A stretch of 54,969 nt of DNA, from positions 1-54,969 of the forward strand of contig JANYGI010000170.1 of assembly GCA_025362495.1 (NCBI GenBank). The letters are read 5' to 3'. Shown piece by piece: positions 1 to 54,969 of the stretch. This stretch comes from Byssovorax sp. Lineage in GTDB: Bacteria > Myxococcota_A > Polyangia > Polyangiales > Polyangiaceae. Under the pieces are notes generated by a model that saw only the letters and a list, made by a program, of their open reading frames with translations, was not told the origin of the DNA and did no database searches. How positions within the stretch are numbered: position 1 is the stretch's first letter; every line of letters starts with the position of its first letter. The position numbers and the translations under genes are program-made.

Positions 1-132
1 TGCTGGTAGGCTGTGTTCATCGGGTTCTTTTGGCGGCTATCAGTCTAGACACCCGATACCTAACCACGAGGACCCGACTTGTCTGCCTCAAAAGCGGCTC
101 AAGTGCTCGTAACCATTGCCGTTACGAACGAT

Positions 133-524
133 CTACACCCACTGGAGATCGAGCACGCGGACCACGCCGTCCACTCCGCCGCTCAAAAACACGTGATTGC
201 GCGTCGAGTCCCAGGCAACATCGGAGTAGCCGGCTTTGGTGACGTACTTGCGCCCGACAGCGGCGTCCCACCGCTCCCTCCGGCTCCGCCGCCGTCGATC
301 GCAGAGCTCGTGCTCCCTCCCTCGCCCGTTCCGCCTGAAGACGAGCCGTGCGAGCCGCCTTCACCACTCGTGCTGTCCGAGGAGGCCTGGACGGTCACCT
401 GGGGCGTGCAGCCCATCGCACCGACCCACAAAGCTGCCGCAAGAATGCCGACCCAGGATCGCGTGATCTTTTTCTTCCCGCTGGCTGCGTGGCGAGGGCT
501 TCGCCATGACCGCCGGTCGCGCAC
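133..524 (-). pseudogene. Remnant of a WD40-like repeat lipoprotein (frameshift plus internal deletion)
   Basis: The 5' part, read from a GTG at 524, encodes a lipoprotein signal (basic KKK, hydrophobic AAALWVGAMGC) and a Ser/Gly/Thr-rich linker. This frame stops at 183. From about 262 down to the stop at 133, another frame reads GRKYVTKAGYSDVAWDST then NHVFLSGGVDGVVRVLDL. That resembles the last blade of a WD40 propeller (SGG-x-DG-x-VRVLDL). What remains is therefore an N-terminus and a C-terminal blade out of frame with each other, with the blades between them missing. The simplest reading is an internal deletion plus a one-base shift in an exported propeller lipoprotein. Programmed frameshifting is unlikely because I see no slippery heptamer at the junction. 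Confidence 0.6.
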
Positions 525-854
525 CTCTTTGCCACCCCGAACGCAGCTCTGTACTCACCGAACGCAGCACCCCGCGCGTCGACCTCCGCGCCGTACCTTC
601 GGGCCGCCGCGGGCTCCACGCCGCCCCTCCGGCGACGGCGCACCGATCGCGCCGCTGCGCGAGCCGAGCGACGCTTCACCCGAGCCTGATCGCCGCTCGC
701 CGCCGACCCGCCCGCGCCTGCGTACGCGCGCCCCTCGCGCTACGCGAGGGCGCCCGCTGCGGCGTCCCACGGCGTCCGGCGCACGGCCCCACCCCTGACG
801 CAGCTCGCCCGCTACCGACCGCTGCGCATCGACGTCGCGCGCATCTCCGCGGGC
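525..854. other. 330-base non-coding gap with an imperfect hairpin
   Basis: I see no convincing gene here; the ORFs in this stretch are low-complexity Arg/Pro/Ala shadows. An imperfect inverted repeat at about 728-754 (arms gcgcccctcgcg and cgcgagggcgcc) lies about 100 bases beyond the stop of the kinase gene on the minus strand. It could act as a weak terminator for it, but no T-run follows. Confidence 0.4.
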
Positions 855-2120
855 TCAGCGCAGCGCGACGAGCGCGATGATCAGCAGCACCAGCGCGGCG
901 AGCCCGGCGCCGATCAGGAGCGACGCCACGCTCGACAGCGGCGCCTTCGGAGCGACGAGCGCGGGCTGCACCGGCGGCGCGGGCGGCGTCGCGAGGAAGT
1001 CGTCGCCGACGATCGTCGCGGAGACGCCGACGCGGATCCCGCGCGGCTCGGTGACCTCCTGCGAGCGCGCGGTGGCCTCGTCGTCCAGCGTCGTCGCGAG
1101 GGCGCGCGGGGCGTGGGTGATCTCGACCGAGGCCACCGTCGCGTCGAGCTTCGACACCTTCGGCTCGGGCGGCGGGCGCAGCGCGTGGCGCTCGGTCGCG
1201 AGCTCGGGGATCAGCGCGCGCAGCGCCGTTTCCATCTCTTTTGCCGTCGCGGGGCGGGCGTCGGGCGATTTCTCCATCGCCTTCAGGATCAGGGCTTCGA
1301 GGCCCGGATGAATCGCCGGGGTGATCGCGCTCGGGCGCTCCGGCGTCGCCGTCACGTGGAGCATCGCCGTCTCGAAGGGCAGCTCGGCGAGGAACGGCAC
1401 CTTGCCCGTGACCAGGTGATAGAGCAGCACGCCGCACGCGTAGAGATCGCTGCGCCCGTCGATCTCGCCGCCGCGACTCTGCTCCGGGGACATGTACTCG
1501 GGCGTGCCGACGATGGTGCCCATCATCGTGAGCTTGCTGCGGCCGAAGCTGCTCGGCGGCGCCTCATCGGGATCGTTGGCGTCGATCTTCGAGCTGCGGC
1601 GATCCGGCTCGAGGATCTTGGCGATGCCGAAGTCGAGGACCTTGACGCGATCGAGGCCCGAGTCGTCGGTGCTCCGCGCCACCATGATGTTCTCGGGCTT
1701 GAGATCGCGGTGGACGATCCCCTGCTGGTGCGCGGCGTCGAGCACGCTGAGCACGTCGGCCATGATCCGCGCGGCGCGCAGCTCGGGCAGGCGCTGCTCG
1801 TGGTGGAGGATCTGCGCGAGCTCGGCGCCCTTCAGGAGCTCCATCGCGATGTACGGGAGGCCGTCTTCCACGCCGTAGTCGATGATCTGCACCGAGCACG
1901 GGTGGTCGAGCTTCGCCGCCGATTTCGCCTCGCGCCGGAAGCGCTTCACGAACTTCTCGTCCATCGCGAGATCGGCGTTCATGATCTTGATCGCCAGCTC
2001 GGTGGGCTCCGCCTCCTGTGTTCCACGGTAAACCGTGGCCATCCCGCCCTCACCGAGCAGGCCGGTGATCAGGAAGCGCGAGGCCAGGGTGCGGCCGATG
2101 ATCGGGAGGTCGGAGGGCAT
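855..2120 (-). CDS. Membrane-anchored Ser/Thr protein kinase (PknB type)
   Basis: This is a eukaryotic-like Ser/Thr kinase of about 421 residues. Counting from a TTG 23 codons upstream, the glycine loop GEGGMATV is near residue 46, the ATP-binding Lys in AIKIM near 68, HRDLKPEN near 160, DFG at 186-188 and the activation-loop GTPEYMSPEQ near 228. I start at the ATG at 2118-2120 (MPSDLPIIGRTL) because the upstream extension begins with TTG and has no kinase homology. After a Pro-rich stretch the C-terminus ends in one transmembrane helix (LIGAGLAALVLLIIALVALR) with almost nothing outside. The protein is thus tail-anchored with a cytoplasmic catalytic domain. All catalytic motifs are intact, so it should be active; its substrate cannot be read from the sequence. 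Confidence 0.93.
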   Translation of the reverse strand: MPSDLPIIGRTLASRFLITGLLGEGGMATVYRGTQEAEPTELAIKIMNADLAMDEKFVKRFRREAKSAAKLDHPCSVQIIDYGVEDGLPYIAMELLKGAELAQILHHEQRLPELRAARIMADVLSVLDAAHQQGIVHRDLKPENIMVARSTDDSGLDRVKVLDFGIAKILEPDRRSSKIDANDPDEAPPSSFGRSKLTMMGTIVGTPEYMSPEQSRGGEIDGRSDLYACGVLLYHLVTGKVPFLAELPFETAMLHVTATPERPSAITPAIHPGLEALILKAMEKSPDARPATAKEMETALRALIPELATERHALRPPPEPKVSKLDATVASVEITHAPRALATTLDDEATARSQEVTEPRGIRVGVSATIVGDDFLATPPAPPVQPALVAPKAPLSSVASLLIGAGLAALVLLIIALVALR

Positions 2121-2219
2121 CGCAAGCGCGGGGTGCAGCGGCGTGTTCGCGCCGAGGTTTACCCGGAGAAGGCGCGCGGCGTCTCGCAAATTCTCGACGC
2201 CGCGCCGGCCCGGCGGCCG

Positions 2220-2927
2220 CTACGGGCCCTCGACCAGCTTCTTCGTGCCCACCTTCACGTCGTCGCCGAGCGAGCTGCGGGTGCTGCCGTTCGTCGAGTA
2301 GTCGGCGTCGACGACGCCGTAGTAGATCGTGAGCGGGCCCGCGCCGGCGGCCGGCGCCGTCCAGCTGAAGGTCCACGTGGTGAGGTTCGATTTCGCGAGG
2401 CTGACGAGCGTGTGGCAATCGCCGCGGACCGTCGTGGTGCCCTTGACGATCGCGTCAGGCAGCATCGTCGGCACCGCGACACAGTTGACCGAGCTCTTCG
2501 GCGGCGTCTCGTCCGAGAGGAACACGCCCTGGGTCTTGCCCGATTGATCCTCGATCGTGAGACCGAAGCCGTTGAAGTTGGTGTTCACGAGGGCGAGGCC
2601 GAGGTGCTCACCGGTCATCGCCGTCGTGACCTGGTAGGTGGTCCCGGGAACGTACGAGTCGAGCCCGTTCTTCTTCGCGAACGCGGGGCTGGTGCTGATC
2701 GTGAAGTCGATCTTGCCCTGCTGTTGCTTGTCGTTGATGTGGCAGTGCGCGCAGGTGACGCCCCAGTCATGGTTCGACCCGGTGCCGTGGATGTCTCCGC
2801 CGGCCGCATAGGGCCCATCGGCCGTCTCGTGCCACTCTCCCGAGTTGGAGAAGGCATGAACTCCCGCAGAGATGGACGTGAAGGCGACGACCACGCCGGC
2901 GATGCCGGCAAGCTTCCAGTTCTTCAT
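2220..2927 (-). CDS. Secreted Reeler/choice-of-anchor-V-like protein with one CxxCH heme motif
   Basis: The 235-residue product begins with a Sec signal (MKNWKLAGIAGVVVAFTSISAGVHA, cleavage after AHA). A single c-type heme motif CAHCH follows near residue 59, then a beta-rich region with FAKKNGLDSYVPGTTYQV and GFGLTIED. That layout resembles secreted myxobacterial proteins pairing a CxxCH segment with a reelin-like or choice-of-anchor-V domain. The ATG lies 10 bases after the stop of the upstream gene. Its Shine-Dalgarno (GAGGAG) overlaps that stop (TGAGGAG), so the two are almost certainly co-translated. The role is unknown; a periplasmic or surface heme protein is the best inference. Confidence 0.72.
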   Translation of the reverse strand: MKNWKLAGIAGVVVAFTSISAGVHAFSNSGEWHETADGPYAAGGDIHGTGSNHDWGVTCAHCHINDKQQQGKIDFTISTSPAFAKKNGLDSYVPGTTYQVTTAMTGEHLGLALVNTNFNGFGLTIEDQSGKTQGVFLSDETPPKSSVNCVAVPTMLPDAIVKGTTTVRGDCHTLVSLAKSNLTTWTFSWTAPAAGAGPLTIYYGVVDADYSTNGSTRSSLGDDVKVGTKKLVEGP

Positions 2928-2937
2928 CGTCGTCTCC

Positions 2938-3747
2938 TCAGTTGGAACCCGGGTTGCAGCTCGCCAGCGTCGCGCCGTCGAGCCAGGCTTTCAGCGCCGT
3001 CTCTTCGGGATCGCCCGGCCGGAACAGGTGAACTCCGGTGTGGGCCTTCCCGCCGACGATCGGCTGGGCGAGGAGATCCGAGGCGTCGGCCATCCCTGTC
3101 GGGATCGCCTTGCCCTGCGGATCGAGCTTGAAGCCGCGAGCAGAGTCGTAGTTACGCTGCCACTCGGTCGGCGAATGAGGCGCCTTGCACGAGCAGGTGG
3201 TGGAGCCGACGCAGGAGTCGGCCGAAGCGTTTCCGGGGCAGGCCGGATCGACCGACACGATGGTCCCGCCCGGGATCCGCAGCCGAGCGCGGGAGTAGAC
3301 CCGGAGCTGCCGGCCCGACTCCTTGCCATGACAGCCCAGCATCGAGCACTTGCGATCGAGGACAGGCTCGACGTTGCACTTGAAGTAGTTGAGATCGAGC
3401 GGGGGGAGAGTGGCAGTCTCGACTGGCTTCTGCGTGGCCGTCCCGCAGCTGTTCACGTCGGAGCATTTGCGCGTGGCCATGTCGCCGTTGCCGCCGGTGT
3501 CCCAGGGCGTGCAGAGCCAGGCCTCGGTGCACATCGTCCCGCTGCCGCTGGTCGTCGTCGTCGGGCCGCTGGTCGTGGGATCGCCGGAGCCGCTGCTGGT
3601 GGCGCTGGTGAGCGAGGCGCCGCCGTGACCGCCCGTGCCGGTGCCCGTGGGCGTGGTCTCGCCCCCGGAGCCACAGGCCATCGCGACGAGCGAGAGCGCG
3701 CCGCCGATGGCGACGGTCGTGAAGAGGGAGAAGAGTGCGCGGGACAT
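2938..3747 (-). CDS. Exported lipoprotein with a Ser/Thr/Gly linker and cytochrome-like Cys-His motif
   Basis: This is a 269-residue lipoprotein. The signal MSRALFSLFTTVAIGGALSL is followed by VAMAC (lipobox) and a 45-residue Gly/Ser/Thr linker, so it is tethered outside the inner membrane. The ATG at 3745-3747 has a strong GGAGG seven bases upstream, which rules out a longer upstream reading. The mature part contains CNVEPVLDRKCSMLGCHGK, a motif common in myxobacterial exported proteins annotated as cytochrome-like. The spacing here is C-x4-CH rather than the classical CxxCH, so heme attachment is uncertain. Several other Cys pairs (CVGSTTCSC) suggest disulfides. It is the first gene of a pair with the CxxCH protein downstream. 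Confidence 0.75.
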   Translation of the reverse strand: MSRALFSLFTTVAIGGALSLVAMACGSGGETTPTGTGTGGHGGASLTSATSSGSGDPTTSGPTTTTSGSGTMCTEAWLCTPWDTGGNGDMATRKCSDVNSCGTATQKPVETATLPPLDLNYFKCNVEPVLDRKCSMLGCHGKESGRQLRVYSRARLRIPGGTIVSVDPACPGNASADSCVGSTTCSCKAPHSPTEWQRNYDSARGFKLDPQGKAIPTGMADASDLLAQPIVGGKAHTGVHLFRPGDPEETALKAWLDGATLASCNPGSN

Positions 3748-3929
3748 CGATACCTCCGGCGAGAGACAAGGAAACCCCGGACGCGGGATCGCGGTCGCGA
3801 TCGCGATCGCGCGTGCGGGGACGCCGGAGATGGAAGCACGCGCACCTCGGTCGGGCCGAGTTTGTGGGATCAGCCGTGGCGGGCTTCGGGCGCGGGAGCA
3901 GGGGTTTCCTTGGACTTCCACACCCGAGA

Positions 3930-4670
3930 CTACGCCTTCGGAGGGCGGTTGTAGATCACCGCGAGGTGGTCGTGCCCGTCGTCGGCGCGCGAGGTGAACA
4001 CCTTCGTAGTGCCGGCCTTCACCAGCTTCTCGAACTCGGCCGCAGGGATAGTCACGGTGTGCGCGTGCCCCGCGATCCCCTGGACGTCGTACGTCTTGTC
4101 GGTCTTCGCTGCGACGTCGGCGGCCGTCACCACCAGCTCGTGCTCGTCCTTGCCGCTGAACTCGACGGTCACCGCGTTCACCCACTCCGGCGGATCGACC
4201 GCGGGAGCGCATTTCACGAGGATGCGGTGGGCGTGCTGGTGATCGAGCGAGCTCTTGATCCGCACGTCTTGCCCGGCGAGGAGGCCCTTCATCTGCTCGG
4301 GCGAGAGCGTGACGGTGTGCTGATGGCCGGAGGCGCCGGAGATGTCGTAAGACTTCTCGACGCCGGCCTTCACGTCCTCGAACGGGACGACGAGCACGTG
4401 GCGGTGGTTCTTGCCAATCTTCCCGATGACGCGAGAAAACGTGTACTTCGGGGCCGGCGGCGCGGCGGGCTCCTTCACGGCGGCGGTGTCGACCGGCGGG
4501 GGATCGGCGGGCTTCACCGGGGCGGGCGCGGGGGCGACCGGATCGGCTTTACCCGGCGGATCTTTCGCGGCCACGGGAGCGAGGCTGGGCTCCGGCGTGG
4601 ACGCGCCGCAGCCGGTGAAGGGGAGCGCCGCGAGGGCTGCGCCGATCTGGAGAACACGTCGCCGCTTCAT
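3930..4670 (-). CDS. His-rich lipoprotein with two tandem HxH repeats, possible metal binding
   Basis: The 246-residue protein has a KRRRVLQIGAALAALPFTGC leader, which looks like a lipoprotein signal with a Tat-like RR start. A Pro/Ala linker runs to about residue 75. The mature part is two diverged copies of one unit of about 65 residues (89-153 and 176-241). Each has an H-x-H/E-L-V-V start, a Y-D-V/I-x-G-x-x-GHxHTVT core and a terminal His cluster (DHQHAHR and DDGHDH). The regular HxH spacing on beta strands suggests binding of a transition metal such as copper or zinc, which is inference. The start ATG has GAGGA upstream. I do not recognise a named family. Confidence 0.75.
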   Translation of the reverse strand: MKRRRVLQIGAALAALPFTGCGASTPEPSLAPVAAKDPPGKADPVAPAPAPVKPADPPPVDTAAVKEPAAPPAPKYTFSRVIGKIGKNHRHVLVVPFEDVKAGVEKSYDISGASGHQHTVTLSPEQMKGLLAGQDVRIKSSLDHQHAHRILVKCAPAVDPPEWVNAVTVEFSGKDEHELVVTAADVAAKTDKTYDVQGIAGHAHTVTIPAAEFEKLVKAGTTKVFTSRADDGHDHLAVIYNRPPKA

Positions 4671-4884
4671 GATCGTCCTCGAGTCGTGAGTGCCAGGCTG
4701 AGCCTTATCACTTCTGCGGCTCGAGCGGATCGTCCCCGCGCCGTGGCTGTTGCTCTCACCACGGAGGCGCTCGCGCCTGCGAGTAGCACCGAGGCACCAG
4801 CGACGACGACGAGGGGCGTTTGCAGACGGTGTCGACGGCTCCCGACGCCGGCGCTGCGCTCCTCGCGGCGCGCAATTCCCCTGC

Positions 4885-5490
4885 TCACACCTCCGAAGCG
4901 CGCTCCACGATCCGGTCCACGAGCCCGTACTCCCGCGCTTCGCTCGACGTCATCCACAGGTTCCGCTCCGTCTCCCGCACGATCTTCTCGTACGGTTGCC
5001 CGGTCGCCTCCGCGAAGATCCGGTTGAGCCGCTCCCTCACGGCCAGGATCTGCACGGCCTCGATCTCGATGTCCGAGGCGGGCCCGCGCACCCCGCCGAG
5101 CGGTTGATGGAGCAAGAACCTCGTGTTCGGCAAGGCATATCTGTTCTTCTTCTCGGCCGCGACGAAGATCAGGGCCCCGGCGCTGGCGACCCAGCCGGTG
5201 CCGATGGTCTTCACCTCGGGCTCGATGAAGCGGATCACGTCGAAGATGGTATCGCCGGACTCCACATGTCCGCCGGGAGAGTTGATGAGCACGCGGATCG
5301 GATCGCGGCTGTGCTCGGCGAGCGCGAGCAATTGCGCGCTCACGGAGCGGGCCAGGTCCATCGTCACCCCGCCGAAGATCAGGACCGTTCGGGACTTGAG
5401 GAGGGTCTCTCGCACCTCGCTGGGGAGAGGGGGAGCGGCGCGCTCGTCGTCGTTCGAGGTGTCGAGTCGCGGGAAGGCGGCGGTACTCAT
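4885..5490 (-). CDS. ClpP-family protease subunit with Asn in place of the catalytic Asp
   Basis: The 201-residue product aligns over its whole length with ClpP, the proteolytic chamber subunit of the Clp machine. Ser103 in VASAGA and His128 in RFLLHQP are the nucleophile and general base. The third triad position, Asp172 in Staphylococcus ClpP (TDRDNFL), is Asn177 here (TERNLWM). The oxyanion and handle region (NSPGGHVESGDTIFDVI) is well kept. There is no neighbouring clpX, so this is probably a paralogue and not the main ClpP. The ATG at 5488-5490 is preferred over a GTG three codons upstream. Listeria ClpP1 also carries Asn at this position and works in mixed complexes; a similar role is inference. 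Confidence 0.88.
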   Translation of the reverse strand: MSTAAFPRLDTSNDDERAAPPLPSEVRETLLKSRTVLIFGGVTMDLARSVSAQLLALAEHSRDPIRVLINSPGGHVESGDTIFDVIRFIEPEVKTIGTGWVASAGALIFVAAEKKNRYALPNTRFLLHQPLGGVRGPASDIEIEAVQILAVRERLNRIFAEATGQPYEKIVRETERNLWMTSSEAREYGLVDRIVERASEV

Positions 5491-5632
5491 GCGCGGCACG
5501 GTACGGCGGCGCGCGGGGCGGAGCCATGGCCGGGAAGCTCGAAGTCATGTCCGCGCGTCTCACTCGCCCGAGCCTGCGATCCCCTTGGAAGATGGCTGGA
5601 CCGCGTCTGTCGAAGCGTGCCATGATCTCCTG

Positions 5633-6535
5633 ATGACGGACGATCCCGCGGCGCCGATCGCGCTCATCTCCCAGCGTCGGTCGCTGCCGCCGTGGAGCAT
5701 CGAGGCCGGGGCCCCCGGGCGGCTCGGGCTTCATCTCCTGGTCCAGGGCTCCTTTCAGCTCTCGCGCGCCGACGGTCAGGTTCTCGGGCTCGAGGCCGGG
5801 GACCTCGTGGGGATCGCATCGAACGCGAACGATGTGGTCGACGCCACCCCGGGGATGCGCGTTCACTGCACCGCGACGCCGTCGCTCGACGCCTCCGCGA
5901 ACGCGCCGGGCGAGGTGGTCTCTCTCTTCTATGCGCGCGACGCGGCGTGGGCCGCCCGGCTTCCTCCGGTGCTCCACCTCGCCGCCGCCGAGGTGCGGCA
6001 AGAGCCGGGTTTATCGGCGATCGTGGGCTTGCTTCGGGCGGAGCTCGGCCGCGGATCTGCCGAGGAAGAGCGCCTGGCGCAATCTCTCCTCGATCCGCTG
6101 CTGGCGTACACGCTCCGGTGCTGGCGCGGGGCGCGCGCCGGGCAGCGTGCCTTTCAGCCGCCGGCGCCTCTCGATCCGCGCCTCGCCCGCGCGCTGGCCG
6201 CATTGCAGGCCGATCCCGCGCGTCCCTGGACGGTGGAGGCGCTGGCGCGCGCAGCAGGCTTGTCGCGGGCGGCGTTCGCGCGGCGCTTCCTCGCGGAGGT
6301 CGGCATTCCGCCGCTGCGCTACCTCGCCGAGTGTCGCATGCAGCTCGCGAGTCGGCTGCTCGTAGAAGGCGACGATTCGCTCGCGCGCGTCGCGGGGCAG
6401 GTGGGATACGAGTCGGAGTTCGCCTTCAGCCGCGCGTTCCGGCGACACCACGGCGAGGCGCCGGGGACGTTCCGCCGTCGGGTGCGTGCCTGTCCCGGCG
6501 CGCTCCTGCGCGCGCCGACCCGCGCTGCCGCGTGA
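5633..6535 (+). CDS. AraC-family transcriptional regulator
   Basis: This is a 300-residue regulator. The N-terminal half (about 1-150) is a cupin-like ligand domain with the G-x-x-x-LEAGDLVGI pattern seen in AraC-binding-like domains. The C-terminal hundred residues are a double helix-turn-helix: first WTVEALARAAGLSRAAFARRF, then the signature DSLARVAGQVGYESEFAFSRAFRRHHGEAPGTFRR. The frame is open far upstream but only becomes protein-like at the ATG at 5633. It ends three bases before the convergent stop of the lipoprotein array, leaving no room for a terminator. The ligand and targets are unknown. Confidence 0.93.
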   Translation: MTDDPAAPIALISQRRSLPPWSIEAGAPGRLGLHLLVQGSFQLSRADGQVLGLEAGDLVGIASNANDVVDATPGMRVHCTATPSLDASANAPGEVVSLFYARDAAWAARLPPVLHLAAAEVRQEPGLSAIVGLLRAELGRGSAEEERLAQSLLDPLLAYTLRCWRGARAGQRAFQPPAPLDPRLARALAALQADPARPWTVEALARAAGLSRAAFARRFLAEVGIPPLRYLAECRMQLASRLLVEGDDSLARVAGQVGYESEFAFSRAFRRHHGEAPGTFRRRVRACPGALLRAPTRAAA

Positions 6536-6538
6536 GCG

Positions 6539-7468
6539 TCACTCCGACGGCGCGCAGGTCGACACGCCCGCTCCCACGATGTTGGTGCCTTGGAGCACCT
6601 GAACCACCGGAGGCGACAGGGACCCTCCCGGCGTGAAGCGATGAATCGACGTGGGGCCATTCTGCTGCTCTGCGGTGAAGAAGTAGAAGTCCCCGCCCCA
6701 GGCGGCGAACGCCCAGCCGGCGATCGAGCTGAGCTGCAGATCGAGGATCTGGTCGCTCAGCACGGTGGATGTGGCCTTGTCGATCTCCGCGAAATGCGGC
6801 GACGTGGGATCGCTCGGGGCGAAGCCGAAGAGGCGCGCGTCGCCCGTTCCGGTGAGCTCGGGATCGCCGATGGCCTTGCTGAGCGGGGAGCCCAGGGCGA
6901 TGGCGAAGTTCTCGGTGTTGATCACGCCGAGGCGGCTCGCCACGCCGGGGCTGTTGCCGGTGGTCCCGGCGATGAACAGCGACTCTCCCTGATCGTTCTT
7001 GTTGGCGGAGAAGCCCATTCCAAACGTCGTCGGGAAGAGATCGCCGTCGCTGATGAAGCCCGTCGTGGTGCAGATCGCGGTGAGGGTGCTGACGCGAAAC
7101 AGCTCGCCGCTGTCGAAGAGCACGTAGGCGATGCCCTTGCGGTCGACGGCCATCGAGAACGGGTGGCCGCCGAGCATCGTCGGGCAATCGATGGTGCCAA
7201 TCGCTTCGACGCTGAGATCCGGCGGGTAGAAGCGGAGCAGCTGGTTCTGGTTCGAGATCAGGTAAATGTAGGTGATCCCGGCGCCCACGCAGTCGGGGAC
7301 GACCACGTCGGGGTCCATCGGCGCGTCGGGCGCGTCGGAGACGTCGGGGCCGGCGTCCGCGTCGGGGCCGGCGTCGGCGAGCTCCGTGTCGACGTGGAGG
7401 CCAGTGCGCGCGCCGCAGGCCGCGACGGCGAGGATCGAGGCGGCGAAGAGGATGAACCACGTTCTCAC
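6539..7468 (-). CDS. Lipoprotein, third copy of a tandem paralogous array
   Basis: About 309 residues. I prefer a GTG at 7466-7468, giving MRTWFILFAASILAVAAC with a clean lipobox; a TTG at 7504 would add 12 residues. An Asp/Ala/Pro-rich linker (ADAGPDADAGPDVSDAPDAP) leads to a beta-rich domain shared with the two genes upstream: ITYIYLIS, LLRFYPPDLSV, PFSMAVDRKGIAYVLF, GELFRVSTLTA, TFGMGFSANKND, DPELTGTGDARLFGF, FAAWGGDFYFFTAE and a C-terminal NIVGAGVSTCAPSE. The repeated AVDxxGxAYV, ADxARLFGF and WGGDFYFF segments suggest a TolB/NHL-like propeller. Function is not known. Confidence 0.8.
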   Translation of the reverse strand: MRTWFILFAASILAVAACGARTGLHVDTELADAGPDADAGPDVSDAPDAPMDPDVVVPDCVGAGITYIYLISNQNQLLRFYPPDLSVEAIGTIDCPTMLGGHPFSMAVDRKGIAYVLFDSGELFRVSTLTAICTTTGFISDGDLFPTTFGMGFSANKNDQGESLFIAGTTGNSPGVASRLGVINTENFAIALGSPLSKAIGDPELTGTGDARLFGFAPSDPTSPHFAEIDKATSTVLSDQILDLQLSSIAGWAFAAWGGDFYFFTAEQQNGPTSIHRFTPGGSLSPPVVQVLQGTNIVGAGVSTCAPSE

Positions 7469-7551
7469 GCGGCGGATGCTCGTGCGGGAGGGAGCGCCGG
7501 TCAACCCGCGAGTTCGGGGCGCCGCGGATCAGGCGATCGCCCGGGCTCGCG

Positions 7552-8526
7552 TCACTCGAGGGGCGCGCAGGTCGATACGCCCGCTCCGACGATCGTCAGG
7601 CCGACGTCGGCCACCTCCGGCGGAGTCGTCGTCTCGCCGGGCGTGTAGCGATGAATGACCGAGGAGCCGTCGGGCGACGCCGCCGTGAAGAAGTAGAATT
7701 TGCCGCCCCAGAACGCGAAGGCCCACGCCGAGATCCCGGGCTGCTGGAGGTTGACGAGCACGTCGCTGTCGATCGTCGCGGTGGGCTTGTCGATCTCGGC
7801 GAGGTGCTGCAAGGGGATAGACGGGCCGAATCCATAGATGCGCGAGTCGCCCGTGCCGGTGAGCTCCGGGTGATCGATGTACTTGCTGAAAGGACCGACG
7901 AGCGTGAGATTGAACGTCTTGACGTCGATCCGCGCGAGCCAGTCCGTCGGCCCGGGCGCGTCGAGGTTCGGTCCGGCGACGTACAGCGTCTCTCCGGGAT
8001 CGTCCTTGTTGGACGAGAAGCCCATTCCGAACTGGGAGGTGAACCCCTGCTGGAGCGGGACGAAGCCAGTCGCCTTGCACGAGGCCGTGAGGGTGCTGAC
8101 GCGGAAGAGATCGCCGTTGCTGAAGAGCACGTACGCGATGCCCTGGCGATCGACCGCCATCGAGAACGGGTTAGAGGGCGAGGTGGTCGGGCAGTTGATC
8201 GTGCCGATGGCCTTGACGCTGAGATCCGGCGGATAGAAGCGCAGGAGCACGTTCTGCGCGGAGATCAGGTAAATGTAGGTGATCCCCGCGTCCTTGCAGT
8301 CGGTGACGACGACGTCGGGGAACGGGTCCTCCGCGTCGGGCTCCTCCGGCGCGTCGAGGGCGTCGGGCGCGTCGGCGGCGTCGTCGACGTCGGGGCTGGC
8401 GTCGAGCTCGACGCCCGCGTCCTTCGCAAATTCGTCGACGCGGAGGCCGGTGCGCGCGCCGCACGCCGCGACGGCGACGATCGAAGCCGTGAAGATCGCA
8501 AACCACGCCCTTCCGCCGCGGATCAT
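7552..8526 (-). CDS. Lipoprotein, middle copy of the tandem paralogous array
   Basis: 324 residues starting MIRGGRAWFAIFTASIVAVAAC. The ATG overlaps the stop of the preceding copy in an ATGA junction (8523-8526), so translation is coupled. The Asp-rich linker is the longest of the three (DASPDVDDAADAPDALDAPE). The domain repeats the array motifs (ITYIYLIS, LLRFYPPDLSV, PFSMAVDRQGIAYVLF, LFRVSTLTASC, DPGETLYVAG, ISAWAFAFWGGKFYFFTA) and ends in VGAGVSTCAPLE. It is intact, with no frameshift. Its start context differs from the flanking copies, which begin inside an SIRRVR stretch. Confidence 0.82.
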   Translation of the reverse strand: MIRGGRAWFAIFTASIVAVAACGARTGLRVDEFAKDAGVELDASPDVDDAADAPDALDAPEEPDAEDPFPDVVVTDCKDAGITYIYLISAQNVLLRFYPPDLSVKAIGTINCPTTSPSNPFSMAVDRQGIAYVLFSNGDLFRVSTLTASCKATGFVPLQQGFTSQFGMGFSSNKDDPGETLYVAGPNLDAPGPTDWLARIDVKTFNLTLVGPFSKYIDHPELTGTGDSRIYGFGPSIPLQHLAEIDKPTATIDSDVLVNLQQPGISAWAFAFWGGKFYFFTAASPDGSSVIHRYTPGETTTPPEVADVGLTIVGAGVSTCAPLE

Positions 8527-9473
8527 TCGGAGGGCGCGCAGGTGGATACCCCTGCTCCGACGATGGTGAAATCGATCTGCGCCACCGCGGGCGGCGTCGT
8601 CGACCCGCCCGGCGTGTAGCGGTGGACGATCGACGTGCCCTGTTGCTCCGAGCCGAAGATGTAGAAATCACCGCCCCAGAAGGCGAACGCGTACGAGTTG
8701 ATGTTCGGCTGATTCAGGTCGAGGAAGACGTCGCTTTTCACGCTGGCGGTGGCCTTGTCGAGCTCGGCCACCTGGGAGTCCGGGGCCGCGGGGTTGCCGG
8801 GCGCATAGGCGAAGAGGCGTGAATCCCCGGTCCCGGTGAGCTCGGGAGCGCCGATGTCCTTGTCGAGGTCGTTGACCACCTTGAGCTCGAACGTGGCAGG
8901 ATCGATGGTGGCGAGCGTGCGCGTGAAGCCACCGTCGTTGCCCACTGCGTTGCTCCCCGCGACATAGAGCGTCTCGCCGGTGTCGTTCTTGTTGGCCGAG
9001 AAGCCCATCCCGAACGTGGTCGAGAAGCCGCTCTGGTTCACCACGAAGCTCGTGGCCTTGCATGATGCGGTGAGGGTGCTGACGCGGAACAGCTCGCCGT
9101 TGCCGAAGACCACGTAAGCGACGCCCTGCCGATCGACCGCCATCGAGAAGGGGTTGGAAGGCGAGGTGGTCGGGCAATCGATGGTGCCAATCGACGTGAC
9201 GCTGAGGTCCGGCGGGTAGAAGCGGAGCAGCTCGTTCTCGGACGAGATCAGGTAGACGTAGGTGATGCCGGCGTCCTGGCAGTCGACGACGCCGACGTCG
9301 GGGAAGGGATCGATGGCGTCGGGCTCCTCAGGCACGTCGACGACGACGTCGAGGCCGGCGTCGATCTCCACCCCCGCGTCGGCGCGCCGCTCATCGACGC
9401 GGAGGCCAGTGCGTGCGCCGCAGGCGGCGACGGCGAGGATTGAGGCGGCGAAGAGGACGAACCACTTTCTCAC
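8523..9473 (-). CDS. Lipoprotein, first copy of the tandem paralogous array
   Basis: About 316 residues. The GTG at 9471-9473 gives MRKWFVLFAASILAVAAC, a proper lipoprotein signal; a farther upstream start at 9509 would bury the signal behind 12 residues. After an Asp/Glu-rich linker it carries the same domain as the next two genes (ITYVYLISSENELLRFYPP, PFSMAVDRQGVAYVVF, GELFRVSTLTASC, YAFAFWGGDFYIFG, VGAGVSTCAPSE). As the first gene it probably carries the promoter for the array. The Asp-rich stalk suggests a surface display spacer. Confidence 0.82.
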   Translation of the reverse strand: MRKWFVLFAASILAVAACGARTGLRVDERRADAGVEIDAGLDVVVDVPEEPDAIDPFPDVGVVDCQDAGITYVYLISSENELLRFYPPDLSVTSIGTIDCPTTSPSNPFSMAVDRQGVAYVVFGNGELFRVSTLTASCKATSFVVNQSGFSTTFGMGFSANKNDTGETLYVAGSNAVGNDGGFTRTLATIDPATFELKVVNDLDKDIGAPELTGTGDSRLFAYAPGNPAAPDSQVAELDKATASVKSDVFLDLNQPNINSYAFAFWGGDFYIFGSEQQGTSIVHRYTPGGSTTPPAVAQIDFTIVGAGVSTCAPSE

Positions 9474-9680
9474 GCGGCGGATGCTCGTGCGGGCGAGCGC
9501 TCGGGTCAACCGGGGCGGTGTGCTGACGTGGTCGGCCGGCCGACGCGCCGATCCCGCGCTGCCCGGACGACGAAGGCGCCGTGGGGCAAAAATGCGCCGG
9601 GTGAGATGCGCCGCGGCAACTGCGCAATGTGCTGATATTCCGGGGATAATGGCCCGAAACGAGGTATAGAGCGGCGTTCA

Positions 9681-12653
9681 GTGCAAGCCCTTCTCGCTGC
9701 GGTCCGCAAAGCCTGTCTTCCTGGTCTCTGGTCCCAGGGCGTGGCCCTCGCCCGCGACGGCGCGGTGATGGGCGCCGAGCGCCGCGGCGACACCGTCACC
9801 GCGCGCGTCCGGCAGGCGGGCAAGACCGTCGCGCCCACCGTCGTGCTGTACCCGGCCGACACCGAGTGGAGCTGCGACTGCGGCAACAAGTTCGATCCGT
9901 GCGCCCACGTGGCCGCGGCGGTGATCGCGCTCGCGCAGGAGCCCGTGGCCGACAGCGCGGCCGAAGCGCAGCCGAGCGCCGAGGCGCCGGGCTCCGCGGC
10001 CCCCGCGCCGCTCGCGGCGTCGGCGCACAAGCCCGCGCACGTGCGCTATCGCCTCGAGCGCGCCTCGGGGGCGCTCGCGCTGAAGCGCGCCGTCGTCTAC
10101 CCCGACGGCCGCGAAGAGCCGATGCGCACCTCGCTCGCGGCCGCCCGATCGAAGATCGCTGTCCTCGCGCCGACCCACGAGGACCTCACCGTCGATCGCT
10201 ACGTGGGCGCCAAGCAGTACGGGTATTTCCCTCCCGATCGGCTGGTCGAGATCTTCGGTGCGCTGGCCGGATCGGCCGACGTGCTGCTCGATGGAAAGCC
10301 GATCAAGACCTCGGGCGAGACCATCGCGCCGCGCGGCGTGGTCGAGGACGCCGAGGCCGGCGGCGTCACGCTGACCGTCGCCAGCGATCCGCGCGTCGAG
10401 GAGATCGTCGTGGCCGGCGTGGTCCGGCTCGGCAGCACGCTGCACCCGATCCGCGAGGTCGATCTCACCGGCCCGCGCCTCGAGAAGATGCCCTTCCGTC
10501 GCAGCTTCGCGCGGGGCGATCTCGGCCGCCTCGTGACCGAGGTGCTGCCCGGCCTCGAGAAGCGGATCCGCATGGATATCCGCACCCGGCGGCTGCCGAA
10601 AGGGCAGGGGCGCGCGCGCCCGCGCATCGTGCTGACGCTGCAGCAGAAGGGGCACACGCTCTCGGTGGTGCCCTCGCTGGTGTACGGCGATCCGATCGAG
10701 GCCAAGGTCGAGAACGGCGTCATGGTGCACGTCGGCGGCCGCGTCCCGACGCGCGACGAGTCGGCCGAGCGCGGCCTCTTGCAGAAGCTCCGCGACGAGC
10801 TCCACCTTGTCCCGGGGCGCCGCGTCGACTTCGACGGGGCGGACGCCATCCGCTTCGCGCAGCGCCTCGACGCGTGGGACGGCGGCGGCGAGCAGCGGCG
10901 CGAGCTCTTCGGCAAGCTGCCGCTGGTGCCGCGCTTCGTGATCCAGGATCGATCGTTCGACGTGATCTTCGAGGTCGACGACGGCGACGATCGCCATCCC
11001 GGCGATCCGCCGCCGAAGCGCGCCGACGCCGCCGCGGTGATCCGCGCCTACCAGGATGGCTTGCCGCTCGTGCCGCTCGAGGGCGGGGGCTGGGCGCCGC
11101 TGCCGCACGATTGGCTCTCGCGCTTCGGCGATCGCGTGGCCGATCTGCTGGCCGCGCGACGCGACGAGGACAAGGAGGTCCCGACGGCGGCGCTGCCCGC
11201 GCTGGCCGATCTCTGCGACGCGCTCGAGTACCCGCGCCCCGCCGCGTTCGAGCGGCTCGCGCCCTTGATCGAAGGCTTCGAATCGCTGCCCGAGGCGCCG
11301 CTGCCCGCCGATCTCACGGCCGAGCTCCGGCCCTACCAGCGCCGCGGCGTGAGCTGGCTCGTGTTCCTGCGCGAGGCGGGGCTCGGCGCCGTGCTCGCCG
11401 ACGACATGGGCCTGGGAAAGACGCTGCAAACGCTCTGCGCCGTCGCGGGGCGCACCCTCGTCGTCTGCCCGCGCAGCGTCGTCCACAACTGGGTCGACGA
11501 GATCAAGCGCTTCCGCCCGGCGCTGCGCCCGGCGATCTACCACGGGCCTCGTCGCGCGCTCGATCGCGCGGCCGACGTGACGCTCACGACCTACGCCGTG
11601 CTGCGCCTCGACGCCGAGATCCTCGCCAAGGAAAACTGGGACACCGTGGTCCTCGACGAGGCGCAGGCGATCAAGAACCCCGACAGCCAGGTGGCGCGCG
11701 CGGCCTACGATTTACGGGCTGGCCTGCGCGTCGCGCTCAGCGGTACGCCCGTGGAGAACCGCCTCGACGAGCTCTGGAGCTTGCTCCATTTCACCAACCG
11801 CGGCGTCCTCGGCGGGCTGCGATCCTTCCAGGAGCGCTGGGCTCGGCCGATCGACGCGGGCGTGCCTGGCGTCGCGGCGGGGCTGCGCGCCAAGATCCGC
11901 CCGTTCGTCCTGCGCCGCATGAAGAAAGACGTCGTCCCCGAGCTGCCGCCGCGCTCGGACGCGGTGCTCTACTGCGAGCTCGAAGAGAGCGAGCGCAACG
12001 TCTACGAGGCCGTGCGCGCCGCCGCACGGAAGGACGTGGTCGCTCGCCTGGCCGAAGGATCGAGCGTGCTCGCGGCGCTCGAAGCGCTGCTCCGCTTGCG
12101 TCAGGCCGCGTGTCACCCGGCGCTGATCCCCGGGCAGACGGCGCTGACGTCGTCCAAGGTCGAGCGCCTGATCGAGACGCTGGAGAGCGCCGCTGCCGAC
12201 GGGCACAAAGCGCTGGTCTTCTCGCAGTGGACGTCGCTCCTCGATCTGGTCGAGCCGCACCTGAACGAGGCCGGGATCGCTTTCACGCGCCTCGACGGAT
12301 CGACGCGCGATCGCGGCGCGGTCGTCGCCGATTTCCAGCGCGAGGGCGGCCCGCCCGTGATGCTGATCTCGCTCAAGGCCGGCGGGACGGGGCTGAACCT
12401 CACCGCCGCCGATCACGTGTTCCTCCTCGATCCGTGGTGGAACCCCGCCGTCGAAGATCAGGCCGAAGGGCGCGCGCACCGCATCGGGCAAGAGCGCCCG
12501 GTGATGGTCTATCGCCTCGTCGCGAAGGACACCGTGGAGGAGGGGATCCTCGCGCTGCAGCAGCGCAAGCGGAACCTCGCGGAGGCGGCGCTGGGCGAGG
12601 CCGATCAGGCGGGCGGCATCACCCGCGACGATCTGCTCGCGCTCTTGCAGTAG
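9681..12653 (+). CDS. SNF2-family helicase with N-terminal SWIM zinc finger
   Basis: This is a 990-residue Swi2/Snf2 ATPase of the bacterial HepA/RapA-like class. The N-terminus holds a SWIM motif [12 protein letters not shown] (residues 65-76, CxC-x6-CxH), which may bind nucleic acid. A divergent middle region is followed by the motor: motif I DMGLGKT near 575, motif II DEAQ at 659-662, motif [23 protein letters not shown], and a helicase C-terminal half with [39 protein letters not shown] and [21 protein letters not shown]. The start is a GTG; an upstream in-frame stop excludes a longer product. Likely role: ATP-driven remodelling of protein-nucleic-acid complexes. Confidence 0.95.
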
Positions 12654-12663
12654 GCTCGGCTCG

Positions 12664-13317
12664 ATGCGATCCGCGCCCGCCGCCGTTTGCTCGATGGGGC
12701 TTGTTTTCGTGGCGATCACGCTCGGTTGCGGCGGCGAGCAGGCCGCGGCGCCCCTCGTGATCGCGGCGGCTCCGCGGCGGGCCGTGGCCTCGGCGACGCC
12801 GCCGCGATCGTCCGCGGATCTCGCGCCGCCCCGGGCCCCGACCGACGCGCCCGAGCCCGAGGCGCTGCGTTTTTTCCTCGATCATCTCGCCGCTCCCGCG
12901 GTGCCGCCGTCGAGCGGGGCGCCCCCGGGCGTCGCGGCGATCGCCCTCGCCAACACGGCCCTGGGCGAGGCCAAAGGGCTCACGGCCGCGGGGCCGCCGG
13001 TGTTCGCGCGGCTGCTCGTCGGGCAGCGGCTGTCGATCCCCGTGACGCTGCCGCCCGGGCGCTGCGCGACGTTCCTCGCGCAGGGAGGCCTCGGCGTGAT
13101 CGAGATCGATCTCTTCCTGACGACGCCGGCCGAAGGGACGGTGCCGGCCTTCCTCGCGTCCGAGGTCGCCTCGGGGCCGGTGGCGGTGATCGGCGGCCGC
13201 AAAGGCTGCATGGCGGCCCCCGAGGGCGCGCCGTCGGCGCTGGTGCTCCACGCGATCGTGCGGCGCGGCGAGGGTAACGTCCTCGCGCAAGTGTTCGCGC
13301 GCGACGCGCCCCCGTAG
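12664..13317 (+). CDS. Small exported lipoprotein of unknown function
   Basis: 217 residues starting MRSAPAAVCSMGLVFVAITL, then GC with a lipobox (ITLGC). A Pro/Ala-rich stretch is followed by a compact domain with FFLDHLAAPAVPP, GRCATFLAQGG, LGVIEIDLFL, VIGGRKGCM and a C-terminal VLAQVFARDAPP. The pattern of strands and two Cys resembles small periplasmic beta domains, but I do not recognise a family. It starts 10 bases after the helicase stop, so it could be co-transcribed with it. Confidence 0.7.
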   Translation: MRSAPAAVCSMGLVFVAITLGCGGEQAAAPLVIAAAPRRAVASATPPRSSADLAPPRAPTDAPEPEALRFFLDHLAAPAVPPSSGAPPGVAAIALANTALGEAKGLTAAGPPVFARLLVGQRLSIPVTLPPGRCATFLAQGGLGVIEIDLFLTTPAEGTVPAFLASEVASGPVAVIGGRKGCMAAPEGAPSALVLHAIVRRGEGNVLAQVFARDAPP

Positions 13318-13384
13318 AAGAAGAGGATCGCGGGCGCGGGTCGAATTCACGCAACCGGCGTCGCGCTCGCGTCGATGAACGATC

Positions 13385-14386
13385 ATGGGATCGCTCGTCA
13401 TCTCGCCCACGGATCCAGCCTACCCCGCGGCCCTGGAGGATCTCGCCTCGAAGCGGGGCAAGCCCACGCTCTACCTGCGCGGATCGCTGCCGTCGGCGCG
13501 CGGGATCGCCGTCGTCGGTACGCGCGAGCCCACGGCCGAGGCCGTCGCGTTCACCCGGGTGCTGGTGACCGAGCTCGCCGCGGCGGGGATCGCCATCTGG
13601 TCGGGCGGGGCGCTCGGGATCGACGCTGCGGCGCACGAAGCCGCGATCGCGTGCGGCGCGCCGACGGTGGTGGTGATGGGCGGCGGCCTCGACTGGACGT
13701 ACCCGAAAGACCACGTCGGGCTGTTCGAACGCGTGCTCGCAGCCGGCGGAGCGCTGCTCGCGCGGGTGCCCGACGACAAGCCACCGCAGCCCGCCGGGTT
13801 CCTGATGCGCAACGAGCTGCTCGCGGCGCTGACCGTGGCGACGGTGGTGATCCAGGCCGGCTTCAAGAGCGGGGCCCGCAACACCGCGTCGGCGGCGCGG
13901 AGGCTCGGGCGGCCGCTGTGTGTCGTTCCTCACGCGCCATGGGACGAGATCGGTCGAGGGTGCGCCGTCGAGCTCGCGCACGGAGCGCGGGCGATCTTCC
14001 ATGCTGCCGATGTGCTCGCGGCGCTGGATGGAGGGCCACCGATCAGGCCCGCGCTGGCCCGGTCGCGGCCGGCGGCGCCGGCGCCGCTGCTCCTGTTTAG
14101 CCCCGAAACCGCGGGGAAATCGCCCCTTTCGTCGAGAGGCTTGCCAGATCCGACGGAAGGACCCATTCTCCCCGGCCCCGATGCCGCCCCGCCCATGCTC
14201 CGGCTCGAAGGCCCGGAGCAGCCTGTTTTCGCCGCGCTCGACGCCGCGGCGCGACACCTGGACGAGATTTGCGAGCGATCCGGCGAGCCGCCCAGGGTGG
14301 TCATGACCGCGCTCTTGATGTTGACTTTGCGGACGGTAGTAGTAGAGGGGCCCGCCGGGTTCTACCGACGGGCCAACCGGCCGTGA
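13385..14386 (+). CDS. dprA: DNA-processing protein DprA (Smf)
   Basis: 333 residues. The central Rossmann-like domain carries GIAVVGTREPTAEA, the signature SGGALGIDAAAHEAAI, VVVMGGGLDWTYPKDH and GFLMRNELLAALTVATVVIQA. The C-terminal 70 residues form a winged-helix-like region (QPVFAALDAAARHLDEICE and VVMTALLMLTLRTVVVEGP). DprA loads RecA on incoming single-stranded DNA in transformation. The usual signature is SGxAxGID; the Gly-Gly-Ala variant is a minor change. It sits immediately upstream of topA and trmFO, an order also found in Bacillus, which supports the call. The start ATG at 13385 has no strong Shine-Dalgarno. Confidence 0.92.
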   Translation: MGSLVISPTDPAYPAALEDLASKRGKPTLYLRGSLPSARGIAVVGTREPTAEAVAFTRVLVTELAAAGIAIWSGGALGIDAAAHEAAIACGAPTVVVMGGGLDWTYPKDHVGLFERVLAAGGALLARVPDDKPPQPAGFLMRNELLAALTVATVVIQAGFKSGARNTASAARRLGRPLCVVPHAPWDEIGRGCAVELAHGARAIFHAADVLAALDGGPPIRPALARSRPAAPAPLLLFSPETAGKSPLSSRGLPDPTEGPILPGPDAAPPMLRLEGPEQPVFAALDAAARHLDEICERSGEPPRVVMTALLMLTLRTVVVEGPAGFYRRANRP

Positions 14387-14400
14387 AGCTCCCCTCTCCG

Positions 14401-14436
14401 ACGGGAAATCCCGTGTTCCCGGCCCGATTCGGGCCG
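14401..14436 (+). terminator. Two adjacent hairpins after dprA
   Basis: A 6-bp stem acggga-aa-tcccgt (14401-14414) is followed at once by a perfect 7-bp stem cggcccg-att-cgggccg (14420-14436) and then ttctcgttt. This lies 14 bases after the dprA stop and about 80 bases before topA. It is a plausible intrinsic terminator or attenuator between the two genes. Confidence 0.6.
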
Positions 14437-14515
14437 TTCTCGTTTCAGGTAGCCGGATATTGCTCTCCAAGAAAATTGATCAAGAGGCCCCCCTCCGCGG
14501 GCCAAGAAGGTCGTG

Positions 14516-17131
14516 ATGGCCAAGACGCTCGTTATCGTTGAGTCGCCGGCCAAGGCGAAGACCATCAAGAAGTACCTCGGCGCGGGCTATGACGTCCTCG
14601 CCTCGAAGGGACACCTCAAGGATTTGCCCAAGGGCCCCAAGGCCGTCGACTTCGCCAACGACTTCACCGAGACGTACGCCGTCATCGAGGGCAAGGAGAA
14701 GATCCTCGAAGAGCTCAAGGCCGCCGCGAAGAAGGTCGACGCCGTGATGCTGGCGACCGACCCTGATCGCGAAGGCGAGGCGATCGCCTTCCACATCCAG
14801 CAGGAGATCAAGAGCCCGCACCTCTTCATCAACCGCGTGGAGTTCCACGAGATCACGAAGAAGGGGATCGAGCACGGCGTGGCCAACCCGCGCGAGCTCG
14901 ACGAGAACCTCTACGACGCCCAGCGCGCTCGCCGCGTGCTCGATCGAATCGTGGGTTACGACGTGTCGGCTCTCGTGTGGTCGAAGCTCGCGTTCGGTCT
15001 CTCTGCCGGCCGCGTGCAGTCGGTGGCGCTCCGCCTCGTCGTGGACCGCGAGCGCGAGATCGACGCGTTCGTCCCCGAGGAGTACTGGAACGTCGGCGTG
15101 GGGCTGCGAACGCAGGCCGGCGCCCCCGTGATGACGAAGCTCTCGGGCGGAGGCGACAAGCGCCTCGAGGTCACCAACGGCGAGCAGGCGGGCCGCGTGC
15201 GGGCCGATTTGCAGAGCGGCGCCTACCGGGTCGCGAAGGTCGTGCGCAAGGAGCAGAAGCGCAACCCGCCCGCTCCGTACACGACGTCGAAGCTCCAGCA
15301 GGACGCGACGAGCTACCTCCACTTCGGCACCAAGCGGACGATGCAGATTGCCCAGGCGCTGTACGAAGGCATCGATCTCAAGCGCGACGGCGGCCCGGTC
15401 GGCCTCATCACGTACATGCGTACCGACTCGACCCGCGTCAGCAACGACGCCATCGCCGAGGTGCGCGCCGAGATCGAGAAGATGTACGGTAAGGAGTTCG
15501 TCCCGGCCCAGCCCAACATCTACAAGTCGAAGAAGGGCGCGCAGGACGCGCACGAAGCGATCCGGCCGACCAGCGTCGAGATCCACCCCGACACGATCAA
15601 GAAGCACCTCAAGGACGAGCAGTACAAGCTCTACAAGCTGGTGTGGAACCGCTTCGTCGCCTCGCAGATGGAGCCCGCGGTGTACGACCGCACCACGGTC
15701 GACATCGAGGTGAAGCCGACGACGGCGAGCCCGCTGCACGCGGTGTACGGCGTGCGCGCCACGGGGCGGATCCAGAAGTTCGCGGGCTGGCTCGAGGTGA
15801 CGGAAGGTCAGCGCGAGTTCGCCGGCGAGGAAGACGCCGGCGACGCGACCTCGCCCGCCGACGCGGCGGCGGCGCTCGCTGCGGCCGGCGGCGCGGCGCT
15901 CACCGTGCCCGTCGAGAAGGCCGCGCCCGCGGTCGTGGTCGAGGAGGAAGCCGACGCGCTCCTGCCCGATCTGAACGAGGGCGACGTGCTCCAGCTCTCG
16001 GCCACGCCTGGCGTGATCACCGAGCAGAAGTTCACCCAGCCGCCCCCGCGCTTCAACGAAGGATCGCTGGTGCGCGAGCTGGAGAAGCGCGGCATCGGCC
16101 GGCCCTCCACGTACGCGGAGATCATCGGCAAGGTGCAGCAGCGCGCCTACGCCGAGAAGCTCGCCAGCGGCGGGTTCCAGCCGACGATGCTCGGTAAATT
16201 CGTGGTCGACGGCCTGATCAAGTCGGACCTCGATTTCATGGATCCGAACTTCACCGCGCAGATGGAAGAGGAGCTCGACGAGGTCGGCGCCGGCACCCTC
16301 AAGCGCGTCGCCTTGCTGAAGCGCTTCTACAAGCGCTTCCGTGAGCAGCTCGACAAGTCGAAGAAGCTCGCGTCGTGGAAGCCCCCGTCGATCCCCACCG
16401 ACCTCGTCTGCGAGGAGTGTGGCGAAGGAAAGATGATCAAGAAATGGGGGAAGAACGGCTGGTTCCTCTCCTGCGAGCGCTACCCGACGTGCAAGGGCAC
16501 CAAGGATCTCGCGGCCGATGGAGCGCCCTCGCCGGTCCGCGAGACGGACATCATCTGCGACAAGTGCGGCAAGCCGATGGTGATCAAGACGGGGCGCTTC
16601 GGCGAGTTCCTGTCGTGCACCGGCTACCCGACCTGCAAGAACGCGCGGCCCGTCCCGCTCGGCGTGGCGTGCCCGAAGTGCGGCGGCGACCTCATCGAGA
16701 TCCGGCCGCGCAAGAAGGGCGGACGCACGTTCTACGGCTGCTCGAACTACAACGCCGAGCAGAAGTGCGACTTCAAGCTGTGGATGCGGCCGGTGCCCGA
16801 GCCGTGCCCGCAGTGCGGCGCGCTGTTCCTCACCAAGGCCGGCGGCAAGAAGCCGATGCTGATCTGCGCCACGAAGGAGTGCGGCTACAAGGTCGAGCTC
16901 CCGGAAGAGGGCGGCGAAGATCCGGTGGGCGAGGGCGGAGTCGTCGCCGACGGCGCGAGCCCCGTCGTCGTCGCGACGCCGCGGCCGGCGCCGGTGGTCC
17001 GGGTCGAGGCGCCGAAGGCCGTCGCGGTGAAGGTCGCGGCAGCGAAGGTCGCCGCGAAGCCCGCGGCGAAGAAGGTCGCCGCGAAGAAGGCGGCCACCAA
17101 GACCAAGGCTGCTCCGAAGTCGGCGAGCTAG
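14516..17131 (+). CDS. topA: DNA topoisomerase I with four zinc ribbons and a Lys/Ala tail
   Basis: This is an 871-residue type IA topoisomerase that relaxes negative supercoils. The Toprim domain is at the N-terminus (LVIVESPAKAKTIKKYL, MLATDPDREGEAIAFHI). The active-site Tyr300 lies in LITYMRTDSTR. The C-terminus has four zinc-ribbon modules (CEECGEG...CERYPTC; CDKCGKP...CTGYPTC; CPKCGGD...CSNYNAEQKC; CPQCGAL...CATKEC). It ends in about 60 residues rich in Ala, Lys and Val with histone-H1-like AAKKVAAKKAA repeats. The ATG at 14516 is chosen over an adjacent GTG because AGAAGG is five bases upstream. Low-complexity Ala-rich residues (about 440-475) interrupt the core domain. Confidence 0.97.
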   Translation: MAKTLVIVESPAKAKTIKKYLGAGYDVLASKGHLKDLPKGPKAVDFANDFTETYAVIEGKEKILEELKAAAKKVDAVMLATDPDREGEAIAFHIQQEIKSPHLFINRVEFHEITKKGIEHGVANPRELDENLYDAQRARRVLDRIVGYDVSALVWSKLAFGLSAGRVQSVALRLVVDREREIDAFVPEEYWNVGVGLRTQAGAPVMTKLSGGGDKRLEVTNGEQAGRVRADLQSGAYRVAKVVRKEQKRNPPAPYTTSKLQQDATSYLHFGTKRTMQIAQALYEGIDLKRDGGPVGLITYMRTDSTRVSNDAIAEVRAEIEKMYGKEFVPAQPNIYKSKKGAQDAHEAIRPTSVEIHPDTIKKHLKDEQYKLYKLVWNRFVASQMEPAVYDRTTVDIEVKPTTASPLHAVYGVRATGRIQKFAGWLEVTEGQREFAGEEDAGDATSPADAAAALAAAGGAALTVPVEKAAPAVVVEEEADALLPDLNEGDVLQLSATPGVITEQKFTQPPPRFNEGSLVRELEKRGIGRPSTYAEIIGKVQQRAYAEKLASGGFQPTMLGKFVVDGLIKSDLDFMDPNFTAQMEEELDEVGAGTLKRVALLKRFYKRFREQLDKSKKLASWKPPSIPTDLVCEECGEGKMIKKWGKNGWFLSCERYPTCKGTKDLAADGAPSPVRETDIICDKCGKPMVIKTGRFGEFLSCTGYPTCKNARPVPLGVACPKCGGDLIEIRPRKKGGRTFYGCSNYNAEQKCDFKLWMRPVPEPCPQCGALFLTKAGGKKPMLICATKECGYKVELPEEGGEDPVGEGGVVADGASPVVVATPRPAPVVRVEAPKAVAVKVAAAKVAAKPAAKKVAAKKAATKTKAAPKSAS

Positions 17132-17273
17132 CGGTGACCGGACGAAGTTCGGTCACCGCCAAGGCGCCCGCGCAGCGGGCGCGGGGTATGGGGCTCAGCC
17201 CCATCGAAACAAGGCCAGTCTCGCGCGCGCGAAGCGGCCGCGTAGCGGCCCAAAAGTCCGACAAGACTTTTGG
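17131..17273. repeat. Cluster of five consecutive perfect stem-loops between topA and trmFO
   Basis: Five inverted repeats lie nearly end to end. The first has arms 17131-17143 and 17147-17159 (13 bp with one G-U pair, GAA loop) and overlaps the topA stop. The others are 17164-17171/17175-17182 (8 bp, GCA loop), 17188-17194/17198-17204 (7 bp, TCA loop), 17236-17241/17245-17250 (6 bp, GTA loop) and 17250-17258/17265-17273 (9 bp, ending in CTTTTGG). A 12-bp palindrome sits at 17221-17232. The first and last are the best terminator candidates; the triloop hairpins look like REP-type units. Confidence 0.85.
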
Positions 17274-17290
17274 CGGGCGGAGCTAGCGTC

Positions 17291-18679
17291 GTGGACGAGG
17301 TCGTCGTCGTCGGCGCTGGCCTCGCGGGGTGCGAGGCCGCGTTCCAGCTCGCGGAGCGCGGCATCGCGGTGCGGCTCCTCGAGATGAAGCCGCTGAAGCG
17401 GACGCCGGCGCAGACCAGCGACCACTTCGCCGAGCTGGTCTGCTCGAACTCGATGCGCGGCGCGGCCCTCGGGAACGCCGTGGGGCTGCTCAAGGAAGAG
17501 CTGCGGCGCTCGGGATCGATCGTGCTCCGCAACGCCGACGCCACCGCGGTGCCGGCGGGCGGGGCGCTCGCCGTCGATCGCGAGCGCTTCGGCGCGGCGA
17601 TGACGGCGGCGATGGAGACCCACCCTCGCATCCGCGTCGAGCGCCGCGAGGTGATCGAGATCCCCGCCGAGCGGCCGGTGATCCTGGCGACGGGGCCGCT
17701 GACGTCGGACGGCCTCGCCGCGGATCTCGCGCGGCTGATCGGCGCCGAGCACCTCGCGTACTACGACGCCATCTCGCCGATCGTGGCGACCGACTCGCTC
17801 GACTGGAGCAAGGTCTGGAAGCAGTCGCGCTACGGAAAAGGGGCGATTTCTCCGGGGGAAAACGCGATTTTGGCGGAGTTGGCCGACGGCGACGAGTCGG
17901 CCGAGGGCGGCGACGAGGCGTACATCAACTGCCCGCTCGACGCCGTGCAGTACGAGAATTTCGTCAAGGCGCTGGTCGAGGCCGAGAAGGTGCCGGCGCG
18001 CGACTTCGAGCAGGTGCGCTACTTCGAGGGCTGCTTGCCCTGCGAGGTGATGGCCGAGCGCGGGCGCGACACGCTCTCGTTCGGGCCGATGAAGCCGGTC
18101 GGCCTCACCGATCCGCGCACCGGGCTGCGGCCGCACGCGGTGATCCAGCTCCGCCAGGAGGACGAGGCCGCGACGGCGTACAACCTCGTCGGCTTCCAGA
18201 CGCGGATGAAATACGCCGATCAGCTGCGGGTATTTCGCACGGTGCCGGGGCTCGAGCAGGCCGAGTTCATGCGCATGGGCTCGGTGCACCGGAACACGTT
18301 CGTGAACGCGCCCGAGCTCCTGTCGGCGTCGATGGAGCTGCGGTCGGCGCCGGGCGTGTACCTCGCGGGGCAGGTCTCGGGCGTCGAGGGCTACGTCGAG
18401 AGCGCGGCCGGCGGGTTCCTCTGCGCGCTCCTGCTGGCGCAGAAGCTCCGGGGCGAGGCCGTCGTGCCGCCGCCGCCGACGACGGCGCTGGGAGGCATCC
18501 TCACGCACCTCGGGCGCAAGCAGCCGCGCTACCAGCCGTCGAACATCACCTGGGCCCACCTGCCGCCCCTGGAGGGCAAGGGAAAGCGCCTCAAGAAGCG
18601 CGAGCGCTACGACGCGATGGCCGAGCGCGCGCTCCGCGACGGCGACGCGTGGAGAGCGCTGCTGGGGCTCAGCACGTAG
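17291..18679 (+). CDS. trmFO: Folate-dependent tRNA (uracil-54-C5)-methyltransferase TrmFO
   Basis: 462 residues. TrmFO is an FAD and methylene-tetrahydrofolate dependent enzyme that makes ribothymidine at position 54 of tRNA. The dinucleotide-binding GAGLAG is at residues 8-13, followed by [24 protein letters not shown], a family signature. Other conserved blocks are [58 protein letters not shown] and [16 protein letters not shown]. The start is the GTG at 17291, directly before the FAD fold, with CGGAG nine bases upstream. The 3' end overlaps an antisense gene by 73 bases. Confidence 0.95.
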
Positions 18680-19086
18680 CGCTGCAGGGCCTCTTCGACG
18701 GCGAACGCGACGTCGTCGTCGGCCTGGCCGCGGCGGACGCAGAGCACGCCGAGGTGGTCGAGCCGGCGGCAGAGCGCAGCGTCGAGCTCACCGCTGACGA
18801 GGACGGCGGGCACGCCGAGATCGGCCGCGTCGAGGATCACCTGGAATCCGCCCTGCGGGTTGGCCATGTCGCCCTCGGGCAGGCGCAGGCTGACCACCAC
18901 GAGATCGGGCTGGCCCTCGACGAGCAGGCGGACGGCGTCGTCGCCGCAGCAGGCGTCGAGGAAGGTCATCGGGCCGCAGCGCGCGACGAGATGCGTCTCC
19001 CACGCGCAGCGGACGGCGTCGTTCGACTCTGCGACGAGCACGCGCGGCGGGCGGGCGCGATCGCTCGAATGCGGATCATGCTGCAT
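18607..19086 (-). CDS. Receiver-like protein lacking the phospho-acceptor Asp
   Basis: About 159 residues with the shape of a CheY-type receiver: [19 protein letters not shown] (beta1), [20 protein letters not shown] (beta3), and [13 protein letters not shown] (beta4). In active receivers beta3 ends in an Asp (VLLDLxLP); here that residue is Ser66. The acidic pair after beta1 is Glu-Ser. It therefore should not be phosphorylated in the usual way. The ORF could start at GTG 19101 or ATG 19086. Its last 73 bases run antisense through the trmFO 3' end. It has no output domain. Confidence 0.62.
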
Positions 19087-19191
19087 GGGGTCCCCGTCCA
19101 CGTTCTCGATCTGGCCATATCGGCGGCGCGGGAGCCATCGGGGGCGTCCCGGTTCGAGGTGGGGAACCGCCCGGACGGCCTCGGCGCGGCG

Positions 19192-19755
19192 TCACCCGCC
19201 GGGGGACTGCGAGCACGCGACGAAGCAGTCGAGCAGCGGCTGACCCACCGGCGATGGCATGTTCGTGAACACGTCCTTCACCTGGGCGCACGTCGCGGCG
19301 ATCGTGCACTGCGCGATGCACTCTTGCTGCCCGCTGCAGATCGGCTGGTTCGTCCCCGTGGGCGGCGTGGTCTCGAGGCAGACCGAGGTCTTGATCGGGG
19401 CCGCCGCGCAGGGCGTGCCGATGATCGCCAGCGTGGGATCGCAGCGGATGACCGCCGTGATCTCGGCCATGCATTTCGTGTTGAGCGCCTGCGGATCGCG
19501 GCAGCGGACGTTGTCCTGGGCGCAGGTGAGGTAGGCGCTGAAGGCCGCGTCGCAGGTGCCTCGAGCCTGCTGCGCGGCGGCGTCGGCGGAGCTCTCGCAG
19601 TCGGCGACGTCGTTGTCGGTGCACGGGGTGCACGTGCAGAGCGCCTCGCAGATCAGCGCCGACCGCGAGGGGCCACACCCTCCAGCGAACGTGGCGAGGA
19701 GCGCTGCGCCGACGAGGAGCGTCGCGGACGCGAGGCGGACAGGCAGCTTGGACAT
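19192..19755 (-). CDS. Cysteine-rich exported lipoprotein
   Basis: 187 residues with a standard signal (MSKLPVRLASATLLVGAALL ending ATFAGGC) and a good Shine-Dalgarno (AGGTGA). The mature part contains the lipidated Cys plus 18 further Cys, enough for nine disulfides. They are spaced through short helices such as CEALCTCTPC, YLTCAQDNVRC, MAEITAVIRC, GQQECIAQC and LLDCFVAC. This pattern is common in small lipoproteins of myxobacteria with unknown roles. It lies between the receiver-like gene and the giant kinase. Confidence 0.8.
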   Translation of the reverse strand: MSKLPVRLASATLLVGAALLATFAGGCGPSRSALICEALCTCTPCTDNDVADCESSADAAAQQARGTCDAAFSAYLTCAQDNVRCRDPQALNTKCMAEITAVIRCDPTLAIIGTPCAAAPIKTSVCLETTPPTGTNQPICSGQQECIAQCTIAATCAQVKDVFTNMPSPVGQPLLDCFVACSQSPGG

Positions 19756-19834
19756 GGGATCACCTGGAAAGAAAGGGCAACGAAGGTAGCGCGAGGATAC
19801 CGGCGAGCCCGGTCAGGTCAAGCGCGCGCGGCCG

Positions 19835-22800
19835 TCAGCGGGTCGCGCCGGTGACCATCGTCGCCCAGCGCGAGGGCTCGCGCACGCCCTCGGACTCGAG
19901 CGTCGCGTCGGCCGCCATCACCCGCGCCAGACCCTCGGCACCGCCGAGGATGCGGCCCTGGTCACGCCGGGCGCACGCGGCGTGGAGCTTCATGTCGGCC
20001 GCGTCGTAGGCGCCGGCGGCGACGCGGAGGAGCGCGAGGGCGGCGTCGGGGAGATCGCAGGCGCGGGCGATGCGCGCGCGGATCAGCGCCGCCGCGGCCA
20101 CGGTGTGGCGGACCTGCTCGCGATCGAGGCGCGCGGCGCAGCCCTCGGCGAGGCGCAGCGCCGGCTCGGCGAGGCGGCGATCGGTCTCGAGGCCCCCGGC
20201 CGCGGCGGCGACGATCCCGCGGAGCTCGAGGACCTCGACGCGCGCGGATCGATGCCGGAGCAAGTGCGCGCGCTCGATGGCGGGGAGCCCGAGATCGAGG
20301 CGCCGCCGGGCCTCGATCGGGAGGCCCTGGTAGAGCGCGGCCCGCGTCTCGAAGAGCAGCGCCGCGAGGTGCTGGAGCGAGGCCTCGTGGTCCGGCGCGA
20401 GCTCGCGGCCGAAGGCGCGCAGGGCCGCGCGCACCTCGGACGCCGCGCGCTCGGGCTCACCGCCCGCGAGCCGCAGCGGCGCGAACGAGAGCGCGGCTTC
20501 GATCGATTCGAGCCCGTCGCCCGCGCCGTCGAGCTCCCGTTGCCAGGCGAACGCGCGGCGGGCGCGCTCCGTCAGATCGCCGAGCGCGAGCAGCGAACGG
20601 AGCGCGAGGGCGCGGCAGAGGCTCTGCTCCTTGGTCGTGCCGGTGCAGCGATCGCGGAAGAGCGCGAGCGCGGCGTCGGCGTGCGTGAGCGCGTCGCGGA
20701 ACCGCCCCGCGGCGAAGCACGCCACGCCGTCGTGATGCTCGACGCACGCCAGCGCCAGCGGATCCGCCGTCTGCACGGCGAGCCTCCGCGCTTCGACGAG
20801 GAGCGCCGTGCCCCACCCGGGCGCTCCCTGCTCCGCGACGCCCGCGCCGGTCGCGGCGAGGCCGAGGGCCGCCGCCTGCGCTTCGCCCGCGTCGAGCGCG
20901 AGCAGCAGCCCCTTCACGGCGAAGGCGCTGGAGCAGAGCGGGGCGGTCCCGGCGAGGCCGCGCGCCGCGCCGGCGCACGCAGCGATCCTCGCGCGATCCT
21001 CGGCGCTCATTCGCTGACCGCGCTCGCGCAGGCGGACGCCGCGGAGCCGGAGGCGGCCGAGGCCGAGGCCGAGCGCGACGAGTGCGCGCGCGCCGCTCCC
21101 CGGCGGATCGAGCCCCAGCGCGGCGAGCACGGGGCGGAGCGCGTCGAGCCCTTCGCCGAGGCGACCGCTCACGAGGAGCTGCTCGGCGGCGCGGCGGCGC
21201 AGATCGAGCGCTTGCAGAGGTGGGGCGTGCTCGGCCGCGATCACGTAGAGCGGCGCGGCCTCGCCCGGTCTGCCGGCGGCGGCGAGCGCGTCGGCGCGTC
21301 GCTCGGTGAGCTCGCGGCGCGTCTGCGGCGCGTACGACCCACGCGCGAGGGCGCGCCCGTACAGCTCCGCGGCGTGGTCGAACGCGAGCGCGGCGGCCGC
21401 GTGGCCGGCGGCCGCGGCGGTGTGCTCGGCGGCCTCGACGAAGCGGCCGGCCTCGTGGAAATGATGCGCGAGGACCTCGGGCTCCGCCGAGCGCCCCGCC
21501 TCGAGCGCGCGGGCGAGCCCGAGGTGCACGTCGGCCAGCGTCGCCGGATCGAGGCGCTCGATCGACGCGGCGCGGAGCCGGTCGTGCGCGACCTCGAGCA
21601 GGGCCGCGGCGCGCAGCCCGTGGACGCGGACGAAGCGGCCGGCGCGGAGCGCGTGCATCGCCGCGTGGGCCTCGGCGCCGACCGCGGCGACCTCGAGCGC
21701 CACGCCCTGCGGCACCGGCCGCCCCGCGACCGCGATCACCTCGAGCAGCCGGCGCGCGGGCACCGGCAACCGGGTGATCCGCGCGGTCATCAGCGCCTCG
21801 AGCGAGGGGGCGCCACGGGCCCACGAGCAGCGCGCGAGCTCTTCGATCATGAACGGGTTGCCCTCGCCGGCGGCGGCGATCGCTTCCGACTCAGCGCCCG
21901 CAGAAGAGGCGCGCGCCAGGGCGCGAGCGTCGTCGAGATCGAGCGGCCCGAGGGCCAGCTCGAGCCCGCCGCCGAGGCGCTCGGGATCGGGCCTGCGCGG
22001 CCCGCGCAGCGCCTGCAGCAGCGCGCTCGCGGCGGCCTCGTCGCTCCGGTACGCGCCCACCAGGAGCAACGCCGGCGCGGGCTGCGCGTCATCGCGGGGC
22101 GCGAGCACCTCGACGAGCAAGCGCGCGCTCTCGAGGTCGCCCCACTGGAGATCGTCGAGGCAGAGCACGAGCGGCTGCGTCGCCGCGAGGCGGCCCAGCA
22201 GCGCGCGCAGGCAGGCGAACGCGCGCCGCCGGACCTCGTCGGGATCGCGCACCTCGAAGCGTCGCCGCGGCGCCGCGGCCACCGCAGGCGCGCCGTGGAG
22301 CACCGGGAACAGCCGCGCCAGATCGAGGATGTCGGGCGGCAGCAGCGCCGTCGCGGCCTCGTCGGGGAGCCCGCGGAGGTGGTGCGTGAGCGCGTCGATC
22401 AGCGCGTCGACCGCGTTGTACGGCAGCGTCTCGCGCTCGTAGCAGCGCCCCGTGAGCACGCGGGCGCCGCAATGCTCGGCCGCGAGCGCCCCGAACTGCC
22501 GCAGGAGCGCCGTCTTCCCGATCCCGGAAACGCCGTGGACCCAGGCGATCACCGGGCGCCCGGGCTCGACCCTGGCGAGGGCGCTCGTCAGCGCGCAGAG
22601 CTCGTCGTCGCGGCCGATCCAGGTCGTCGGCGCGCGCGCAGCGCCGTCCTCGGTGGGCGAGCCGAGGCGCCGCCGCACCTCGGCGCCGCTCGGACGCGAG
22701 CGCGGCGAGGGGCGGATCAGATCGAGGCAGAGCGCTTCGAGGTCGACCGGGACGCCGCCCGAGAGCGCGCTCGGCGGCGTCGGCGCGATCGATCGCTTCG

Positions 22801-23806
22801 CCGCCAGCACCTGCGAGAGCGGCCCGCGGTAGGGCAGCTGCCCCGTCAGCGCCTCGTAGAGCATCACGCCGAGCGCGTACCAGTCGCTCGCCTCGGTCCC
22901 CGCCAGCTCGGCCTGCTCCGGCGCCATGTAGCCCGGGGTCCCCGCCGCGCCGTCGAAGGAGTCGGCCTCGTCGGCGAGCCCTCCGACGCTGGCGATCAGC
23001 CCGAAATCGAGCACCACCACCCGCCCCTCGGGCGTGACGATCACGTTGCCGGGGTTGAGATCGCGGTGGACCTTGCCGGCCTCGTGCAGCGCCGCGACGC
23101 CGGCCGCGAGCTGCCGGAGCGCGTCGCGAAGGCGGGCCTCGTCGAAGCCCGGGGCGGCGCGCTCGCGCCCGACCGGCGCGACGGCGACCGCGACCGGATC
23201 GATCTCGAGCTCGTTCTCGTCGCTCGCGCCGTCGTCGAGATCGACGAGCTGGGTCGCCGCGGGATCGCGCGCGGGCGCGCTCGCGGCCTCCGCGCCGGGG
23301 CGCACATGCTCGAGGAAGCTCACCCCTTCGAGGAACTCCATCGTGAAGAACCACGCGTCGTCCTCGGACACGAGCTCGTACAGGCCGACGAGGTTCGGGT
23401 GGACCACGCTCTGCGCCGCGCGAAACTCGTTCTTGAAGCGGAACAGGCCCGCCGCGCTCAGCCGCTGCAGCGTCTTCAGCGCGACGCGCCGCGAGCCGTC
23501 GCGGGTCGTTGCTTCGTAGACGACGCCCATGCCGCCGGCGCCGACCCAGCGCAGCACCCGGTAGCGTCCGACGTCGATCGGCAGCGCGCGGCTCCGCAGC
23601 ATCAAACCGCGCAGGCCCAGCAGCCGCCCCTCGCTGCCGCCGCCGTCCACGCTCGTCGAGCCTCCGTCGCCGAGCTCGTCGCTCGTCTCGTGGATCGTCT
23701 CGACGGCGCGCGTGTCCGCCGCCAGCCGGTAAAGCCGCTGCGCCGTCCCGCCGGCTCCGGTGGGCCATCCCGGAAAGTCGTCGGTTCTGGGGGGGTCCCT
23801 CGTCAT
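19835..23806 (-). CDS. Giant Ser/Thr kinase fused to an AAA ATPase and TPR-like region
   Basis: 1323 residues with no obvious membrane segment. The kinase domain spans about 80-385: GAGGMGVV at 89-96, Lys111, HRDLNPGN at 247-254, DFG at 267-269 and GTPGYMAPEQ at 289-298. An acidic insert (VDLDDGASDENELEIDP) sits between its lobes. A predicted AAA-type ATPase starts near 396 (WIGRDDELCALTSAL) with Walker A GVSGIGKT at 425-432 and Walker B LVLCLDDLQWGD. The remaining 600 residues are Ala/Leu/Arg-rich helical repeats. This kinase-ATPase-TPR layout is typical of large signalling kinases in myxobacteria, related to the MalT/STAND type of switch. The catalytic Lys and Asp are kept, so both enzymes look active. 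Confidence 0.93.
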   Translation of the reverse strand: MTRDPPRTDDFPGWPTGAGGTAQRLYRLAADTRAVETIHETSDELGDGGSTSVDGGGSEGRLLGLRGLMLRSRALPIDVGRYRVLRWVGAGGMGVVYEATTRDGSRRVALKTLQRLSAAGLFRFKNEFRAAQSVVHPNLVGLYELVSEDDAWFFTMEFLEGVSFLEHVRPGAEAASAPARDPAATQLVDLDDGASDENELEIDPVAVAVAPVGRERAAPGFDEARLRDALRQLAAGVAALHEAGKVHRDLNPGNVIVTPEGRVVVLDFGLIASVGGLADEADSFDGAAGTPGYMAPEQAELAGTEASDWYALGVMLYEALTGQLPYRGPLSQVLAAKRSIAPTPPSALSGGVPVDLEALCLDLIRPSPRSRPSGAEVRRRLGSPTEDGAARAPTTWIGRDDELCALTSALARVEPGRPVIAWVHGVSGIGKTALLRQFGALAAEHCGARVLTGRCYERETLPYNAVDALIDALTHHLRGLPDEAATALLPPDILDLARLFPVLHGAPAVAAAPRRRFEVRDPDEVRRRAFACLRALLGRLAATQPLVLCLDDLQWGDLESARLLVEVLAPRDDAQPAPALLLVGAYRSDEAAASALLQALRGPRRPDPERLGGGLELALGPLDLDDARALARASSAGAESEAIAAAGEGNPFMIEELARCSWARGAPSLEALMTARITRLPVPARRLLEVIAVAGRPVPQGVALEVAAVGAEAHAAMHALRAGRFVRVHGLRAAALLEVAHDRLRAASIERLDPATLADVHLGLARALEAGRSAEPEVLAHHFHEAGRFVEAAEHTAAAAGHAAAALAFDHAAELYGRALARGSYAPQTRRELTERRADALAAAGRPGEAAPLYVIAAEHAPPLQALDLRRRAAEQLLVSGRLGEGLDALRPVLAALGLDPPGSGARALVALGLGLGRLRLRGVRLRERGQRMSAEDRARIAACAGAARGLAGTAPLCSSAFAVKGLLLALDAGEAQAAALGLAATGAGVAEQGAPGWGTALLVEARRLAVQTADPLALACVEHHDGVACFAAGRFRDALTHADAALALFRDRCTGTTKEQSLCRALALRSLLALGDLTERARRAFAWQRELDGAGDGLESIEAALSFAPLRLAGGEPERAASEVRAALRAFGRELAPDHEASLQHLAALLFETRAALYQGLPIEARRRLDLGLPAIERAHLLRHRSARVEVLELRGIVAAAAGGLETDRRLAEPALRLAEGCAARLDREQVRHTVAAAALIRARIARACDLPDAALALLRVAAGAYDAADMKLHAACARRDQGRILGGAEGLARVMAADATLESEGVREPSRWATMVTGATR

Positions 23807-24134
23807 CCTCTGAGCCGCGTCGGATCCTGGAAAGTTCGCGAGATCCTACGTGATTTCCGCCCGCCCTGGCCAGGCCGGGTGACTCAGGAAATTTTTGATG
23901 ACCGCCGGGGCAGCTCGCGGGCGTCGTGGTCGTCGGCAGGAGCGACGAGGGAAGATCCTGCTCACCGGGCGAGCCCGGCGGTGGGCATGACAATGGCAAT
24001 GAGCAGAACCGACCGAAGCGCTGGAATCAATTGCCAGGCTGGTCGAACCGCCCCCCCGCGACCTCCTCCGGAGTCGGGCGCGTCGGCCGCGTCAGCGTCG
24101 CTCGGACCCGGACTCAACCGTCGAGGGAGAACCG
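23807..24134. other. 328-base divergent intergenic region
   Basis: This stretch separates the giant kinase (minus) from the di-heme peroxidase (plus), so it should contain both promoters. It holds a 10-base palindrome cctggccagg (23865-23874) followed by a short A/T run (aaattttt near 23888), and a hairpin ccggg-cgag-cccgg (23965-23978). I could not place a convincing -35/-10 pair. Confidence 0.4.
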
Positions 24135-25748
24135 ATGATGTCAATTCGTAGTCAGCGCGGGCGCGCGCCCGTGATTGGCGTGCTCTGCGCCGCCCTCGCC
24201 GCCGCGCTCCAGGTGGGCTGTGGAGATGTCGACTCCGTCGCTGCTGACGACGAGGACCCGTTCGAGGCGGGGCTCGCGCTCTCCGGCTCGGGCGCCTCGT
24301 GCGCTGGCTCGGGATCGCTGGCGCCTCTCCGCTGCGCCCGGATGCCCACCACCGTGAGCGGCGATATCATCGACAGGGCGGCGGCGATCCGGCTGGGAAA
24401 GGCGCTGTTCTGGGACACCCAGGTCGGCGGCGACGGTCAGGTGGCCTGCGCGACATGCCACTTTCACGGCGGCGCCGACCCGAGGACCATCAACAGCGTC
24501 AACCCGGGCTTCGATGGGGTCTTTGGCACTCCCGACGATCTGATCGGCTCCCAGGGAGTCTCCCGGCAGCTCTTCGTCGGACTCTCGACCAGCGCGACGA
24601 GCGGGGCCGATGTCTGCGCGCCCGATCCCGGCGGCGCCTTCGGTGCGAGCCGGCAGGTGACTGGCCGCAACGCGCCCTCGGTGATCGGCGCCGTGTTCAA
24701 CCGCGACAACTTCTGGGACGGGCGCGGAAATCACCGCTTCAACGGGCTCGATCCCTTCGGTGCGACGGGCAACGCGGCCTCCCAGGCCATCTCTCTCGAA
24801 GAGGCCAGCCTCGCGTCGCAGTCCGTCGGGCCGCCCGGCAGCGGCGTCGAAATGTCGTGCGCCGGTCGCGCCTTCAATGGCCTGAACAGCCTCGGTGACA
24901 AGCTGGTCCCGCGCGCCGCGCTACAGCTCCAGGTCGTCTCGCCGACCGACAGCGTGCTCGGCGCCGCGTCGGCCGCGCCGGCCAGCGGCCTGCTCTGCGG
25001 CAATCGCCCTTGCACGTATGGACAGCTGATCGCGGCGGCCTTCCAGCCCGCGCTCGCCGCCGACGCTACTCACCAGTTTTCGCGGATCTTCGGCCAGGCC
25101 GTGCAGGCCTACGAGACGACGCTGATCCCCGATCGGACTCCGCTCGATCGCTACCTCGGCGGGGACTCGAGCGCGCTCACGCCCTCGCAGGTGAAGGGGC
25201 TCGGGCTCTTCACGTCCGGCAAGACCGGCTGCTCGCGGTGCCACGCCGGCCCGGAGCTCAGCGACGCGACGATCGGTGCCTATCAGCACCTCGGCGCCCT
25301 CAACGGGGACGGCGGTGATCAGGGCTTTCACAACCTCGGGGTGCGGCCCACGTTCGAGGACGCCGGGCGCGCCGGGACAGGGCCCCTCGGCGTGTCGTTC
25401 TCGGTGAGCCAGGCCCCGGCGGACCGCGGCGCGTTCAAGACCGCTCAGCTCCGCAACGTCAAGCTCACCGGGCCTTACTTCCACGTCGGCGCCAAGGCGA
25501 CCCTCGGTGACGTCGTCGACTTCTACGCGCGGGGCGGCGACTTCGCGAACCCGGAGAAAGCCCAGCGGATCAAGCCGTTCTCGCTCGGGCGAGACGACCG
25601 GGCCGCGCTCGTCGACTTCCTGACCAACGGCCTCACCGACTGCCGCGTCGAGAACGAGGCCGGCCCGTTCGATCATCCCTCGCTCGTGGTGCCGAACGGG
25701 CCGAGCCTGCCCGCCGTCGGTAACGCTGGTGTCGCGCCCTGCTTCTGA
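24135..25748 (+). CDS. Di-heme cytochrome c peroxidase / MauG-family lipoprotein
   Basis: 537 residues. A lipoprotein signal ends at Cys29 (ALQVGC). Two c-type heme sites, CATCH (105-109) and CSRCH (366-370), sit in the two halves. Family blocks include RLGKALFWDTQVGGDGQVACATC, NAPSVIGAVFNRDNFWDGR, FTSGKTGCSRCHAGPELSD, KTAQLRNVKLTGPYFHVG and TLGDVVDFYARGGDF. Members reduce hydrogen peroxide or carry out heme-dependent oxidations in the periplasm. It starts at ATG 24135 (a second ATG follows directly) behind GAGGGAGA. It ends six bases from the convergent SCO gene, and the cluster looks functionally linked to copper oxidase chemistry. Confidence 0.92.
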   Translation: MMSIRSQRGRAPVIGVLCAALAAALQVGCGDVDSVAADDEDPFEAGLALSGSGASCAGSGSLAPLRCARMPTTVSGDIIDRAAAIRLGKALFWDTQVGGDGQVACATCHFHGGADPRTINSVNPGFDGVFGTPDDLIGSQGVSRQLFVGLSTSATSGADVCAPDPGGAFGASRQVTGRNAPSVIGAVFNRDNFWDGRGNHRFNGLDPFGATGNAASQAISLEEASLASQSVGPPGSGVEMSCAGRAFNGLNSLGDKLVPRAALQLQVVSPTDSVLGAASAAPASGLLCGNRPCTYGQLIAAAFQPALAADATHQFSRIFGQAVQAYETTLIPDRTPLDRYLGGDSSALTPSQVKGLGLFTSGKTGCSRCHAGPELSDATIGAYQHLGALNGDGGDQGFHNLGVRPTFEDAGRAGTGPLGVSFSVSQAPADRGAFKTAQLRNVKLTGPYFHVGAKATLGDVVDFYARGGDFANPEKAQRIKPFSLGRDDRAALVDFLTNGLTDCRVENEAGPFDHPSLVVPNGPSLPAVGNAGVAPCF

Positions 25749-25754
25749 GTCGCG

Positions 25755-26348
25755 TCACCGGGTCGGGGCCGGGGGCGCCCCGCGCGATACCCGCGCGATG
25801 GCGTCCACGATGCGGCGGGGATCGGCGAGCCCCGGTATCGCCGACCAGGCGCCCGTGGCCTCGTTGCCGTAGACGATGAGCCCGGAGTGCCGCGTCCGGT
25901 CGGCGTCGACCGAGGGATCGAGATCGAAGAGCCCGAGCGAGCGCCGCAGACGACCGATGTCGTCGAGCGTGCCAGTCAGGAACGTCCACCCCGGCTTCGC
26001 GCCGAGATCGCGGGCGTATCCGGCGAGCACCTCGGGGGTGTCCTCCGCGGGATCGAGCGAGATCGAATAGATGAACACGTCGCGGCCCAGGCGCTCTCCC
26101 AGGGCGTCCTGGACCTTGACGAGGTTGGCTGTCGTCAGAGGGCACGAGCCGCTACACCGCGTGTACATGAAGTTGATCAGCACCGTCTCGCCGCGGATCT
26201 GCCGGCGGAGCTGGATCTTCTCGCCCCGCTCCGTGACGAGCGGGACGTCGAGGGGGCCGCCCGGATCCGGCGGCAGAGGAGCGCAGGAGAGCGCGCCGAC
26301 ACCGCAGGTGACGAGCGCGGCGAGGCGCGGGAGCATCGGTGATCTCAT
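25755..26348 (-). CDS. SCO1/SenC-family copper chaperone lipoprotein
   Basis: 197 residues with a lipoprotein leader (VTCGVGALSC, lipid at Cys22) and a thioredoxin-like fold. The copper-binding motif CSGSC (Cys65, Cys69) lies in INFMYTRCSGSCPLTT, and the distal His154 in TRHSGLIVYG completes the site. SCO proteins deliver copper to, or reduce, the CuA site of cytochrome oxidase. No cox gene is nearby. The gene follows a multicopper oxidase by 17 bases in the same direction, so the more likely client here is that oxidase. The start ATG has GGGAG upstream. Confidence 0.93.
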   Translation of the reverse strand: MRSPMLPRLAALVTCGVGALSCAPLPPDPGGPLDVPLVTERGEKIQLRRQIRGETVLINFMYTRCSGSCPLTTANLVKVQDALGERLGRDVFIYSISLDPAEDTPEVLAGYARDLGAKPGWTFLTGTLDDIGRLRRSLGLFDLDPSVDADRTRHSGLIVYGNEATGAWSAIPGLADPRRIVDAIARVSRGAPPAPTR

Positions 26349-26365
26349 GGGCCATGCTCTCCCGA

Positions 26366-28042
26366 TCAGAGGGTGTCGAAGCGCGCCATCATGGCCATGT
26401 CCTCGTGCTCGAGGTTGTGGCAGTGAAAGACGTAGCGACCCGCGAAATCGCGGAACCGGAGGAACACCTCGACCTCTTCGCCCGGGCCGAGGATCACCGT
26501 GTCTCGCTTCGCCACCCCGTCGCGCTCGTCGATCGGCGGGAGATGGCCGTTGCGCGTCAACACCCGCATGTAGTCGAGGTGGATGTGGACGGGGTGCGCC
26601 CAGCCGCCCCCGCCGTTGACCAGGTGCCAGATCTCCGGGGTGTCGAGGGGCGATTGGGTGATCGGGAACGAGAGATCGCCGGCGAGCAGCCCGTTGATGG
26701 CCCAGGCCCCCTGTTGCCGGTTGAACTGGAACTCTCGGCGGATCGCCGCCGCGAGGACGGCGGGAGCGATCGGCGCGAACGGGCGGAGCACGTCGGGCAC
26801 GTGGCTGGGATCGGGCACCGCCTCGCCCACGATGAATTTGAGGAGCTGGGGGCCACGCGGCAAGAGATCACCCGGTCGGCGGCCGTCGACCTGCTCGAGG
26901 CGGTTCTCGAGATAGACCACGTCGCCGGGCTGGAACTGCGAGAAGTCGATCACGATCTCGACGCGCAGGGCCGGGGCGAGGCGGAAGCTTTCGAGGGCGC
27001 GGATCGGCGCCGAGAGCAGGCCTCCTTCGGTGGCGATCTGGTCGAAGCGGAACGTCTGGCCATCGGCGGCGGCGAGGAAGATCTGGTAGAAGCGCGCGTT
27101 GGACCCGTCGAGGAAGCGGAACCGGTATTTCCGCCGGGCCACGTGGAAGCGCGGCTGAATGGCCCCGTTGACGAGGAGCTTGTCGCCGAGGAAGCCGTTG
27201 TGATTGAAGACATCGTAAACGAGCGAGCCGTCGGCGGCGAACACCCTGTCCTGGACGACGAGCGGCACGTCGAAGGGGCCGCTCGGGAGCTGTAACCCCG
27301 TGGTCTCGTCGCCGGTGTCGAGATCGTCGAAGACGAGATAGAAGCCTACCAGGCCGCGATAGACGTTCTGCCGGGTGAAGTCGATGAGGTGATCGTGATA
27401 CCACAGCGTCGACGGGATATCGTTGCTCGGCGTCCCGGTCGAGAAGCCCGGCGCGCGCATGGGGTAGGCGTAATCGAAGCTCTCGCCCGGGCCGAAGTCC
27501 AGCGTCGGGTAGCCGTCCGAGCGTGACTCGGTGTGCGCGCCGTGGAGGTGGACCGTGGTGAACGGGACGCCGAAGCCCTGGTGATTCGCCGGGAGCTGGT
27601 TGTGTTGCCGGACGACGACGCCTTGCCCCGCGCCGGTCGCCATCTTCACCCGGAACGTGGGCCCGACGGCGAAGTTGGCCGAAGGCACGCTGGAGCGAGG
27701 CACGTTGATGTCCCGATACCCCCACACCAGCGTCGGCGGCAGCTGCGGGTGGACCTGGACGAGGCGCTCTTCCTCGACGAGCTCGTAAAACTTCGTCCCC
27801 GGGCCGATGAAGGGCGCGGCGTCCGGCGAAGCAAACGGCGCCACCGGGAGCGGCGCAGGCGGGATGGGCAGGTCCATCACGAAGGGCGTGGTGGGCGGGC
27901 TCGGCGAGATCGCGTCCCGCGCTGCGGCGACGCCGAGCCGGGCCTTTCGTGGATCGGAATCAGGGCTCGTGCAGCCGAACGGCAGCGCCGCAGCGGCCGA
28001 GGTCCACGCGCCCGCCTTCAACAGATCTCGCCTGGTCAACAT
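26366..28042 (-). CDS. Tat-exported multicopper oxidase (CotA/laccase-like)
   Basis: 558 residues starting MLTRRDLLKAG, a Tat signal, with a possible lipid Cys24 (LPFGC). Copper ligands are all present: HLHG at 165-168, WYHDH at 214-218, HPVHIH at 483-488 and HCHNLEHEDM at 540-549, where the last motif supplies type-1 and trinuclear ligands. This resembles CotA-type laccases and bilirubin oxidases. It would oxidise phenolic, metal or pigment substrates and reduce oxygen to water outside the inner membrane. A strong GGAGGA precedes the ATG. It heads an operon with the SCO chaperone. The substrate cannot be read from the sequence. Confidence 0.95.
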   Translation of the reverse strand: MLTRRDLLKAGAWTSAAAALPFGCTSPDSDPRKARLGVAAARDAISPSPPTTPFVMDLPIPPAPLPVAPFASPDAAPFIGPGTKFYELVEEERLVQVHPQLPPTLVWGYRDINVPRSSVPSANFAVGPTFRVKMATGAGQGVVVRQHNQLPANHQGFGVPFTTVHLHGAHTESRSDGYPTLDFGPGESFDYAYPMRAPGFSTGTPSNDIPSTLWYHDHLIDFTRQNVYRGLVGFYLVFDDLDTGDETTGLQLPSGPFDVPLVVQDRVFAADGSLVYDVFNHNGFLGDKLLVNGAIQPRFHVARRKYRFRFLDGSNARFYQIFLAAADGQTFRFDQIATEGGLLSAPIRALESFRLAPALRVEIVIDFSQFQPGDVVYLENRLEQVDGRRPGDLLPRGPQLLKFIVGEAVPDPSHVPDVLRPFAPIAPAVLAAAIRREFQFNRQQGAWAINGLLAGDLSFPITQSPLDTPEIWHLVNGGGGWAHPVHIHLDYMRVLTRNGHLPPIDERDGVAKRDTVILGPGEEVEVFLRFRDFAGRYVFHCHNLEHEDMAMMARFDTL

Positions 28043-28212
28043 GGCTCCTCCAGGCCGGAGCCCCCGCTCCAGCGGGAGCGAGTGTGAGCTGAGATGACGG
28101 GAGTAACCAGACTATCGGGGCGAATTCCTCGCGATTGATGCGCGATGTCCCCGGCGGAGCACGCGGCGCCGTCGAGACGCCAGCTCGGCGAGGATGGAGC
28201 GACCCGAGGATG

Positions 28213-28617
28213 CTAGTTGGCGCAGGTCGGGACCGTGGCCTCGCGACGGGTGTCGGCGGCGCCCTCGTGGGCAGTCTCCTTCGTGTCCTCCTTGCCCTCC
28301 TTCCACTTCTCCTTGGCCTCCTGAGAGCCGCCCTCGACCCACCCGCCGACGGCGCGGCCCGCGGTCTTGACGCCCTCGACACCCGTCTTCGCGCCGGTCT
28401 CGACGGCCTCGCCGGTGGTGCGCGCCGCGAGGACGACATCGCCCTTGGCGCCCCGCCGGCACGGAGGAGTCGAGGCACAGCCGACGAGGATCCCGAGGCC
28501 GAGGACGACCATCGCGCCCTGCAGCGCGCGCGGGGTAACTCGCGTCCACGAGGTCGACAGAGGGCGGGAGGGCACGCGGAGGGTGCCGTTCATCGAGAAA
28601 AGGGTAGGCACGTTCAT
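28213..28617 (-). CDS. Small lipoprotein with a charged helical C-terminus
   Basis: Up to 134 residues. The hydrophobic stretch ALQGAMVVLGLGILVGC is a lipoprotein signal, but it lies about 45 residues into the ORF. The start is therefore uncertain: ATG at 28617 (weak GAG upstream), at 28593, or just before the hydrophobic core. After the lipid Cys come repeats of GxAVxTGAKTGVEGVK and a Lys/Glu-rich helix (SQEAKEKWKEGKEDTKE). It may pack as an amphipathic rod in the periplasm. No known family is recognised. Confidence 0.55.
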   Translation of the reverse strand: MNVPTLFSMNGTLRVPSRPLSTSWTRVTPRALQGAMVVLGLGILVGCASTPPCRRGAKGDVVLAARTTGEAVETGAKTGVEGVKTAGRAVGGWVEGGSQEAKEKWKEGKEDTKETAHEGAADTRREATVPTCAN

Positions 28618-28802
28618 GGGTCGTCTCGAATTGCACGGCACGTGCCAGTGAGTTGACTACCGTGATCCCTCGATTGACCCGCTGGTTTCGGCCTGCGCGG
28701 CGCGTTCGTCGGCCACCCTTGCCCGGCAACGACGCCCCACCCCGCAGCGGCGCCACGCGGGAGCGCTGGCGGAGGGCGCGGGTATCGTGCTCTCCTCTGC
28801 GG

Positions 28803-29573
28803 GTGACGACGACCTCTTCTTCGCCGGTACTGACGCTCGAGGAAGCCCGGCCGCGGCTGCGCGAAGCGTACCGCCAGCGTCAGCTCATTCCCTTCCTCGG
28901 AGCGGGCTTCTCGGCGCCGCTCGGCCTGCCGCAGTGGCGCGATCTGGTCGCCTGGATGGCCGAGCCGCTCGGCTTCGATCCCGAGCTGTTCGAGCTCAAC
29001 GGTACGCCGCTGCAGCTCGCCGCGTACTATGCGCTGGAGAGCGAAGGTGGGCTGTCTCCGCTGCTCGCCCAGATGCGCCGCCACTTCCACGCGCCCGAGG
29101 CCGAGGCGCGACGAGGCCTGTCGCCCCAGCACCAGGCGCTGGCGCGGCTCGGCCTGCTACGCCGCATTTACACCACCAACTTCGAGCACCACATCGAGGA
29201 GGCGCTGCGCGAAGGGGGCAGGGAGGTCAAGACGCTGATCCGCGTCGAGGACTTCATGCGGCCCACGCCGAGCCACGCGTGCGAGGTGGTGAAGTTCCGC
29301 CTGCCGCTGCTCATCCCCGACGGCGCGCCGCGGACGGCGCACGTGATCCAGATGGTCTGTTACTGCGACGAGAAGCGGCTGCACGTCTATCCGGGCCGCA
29401 TCGACGGGTCCATCGCGCCGACGCGCCGGGGCGGCGGCGGGATCCACTGGGACTCGATGTTCATCCCCGAAGGCCACACGAAGACGCTCGGGGAGATGGG
29501 CGCGGACGAGCGGATCGCCGCGCACGCCTTCTTCAAGGCCTACGCGGCGCTGCGCGTGGATCAGGGCATCTGA
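28803..29573 (+). CDS. SIR2-like domain fused to a HAM1/ITPase-like C-terminal half
   Basis: 256 residues from a GTG at 28803; the ORF is open to 28653, but that extension is Arg/Pro-rich and probably non-coding. Residues 1-165 match SIR2-like domains of defence NADases: RQRQLIPFLGAGFSAPLGLP (NAD loop GAGFS, 33-37), QWRDLVAWM, QLAAYYA and RRIYTTNFEHHIEEAL (TTN, 124-126). The usual K-x-HG is replaced by VVKFRLP, so the catalytic His is not visible. Residues 180-250 match the C-terminal half of HAM1/ITPA: VCYCDEKRLHVYPGRIDGSI, GGGIHWDSMFIPEGHTKTLGEM, and ERIAAHAFFKAYAAL in place of EKNAVSHR. The N-terminal half of HAM1 with its catalytic acids is absent. It may be a natural sensor-effector or a deletion-made chimaera. 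Confidence 0.72.
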   Translation: MTTTSSSPVLTLEEARPRLREAYRQRQLIPFLGAGFSAPLGLPQWRDLVAWMAEPLGFDPELFELNGTPLQLAAYYALESEGGLSPLLAQMRRHFHAPEAEARRGLSPQHQALARLGLLRRIYTTNFEHHIEEALREGGREVKTLIRVEDFMRPTPSHACEVVKFRLPLLIPDGAPRTAHVIQMVCYCDEKRLHVYPGRIDGSIAPTRRGGGGIHWDSMFIPEGHTKTLGEMGADERIAAHAFFKAYAALRVDQGI

Positions 29574-29589
29574 ACCGCGGGGCGGCCGG

Positions 29590-31431
29590 CTACTGGATCA
29601 GGCGCTTGATCTCGCCGGCGGCGGCGTACTGGCCGCCTCCCGAGACCACGTTGACCTGATCGACGACGTAGAGCACGCCGAGCTCACGAATGCTCCGCGG
29701 AAAGCGGATGTTCCAGCTCGGATCGTAGCCGTCCGACACCACGCGAGCGCGGAGCTTGCTGCCCTCGGCGACACACTGGATGATGACGCCCGTGCCGACG
29801 TCGGCCGTGGTGGGGAGGCCCGCGGCCGTCGCGGGGACCTTGAAGGGTTTCGGCGCCGCGGGCGACGAGGACGAGCCGCCCGGAGCGCGCCTCGGCGTCA
29901 CCGTCTCTCCCGGGCGGAGCAGGCGGCGGATCGTGCCTTCGACGCGGTAAAACCCGCCGTCGGCAGAGGGCGTTATCCGGTCGACGAGGTACGTCACGCC
30001 CTCTTCGCGCGAGGCGCGGGGGAATTGCACGTTCTTCGTGGCATCGTATCCATCGCTCACCACGTGGACGCGGAGCTTGCCGCCGTGGCGCTCGCAGCGG
30101 AGCACCACGCCGCCGCCCTCTTCGCTGGTGACGGTGGGGAGATCGGCCGACGATCCGCCGGTCGTCCCGCGCTGAGCGAGATCGCCGCGGAGGCGGGTGC
30201 CGCCCTGGTACGACTGGTCGCGCAGCTCTTTGCGCACGTTGCCATCGTAGGATCGCTGCTCCAGGCGCGCGGCGAAGTGCTCGAGCTGATCGACCTCTTC
30301 GGCGAACTCGAACTGGTTGGCGAGCGGGCTCTTGCGGAGCTCGTCGGCCATGGCGCGGAGGCGCGTCGCGGCGGTCTTGAGATCGCCCTTGTCGGCGAGA
30401 TCCACCGCTTCGTCCTTGGTCCGCGCCGTCTGGAGGCGGCTCGCGTCGCCGACGACGACGAGATCGGGTATCGCCGCGCCCGCGCGCTCGGCGCCGGCCA
30501 CCTCGACCTGGATGTCGAGCACGCCGGTGATGTCCTTGATCACCCCGTCGACGACCGCCTGATAGGTATAGGAGATCGCCGCGAGCGAGATGGTCCCCTC
30601 GGCCGTGGGCTTCACCTGGAGATCCATGGCGAGGACCCTGTCTTCCACCGCGTAGACGTCGCCGACGGTGATCTCGAGATCCTTCTCGCGCTCCTCGATC
30701 CGGTACTTGTTGAGCACCCACCCATGCTCGGTGAGCTCCGACGGACGCACGTTGACGACGAGGTTCTGGCCGACGACGGACGAGAGGCCCTCGAGCTCGA
30801 TCTTGAAGACCTGCGCCACGTCTTGCGGCGACTCGATGAAGTAAAAATTGCCCTCGGACGCGCGGGCCATGCCGATGAGCAGATCCTCGTTGAAGCCCGA
30901 TCCGAAGCCGAGCGTGGTGGTGATCACGCCCTCGTCGGCCTTCTGGCGCGCGGTCTTGATCAGCACGTCGGCGCTGGTGGTGCCGACGTTGGCCTGACCG
31001 TCGGTGAGCAGGAGGACGCGATTGACCTGCTCGCTCGACGCGTGCTTCTTGACGTGCTTGCAGCCCTCCAGCCAGCCGCCGCTGAGGTTGGTGCAGCCGC
31101 CGGCGCCGACGCGCCCGAGCAAGGCCTGGATCGTGGCCTTCTCCTTGGTGAAATCGGGGGCGAGGAGCGTCTCGACGTTGTCGTCGTAGATGACGACCGA
31201 GAGGCGATCCTCGTCGGCGAGCTGCCCGACGAGGGCCTGCGCCGCGAGGATGGCCTGCTTGAGCGGGGCGCCCGCCATCGAGCCGGATCGATCGAGCACG
31301 AGGCTGAGGTTGAGGCGGCGGCGGGCCGCGGTGCCGGGCTCGCCGTCGGCCCCGAAGCGGATGACGAAGGAGAGCCGGGTGGACTCTCCGACGGGGATGA
31401 CGGGTGTGCTGAGGGCGTAGGTTGCTTTCAC
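29590..31431 (-). CDS. VWA-domain protein with two copies of an unnamed C-terminal domain
   Basis: 613 residues without a signal peptide, so probably cytoplasmic. The von Willebrand A domain has a complete MIDAS: DRSGSM (47-52), a Thr in GGCTNLSGG, and LLLTDGQAN. An alpha-helical linker (about 340-400) follows. Then come two copies of a domain of about 65 residues (about 440-505 and 548-613). Both carry GV-[VI]-[LI]-x-C, KLR-x-[RH]-VVSDGYD, N-[VI]-x-FPR-x-x-RE-x-GV, a Y-[LV]-VD turn and an EG/AGEIKRL ending. GTG at 31431 is chosen because GGAGGA lies nine bases upstream; a GTG three codons earlier would sit on it. Confidence 0.88.
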   Translation of the reverse strand: MKATYALSTPVIPVGESTRLSFVIRFGADGEPGTAARRRLNLSLVLDRSGSMAGAPLKQAILAAQALVGQLADEDRLSVVIYDDNVETLLAPDFTKEKATIQALLGRVGAGGCTNLSGGWLEGCKHVKKHASSEQVNRVLLLTDGQANVGTTSADVLIKTARQKADEGVITTTLGFGSGFNEDLLIGMARASEGNFYFIESPQDVAQVFKIELEGLSSVVGQNLVVNVRPSELTEHGWVLNKYRIEEREKDLEITVGDVYAVEDRVLAMDLQVKPTAEGTISLAAISYTYQAVVDGVIKDITGVLDIQVEVAGAERAGAAIPDLVVVGDASRLQTARTKDEAVDLADKGDLKTAATRLRAMADELRKSPLANQFEFAEEVDQLEHFAARLEQRSYDGNVRKELRDQSYQGGTRLRGDLAQRGTTGGSSADLPTVTSEEGGGVVLRCERHGGKLRVHVVSDGYDATKNVQFPRASREEGVTYLVDRITPSADGGFYRVEGTIRRLLRPGETVTPRRAPGGSSSSPAAPKPFKVPATAAGLPTTADVGTGVIIQCVAEGSKLRARVVSDGYDPSWNIRFPRSIRELGVLYVVDQVNVVSGGGQYAAAGEIKRLIQ

Positions 31432-31744
31432 TGAGATCACTCCTCCGGCGCTGGTTGGTCGCGAGGATATACGGAGCGCTCGCTCTTACAATCGCAACCG
31501 CAGGAGGATGAGTTGAAAAGCGTCCTACCGCGCCCACCGTGGCCCCGCCGGGGCCGATCGAGAGCACGTCCGCTGCTATCCAGGGCCCGGCGCCGCTTGC
31601 GGCGGCCATGTTTCGATCCGGCGTTTGCCTCGGCGCGTGAATCCTGGACGTGGCAGGGAATCTTCCCGCGGGTTCCAGAGCAGCAATGGACCGCGAACAG
31701 CCATGTCAGGGGGGCGACGGGGGCGCGCGCCCCGGCCGTGGGAC
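31432..31744. other. 313-base gap between the VWA gene and the FG-GAP gene
   Basis: No gene is seen. It holds the VWA Shine-Dalgarno, a hairpin ggcccc-gcc-ggggcc (31541-31555) and, 12 bases beyond the FG-GAP stop, a perfect 14-base palindrome ggggcgcgcgcccc. It must also contain the promoter of the VWA gene, which I could not place. Confidence 0.45.
31720..31733 (-). terminator. Perfect 14-base palindrome 12 bases after an FG-GAP gene
   Basis: The sequence ggggcgcgcgcccc is self-complementary and sits 12 bases past the stop of the FG-GAP lipoprotein at 31745 on the minus strand. Position and strength suit a factor-assisted terminator; there is no T-tract. Confidence 0.4.
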
Positions 31745-33133
31745 TCAGGGGATCGGCAAGCAAGTGTCGAGGAGCACGCTCACATCGTTGCTGGTGAAAT
31801 TCGCGGTGGCGACGTCCGGGGTGCCGTCGCCGTCGAGATCCACCGCCACGAGCGAGAACGGGTTCATGCCGGTGGCCGAGAGCACGGGCACGTCGAAGGT
31901 GCCCTTGCCCAGGTTGAGCAGCGCGCTCACGCCGTCGTCGCCGTAGCTCGCCGTGACGAGATCGAGCCGGCCGTCGCCGTCGAGATCGGCTATCGCGATC
32001 GAGAAAGGGTACGTGCCGGCCGCGTAGCTGGTCGCCGCCGCAAAGGTGCCATCGCCCTTGCCGAGCAGCACGCTGACGTTGTTGCTGCCCGAGTTGGCGA
32101 CCGCGAGATCGACCTTGCCGTCATCGTCGAGATCCGCGACGCCGACGGCGTACGGGGTCGTCCCGACGCTGAAGCCCGTCGCCGCCCCGAAGGTGCCATC
32201 GCCGTTGTTGAGGAAGACGTCCACCGCGCCGGTGGCGTAGCTGGCCACGATGAGATCAGCCTTGCCGTCGGCGTTCAGATCCGCGGTCGTGATCGAGAAC
32301 GGGAGGGCGCCGGCAGGGTAGGTGACGGCCGGCGCGAAGGTGCCGTCACCCTGGTTGAGCAGCACGTTGACGGTGCTGTTGAAGTTGGCGACCGCGAGAT
32401 CGGCCTTGCCGTCGCCGTTGAAGTCCGCGGTCGCCACCGAGTACGGGCTCGTCCCCGCGGCGTAGGTCGCCGCCGGGCCGAAGGTGCCTTTGCCGAGGTT
32501 GAAGAGCACGCTCACCGTCCCGTCGTCGGCGTTGGCGAGGGCGAGATCCGGGTGACCATCGGCGTTGAAATCGGCCACGGTGACCGAGCGCGGCTTGGTC
32601 CCTGAAGGGTAGTCGACCGCGGCCGTGAAGGTGGCGTCGCCGAGGTTGAAGAGCACGCTCACGTTGCCGCTCTGGTTGCTGGCGACCGCGAGATCGGGCT
32701 TCCCGTCACCGTCGAAGTCCGCCGCGGCGATCGATATCGGCGCTTGCCCGGCGGCCGGCCAGGGCAGCATGGGATTCCCGAGCTGGCCTGCGCAGAACGG
32801 CGTGACGCAGTTGCCGGCGCCGTCGCACTGCGTGCCTCCGGCGGAGCAGGGGCTGCCCGCGTCCGTCGGCTTGTTCACCGGGGCGCCGCTCTCGCAGGTG
32901 TCGGTGGTGCATGCGTTCTTGTCATCGATCGGGCACGCGGCGGCGCCCGTGCTCGCAGAGCTGCTCGTCGAGGTGACGCCGTCGCCGCCCGCGCCGCTGC
33001 TGGAGCTCGTCGAGGCGGCCGCGCCGCCGCTGCCGCTCGCCGACGTGACGCCGGGATCGCTGCTGCAGCCGACCGCCGCGGCGACGCCGGCCACCATCCA
33101 CGCGCACCAGCGGCCGCCAAGAGGCTTTCCCAT
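31745..33133 (-). CDS. FG-GAP seven-repeat propeller lipoprotein
   Basis: 462 residues. A lipoprotein signal (WMVAGVAAAVGC) leads to a Ser/Gly/Thr linker, then a Cys-rich module (CPIDDKNACTTDTC ... GTQCDGAGNC). After this come seven FG-GAP/VCBS repeats of about 48 residues. Each has a calcium-type ADxDGDGKPDLAVAN loop and an xVSVLFNxGxGTF strand. Seven units would close a beta-propeller. Such proteins are surface-displayed in myxobacteria; a role in adhesion or ligand binding is inference. A near-identical design lies at 33873-35252, with a broken copy between. Confidence 0.9.
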   Translation of the reverse strand: MGKPLGGRWCAWMVAGVAAAVGCSSDPGVTSASGSGGAAASTSSSSGAGGDGVTSTSSSASTGAAACPIDDKNACTTDTCESGAPVNKPTDAGSPCSAGGTQCDGAGNCVTPFCAGQLGNPMLPWPAAGQAPISIAAADFDGDGKPDLAVASNQSGNVSVLFNLGDATFTAAVDYPSGTKPRSVTVADFNADGHPDLALANADDGTVSVLFNLGKGTFGPAATYAAGTSPYSVATADFNGDGKADLAVANFNSTVNVLLNQGDGTFAPAVTYPAGALPFSITTADLNADGKADLIVASYATGAVDVFLNNGDGTFGAATGFSVGTTPYAVGVADLDDDGKVDLAVANSGSNNVSVLLGKGDGTFAAATSYAAGTYPFSIAIADLDGDGRLDLVTASYGDDGVSALLNLGKGTFDVPVLSATGMNPFSLVAVDLDGDGTPDVATANFTSNDVSVLLDTCLPIP

Positions 33134-33235
33134 GGGCCCACGATCCCCCGCCGCTCGCGCAGCGTCAACCCGGTGGGTCAGCCCGTCAGCGAGAGCGCGG
33201 TGGGAAAGGTGCCTTTGCGCCGAGGCTCGGTGGTT

Positions 33236-33717
33236 TCAGGGAGAGCAGATGTTCAAGAGCACGCCGACGGCGCTCTCGTCGGTGTTGGCGCTGACGACGT
33301 CGGGCCGGCCGTCGCCGTTGAGGTCCGTCACCGCGATGGACCGCGTATTCCCGGCTGAATCGTGGCGAGTCGGCAGGCCGAAGGCGCCATTGCCCACGTT
33401 GAGCATCACGGTCACGCTGGATTTAGCCTCCTTGTTGGCCACGAGATCCGGCAGGCCGTCGCCGTTCATGTCCGCGGCGACGATGACGTTGGTGAACGAC
33501 GGTCCGGGGTAGTCGATCGCGCCGGTGAAGGCGCCATTGCCCGGGTTGAGCAGCACGCGGACCATGTCGCCCATGTAGCTCGAGCGGGGCAGTCTGCGGG
33601 CGTCTCGTACGCGAGGTGGACCGGCGGCGCCTCCGCGCGCGCCCGGGCGCCGAGGAGCATCGCGGTCGCGGCGACCCCCGCGGTGATCCCCCGGCGACCT
33701 GACGGCGAGCACCGCAT
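33236..33717 (-). pseudogene. Chimaeric remnant: signal peptide of one gene joined to an FG-GAP fragment
   Basis: From 33717 one frame encodes a normal export leader, MRCSPSGRRGITAGVAATAM then LLGARARAEAPPVHLAYETPADCPA. That start resembles unrelated periplasmic proteins of this group. It loses sense near 33590. From there a different frame reads GDMVRVLLNPGNGAFTGAIDYPG and about two and a half FG-GAP repeats (AADMNGDGLPDLVANKE, VTDLNGDGRPDVVSANTD) to a normal stop at 33236. So the 5' end of one gene has been joined out of frame to the 3' end of an FG-GAP gene. The fragment lies between two intact FG-GAP genes, which suggests deletion or recombination within the array. Confidence 0.72.
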
Positions 33718-33872
33718 CGTGGCGCGGACCGTACTCGATCGCTGTCGGGCCAACCTACGACTTTGACCGCGCGCCTCGCCGACGCGCTCCAGCGTCCGCC
33801 GCCGGCCCCGCGGCGAGCCCGCGCGCCTCGCCGATCATGGGGCGCGCAGGTCGCGCCGCGCGGGGCAGGCAA

Positions 33873-35252
33873 CTACGGCACGCAGGTCGTCAGGAGCACG
33901 CTCAGGGTGCTGCTGCTGGCGTTGGCGACGATCAGATCGGGCCGCCCATCGGCGTCGAGATCCGCGCTGGCGGCCGCGGAAGGGCTCATCCCCGCGGCGT
34001 GGATCGTCCCGGGGCCGAAGGTGCCATTGCCCTTGTTGAGCAGCACGCTGACGTTGTTGTCGCCGGAGTTGACCACGGCGAGATCCGGCGCGAGATCGCC
34101 GTTGACGTCCAGCGCGACGACCGAGCTCGGGAGCGAGCCGGTAGCGTAGCTGGCCGCCGCGGTGAACGTGCCATTGCCCTGGTTGAGCAGCACGCTCACG
34201 TTGCTGCCGAACGAGTTGGTGACGGCGAGATCCGGCTTGCCGTCGCCGTTCAGATCGGCGGCAGCGACGGTGTTGGCGAGCTGGCCGGTGGGGTAATCGA
34301 CAGCAGGCGCGAAGGTGCCATTGCCCTGGTTCATCAGCACGCTCACGTTGCCACCCATGGTGTTAGCGACGGCGAGATCGGGCTTTCCATCGCCGTCGAG
34401 ATCCCGGGCGATCACCGAGCGCGAGCCCGAGCCTGCCGGGTAATCGACGGCGGCTCCGAAGGTGCCATCTCCCTTGTTGAGCAGCACGCTCACGCTGGCG
34501 CCGTTGTAGTTCGCGACGGCGAGATCGGGCTTGCCGTCGCCGTCGAGATCCAGCGCCGCAACGGAGTAGGGGCTCTTGCCCGTGGGATAGTCGACGGCGG
34601 CGGCGAAGGTGCCTTTGCCGTCGTTGACGAGCACGCTCACCGTGTTGCTGGTGGCTCCGGCGATGGCGAGATCGGGCTTGCCGTCGCCGTTGACGTCCAC
34701 CGCGGCGACCGACACCGGCGTCGTGCCCGCGGCGTAGTGGACCTCGGGCGCGAAGGTGCCATCGCCGAGGCCGAGCAGCACCCCCACGTTGTTGCCGGCG
34801 GAGTTGGCCACGGCGACGTCGGGCCGCCCGTCGCCGTCGAAGTCTGCGGTGGTCACCGAGATCGGACCGGCGCTCACGGTCTCTGCCACGGCGACCGTGA
34901 ATCCCGACGTCCCGGCGCACGCCGCCGCGACACAGGCACCCAGCCCGTCGCACCGGGTGCCTTTCGTCGAGCACGGGCTGCCCGCCGCCGAAGGCTTGCT
35001 CAGCGCGACTCCGCCGACACAGACATCGTTCGTGCAGGCGTTCTGATCATCGACGGGGACACAGGGCGCACCGCCCGTTCCGCCGCCGGTCGTCGCGGCG
35101 TCGCCGCCCCCACCGCTGCTCGTCGTCCCGCTGCTGCTGCCGTGGCCGGCGACGTCACCCCCCTTGTCGGCGGGGGACGTACAGCCGCTCATGGCGACCA
35201 GGGCGATTGCCATCGTCCGTATTCTCCAGGCGCTGATGGGAAGCTTTCTCAT
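33873..35252 (-). CDS. FG-GAP seven-repeat propeller lipoprotein (paralogue)
   Basis: 459 residues with lipobox VAMSGC, a Ser/Gly linker, and a Cys-rich module (CVPVDDQNACTNDVCVGG ... GTRCDGLGAC) matching the gene downstream. Seven FG-GAP units follow, for example TTADFDGDGRPDVAVANS, AALDLDGDGKPDLAVANY and AADLNGDGKPDLAVTNS. Each is separated by VSVLLNKGDGTF-like strands. The DxDGDG and DxNGDG loops are typical calcium sites. It ends in LSVLLTTCVP, like its paralogue (VSVLLDTCLPIP), so the final Cys is conserved. Confidence 0.9.
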   Translation of the reverse strand: MRKLPISAWRIRTMAIALVAMSGCTSPADKGGDVAGHGSSSGTTSSGGGGDAATTGGGTGGAPCVPVDDQNACTNDVCVGGVALSKPSAAGSPCSTKGTRCDGLGACVAAACAGTSGFTVAVAETVSAGPISVTTADFDGDGRPDVAVANSAGNNVGVLLGLGDGTFAPEVHYAAGTTPVSVAAVDVNGDGKPDLAIAGATSNTVSVLVNDGKGTFAAAVDYPTGKSPYSVAALDLDGDGKPDLAVANYNGASVSVLLNKGDGTFGAAVDYPAGSGSRSVIARDLDGDGKPDLAVANTMGGNVSVLMNQGNGTFAPAVDYPTGQLANTVAAADLNGDGKPDLAVTNSFGSNVSVLLNQGNGTFTAAASYATGSLPSSVVALDVNGDLAPDLAVVNSGDNNVSVLLNKGNGTFGPGTIHAAGMSPSAAASADLDADGRPDLIVANASSSTLSVLLTTCVP

Positions 35253-35352
35253 GGCCCCACGATGGCGTGCCGACCGGTCATGGTCAACGACGCTGCCCGC
35301 GTTCGGGAGAGAGCCTGTTCAGTCTGGATTTGCCTGAATTTCCAGGCGCTGC

Positions 35353-35988
35353 TCATCCTTCGAGGAACGCCCGCATGAACCGGAGCCCGACGCCCTGGCT
35401 CTTCTCCGGGTGAAACTGCGTCGCCACCACGTGGCCCCGCTGCACCGCCGCGGTGATGCGATGAGGCCCGTGCTCCGTCACCGCCGCGACGATCGATTCA
35501 TCCGCCGGGACGGCATGATAGCTGTGGACGAAGTACACGTACGGTGGCTCGGCGTCGAAGGTCGCGAGCGCGCCCGCGCCGGGGCGAACGATGGATAAGC
35601 GATTCCACCCCATGTGCGGGATCTTGATGCCTTCGGCCGGCCCGAGGAGCTTCACCGCGCCTGCGAACACTCCGAGCCCCGCGGCGCCGGGCGCTTCTTC
35701 GCTGCTCTGAAACAAGGCCTGGAGCCCGAGGCAGATCCCGAGATAGGAAGTCCCGGCGTCGATCCGCTCCCGGATGGCCTCGCCCAGGCCTCCTTGCAAG
35801 GCAGCCGCGCAGTCGCGAAAGGCGCCCTGTCCGGGGAACACGATCTTGTCCGTGGCGCTCACCACCGCGGGATCGGCGCTGATCGTCACGTCGATCGCCA
35901 CGCCGCCGTCCGTCGCCGCGCGCTCCAGCGCCCGCTGCACCGACCTCAGGTTCCCCATGCCCAGATCGACGATCGCCACCCGGAGCAT
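35353..35988 (-). CDS. hisH: Imidazole glycerol phosphate synthase, glutaminase subunit
   Basis: 211 residues. HisH hydrolyses glutamine and feeds ammonia to HisF for histidine synthesis. The class I amidotransferase triad is present: Cys86 in YLGICLGLQ, and His193 and Glu195 in ATQFHPEKSQ. The conserved VDLGMGNLRSVQRALE start and IKIPHMGWNRL are clear. It begins three bases after the hisB stop, so the two are an operon. Its partner hisF is not in this window. Confidence 0.96.
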   Translation of the reverse strand: MLRVAIVDLGMGNLRSVQRALERAATDGGVAIDVTISADPAVVSATDKIVFPGQGAFRDCAAALQGGLGEAIRERIDAGTSYLGICLGLQALFQSSEEAPGAAGLGVFAGAVKLLGPAEGIKIPHMGWNRLSIVRPGAGALATFDAEPPYVYFVHSYHAVPADESIVAAVTEHGPHRITAAVQRGHVVATQFHPEKSQGVGLRFMRAFLEG

Positions 35989-35991
35989 CGG

Positions 35992-36588
35992 TTACAGCGC
36001 TCCCTTGGTCGAAGGCAGCACCGAGGCCACCCGCGGATCGATCCGCGTCGCCCGCATCAGCGCCTTGGCAAAGGCCTTGAAGCTTATCTCCACGATGTGA
36101 TGGAGATTGTCCCCCTCCAGCAGCCGCAGGTGCAGGTTGCAGAGCGCCCCGCGGGCGAACCCCTCGAAGAACACCGGCGCGAGCTCGACATCCCACGTCC
36201 CGAGCTTGGCCTTCGGCAGCGGGATCCGGTTCACGAAGTACGTGCGCCCCGAGAGATCGAGGGCACAGAGCGCCAGCGCCTCGTCCATCGGCAACGTGGC
36301 CTCGCCGTACCGCGCGATACCCTTCTTGTCGCCGAGCGCCTGGAGCACGGCTGTCCCGAGGGTGATCCCGACGTCCTCGGTGGTGTGGTGTCCGTCGATC
36401 TCCACGTCGCCCTCGGCCTGCACGGTCAGATCGAAGAGCCCGTGGCGGGCGATCTGATCGAGCATGTGCGAGAGGAAGGGCAGGGGAGTCGCGATCTGCG
36501 AGCGGCCCGTGCCGTCGAGATCGATCTCCACGCGGATCCTGGTCTCGCTGGTGTTTCGCTCCACGCGCGCAAATCGCCGGTCGGTCAT
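35992..36588 (-). CDS. hisB: Imidazoleglycerol-phosphate dehydratase
   Basis: 198 residues, the monofunctional bacterial form. The enzyme removes water from imidazole glycerol phosphate using two manganese ions. Signature motifs are RNTSETRIRVEIDLDG, PFLSHMLDQIARHGLFDL, the metal ligands in GDVEIDGHHTTEDVGI and EGDNLHHIVEISFKAFAKAL. It starts at ATG 36588 and is the first gene of the hisBH pair. It diverges from a lipoprotein gene 88 bases away. Confidence 0.97.
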   Translation of the reverse strand: MTDRRFARVERNTSETRIRVEIDLDGTGRSQIATPLPFLSHMLDQIARHGLFDLTVQAEGDVEIDGHHTTEDVGITLGTAVLQALGDKKGIARYGEATLPMDEALALCALDLSGRTYFVNRIPLPKAKLGTWDVELAPVFFEGFARGALCNLHLRLLEGDNLHHIVEISFKAFAKALMRATRIDPRVASVLPSTKGAL

Positions 36589-36676
36589 GGCGGGCGCGAG
36601 CCTACCCCGGAGGCCGCGCGCGGGCTCGTTTCTGGCGAGGGTCCATCACGTGAACGAGTGTGCTACCCCTTGGCCC

Positions 36677-37489
36677 GTGAAGGCTCTCCGCTCGGCGCTC
36701 GGTCTCCCGATCCTTCTCTCGGCGCTCGTTCTCGCCGGCTGCAGCGGCGCCGGCGTCGTGCAGCAGGGCCCGAGCGACACGCTGCGATCGTACGCTTCGG
36801 CGCTCGAGCAGGGCCGGGTCGACGACGCGTATCGCCTCCTGTCGGACGAGGCGAAGCGCTCGATGTCGCTCGAAGCCTACCGCCGCGCCGTCCAGGAGAA
36901 CCCGCAGGACGCCGTGGAGATCGCCCGGGCCATCGCGCGCCCGGCGAGCGATCCGGTGGTGACGGCGACCGTGACGCTGCCCAACGGGGAAGATCTCGAG
37001 CTCACGTACGAGACCGGCAGGTGGCGCATCGATGCGTCCGCGGTCGACCTCTACAGCCAGACGACGCCGCGACGCGCGCTCCAGGCCTTCCTCCGCGCCG
37101 CGGAGCGCAAGCGCTACGACGTGATCTTGCGCTGCGTTCCGGACGCGGAGATCCGCGGCGACGCCGGCATGGGCGATCTCGCGCCGCCCCCACCGGCCGC
37201 GGACGCCACCCCCGCGAAGGACACGAAAGACGCGAAGGACGCAGCCCCGGACAAGCTCGCGAAGCGCCCGCTGTCCGAGGGGGCAGCGCAGCTCACCGCC
37301 GAGAAGCTCAAGACCGCGCTCGAAGGGCCGCAGAAAGAGGAGCTCGCCCGGATCGTGCAGTCGCTGAAAGCGGCGCTGCCCACGGCGCAGATCGAGGAGA
37401 CGGGCGACAGCGCGGCGATGGCCTACGGCGCGGGCGGCACGGTCGCCCTTGTGCGCGAGCACGGCGTTTGGAAGATCAAAGGCTTCTGA
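36677..37489 (+). CDS. Lipoprotein with an NTF2-like domain
   Basis: 270 residues from the GTG at 36677, which directly precedes a signal (VKALRSALGLPILLSALVL) and lipobox LAGC. The first half (SDTLRSYASALEQGRVDDAYRLL, YRRAVQENP, LTYETGRWRIDA) has the helix-strand pattern of NTF2/SnoaL-like domains. A middle Pro/Lys/Asp linker (PAKDTKDAKDAAPDK) separates a helical segment, then a final strand VALVREHGVWKIKGF repeats the NTF2-like ending. So there may be two such units. It lies 73 bases upstream of lon. Confidence 0.72.
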   Translation: MKALRSALGLPILLSALVLAGCSGAGVVQQGPSDTLRSYASALEQGRVDDAYRLLSDEAKRSMSLEAYRRAVQENPQDAVEIARAIARPASDPVVTATVTLPNGEDLELTYETGRWRIDASAVDLYSQTTPRRALQAFLRAAERKRYDVILRCVPDAEIRGDAGMGDLAPPPPAADATPAKDTKDAKDAAPDKLAKRPLSEGAAQLTAEKLKTALEGPQKEELARIVQSLKAALPTAQIEETGDSAAMAYGAGGTVALVREHGVWKIKGF

Positions 37490-37562
37490 CGCTCGTCGCG
37501 CCCCGCGCGGCGCGGCGCATCGACCGTGGCCCCCGGCTGTCACGTGTATTAGGGTGGCCCCC

Positions 37563-39971
<2,409 letters not shown>

Positions 39972-39990
39972 GTCGAAGAGGACAACGCGA

Positions 39991-40491
39991 ATGGCGACGA
40001 TCAAGCTTGGCGGTAACCCCATCCACACCGTGGGCGAGCTGCCGAAGAAGGGCGACAAAGCCCCTGATTTCAAGCTGACCGGCAGCGACTTGAAGGACGT
40101 CTCGCTCGCGGACTACGCGGGCAAGAAGAAGATCCTCAACATCCTGCCCAGCCTCGACACCGGCGTGTGCGCGGCGTCGGCGCGGCGCTTCAACCTCGAG
40201 GCGGCCAAGCTCGGCAACACGGTGATCCTCACCATCTCGAACGATCTGCCCTTCGCGCAGAAGCGCTTCTGCGAGGCCGAGGGCATCAAGGAAGTGGTCG
40301 TGCTGAGCGAGCTCCGTTCGCGCGACTTCGGCGAGGCCTATGGCGTGCGCATCGCCGATGGCCCGATGGCCGGCCTGATGAGCCGCGCAGTGCTCGTGCT
40401 CGACGAGAACGACGTCGTCGTCCACGCCGAGCAGGTCCCCGAGATCGCGCAAGAGCCCGACTACGCGGCCGCGCTCGCCGCCGCTCACTGA
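39991..40491 (+). CDS. tpx: Thiol peroxidase (atypical 2-Cys peroxiredoxin)
   Basis: 166 residues that reduce hydrogen and organic peroxides with thioredoxin. Peroxidatic Cys60 lies in [15 protein letters not shown] and resolving Cys94 in QKRFCEAEG, with the spacing of the Tpx class. The start [18 protein letters not shown] is typical. It has GAGGA upstream and is close behind lon, which would couple peroxide removal with protein quality control if co-transcribed. Confidence 0.96.
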
Positions 40492-40492
40492 A

Positions 40493-40506
40493 GGCTCGAT
40501 CGAGCC
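40493..40506 (+). terminator. Palindrome directly after tpx
   Basis: A perfect 14-base palindrome ggctcga-tcgagcc begins one base after the tpx stop. It could fold as a short stem and mark the end of the lon-tpx transcript. There is no T-tract. Confidence 0.4.
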
Positions 40507-40520
40507 GAGATCCAGAAAAG

Positions 40521-40630
40521 AACGCAAAGGCGAAGAGGCGCAAAAAGGCGAAGAGCGAGAATCTGATTTTCAGTCCTCCGCTCTCCCTCCGGTTGCGCCT
40601 CTGCGTCTCCGCGCCTTTGCGTTGAATTCC
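40521..40630. repeat. Palindromic intergenic repeat, copy 1
   Basis: Element of about 110 bases with 12-base terminal inverted repeats, aacgcaaaggcg (40521-40532) and cgcctttgcgtt (40612-40623), followed by gaattcc. Its right half, from about 40580, is identical to that of the copy at 45695-45820, while the left half has diverged. It starts 29 bases after the tpx stop. It belongs to the CGCAAAG/GCAGAGACGC type of dispersed repeat, whose shadow translations read like LRLCVSAPLR. Confidence 0.85.
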
Positions 40631-40683
40631 CCTCTCTTCCAGGGCATCTCGCGTCACGTCGCGGGGTAGGATTGCGCCCGATC

Positions 40684-43092
40684 ATGCCCAGGTTCCTCCG
40701 CTCACGCGCCCCGGTCATCGGCCTCGTGGTGGCTCTCGTCGCGCTCGGCGCGATCGGGTTCCTGCCGCTCTTCGGCGGGCCCGGGTACGAGAGCGCGCTG
40801 GCTGCCGGCATCGTCCTTCCGTTCGCCGTGGCGATCGCGACCGCGCTCGAGATCGGCTCGATTCCTCGCGTGCCCGGGGCCGCGGGCACGTCGGTGACGG
40901 CGTCGCGACCGTTGGAGCGCGGGCTCGGCAACGGGGCCGTGTTCGCGCTCGCGGCGTACGGCCTCACGCTGCTCCATGGGCTCCGCGTCGGGTTCTGTGA
41001 TCTGCCGCTCGGGTCAGCGCACTTCGCGCTCGGGCCGGTTCCAGGCGCGCTGCTCGCGGGCGCGTACGGGGCGCTCGTGGGCGAGCTCGCGCGCGGGCGA
41101 AAGCGCCGTCGGCTCTTCGCCGTGCTCCTCGCGATCACCGGGCCGCTCGGCTCCATGCTCTTCAGCGTCGGCCGCTTCTACGCGAGCCCGATGGTCTTCG
41201 CCTACGATCCCTTCGCCGGGTACTTCAGCGGCACGCTCTACGACACCGTCATCGATTTCTCCGGCCTCGTCAGCTACCGCGCCGGCACCCTGGCGACGCT
41301 CGTCGCGGGCTGGGTCGTGGCGATGCACCTCGGCCGCGACGGCGCCGGCAAGCTGACGATCGCCTCGTTTCGCAGCCATTTTGCGCTGATCGTCGGCGGC
41401 CTCGCCGCGATGGGCAGCGCGGCTTCGATGCTGGAAGGCGATCGCCTCGGGCACTGGGAGACGCCCGCGTCGATCGCCGAGACGCTCGGCGGGCGCACCT
41501 CCGGCCAGCGCTGCGACGTGATCCACGCGCGCGGGATCCGCCCCGCCGACGTCGACCGCTTCGTGCGCGACTGCGACGCCCACGTCGAGGCGGGCGAGCG
41601 CTGGTTCGAGGCCCCCGGGCCACAGCGGATCACGGTGTACCTCTTCGTTGACGCGGCCCAGAAGCAGGCCCTGATGGGCGCGGCCGACACCTACATCGCC
41701 AAGCCCTGGCGCCGCGAGATCTACGTGCAGACGGCGGGCTACCCGCACAGCGTCGTCGGCCACGAGCTGATGCACGTGCTCGCGGGATCGTTCGGTCGCG
41801 GGCCGTTTCGTATCGCGGGGAGCGCGGGCGGCCTGGTGCCGAACCCCGGCCTCATCGAGGGCGTGGCCGTCGCCGCGGCGCCGCCGGAGGGCGATCTCAC
41901 GCCGCGCCAGTGGGCGAAGGCCATGAAGGACCTCGGCCTTCTGCCCGCGCTCGACCGCCTCTTCAACCTGGGTTTCCTCGGGCAGAACGCGTCGACGGCG
42001 TACACCGTCAGCGGCGCCTTCGTCGGCTGGGTCCACGACCGCTACGGGGCCGCGGCGGTGCGCGCCTGGTACGGCGGGCGCCCGCTCGCCGAGGTCGTCG
42101 GCATCCCGTGGGCCGAGCTCGAGCGCACCTGGCGCGCCGAGCTCGACACCATCACGCTGCCCGACGCGGCGCGCGCCCAGGCGAAGGCGAAGTTCGATCG
42201 CCCTGCCATCTTCGGGCGCACCTGCCCGCGCACCATCGACGCCTGCAAGAACGCCGGGGACCGGCTCCACGGCTCCGGCGACGAGGCCGGGGCGATCGCC
42301 AGATACCAGGAGGTGCTGCGCCTCGATCCGCACGACGGCTCGGCGCCAATCTCGATCGCGCGGAGCCTGATCGCCGAGGGGCGCGTCGACGACGGCCTCG
42401 CCGCCCTCGCGCGGATCGCCGACGGCGACGAGGCGCGCCGCGACGTGCGGGATCGGGCCCTCGAAGAGCTCGGCGATCAGTCGCTCGCGGCCGGTCGCGT
42501 CGCCGATGCGGTGCGTGGCTTCGAGGCCGTCGCGGCGCGCACCGTCGACGAGGATCGGCTGCGCACCCTCGACGTGAAGATCGCCGCCGCGAAGGATCCG
42601 CGCGCCCGCGACGCCGTGGTCGATCTGCTCATCGGCACGCGGGGTCGCGGGCCCGACAAGACCCTGGCGATGGAGCGGCTGTCGGCGTGGGCCGCGCTCG
42701 ACCGCGCCGACGGGCTGCCTCTCTACCTGATCGCGCGGCAATACTTCTCCGCGGGCCAGTTCGAGGAGGCGCTCGATCGGCTCGGCCGGTTGAGCGACGC
42801 TCACATCGCGCAACCGCGCGTGGCCGTCGAGGCCGAGCGCTTGTGGATGATCTCGTCGTGCGCAGTCGGCGACAACGCCACCGCAGCGACGCATTTCCAG
42901 CGCTACGCGGCGTCGCCCGGGATCAGCGACGCTCGCCGGCTCGCCGCGGCGGCCTTCGTGAGGCGCTGCACAGGAACGCCGATATCGCTCCCCGGCGCGC
43001 CGGCCGGGGCGATAATGCCTGCCGGCAGCGTCGAGGCAGGGGACACGGGAGCGCCGCCCACGGGCAGCGACACACGGAGGGACACCAGGTGA
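40684..43092 (+). CDS. Membrane protein with HExxH zinc peptidase domain and TPR-like C-terminus
   Basis: 802 residues from ATG 40684. The first 240 residues hold about six or seven membrane helices (APVIGLVVALVALGAIGFL, GIVLPFAVAIATALEI and others). A soluble domain follows with the zinc motif HELMH (360-364) and Glu392 in LIEGVAVAA, 28 residues on, as in gluzincins. The last 260 residues are TPR-like (GAIARYQEVLRLDP, GRVDDGLAALARI, GQFEEALDRLGRLSD). It is probably an inner-membrane metallopeptidase or its pseudo-enzyme. Its TGA stop overlaps the GTG start of the next gene, so the two are made together. Confidence 0.82.
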   Translation: MPRFLRSRAPVIGLVVALVALGAIGFLPLFGGPGYESALAAGIVLPFAVAIATALEIGSIPRVPGAAGTSVTASRPLERGLGNGAVFALAAYGLTLLHGLRVGFCDLPLGSAHFALGPVPGALLAGAYGALVGELARGRKRRRLFAVLLAITGPLGSMLFSVGRFYASPMVFAYDPFAGYFSGTLYDTVIDFSGLVSYRAGTLATLVAGWVVAMHLGRDGAGKLTIASFRSHFALIVGGLAAMGSAASMLEGDRLGHWETPASIAETLGGRTSGQRCDVIHARGIRPADVDRFVRDCDAHVEAGERWFEAPGPQRITVYLFVDAAQKQALMGAADTYIAKPWRREIYVQTAGYPHSVVGHELMHVLAGSFGRGPFRIAGSAGGLVPNPGLIEGVAVAAAPPEGDLTPRQWAKAMKDLGLLPALDRLFNLGFLGQNASTAYTVSGAFVGWVHDRYGAAAVRAWYGGRPLAEVVGIPWAELERTWRAELDTITLPDAARAQAKAKFDRPAIFGRTCPRTIDACKNAGDRLHGSGDEAGAIARYQEVLRLDPHDGSAPISIARSLIAEGRVDDGLAALARIADGDEARRDVRDRALEELGDQSLAAGRVADAVRGFEAVAARTVDEDRLRTLDVKIAAAKDPRARDAVVDLLIGTRGRGPDKTLAMERLSAWAALDRADGLPLYLIARQYFSAGQFEEALDRLGRLSDAHIAQPRVAVEAERLWMISSCAVGDNATAATHFQRYAASPGISDARRLAAAAFVRRCTGTPISLPGAPAGAIMPAGSVEAGDTGAPPTGSDTRRDTR

Positions 43093-45665
43093 CCACGAGC
43101 GGCGATACTGCGCGTCTGAGCGCGCTCAACGCGGTGCTGCGGGTCCTCGTGCGCCACGCGAACCTGCTCTTGCCGCAGCCGTTCGAGGAGCTCGCCGACG
43201 CCGTCGCGGCGATCGTCCCGTTTCACCGCATTGCCGTGCTGGTGCCCGAGGGGCCGGATCATCGCCGCGTCTACGCGGTGACGCGAGGGACGCGGCAGCC
43301 GGTGGTCTTCGGCGGGCGCACCGCGGTGGTGCCGGCGGTCATGCGGCGCGTCTACGTCGAGCAGCTCCCGTATTTCGTCGACGACACGCGACAAGGCCTC
43401 GAGATCGATCGCGCGGCGGCCGAGGTCGGCGCGCTCTCGTACGTGGTGTTCCCGGTGCGCTCGGGCGACGGGAAGGGCACCCAGCGCGTGATCGCCGAGC
43501 TGGTGCTCACGTTCCCCGAGGTGGGCGGCGCGCGCCGGGCGCCGGCCTCGCTGCTGCAAGAGATCGCCGACGTGCTCGGGAGCACGCTGGAGCGCGCCTT
43601 CCGCCTCGCGCGGGTCCGTCGCCTCGCGATGATCCTCAAGACCTCGGGCGACGCGATGCTCGCCTGGGATCGCGAGGGCCGGATCACCGACGCCAACGAC
43701 GCGGCGCTCGTGCTCACGGGGCGCCCGCGCGATCAGCTGATCGGGACGCCGATCATCGAGCTGCTCGGGCCCCTGCCCGACGGCCGCGGCCCGCTCGAGC
43801 TCGCGGCCAGCGCGGGGCGCAGCCCCTCGACCGAGATGACCGATCGGATCGCCCTCGCGCCCGGCGTGCGGCTCGATCTGTTCGCGCGCTCGATGACGCC
43901 GGCGCGCGCGCTCCGCCGCATCGTGGTCGCGGCGACGATCACCGCGGTCGAGGACGATCCGCTGGTCGCCGCGCACGCGCTCCTGCGCGATCTCAGCCAC
44001 GTCGTCGCCGCCGAGGAAGAGGCCTCGGCCCGCCTCTCGCGCATCCACGAGCTGGAAGAGCAGCACCGCACGCTGCTCGACAACGCGCCGCTGATCATCT
44101 TCCGCCTCGATCCGGGGACGGGCGAGCTCGTGTACCTGAACCGCCACGCTGAGCGCCTCCTCGGCGTGCCGATGAACGAGGCGCTCGCGACCCCGGGCTT
44201 CCTCCGCGCGGCGCACGCCGACGCCGACGGCGCGCAGTGCTTCGACGACGCCGTCGCGCGCGCGCGCCAGAGCGGCGGCAAGGCGTCGAGCGACGGCGAG
44301 CCGCGCCGCCCGAGCGGGGTCCCGCGCCCGCCGCCCTACGAGGCGCGCCTGCTCCGCCGCAACGACGACGCGATCACCGCGCGCGGCACGGTCTACCCGC
44401 TCCTGTCCGAGGGCGGCGAGCTCGTGGCGATCGAGGGGCTGCTCGTCGACGTCAGCGCCGAGCACGCCGCGCGCACGCGCCTCGTGCAGAACGATCGCCT
44501 GGCCACGCTGGGCACGCTCGCGGCCGGCGTGGCCCACGAGATCAACAACCCCGCCGCGTTCATCCTGCTCGGCCTCGACATGCTCGATCGGCTGCTCAAG
44601 GGCGCCGGCATCACCATGGAGCCCACCGCGGCCCAGGGCGCCGCCGAGCTGCTCCACGAGCTCCGCGACTCGATCCGCCGCATCGTCGACATCGCCCGCG
44701 ATCTGCGCCTCTTCGCCAGCCCGCCCGCGGCCGACAACGGGCGCCGCTCGGTGATCGACGTCAACCGCACGGTCGAGTCGGCGCTGAGCCTCACCCGCGG
44801 GCAGATCATCGAGCGCGCCCAGCTCTGTCGCCACCTCGACGAGGTGCCGCCGGTGCTGATGGAGGACGGCCGCCTCGCGCAGGTGGTCGTCAACCTGCTC
44901 GTCAACGCCGCGCAGGCGATCCCCAAGGCCTACGGCCGCGAGCAGAGCATCACCGTGTCGACGCGCAGCGACGGGCGCACCGTGGAGATCGAGGTGCGCG
45001 ACACCGGCGTCGGGATCCCGAAAGAGATCCTGTCCCGGATCTGGCAGCCGTTCTTCACGACCAAGAGCGCCGATCTCGGCACGGGCCTCGGGCTCTCGAT
45101 CAGCCGCGAGATCGTCGAGAAAGCCGGCGGCCGCATCTGGGCGGAGAGCCCCGCGATCGGTCACTCCGGCAACGGGCCGGCGGACGGTGGCCCCGGCGCG
45201 AGCTTCGTGATCTCGCTCCCCGCAGCCGGCCGGGGCGAGCTCGTGACGCCGATCCTGTCACCCCTGCCGCGGACGCTGTCGGCGCGCGTGCGCGTGCTGG
45301 TCGTCGAGGACGAGGCCTCGCTCGCACGCGCCCTCGGGGACGAGCTGGGCCGCCTTCACCAGGTGACGGTGGTGAGCAGCGCGATGGAAGCGCTGACGGC
45401 GCTCGACGACCGCGCGTTCGACGTGATCCTCTGCGATCTGCGCATGCCGGGGATGTCGGGCGAGGCCCTCTACACCCGCGTGGCCGAGAGCGATCCGGCC
45501 CACGCGCGGTGCTTCATCTTCATGACGGGCGTGGGCTTCGGCGCCGACGTCGAGCGCTTCCTCGCCGGCTCCGGCCGCCCGGTGCTCGAGAAGCCCTTCT
45601 CGGCCGACGACGCCCTCGAGGAGATCGTCAGGGTGGTCAATCGCAACAACGCTGCAAAGCACTGA
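43089..45665 (+). CDS. Hybrid sensor histidine kinase with GAF, two PAS and a receiver domain
   Basis: 858 residues starting at GTG 43089 in a GTGA overlap, with GGAGG eight bases upstream. Order: GAF-like (about 15-180), PAS (about 185-310), PAS (about 325-465, LIIFRLDPGTGELVYLNRHAERLLG), HisKA with phospho-His483 in VAHEINNP, and HATPase with N-box LLVNAAQAI, G1 DTGVGIP and G2 GTGLGLSI. A C-terminal receiver has Asp783 in ILCDLRMPGMSG. There are no membrane helices, so sensing is cytoplasmic or through the membrane peptidase encoded just upstream. Phospho-relay residues are complete. Confidence 0.95.
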   Translation: MTTSGDTARLSALNAVLRVLVRHANLLLPQPFEELADAVAAIVPFHRIAVLVPEGPDHRRVYAVTRGTRQPVVFGGRTAVVPAVMRRVYVEQLPYFVDDTRQGLEIDRAAAEVGALSYVVFPVRSGDGKGTQRVIAELVLTFPEVGGARRAPASLLQEIADVLGSTLERAFRLARVRRLAMILKTSGDAMLAWDREGRITDANDAALVLTGRPRDQLIGTPIIELLGPLPDGRGPLELAASAGRSPSTEMTDRIALAPGVRLDLFARSMTPARALRRIVVAATITAVEDDPLVAAHALLRDLSHVVAAEEEASARLSRIHELEEQHRTLLDNAPLIIFRLDPGTGELVYLNRHAERLLGVPMNEALATPGFLRAAHADADGAQCFDDAVARARQSGGKASSDGEPRRPSGVPRPPPYEARLLRRNDDAITARGTVYPLLSEGGELVAIEGLLVDVSAEHAARTRLVQNDRLATLGTLAAGVAHEINNPAAFILLGLDMLDRLLKGAGITMEPTAAQGAAELLHELRDSIRRIVDIARDLRLFASPPAADNGRRSVIDVNRTVESALSLTRGQIIERAQLCRHLDEVPPVLMEDGRLAQVVVNLLVNAAQAIPKAYGREQSITVSTRSDGRTVEIEVRDTGVGIPKEILSRIWQPFFTTKSADLGTGLGLSISREIVEKAGGRIWAESPAIGHSGNGPADGGPGASFVISLPAAGRGELVTPILSPLPRTLSARVRVLVVEDEASLARALGDELGRLHQVTVVSSAMEALTALDDRAFDVILCDLRMPGMSGEALYTRVAESDPAHARCFIFMTGVGFGADVERFLAGSGRPVLEKPFSADDALEEIVRVVNRNNAAKH

Positions 45666-45694
45666 GAGCTACAGAGTGGAGAAGAGCGGAGTCT

Positions 45695-45820
45695 AACGCA
45701 AAGGCGCGGAGACGCAGAGACGCAGAGACGCAAAAAGACAAGAGCAGAGAAGAATAATCATCCCCCTCTGCTCTCCCTCCGGTTGCGCCTCTGCGTCTCC
45801 GCGCCTTTGCGTTGAATTCC
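45695..45820. repeat. Palindromic intergenic repeat, copy 2
   Basis: The better-preserved copy. A perfect 25-base inverted repeat (arms 45695-45719 and 45789-45813, beginning aacgcaaaggcgcggagacg) encloses a second 9-base stem (agagcag-ag at 45741-45749 with 45766-45774). The right flank, from gctctccctccgg to gaattcc, matches copy 1. It begins 29 bases after the stop of the histidine kinase gene, the same distance as copy 1 after tpx. It contains no transposase, so it would move, if at all, in trans. Confidence 0.88.
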
Positions 45821-45850
45821 GGATCTCCGCTCCGCCCGCTGCCGCCGCGA

Positions 45851-47593
45851 TTACTCGCTCAGCTTGATCGGGATGTAGAGCAGGCGCATCCGCGAGGCGG
45901 AGCCCTCCTGCGTGTAGCCGGCGAGGCCGTAGAGCACGTTCCACCAGTGGCCGGTGGGCGAGGCGCCGAAGGAGAAGGCCGGGAAGAAGTGGAACTCCCA
46001 GTCTTTGCCGCCGTCGACCTTCTTCTCTTTGTAATACGTGTTCGCCACGAGCTGCGAGACGCTGGTGTCGTCCGAGAAGCGGAAGAACAGCGGGAGCGCG
46101 ACCGTCGAGCGCGAGTGAGGCTTCTTGAAGTCCCAGAAGATCGGCGCGACCACGGTGTGGCTCGACCCGTTGCTCTCGCCTGAATAGAAGATCGGGTAGA
46201 GGTCCGTCTCCCATCCGGTCGAGCTGGTGGTGTGGCGGAAGAGCGGAGTCACCCAGGTGGTCTCCGAGAGGCCGGGCTTCTTGAAGTGGCCATAGAACGG
46301 GAACACCACCGTGTCCTCGTGCCGGGGCGAATCGCTCTTGTAGAAGAACGGGAAGAGCAGCTTGGTATCGAGGCCGATGTCGGGGTCCTCGTAGTGCCAC
46401 CAGAACGGGGTGATCATGTCGAGCGACGTCCGGCCCCGGTAGCGCGCGTAGCCCCAGGTCACGAACGTGGACTCGCCCTTCTCGCCCTTCGACGACAGGA
46501 AGAGGGGAGTCACGATCAGGCGCTCCGAGCCCTTGTAGCCGTAGTGGAACAGGGGAAAGAGCGTGGTGTGCGACTCGTTCTTTCCGGTGCTGTGCCAGAA
46601 GAACGGCATGATGTTGAACACGTCGCCTTCGGGCGAGTGCTCGGCCAGGTACGGCCCCCACAGGTTCGTCGATTTGTTACCGATGTCGCTGTAGTGATAA
46701 TAGTGGAGGAGCGGCGGGATGATCTCGTACTCGCTCGTCTCGTCCTTGCCGTAGAAGTAGAGCGGGGCGAGGCCCATGTCGATCTTGTCGGCGGTGCGAA
46801 CATCGCAGTTCGGGCCGCCCTTCCACTTGCAGAACATCGGTCCGACGATGTTCAGGCCGTCGTGGGCCGAGTGCTGCGTGAACGTCAGCAGCGGGGGAAC
46901 GTGGAAGTAGCCGCTGCCGTCGGCAGAGGCACCCTCGAACACCAGAGGAGCGAGCCAGTTGTCGTGGCGCGCGGGCTCCTTGCCGCCGGCCTCGCGCTCG
47001 CGGTGCATGAAGGGGCCGACGACGGTGGTGCGCGTCTCGTGATCGCGGAGGCGCCAGAACGCCGGGAAGAGCACGTCGGCGTCGACGTTGGTGCTGCGGC
47101 GGTTGTAATAGAAGCCGAAGAGGCTCGCGCGATCGCCCGGCATCGTGCGCTCGGCCCAGAGCGGGAACAGGGTGCGGAAGCGGTAACTGCCGCTCTTCTC
47201 CTGGTAGTAGGGGCCGTAGAAGTCGCGCTCGACCTTGTTGCCAAGGCCGGTCGCGTACTCTTCGTCGACGTCCGTGCCGATGCGCTTGGCGATGCTCGGC
47301 GGGATGGCCGTCGGATCGGCGGGGAGGCTGGGCTCGGCGGTCTGGAGGGACTGCTGCGCTTCGTCGTTGGAGGCGGCGTGCGTCTCCGGGCCGGCGGGCT
47401 TGGGGGTGCCCTTCTTCTTGCTGCCGCCGGGCGCGGGGCCGCCGAAGCCGCCGCCGGGCGGCTGCCCCATGCTGCCGGGCTGGCCCAGGCCCTGCGCGTG
47501 CGCCGCCGCCGGCGCGAGGCCGATCGCGGCGCATGCGATGGACAGCAGCGCCCCGGGGATGACGCGAAATCGGCGAGCGACGAGGGACGTCAA
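45851..47593 (-). CDS. Exported repeat-rich beta protein, possibly outer membrane
   Basis: 580 residues from a TTG at 47591-47593 that overlaps the hisS stop (TTGA), with GAGGGAG five bases upstream. A signal peptide (SIACAAIGLAPAAAHA) precedes a Gly/Pro-rich stretch. From about residue 130 on, a unit of about 20-25 residues recurs, built as P-[LF]-F plus aromatic strands: TLFPLFHYGYKG, VTPLFLSSKG, ITPFWWHYED, VFPFYGHFKK, LYPIFYSGE, VAPIFWDFKK and ALPLFFRF. Alternating hydrophobic strands suggest a beta-barrel or solenoid at the outer membrane. I do not know a named family. Confidence 0.8.
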   Translation of the reverse strand: MTSLVARRFRVIPGALLSIACAAIGLAPAAAHAQGLGQPGSMGQPPGGGFGGPAPGGSKKKGTPKPAGPETHAASNDEAQQSLQTAEPSLPADPTAIPPSIAKRIGTDVDEEYATGLGNKVERDFYGPYYQEKSGSYRFRTLFPLWAERTMPGDRASLFGFYYNRRSTNVDADVLFPAFWRLRDHETRTTVVGPFMHREREAGGKEPARHDNWLAPLVFEGASADGSGYFHVPPLLTFTQHSAHDGLNIVGPMFCKWKGGPNCDVRTADKIDMGLAPLYFYGKDETSEYEIIPPLLHYYHYSDIGNKSTNLWGPYLAEHSPEGDVFNIMPFFWHSTGKNESHTTLFPLFHYGYKGSERLIVTPLFLSSKGEKGESTFVTWGYARYRGRTSLDMITPFWWHYEDPDIGLDTKLLFPFFYKSDSPRHEDTVVFPFYGHFKKPGLSETTWVTPLFRHTTSSTGWETDLYPIFYSGESNGSSHTVVAPIFWDFKKPHSRSTVALPLFFRFSDDTSVSQLVANTYYKEKKVDGGKDWEFHFFPAFSFGASPTGHWWNVLYGLAGYTQEGSASRMRLLYIPIKLSE

Positions 47594-48879
47594 CGCGCTC
47601 CCTCGGCGGAGAGGCCCGCGTCTCGCTGGCTCTGGACGCGGTCGGCGATGATCCGGGCGGCGCCCTCGATCGCGAGCTCTTCCTGCTGGCGCGCGGCGAG
47701 GTCCTTCAGGCTGACGACGCCGCGATCGAGCTCGTCGCCGAGGAGCACGGCGAAGCGGGCGGCGCGCTTCTCGGCGCGCGACATCATCGCCTTGAGCTTG
47801 CCGCCGCGGCCGTCGAGCTCGGTGACGACGCCGAGGGCACGCAGCTCGCGGCCGAGGATCAGCCCGCGCTCGGCGCCCTTCGGCGTGAGCGGCACCAGGT
47901 AGGCGTCGGGGCCGGCCTTCTTCGCGCCCTCGGGGATGCTCGCGAGCAGCCGCTCCATCCCCATGGCGAAGCCGATCGCCGGGACCTTCTGGCCGCCGAG
48001 CTGCTCGATCATCGTGTCGTAACGTCCCCCTCCGCAAAGAGTGTTCTGCGAGCCGAGATCGCTCGTCGTGGAGCGGACCTCGAACAGGGTGCGCGTGTAG
48101 TAGTCGAGGCCGCGGACCAGCGTCGGATCGACGGCGTAGTCGACGCCGAGCGTGTCGAGCGCGCCGAGCAGCCCCTTCCAGTGCTCGCGATCGGCGTCGT
48201 CGATGAAGTCGATCAGCGCGGGCGCGCCGAGCGAGGCCTCGCGATCGGCGGCGGACTTGGAGTCGAGGACGCGGAGCGGGTTCTTCTCGAGGCGGCGCTG
48301 CGAGTCTTCGCTCAGCTTGTCGCGCATCGGCGTGAAGTAGGCGAGCAGGGCGTCGCGGTAGCGCTCGCGCGTGCCGCCGGAGCCCAGCGTGTTGATGTGG
48401 ACCTTGAAGCCGGGGATGCCGATCGCCTTGAAAAAGCCTGAAATCAGATCGATCATCTCGGCGTCGCAGAGCGGGCCCGGATCGCCGTAGAGCTCGCAGC
48501 CGGCCTGGTAGAACTGGCGGTAGCGGCCCTTGGCGGGGCGCTCGCCGCGGAACATCGGCCCGAGGTAGTACCAGCGCGAGATCGGCTCCTTCGCGTGCAT
48601 CTGGTGCTCGACGTAGGCGCGCGCGGCGCTGGCCGTGCCCTCGGGGCGCACCGTCAGCGCGTCGCCGTGGCGCTCGAAGGAGTACATCTCCTTCTCGACG
48701 ACGTCCGTCGTCTCGCCGATGGAGCGCGTGAAGAGCGCGGTGTGCTCGAGCAATGGCGTCCGCACCTCGGCGTAGCCATGCAGCTCGGCCTGATGACGGA
48801 AGGCCGCCTCGAGTCGGTGCCAGCGCACCATCTCGTCCGGAAGGATGTCGTTCATCCCTCTAACCGCGCGGAGTTCCAT
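47590..48879 (-). CDS. hisS: Histidyl-tRNA synthetase
   Basis: 429 residues of a class II synthetase. Motif 1 is in the VRGMNDILP start region. Motif 2 is WYYLGPMFRGERPAKGRYRQFYQ. The His-specific blocks are RGLDYYTRTLFEV and CGGGRYDTMIEQLGG, and motif 3 is GFAMGMERLL. A C-terminal anticodon-binding domain ends the protein. MELRAVRGMND at ATG 48879 fits the family start; there is no Shine-Dalgarno, and a good promoter lies only 11 bases upstream. The downstream gene overlaps its stop. Confidence 0.97.
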   Translation of the reverse strand: MELRAVRGMNDILPDEMVRWHRLEAAFRHQAELHGYAEVRTPLLEHTALFTRSIGETTDVVEKEMYSFERHGDALTVRPEGTASAARAYVEHQMHAKEPISRWYYLGPMFRGERPAKGRYRQFYQAGCELYGDPGPLCDAEMIDLISGFFKAIGIPGFKVHINTLGSGGTRERYRDALLAYFTPMRDKLSEDSQRRLEKNPLRVLDSKSAADREASLGAPALIDFIDDADREHWKGLLGALDTLGVDYAVDPTLVRGLDYYTRTLFEVRSTTSDLGSQNTLCGGGRYDTMIEQLGGQKVPAIGFAMGMERLLASIPEGAKKAGPDAYLVPLTPKGAERGLILGRELRALGVVTELDGRGGKLKAMMSRAEKRAARFAVLLGDELDRGVVSLKDLAARQQEELAIEGAARIIADRVQSQRDAGLSAEGAR

Positions 48880-48890
48880 GTCGCCGCGCG

Positions 48891-48919
48891 CTTATGGTCG
48901 GACGCGGCTTTCGGGTCAA
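48891..48919 (-). promoter_or_regulatory. Predicted sigma-70 type promoter of hisS
   Basis: On the minus strand TTGACC (48914-48919) and CATAAG (48891-48896) are separated by 17 bases. Transcription would begin near 48884, only about five bases before the hisS ATG at 48879. Together with the missing Shine-Dalgarno this predicts a leaderless or nearly leaderless mRNA. Confidence 0.6.
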
Positions 48920-49083
48920 GCGTCGCGCATGGGGATCGTGCTCGACGCTCGCGACGGTGCTCGCGCCCGGGCCTGGATCTCGCGACCTTCCTGGGCCCTG
49001 GGCGACCCGAATCTTCTCTGTCCGCGCCGGCTTCACCGCGGGCGCTGCTTGACGGCGTCGCTGCCCTGCGCGACACGGCCCGC

Positions 49084-49578
49084 ATGCCTCCCCCGGCCAG
49101 CGTGGTGCGCGTCGCGGCCATCGATCTCGGCAAAGCCCGCGTGGGGATCGCCGTCTCCGACGATCTCGGTCTGCTCGCGCACCCGCGGCCGTTCCTCGAT
49201 GGCAAGAACCGCAAGCCGCTCGTCGCGGCGCTCGTCGCCATGGTGCGCGACGAGGGCATCCAGAAATTCCTGCTCGGCCTCCCGCTCGAGATGACGGGCG
49301 AAGAGGGCCCCGCCGCGCGGCGGATCCTGAGCTTCGCCCAGGAGCTGGCGAACGCGTCCGGCGTGGAGATCGAGCTCGTCGACGAGCGCCTCACCACCGT
49401 CGAGGCCGCGCAGCAGCTCCGCGCGAGCGGCATCAGCGCCCGCGAGGGCAAGGGCCTCGTCGACGGCGTCTCGGCCGCGGTGATCCTGCAAAGCTGGCTC
49501 GACGCGCGGCGCGACCGCGCCGATGACGACGACGGGGAAGACTACGGCGCCGGAGACGACGAGGGCGACGACGCGTGA
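49084..49578 (+). CDS. ruvX: Putative pre-16S rRNA nuclease / RuvX (YqgF)
   Basis: 164 residues with the RNase H-like fold of YqgF: VAAIDLGKARVGIAVSDD (Asp14), FLLGLPLEMTGEEG, VDERLTTVEAAQQLRASG and VDGVSAAVILQSWLDARR. YqgF matures the 5' end of 16S rRNA and is annotated as a Holliday resolvase homologue. The C-terminal 20 residues are an acidic tail (DDDDGEDYGAGDDEGDD), unusual for the family. The ATG at 49084 is the first in-frame Met next to the fold. Its stop overlaps the GTG of the next gene. Confidence 0.93.
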   Translation: MPPPASVVRVAAIDLGKARVGIAVSDDLGLLAHPRPFLDGKNRKPLVAALVAMVRDEGIQKFLLGLPLEMTGEEGPAARRILSFAQELANASGVEIELVDERLTTVEAAQQLRASGISAREGKGLVDGVSAAVILQSWLDARRDRADDDDGEDYGAGDDEGDDA

Positions 49579-50087
49579 ACGAACAGGCCGAGGATCACCG
49601 CATGGATGCGTTCATCATTCGCCCCGCGACCCGCGCGGATCTCCCCGCGGTCGCTCGCCTCGCGGCGCTGCTCGTGCGCCTGCATCATCAGTTCGATCCA
49701 GCGCGCTTCCTCTGCCTCGAGCCGCTCGAGCCCGGCTACGCGCGCTTCCTCGGGGGCGAGCTCGACGACGACGACGCGGTGGTGCTCATCGCCGTCAGGC
49801 GCGACGGGCGCGTCGTCGGTTACTGCTACGGCCGGCTCGAGCCGCGCGACTGGAACGAGCTGCTCGACGCGTGCGGCAAGATCCACGACGTGTACGTCGA
49901 CGAGGCCGCGCGCGGCCAGGGCGTCGCGCAGGCGCTGGTCGAGGCGATGGTGGAACGCCTCGAGAGCAAGGGCGCGCCGCGCGTGCTCCTGCTGAGCGCG
50001 ACGCCCAACGTCGTCGCGCAGCGGCTGTTCGCGAGGCTCGGCTTCCGGCCGACGATGGTGGAGATGACCCGAGAAAAGAAGCCCTGA
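49575..50087 (+). CDS. GNAT-family N-acetyltransferase
   Basis: 170 residues starting at GTG 49575 in a GTGA overlap with ruvX; an internal ATG at 49602 is possible. The GNAT core is clear: FIIRPATRADLPAVARL, DDAVVLIAVRRDGRVVGYC, the acetyl-CoA loop VYVDEAARGQGVAQALVEAM (R-x-x-G-x-G/A type) and NVVAQRLFARLGFRPTMVEM. It transfers an acetyl group to an unknown amine, possibly a ribosomal or regulatory protein given the ruvX coupling. That link is inference. Confidence 0.9.
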   Translation: MNEQAEDHRMDAFIIRPATRADLPAVARLAALLVRLHHQFDPARFLCLEPLEPGYARFLGGELDDDDAVVLIAVRRDGRVVGYCYGRLEPRDWNELLDACGKIHDVYVDEAARGQGVAQALVEAMVERLESKGAPRVLLLSATPNVVAQRLFARLGFRPTMVEMTREKKP

Positions 50088-50094
50088 GGCGCTC

Positions 50095-51738
50095 TTACGC
50101 GCGGCGCTTGCGCTCTTCTTCTTGCAGCGCGAACGAGCCGCCCGCAGCGGCGAGGCCGAAGGCGAACAGGAGCAGATCCCACACCGGCCAGGCGACGCCG
50201 ACGGCGCGTCGGATGATGATCCCTTCGAGCACGCGGATCAGCAGCGTCCCGAAGCCGTAGGCGCAGAGGCCGGTGACGACGGGGCGGTAGAGGCGCTCCG
50301 AGAGCTCCATCGCCTTGGCCGAGTTGTCCCAGATTTTGCGGCGCAGGTAGCGCACGATCAGGATGGTCGGCGTCAGCAGCGCGAAGACGAAGCCGACGAT
50401 GAGGAACGCGGCCTCGGAGCCGGTGAGGTTCGCCGTCGCGCCGCCGCCGCGCGCCAGGCGCACCGTCGCCGCGATGGTCGTCATGAGGCTGCCCGCACCC
50501 CAGAACAGGCCGAGCGAGCCGAGGATCAGCACCATCGGGCGCGCCATGCCCACGGCGCGCGATCGCTGATCGGCGGAGCTGTTACGCGACGCGACCAGCG
50601 CGGGGATCTGCGACTGTCCGCGCTGCGGGGCCACGACGAGCTCGGCCTCGCCCTCGCCGACGTCCCAGGGCGCGAGCTCGGCCTCGAGCTCGGCCATGCT
50701 CGCGTAGCGATCTTGCGGGCGCTTGGCCATCGCGCGCTGGATCACCATCTCGAGCGAGTCGGGGATCGAAGCCTCGATCGATCGCGGCCGCGGCGGATCC
50801 TGGGTGAGCACCGCCGTCAGCGTCGCCGTCGGATCGCCGCGATCGAAGGGCCGCTGCCCGGTGACCGCGCAGTAGAGGATCGCGCCGACGGCGTAGACGT
50901 CGGCGAGGTGATCGACGCGCTCGCCGCGGGCTTGCTCGGGCGCCATGTACGAGGGCGTGCCCATGATCATCCCCGTCTTCGTCAGCGCGGTGCCGGGCGC
51001 GTCGCCCATCTTCGAGATGCCGAAGTCGATCACCTTGGCGATCGGGCTCGAGAGATCGCCCGTGAGGAACACGTTCTCGGGCTTCATGTCGCGGTGAACG
51101 ACGCCCTTGGCGTGGGCCGCGGTGAGCGCCTTGCAGATCTGCCGGACGATGCGGACGGCGGGGCCCACGGGCATCTTGCCGACCTCGTCGAGGTAGCTCG
51201 CGAACTCTTTCCCATCGAGGAACTCGCCCACGATGAACGGGCGCCCGTCCGCCGTGCGATCGACGTCGTACACGTCGACCACGTAGGGGCTCTGCACCGA
51301 CGCCGCGACCTCGGCCTCGCGCTGGAAGCGGGTGAGCACCTCGGGCTGCCGCGCGAACTCCGGGTGGAGCATCTTGATCGCGAAGCGCTTGTTCCCGATG
51401 CGCGTGTGGCGCGCCTCGTAGACGCGGCCCATGCCGCCCTCGCCGATGACGCGGAGGAGCGTGTACGTCTGGCTCAGCGTCTGGCCGACGAGCTCGTCGC
51501 GATCCTCGCTGGTGTCGGCGTCGACGAGCTCGGTCGCGTCGCGCGGGCAGACCTTGAACTCGGCCGGATAGTGGACCCCGCACGTCGGACACAGCTTCGC
51601 GAGCGAGCTGTCGACAGCGCCCGTGACTCCGGCGAGGTTGGTGTGAGCGTGGGAGATCCGGATCTCGGGGGCCGTGGCCCGGGAGGGCGCAGGCGAGTCG
51701 AGTCCGCTGAGGGCAGGTGGGCGATGGGTTCCCGGCAT
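50095..51738 (-). CDS. Membrane Ser/Thr protein kinase with N-terminal zinc ribbon
   Basis: 547 residues from ATG 51738. A short zinc-ribbon-like segment [16 protein letters not shown] (from residue 50) precedes the kinase domain: GEGGMGRV at 99-106, Lys122, HRDMKPEN from 215, DFG at 238-240 and [10 protein letters not shown]. After a Glu-rich linker there are four hydrophobic helices ([71 protein letters not shown]). The kinase is therefore cytoplasmic and anchored at its C-terminus. A TTG seven codons upstream is a weaker start. It lies downstream of rpsO on the same strand. Confidence 0.94.
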
Positions 51739-51817
51739 CCGGGACGCAGCGTAGACCAAACCGTTCGCTCGCGGGATTGCGTATCGCTATCCCCGAGACG
51801 AACAGTGCGAGCCCGTC

Positions 51818-52084
51818 TTACTTGCGGATGTTGAGGCGCGTGATGAGCGACTTGTACCGCTCCATGCTCGTCTTCTTCAGGTAGTCGAGCAGGCGGCGGC
51901 GCTGGCTGACGAGCTGGAGGAGACCACGGCGCGAGTGGTGATCCTTCTTGTGGGTCTTGAAGTGCTCGGTGAGCGACGTGATGCGCTCCGTCTGCAGCGC
52001 GATCTGCACCTCGGGCGAGCCGGTGTCGCCCTCGTGCGTCTGGAACTTCTCGATGAGCGCGGCCTTGTGGATCGAGTGAAGCAT
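51818..52084 (-). CDS. rpsO: 30S ribosomal protein S15
   Basis: 88 residues, the normal S15 length. The core [40 protein letters not shown] and [21 protein letters not shown] is fully conserved. It binds 16S rRNA early in assembly. The ATG at 52082-52084 has GGAG eight bases upstream, so the long upstream ORF extension is not translated as part of it. In most bacteria pnp follows rpsO; here pnp is divergent. Confidence 0.98.
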
Positions 52085-52205
52085 GCTGGAATCTCCTGCC
52101 GGTCTCCGTCGCTGCCGAGCGAGGGAGGGGACGGCTGGTGACGCCCGGAGCCTGAGCGACGCGCCCGAAGCGGCGCGCGCCCGTTGCCCGGGCCGAAGGG
52201 CGCGG

Positions 52206-52233
52206 AGTATACGCAGGCCGATTCCCACGTCAA
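52206..52233 (-). promoter_or_regulatory. Predicted sigma-70 type promoter of rpsO
   Basis: On the minus strand TTGACG (52228-52233) and TATACT (52206-52211) are separated by 16 bases. This is the strongest vegetative-type promoter seen in the window. Transcription from near 52199 would give an rpsO leader of about 115 bases. Confidence 0.7.
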
Positions 52234-52342
52234 CGGTCGGGCGCGCCCCGCGGGCGTTTGCGGCGGGCCCCCGCTCGAATGGCGGATGCCGGGGCATTTC
52301 TTCCTGGCAGGATGTTCACGGACGCTCTAGAGATGAGCCGCC

Positions 52343-52446
52343 GTAAATCGTCGCAAGAGGCGGGATGATCCGCCCCATTTACCGAGCGCACGGCGAGCGT
52401 CTTCGTCTTCGCTTCGTGTGCACGAGCCCAGCGCCGCGGCTCGTGC
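52343..52446 (+). promoter_or_regulatory. Two stem-loops in the presumed 5' leader of pnp
   Basis: Stem 1 pairs gtaaat (52343-52348) with atttac (52377-52382) around ggcgg/ccgcc (52359-52363, 52370-52374). Stem 2 pairs gcacgagcc (52420-52428) with ggctcgtgc (52438-52446), nine perfect pairs with a nine-base loop, ending 76 bases before the pnp ATG. Leader stems cut by RNase III drive PNPase autoregulation in Escherichia coli; the same role here is inference. Confidence 0.45.
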
Positions 52447-52522
52447 CCAGGAATCGAGGAAGAAGAGCCTCCCCGGTGCTTGGCGTTTCGGTCGCACGCA
52501 GCGACCTTCTGAGCGCACATCC

Positions 52523-54760
52523 ATGTTCGTACGTGAATCCGTCATGATCGGCGGCCGAGCCCTCACCTTCGAGACGGGCCGGCTCGCCAAGCAGGCGCAT
52601 GGCTCCATCCTGGTGACGTTCGGCGAGACGATGGTCCTCGTCACCGCCGTCTCGCAGGACGAGCGCCCCGGCCTCGACTTCTTCCCCCTCACCTGCGAGT
52701 TCGTCGAGAAGACGTACGCGGCCGGCAAGATCCCCGGTGGCTTCTTCAAGCGCGAGGCCCGCCAGCGCGACGAGGAGATCCTCACCTGCCGGATCATGGA
52801 TCGGCCCCTCCGCCCGCTCTTCCCCGACGGGTTCAAGAAGGACACGCAGATCATCGCGACCGTGCTCTCGAGCGACAAGGAGAACAAGGCCGACGTCCTC
52901 GCCCTCACCGGCGCCTCGGCCGCGCTCCACATCTCCGACATCCCGTGGGACGGCCCGATCGTCGGAGTCCGCGTCGCTCGCAAGAACGGCGAGCTCGTCG
53001 TCTTCCCGACGGTGACCGAGCTGCTCGAGTGCGACATGGACCTCGTCGTGGCTTGCTCGCGCGAGGCCATCGTGATGGTCGAGGGCGGCGCCGCCGAGGC
53101 CACCGAGACCGATCTCATCGACGCGCTGATGTTCGCCCACGAGGCCGCGCAGCCGATCCTCGATCTCATCGAGAAGCTCCGCGCCGCCGTCGGCAAGACC
53201 AAGAAGACGTTCAAGGCCCCCGAGCTCGACGGGGCGATAAAGGCCCGCGTGGCCGCGCTCGCCGACAACGATCTCAAGGTCGCGACGTGCGTGCTCGACA
53301 AGAAGGCCCGCTACGAGGGCTACGCGATCCTCAAGAAGAAGTTCGCCGAGACCCTCAGCGCCGAGATCGGCGCCGACAAGTACCTGGCGAACGAGAAGCT
53401 GATCAAGGCCGAGTTCGAGGATCGCAAGTCCACCGTCGTCCGCACCATGGTGCTCGAGACGGGCAAGCGCATCGACGGTCGCGACAGCAAGACGGTGCGC
53501 CCGATCATGAGCGAGGCGGGCATCCTCCCGCGCGTCCACGGCAGCGCCCTCTTCCAGCGCGGCGAGACCCAGGCGATCGTGACCACGACGCTCGGCACCT
53601 CGACCGACGAGCAGAAGATCGACGGCCTGATGGGCGAGACGTGGAAGCGCTTTTACCTCCACTACAACTTCCCTCCCTTCAGCACGGGCGAGACGAAGCC
53701 GATGCGCGGCCCCGGTCGTCGCGAGATCGGCCACGGCGCCCTCGCCGAGCGCGCGCTCGTGCGGATGATCCCGCCCCCCGACAAATTCCCCTACACGATC
53801 CGCATCGTCTCGGAGACGCTGGAGTCGAACGGCTCCTCGTCGATGGCGGCGGTCTGCGGCGGCTGCCTCTCGCTGATGGACGCCGGCGTCCCGATCAAGA
53901 GCCCCGTCGCCGGCATCGCGATGGGCCTGATCAAAGAGGGCGACAAGTACGCCATCCTCAGCGACATCCTCGGCGATGAAGACCACCTCGGCGACATGGA
54001 CTTCAAGGTCTGCGGCACCGCGCGCGGCGTCACGGCCATCCAGATGGACATCAAGATCGCCGGTCTTTCCCGCGCGATCTTGCACGAGGCGCTCAACCAG
54101 GCGCGCGAGGGCCGCCTCCACATCCTCGGCAAGATGCTGGAGACGCTCCCGGGCGCCCGCACCGAGATGTCGCAATACGCGCCGCGCATCACGACGTTCA
54201 AGGTCAAGCCCGACCAGATCCGGTTGATCATCGGGCCCGGCGGCAAGACCATCAAGGGCATCGTCGATCAGACCGGCGTCGCGATCGACGTCGAGGACGA
54301 CGGCACGGTCAACATCGCGTCGTCGGATCCCGAGGCCGTGAAGAAGGCCCTCGACATCATCAAGGGCCTCACGGCCGAGGCCGAGGTCGGCGCGACGTAC
54401 ACCGGCGCCGTCAAGCGCATCACCGACTTCGGCGCCTTCGTCGAGGTCCTGCCGAACACCGACGGCCTGCTCCACATCTCGGAGATCGCCCACACGCGCG
54501 TCGAGCGCGTGGAAGACGTGCTGAAGGAGGGCGACGTGATCGACGTCAAGGTCCTCAGCGTCGATCGCGAGGGCAAGATCCGCCTCAGCCGCCGCGAGCT
54601 TCTCCCGCTCCCCGAGGGCGAGGAGGGCGAGCGCGCTGCGGAGCGCATGGCCGCAGCCCGCGAAGGCGGCGGCGGTCCCCCGCGTCGCGACGACCGTGGC
54701 CCGCCGGGTCGCGGTGGTCCCCCCGGCCGCGGCGGCCCCCCGCGTCGCGATCGTCGCTAG
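52523..54760 (+). CDS. pnp: Polyribonucleotide nucleotidyltransferase (PNPase)
   Basis: 745 residues. PNPase degrades RNA 3' to 5' with phosphate. It has two RNase PH-like halves (FPLTCEFVEKTYAAGKIPGGFFKREARQ; SETLESNGSSSMAAVCGGCLSLMDAG), a KH domain (IRLIIGPGGKTIKGI) and an S1 domain (YTGAVKRITDFGAFVEVLPNTDGLLHISEI). A final tail of about 30 residues is Arg/Gly/Pro-rich (PPRRDDRGPPGRGGPPGRGG) and likely binds RNA. The start MFVRESVMIGGRAL matches family N-termini. It is divergent from rpsO and followed by two hairpins. Confidence 0.97.
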   Translation: MFVRESVMIGGRALTFETGRLAKQAHGSILVTFGETMVLVTAVSQDERPGLDFFPLTCEFVEKTYAAGKIPGGFFKREARQRDEEILTCRIMDRPLRPLFPDGFKKDTQIIATVLSSDKENKADVLALTGASAALHISDIPWDGPIVGVRVARKNGELVVFPTVTELLECDMDLVVACSREAIVMVEGGAAEATETDLIDALMFAHEAAQPILDLIEKLRAAVGKTKKTFKAPELDGAIKARVAALADNDLKVATCVLDKKARYEGYAILKKKFAETLSAEIGADKYLANEKLIKAEFEDRKSTVVRTMVLETGKRIDGRDSKTVRPIMSEAGILPRVHGSALFQRGETQAIVTTTLGTSTDEQKIDGLMGETWKRFYLHYNFPPFSTGETKPMRGPGRREIGHGALAERALVRMIPPPDKFPYTIRIVSETLESNGSSSMAAVCGGCLSLMDAGVPIKSPVAGIAMGLIKEGDKYAILSDILGDEDHLGDMDFKVCGTARGVTAIQMDIKIAGLSRAILHEALNQAREGRLHILGKMLETLPGARTEMSQYAPRITTFKVKPDQIRLIIGPGGKTIKGIVDQTGVAIDVEDDGTVNIASSDPEAVKKALDIIKGLTAEAEVGATYTGAVKRITDFGAFVEVLPNTDGLLHISEIAHTRVERVEDVLKEGDVIDVKVLSVDREGKIRLSRRELLPLPEGEEGERAAERMAAAREGGGGPPRRDDRGPPGRGGPPGRGGPPRRDRR

Positions 54761-54775
54761 CAGAAGCTGAAACGA

Positions 54776-54841
54776 CGCCTCGGCCACCGAGGCGGCGTTC
54801 GCAGCCACGGCAAGGGCGCTCTCGGTCACCGAGGCGCCCTT
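54776..54841 (+). terminator. Tandem hairpins after pnp
   Basis: Hairpin 1 is cgcctcgg-cca-ccgaggcg (54776-54794). Hairpin 2 has outer arms aagggcgc and gcgccctt (54812-54819 and 54834-54841) and an inner ctcgg/ccgag stem. Both share a ctcgg-x-ccgag core. They lie 15 and 51 bases after the pnp stop and form a likely terminator. I see no supported gene from 54842 to the end of the window. Confidence 0.65.
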
Positions 54842-54969
54842 CGCCGTTTGTACCGGGGCGCTCCCGGTTCTCGTCCTCGTCGCGCGTCTTCGTGCGCGAG
54901 CATGTCCTCGGTTCTCGTTCCGCTTTCATGATCTCCATCCGGAAGACGCCGGAGGTTTCGCGCAGAGGC

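Follow-up and report, generated by a model that had tools for sequence, protein, structure and literature searches.

A hairpin array between topA and trmFO as a probable copy of a dispersed, modular, CTAG-bounded element

What accounts for the 159 bases, densely filled with hairpins, that separate the topA stop codon (17131) from the GTG start of trmFO (17291) in the 54,969-nucleotide stretch of Byssovorax DNA analysed here as a whole, hereafter the window? The original prediction, made from the sequence alone, had proposed a composite of REP-type units, a supercoiling-sensitive cruciform next to a topoisomerase gene, or a structured RNA. The reading favored here, with a probability of roughly 0.75, is that the array belongs to a modular family of IS630-type MITEs that sit in CTAG, often at stop codons. 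The parts of this reading differ in strength: it is very probable that the array represents one copy of a mobile element that is dispersed, modular and bounded by CTAG, and it is probable, at a lower grade, that an IS630-type enzyme moved it. The features of the locus are as follows, with strand given where one applies; C65 and C186 are copies elsewhere in the same genome.

14519-17131, + strand: topA, DNA topoisomerase I (TIGR01051, 712 bits); the start may be the GTG at 14513
17128-17286: whole element, CTAG to CTAG, 159 bp, or 155 bp if one CTAG is the target's
17128-17131, + strand: left CTAG, of which the TAG at 17129-17131 is the topA stop codon
17131-17159: module A, hairpin H1, 13 pairs including one G-T, loop or apex GAA
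17160-17163: CAAG, boundary of A and core, presumably a decayed CTAG
17164-17182: core hairpin H2, 8 pairs, loop GCA
17188-17204: core hairpin H3, 7 pairs, loop TCA (GNA in most aligned copies)
17215-17218: CCAG, boundary of core and B, read as a decayed CTAG (CTAG in C65 and C186)
17221-17232: 12-base palindrome TCGCGCGCGCGA, palindromy checked
17236-17250: module B hairpin H5, 6 pairs, loop GTA; both partners vary in the two outer pairs
17250-17273: module B hairpin H6, 9 pairs, loop CGACAA; five pairs change on both sides
17279-17282, + strand: GGAG, 8 nt before the trmFO GTG, a candidate Shine-Dalgarno sequence contributed by the right end of the element
17283-17286: right CTAG
17291-18679, + strand: trmFO, start GTG at 17291 (NF003739, 604 bits; TIGR00137)

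The names topA and trmFO given in the original prediction are correct, and its five stem-loops and 12-base palindrome are real, as confirmed by their coordinates and by folding. As single-stranded DNA, positions 17128-17286 form the five stem-loops, which a further, weak helix encloses (z = -6.0; none of 200 shuffles folds equally well). RNA folding, which had been suggested as a check, gave structures much more stable than shuffles on both the + strand (z = -4.3, 201-nt stretch) and the - strand (z = -6.2). H5 and H6 overlap at base 17250. In 446 kb of the window's own genome, at least three perfect, non-overlapping stems of at least seven pairs per 143 bases were found in 6 of 22,176 segments, two of them at the topA-trmFO site and two at its copy C65, in a scan that uses overlapping segments and perfect stems only and thus misses the first hairpin (H1). 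With stems of at least six pairs the same scan returned 100 of the 22,176 segments, and with at least five pairs 2,644, which is not unusual. Perfect triloop hairpins of at least eight pairs number 16 in these 446 kb and show no loop preference; being rare and without such a preference, GNA-triloop hairpins were dropped as a genome-wide habit of the organism.

The array is repeated elsewhere in the genome. A BLAST search of the stretch against its own assembly (10.84 Mb, 96.6% complete) returned six places including itself, and two of these, C65 (93%) and C103 (83%), match over nearly the full length, with alignments that cover 17128-17286 and stop at its edges. A further copy, C186, was added with a Minicystis copy as query, and C20 and C145 were added by reading around weak end matches; the identification of these two rests on sequence reading, and the 20-base end pattern behind them is unspecific, its reversed control exceeding the search in the own genome and in G018. 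The genome holds three other near-complete copies (C65, C103 and C186) and about five fragments. In these own-genome copies the similarity to the window is confined to the element and does not extend into the topA or trmFO flanks. Among the outer ends of the window copy (C72), C65, C103 and C186, six of eight are exactly CTAG and the other two CTGG and CCAG. The palindrome TCGCGCGCGCGA is disrupted in C103 and is therefore not a conserved feature.

Copies are also found in relatives. Of 108 genomes in the same bacterial family, 27 are matched by a covariance model trained on 17 copies. Minicystis rosea DSM 24000 (G038), which according to the taxonomic statement in PMC8436480 belongs to the Polyangiaceae, the family of the window's genome, carries at least 41 matches (40 of 294 first-look candidates scored). 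For the 25 model-positive genomes besides these two, one locus per genome was read by eye: 16 have CTAG at the module edges in a comparable layout, and nine lack the CTAG-bounded layout but share a similar core hairpin (two g11, five g14, G111 and G023, the last with one CTAG, at the end of the model match). With the window's genome and Minicystis included, CTAG-bounded copies occur in 18 of the 27, representing eight genera. Across the 17 aligned copies, from three genera, the order from H2 to H6 and the right-hand edge are kept, this edge being CTAG in 12 copies and deviating from it by one or two bases in the others; H6 is longer in Minicystis copies (14 pairs). The triloops of the aligned copies are GNA in 41 of 64 cases, the TCA of the window's H3 being outside this pattern. 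A much stronger conservation of the core than of the ends was considered and abandoned, mean identity in six copies being 75% for the core and 66% for the ends in a comparison where the model search itself favors the core. The two outcomes against which the original prediction had set itself, an absence of conservation in relatives and an absence of recurrence in the genome, both came out the opposite way, with units recurring in the own genome and in relatives.

Beyond the family, an exact core pattern run over 84,980 genomes, a set that may omit near kin of the window's genome, retrieved 19 stretches, ten from Minicystis and nine from other bacteria, and these nine, judged by eye, contain no hairpin array and mostly look like coding coincidences; a first, longer pattern retrieved none. 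No description of the family was found in the open-licence literature, and the element goes unmentioned where the genome paper of Minicystis (PMC8436480) deals with repeats and insertion sequences.

The stems covary, as the original prediction had proposed to check in relatives, and they do so across genera. Over 30 pairs, 23 cells changed on both sides, compared with an average of 7.7 in shuffles, none of 500 of which reached that number; the shuffles ignore the relatedness of the copies. When the partners were slid, one to four cells changed on both sides, a control with a bias of its own, since these sequences also supplied the structure and so favor it. For H1 alone the signal is weak: both partners differ at three pairs in a set of three own-genome copies, and 39 of 500 shuffles do equally well.

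The conserved layout is modular. The best copies read CTAG-A-CTAG-core-CTAG-B-CTAG, every module in them being palindromic and carrying terminal inverted repeats. In genus g22 the arrangement is CTAG-A(45)-CTAG-core(52)-CTAG-B(65)-CTAG, and the best g22 copies (L266) retain every one of the four CTAG. The boundary of A and core is CTAG in g22 and in many Minicystis copies; the inner edges of the window copy are CAAG and CCAG. Modules also stand in other combinations: A alone (L344 and L348), B alone (L337, with one edge CTAA), and a left-A/right-B hybrid from which the core is missing (L330). A single case in g22, L264, has CTAGTGCTAGTGCTAG in place of module A, a layout that removal of A leaving a few end bases would give. 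Stem-loop modules in such variable combinations, namely A alone, B alone, an A/B hybrid and A-core-B, are a trait of BOX-like elements. Module A reads GAAGTTC at positions 16-22, numbering from the TA of the left CTAG, and the end sequences of the elements take forms such as CTAGTGCNGC or CTAGYTCCGCCCGCC. G126 contains 54 end motifs, compared with none in the reversed control, whereas in six other genomes the motif has 2-25 matches and the reversed control 2-7, so it is not specific everywhere. Agreement between the outer ends is 15/16 in g22, 14 in Minicystis, 12 in C186 and 9 in G049; in the window copy, which looks decayed, it is 8/16. Module B has inverted repeats beyond TAG that agree at 10/13 in both g22 and Minicystis, at 11 in both G049 and g19, at 8 in C186 and at 6 in the window, where shuffles average 4.4 and reach at least 8 in 3.7% and at least 6 in 25%. 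The elements thus have the traits of MITEs, in that they are short, non-coding and present in dispersed copies with terminal inverted repeats, which are weakest in the window copy. No autonomous copy with the element's ends was seen in the 48 loci read from G121, G122, G123, G124 and G126, which held only short units and are part of the end-motif places, some of them at contig ends that could hide a longer copy.

The site in which these units sit is scarce. The own genome, over 446 kb and with the elements excluded, contains CTAG at 0.141 per kb compared with 2.75 expected from base composition, and the range of 0.14-0.18 per kb amounts to a depletion of 15-20 times. Among non-element CTAG sites, a GC3-frame test marks 21 of 63 (own genome) and 28 of 222 (g22) as stop codons. 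At the outer junctions of the elements, the neighboring frame ends in the TAG of the CTAG in 40 of 80 cases (own genome 3/7, Minicystis 7/23, g19 8/11, g22 22/39), compared with a background, which covers the own genome and g22 and relies on a heuristic frame test, of 23/126 and 28/444 sides of other CTAG sites, respectively. The left end of the window copy, in the topA stop codon, is outside this count of 80 since its end sequence differs from the motif used, and the copy has CTAG on both sides. The near-purging of CTAG, with one in three sampled sites serving as a stop codon, would account for copies often lying directly behind genes. CTAG edges are also reused: one IS630 copy in Minicystis is inserted in the CTAG at an element's right-hand end, and elements of G049 adjoin a different repeat at its CTAG edge. 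Such reuse explains the rows of modules. The trmFO loci read in 29 relatives included 18 without topA in the stretch read, some of which end at a contig edge. In the remaining 11, topA lies directly upstream of trmFO with a gap of 5-81 nt, measured from the topA stop to the first aligned TrmFO residue, and none of them has the element at this position. Removal of the element and one CTAG from the window leaves CTAG-CGTC-GTG, a 4-nt gap like that of the relatives.

The enzyme responsible was sought among two transposase families, Y1 and DDE_3. DDE_3 (IS630) has no match in the window's genome, and its distribution does not follow that of the element, with matches in 10 of the 27 model-positive genomes and in 38 of the 81 others. 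TA-anchored inverted repeats were recognized in 28 of 60 DDE_3 loci, six of which are copies of one Minicystis IS, and the IS630-family elements so delimited measure about 1.0-1.7 kb. The base outside the TA, on which the search placed no requirement, is C at 52 of 56 of their ends, and hence the IS630-family elements of related genomes sit in CTAG. This is a trait expected of an IS630-type MITE, the ends of the elements and of the related IS630 both lying in CTAG (TA in CTAG/YTAR). IS630 itself was reportedly found by Tenzen and Ohtsubo in 1991 to prefer the TA in 5'-CTAG-3'; it is autonomous, unlike the element, and the preference for TA in CTAG is common to both.

Some element ends also resemble IS630 ends. 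The best match, between the Minicystis left end and an element of G108, is 16/20 beyond the TA (0 of 20,000 shuffles), followed at 14/20 by the right ends of g19 (12 of 20,000), C186 (15) and Minicystis (20). Agreement then declines through the G049 ends (13/20; 113 and 117 of 20,000), the left end of C186 and C20 (12/20; 332 and 344), the g22 ends (12/20; 464 and 542) and the ends of C65 and C103 (11/20; 1,495 and 2,214) to the two ends of the window copy, which at 10/20 (4,760 and 5,856 of 20,000) are not significant. The transposases belonging to the best-matching ends, from G139, G108 and G124, are IS630 by NCBIfam, at 231.7, 208.9 and 195.1 bits (cut-off 100). When a Minicystis element was compared with 12 DDE_3 loci by BLAST, the matches were short and at the level of chance, except for the neighboring copy in L142. 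The assignment of the window copy to the IS630-type MITEs would draw on its target and on the end resemblance of its sister copies.

A different DDE transposase, for example one of the IS5 family, might have moved a CTAG-targeting MITE of this kind, like MITEPsy1, and the full CTAG that stands before 53 of 61 g22 ends fits that proposal. However, several ends match IS630 ends in register and the IS630 loci of related genomes themselves sit in CTAG, so that another DDE enzyme is unlikely. A REP- or BIME-type array moved by a RAYT (Y1 HUH) through single-stranded hairpins would share with the element its small-loop, mostly GNA hairpins, its tetranucleotide tags and its composite arrays, but the tag is CTAG at both ends rather than GTAG or CGTC at one. 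Furthermore, Y1 (RAYT, PF01797) has no match in the 96.6% complete genome of the window or in carriers such as G018, G126 and G139, and matches in 9 of 27 model-positive and 29 of 81 other genomes show no positive correlation. RAYT-mediated movement was set aside on account of the tag and the missing Y1, and it is very improbable; what survives of the REP-type composite in the original prediction is a composite of short recurring palindromic units.

The remaining rivals place the function of the array in the host. An intercistronic RNA element retained for mRNA stability, processing or trmFO translation, its mobile origin being history, is consistent with stems that covary across genera, with the position between co-directional genes and with the GGAG before the trmFO start. 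Yet the element is absent from this site in all 11 relatives in which topA is adjacent, the own-genome copies have no flanking sequence in common with it, and the covariation would also fit selection for mobility or arm-to-arm repair, which makes retention for a host function quite unlikely as the main explanation. The structured RNA of the original prediction has only the covarying stems in its favor and fits no Rfam family: there is no match in the window at the gathering score, and none of four sub-threshold matches in the window covers 17128-17286. A cruciform regulating topA through supercoiling could be imagined from the adjoining gene and the strong DNA folding, but the array lies downstream of topA, is missing between the two genes in the 11 relatives and recurs in the own genome without topA or trmFO flanks; this part of the original prediction is scarcely tenable. 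Equally hard to credit is an intrinsic terminator or pair of terminators, as might be guessed from hairpins behind a stop codon, since the scan of 17050-17350 detected no stem with a T-run on either strand; nor was a promoter-like site found near the array alongside that scan.

Under the preferred reading, that of an IS630-type MITE, an IS630 (Tc1/mariner-type) transposase encoded elsewhere would have inserted the gene-less unit at the TA of CTAG. Each such insertion would leave CTAG at both edges, in which further modules could land beside the first and build up a string of hairpins, and the near-purged CTAG, often a stop codon, would bring copies to rest directly behind genes. The present copy would have landed in the topA stop codon, leaving the TopA frame intact, and may now serve as the intergenic region and possibly also, through GGAG, as the ribosome-binding site of trmFO. 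Movement is what we infer from these patterns. The hairpins of this copy may also influence the transcript or play some other part in the host.

The element works like a BOX- or RUP-type MITE and is best read as a new family of a familiar kind with no special tie to topA. RUP of Streptococcus pneumoniae and other IS630-type MITEs are likewise short and gene-less, with inverted-repeat ends and TA in the boundary, and in the passages on RUP its ends are described as resembling those of an IS630-family element (PMC2229807, PMC3049150). In contrast to RUP, a 107-bp unit, the element has up to three CTAG-bounded modules, is GC-rich and has CTAG almost always as its target. The pneumococcal BOX elements (boxA-boxB-boxC), as the relevant part of PMC3049150 describes them, are modular stem-loop composites in variable combinations, as is the element, with boxA and boxC of about 50 nt. 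Compared by description, they differ in that each module of the element is bounded by the presumed target CTAG and also occurs alone. The GTAG- or CGTC-tagged palindromes of REP/REPIN share small hairpins, a tetranucleotide tag and dimers or composites with the element, according to portions of PMC3733652, a text in which CTAG and Sorangium each occur 0 times; the element differs in its CTAG on both sides, its longer modules and the lack of a detected RAYT partner. MITEPsy1 of Pseudomonas syringae is a 100-nt MITE inserting at CTAG or YTAA that was ascribed, with a question mark, to IS5, and the passage on it (PMC3189936) gives a 4-nt duplication and does not mention a modular build.

With this reading, an odd cluster of hairpins becomes a countable family with a landing rule, and CTAG depletion, stop-codon insertion and small modular elements become linked. 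In these large genomes, a cluster of hairpins behind a gene may be the scar of an insertion rather than a regulatory RNA. Minicystis rosea is the first candidate genome for testing movement and the partner transposase. More tentatively, the element may be a miniature counterpart of a composite transposon, in which the CTAG-bounded palindromic MITEs A and B, each with inverted repeats of its own, flank a conserved core of two hairpins and all three move together. The ends differ from genus to genus under a constant layout, which would allow the core to follow whichever IS630-type transposase is present, and the stop-codon preference would repeatedly make it the 3' region of genes and a source of start signals for the next gene.

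In a 446 kb sample of the window's own genome, the tetranucleotide CTAG is found roughly 15-20-fold less often than base composition would predict, and two of the only six occurrences in the whole window form the edges of its hairpin element. In Minicystis rosea, one hairpin element has its right-hand CTAG occupied by an IS630-family element, six near-identical copies of which have CTAG (3), CTAA (2) or TTAG (1) as their targets.

L142:1283-2423, IS630-family element occupying a hairpin element's right-hand CTAG, Minicystis rosea
L264:4201-4343, CTAGTGCTAGTGCTAG where module A would stand, genome G126
L251:3782-3962, second CTAG-bounded palindromic repeat, genome G049 (further in L253, L255 and L257)
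L189:1411-1615, head-to-tail hairpin units (GGGTGTCGGGGCGAAGCCCCGACGTTGAGA...), genome G111

The CTAGTGCTAGTGCTAG in G126 resembles two excision footprints. The G049 repeat, with ends CTAGCCCGGATNATTCA..., is distinct from the hairpin element, several copies of which adjoin its CTAG edge.

Hairpin arrays of other layout were also observed. Five genomes of genus g14 (L184, L185, L186, L188 and L192) share a different array without CTAG edges, composed of GATGAACTGCGC..GCGCAGTTCATC, CCAGCGCTTGCGCTGG and a GGGGCCTGGGGCAAAGCCCCAG hairpin, and the G111 units recur with a period of about 80 bp within the stretch shown.
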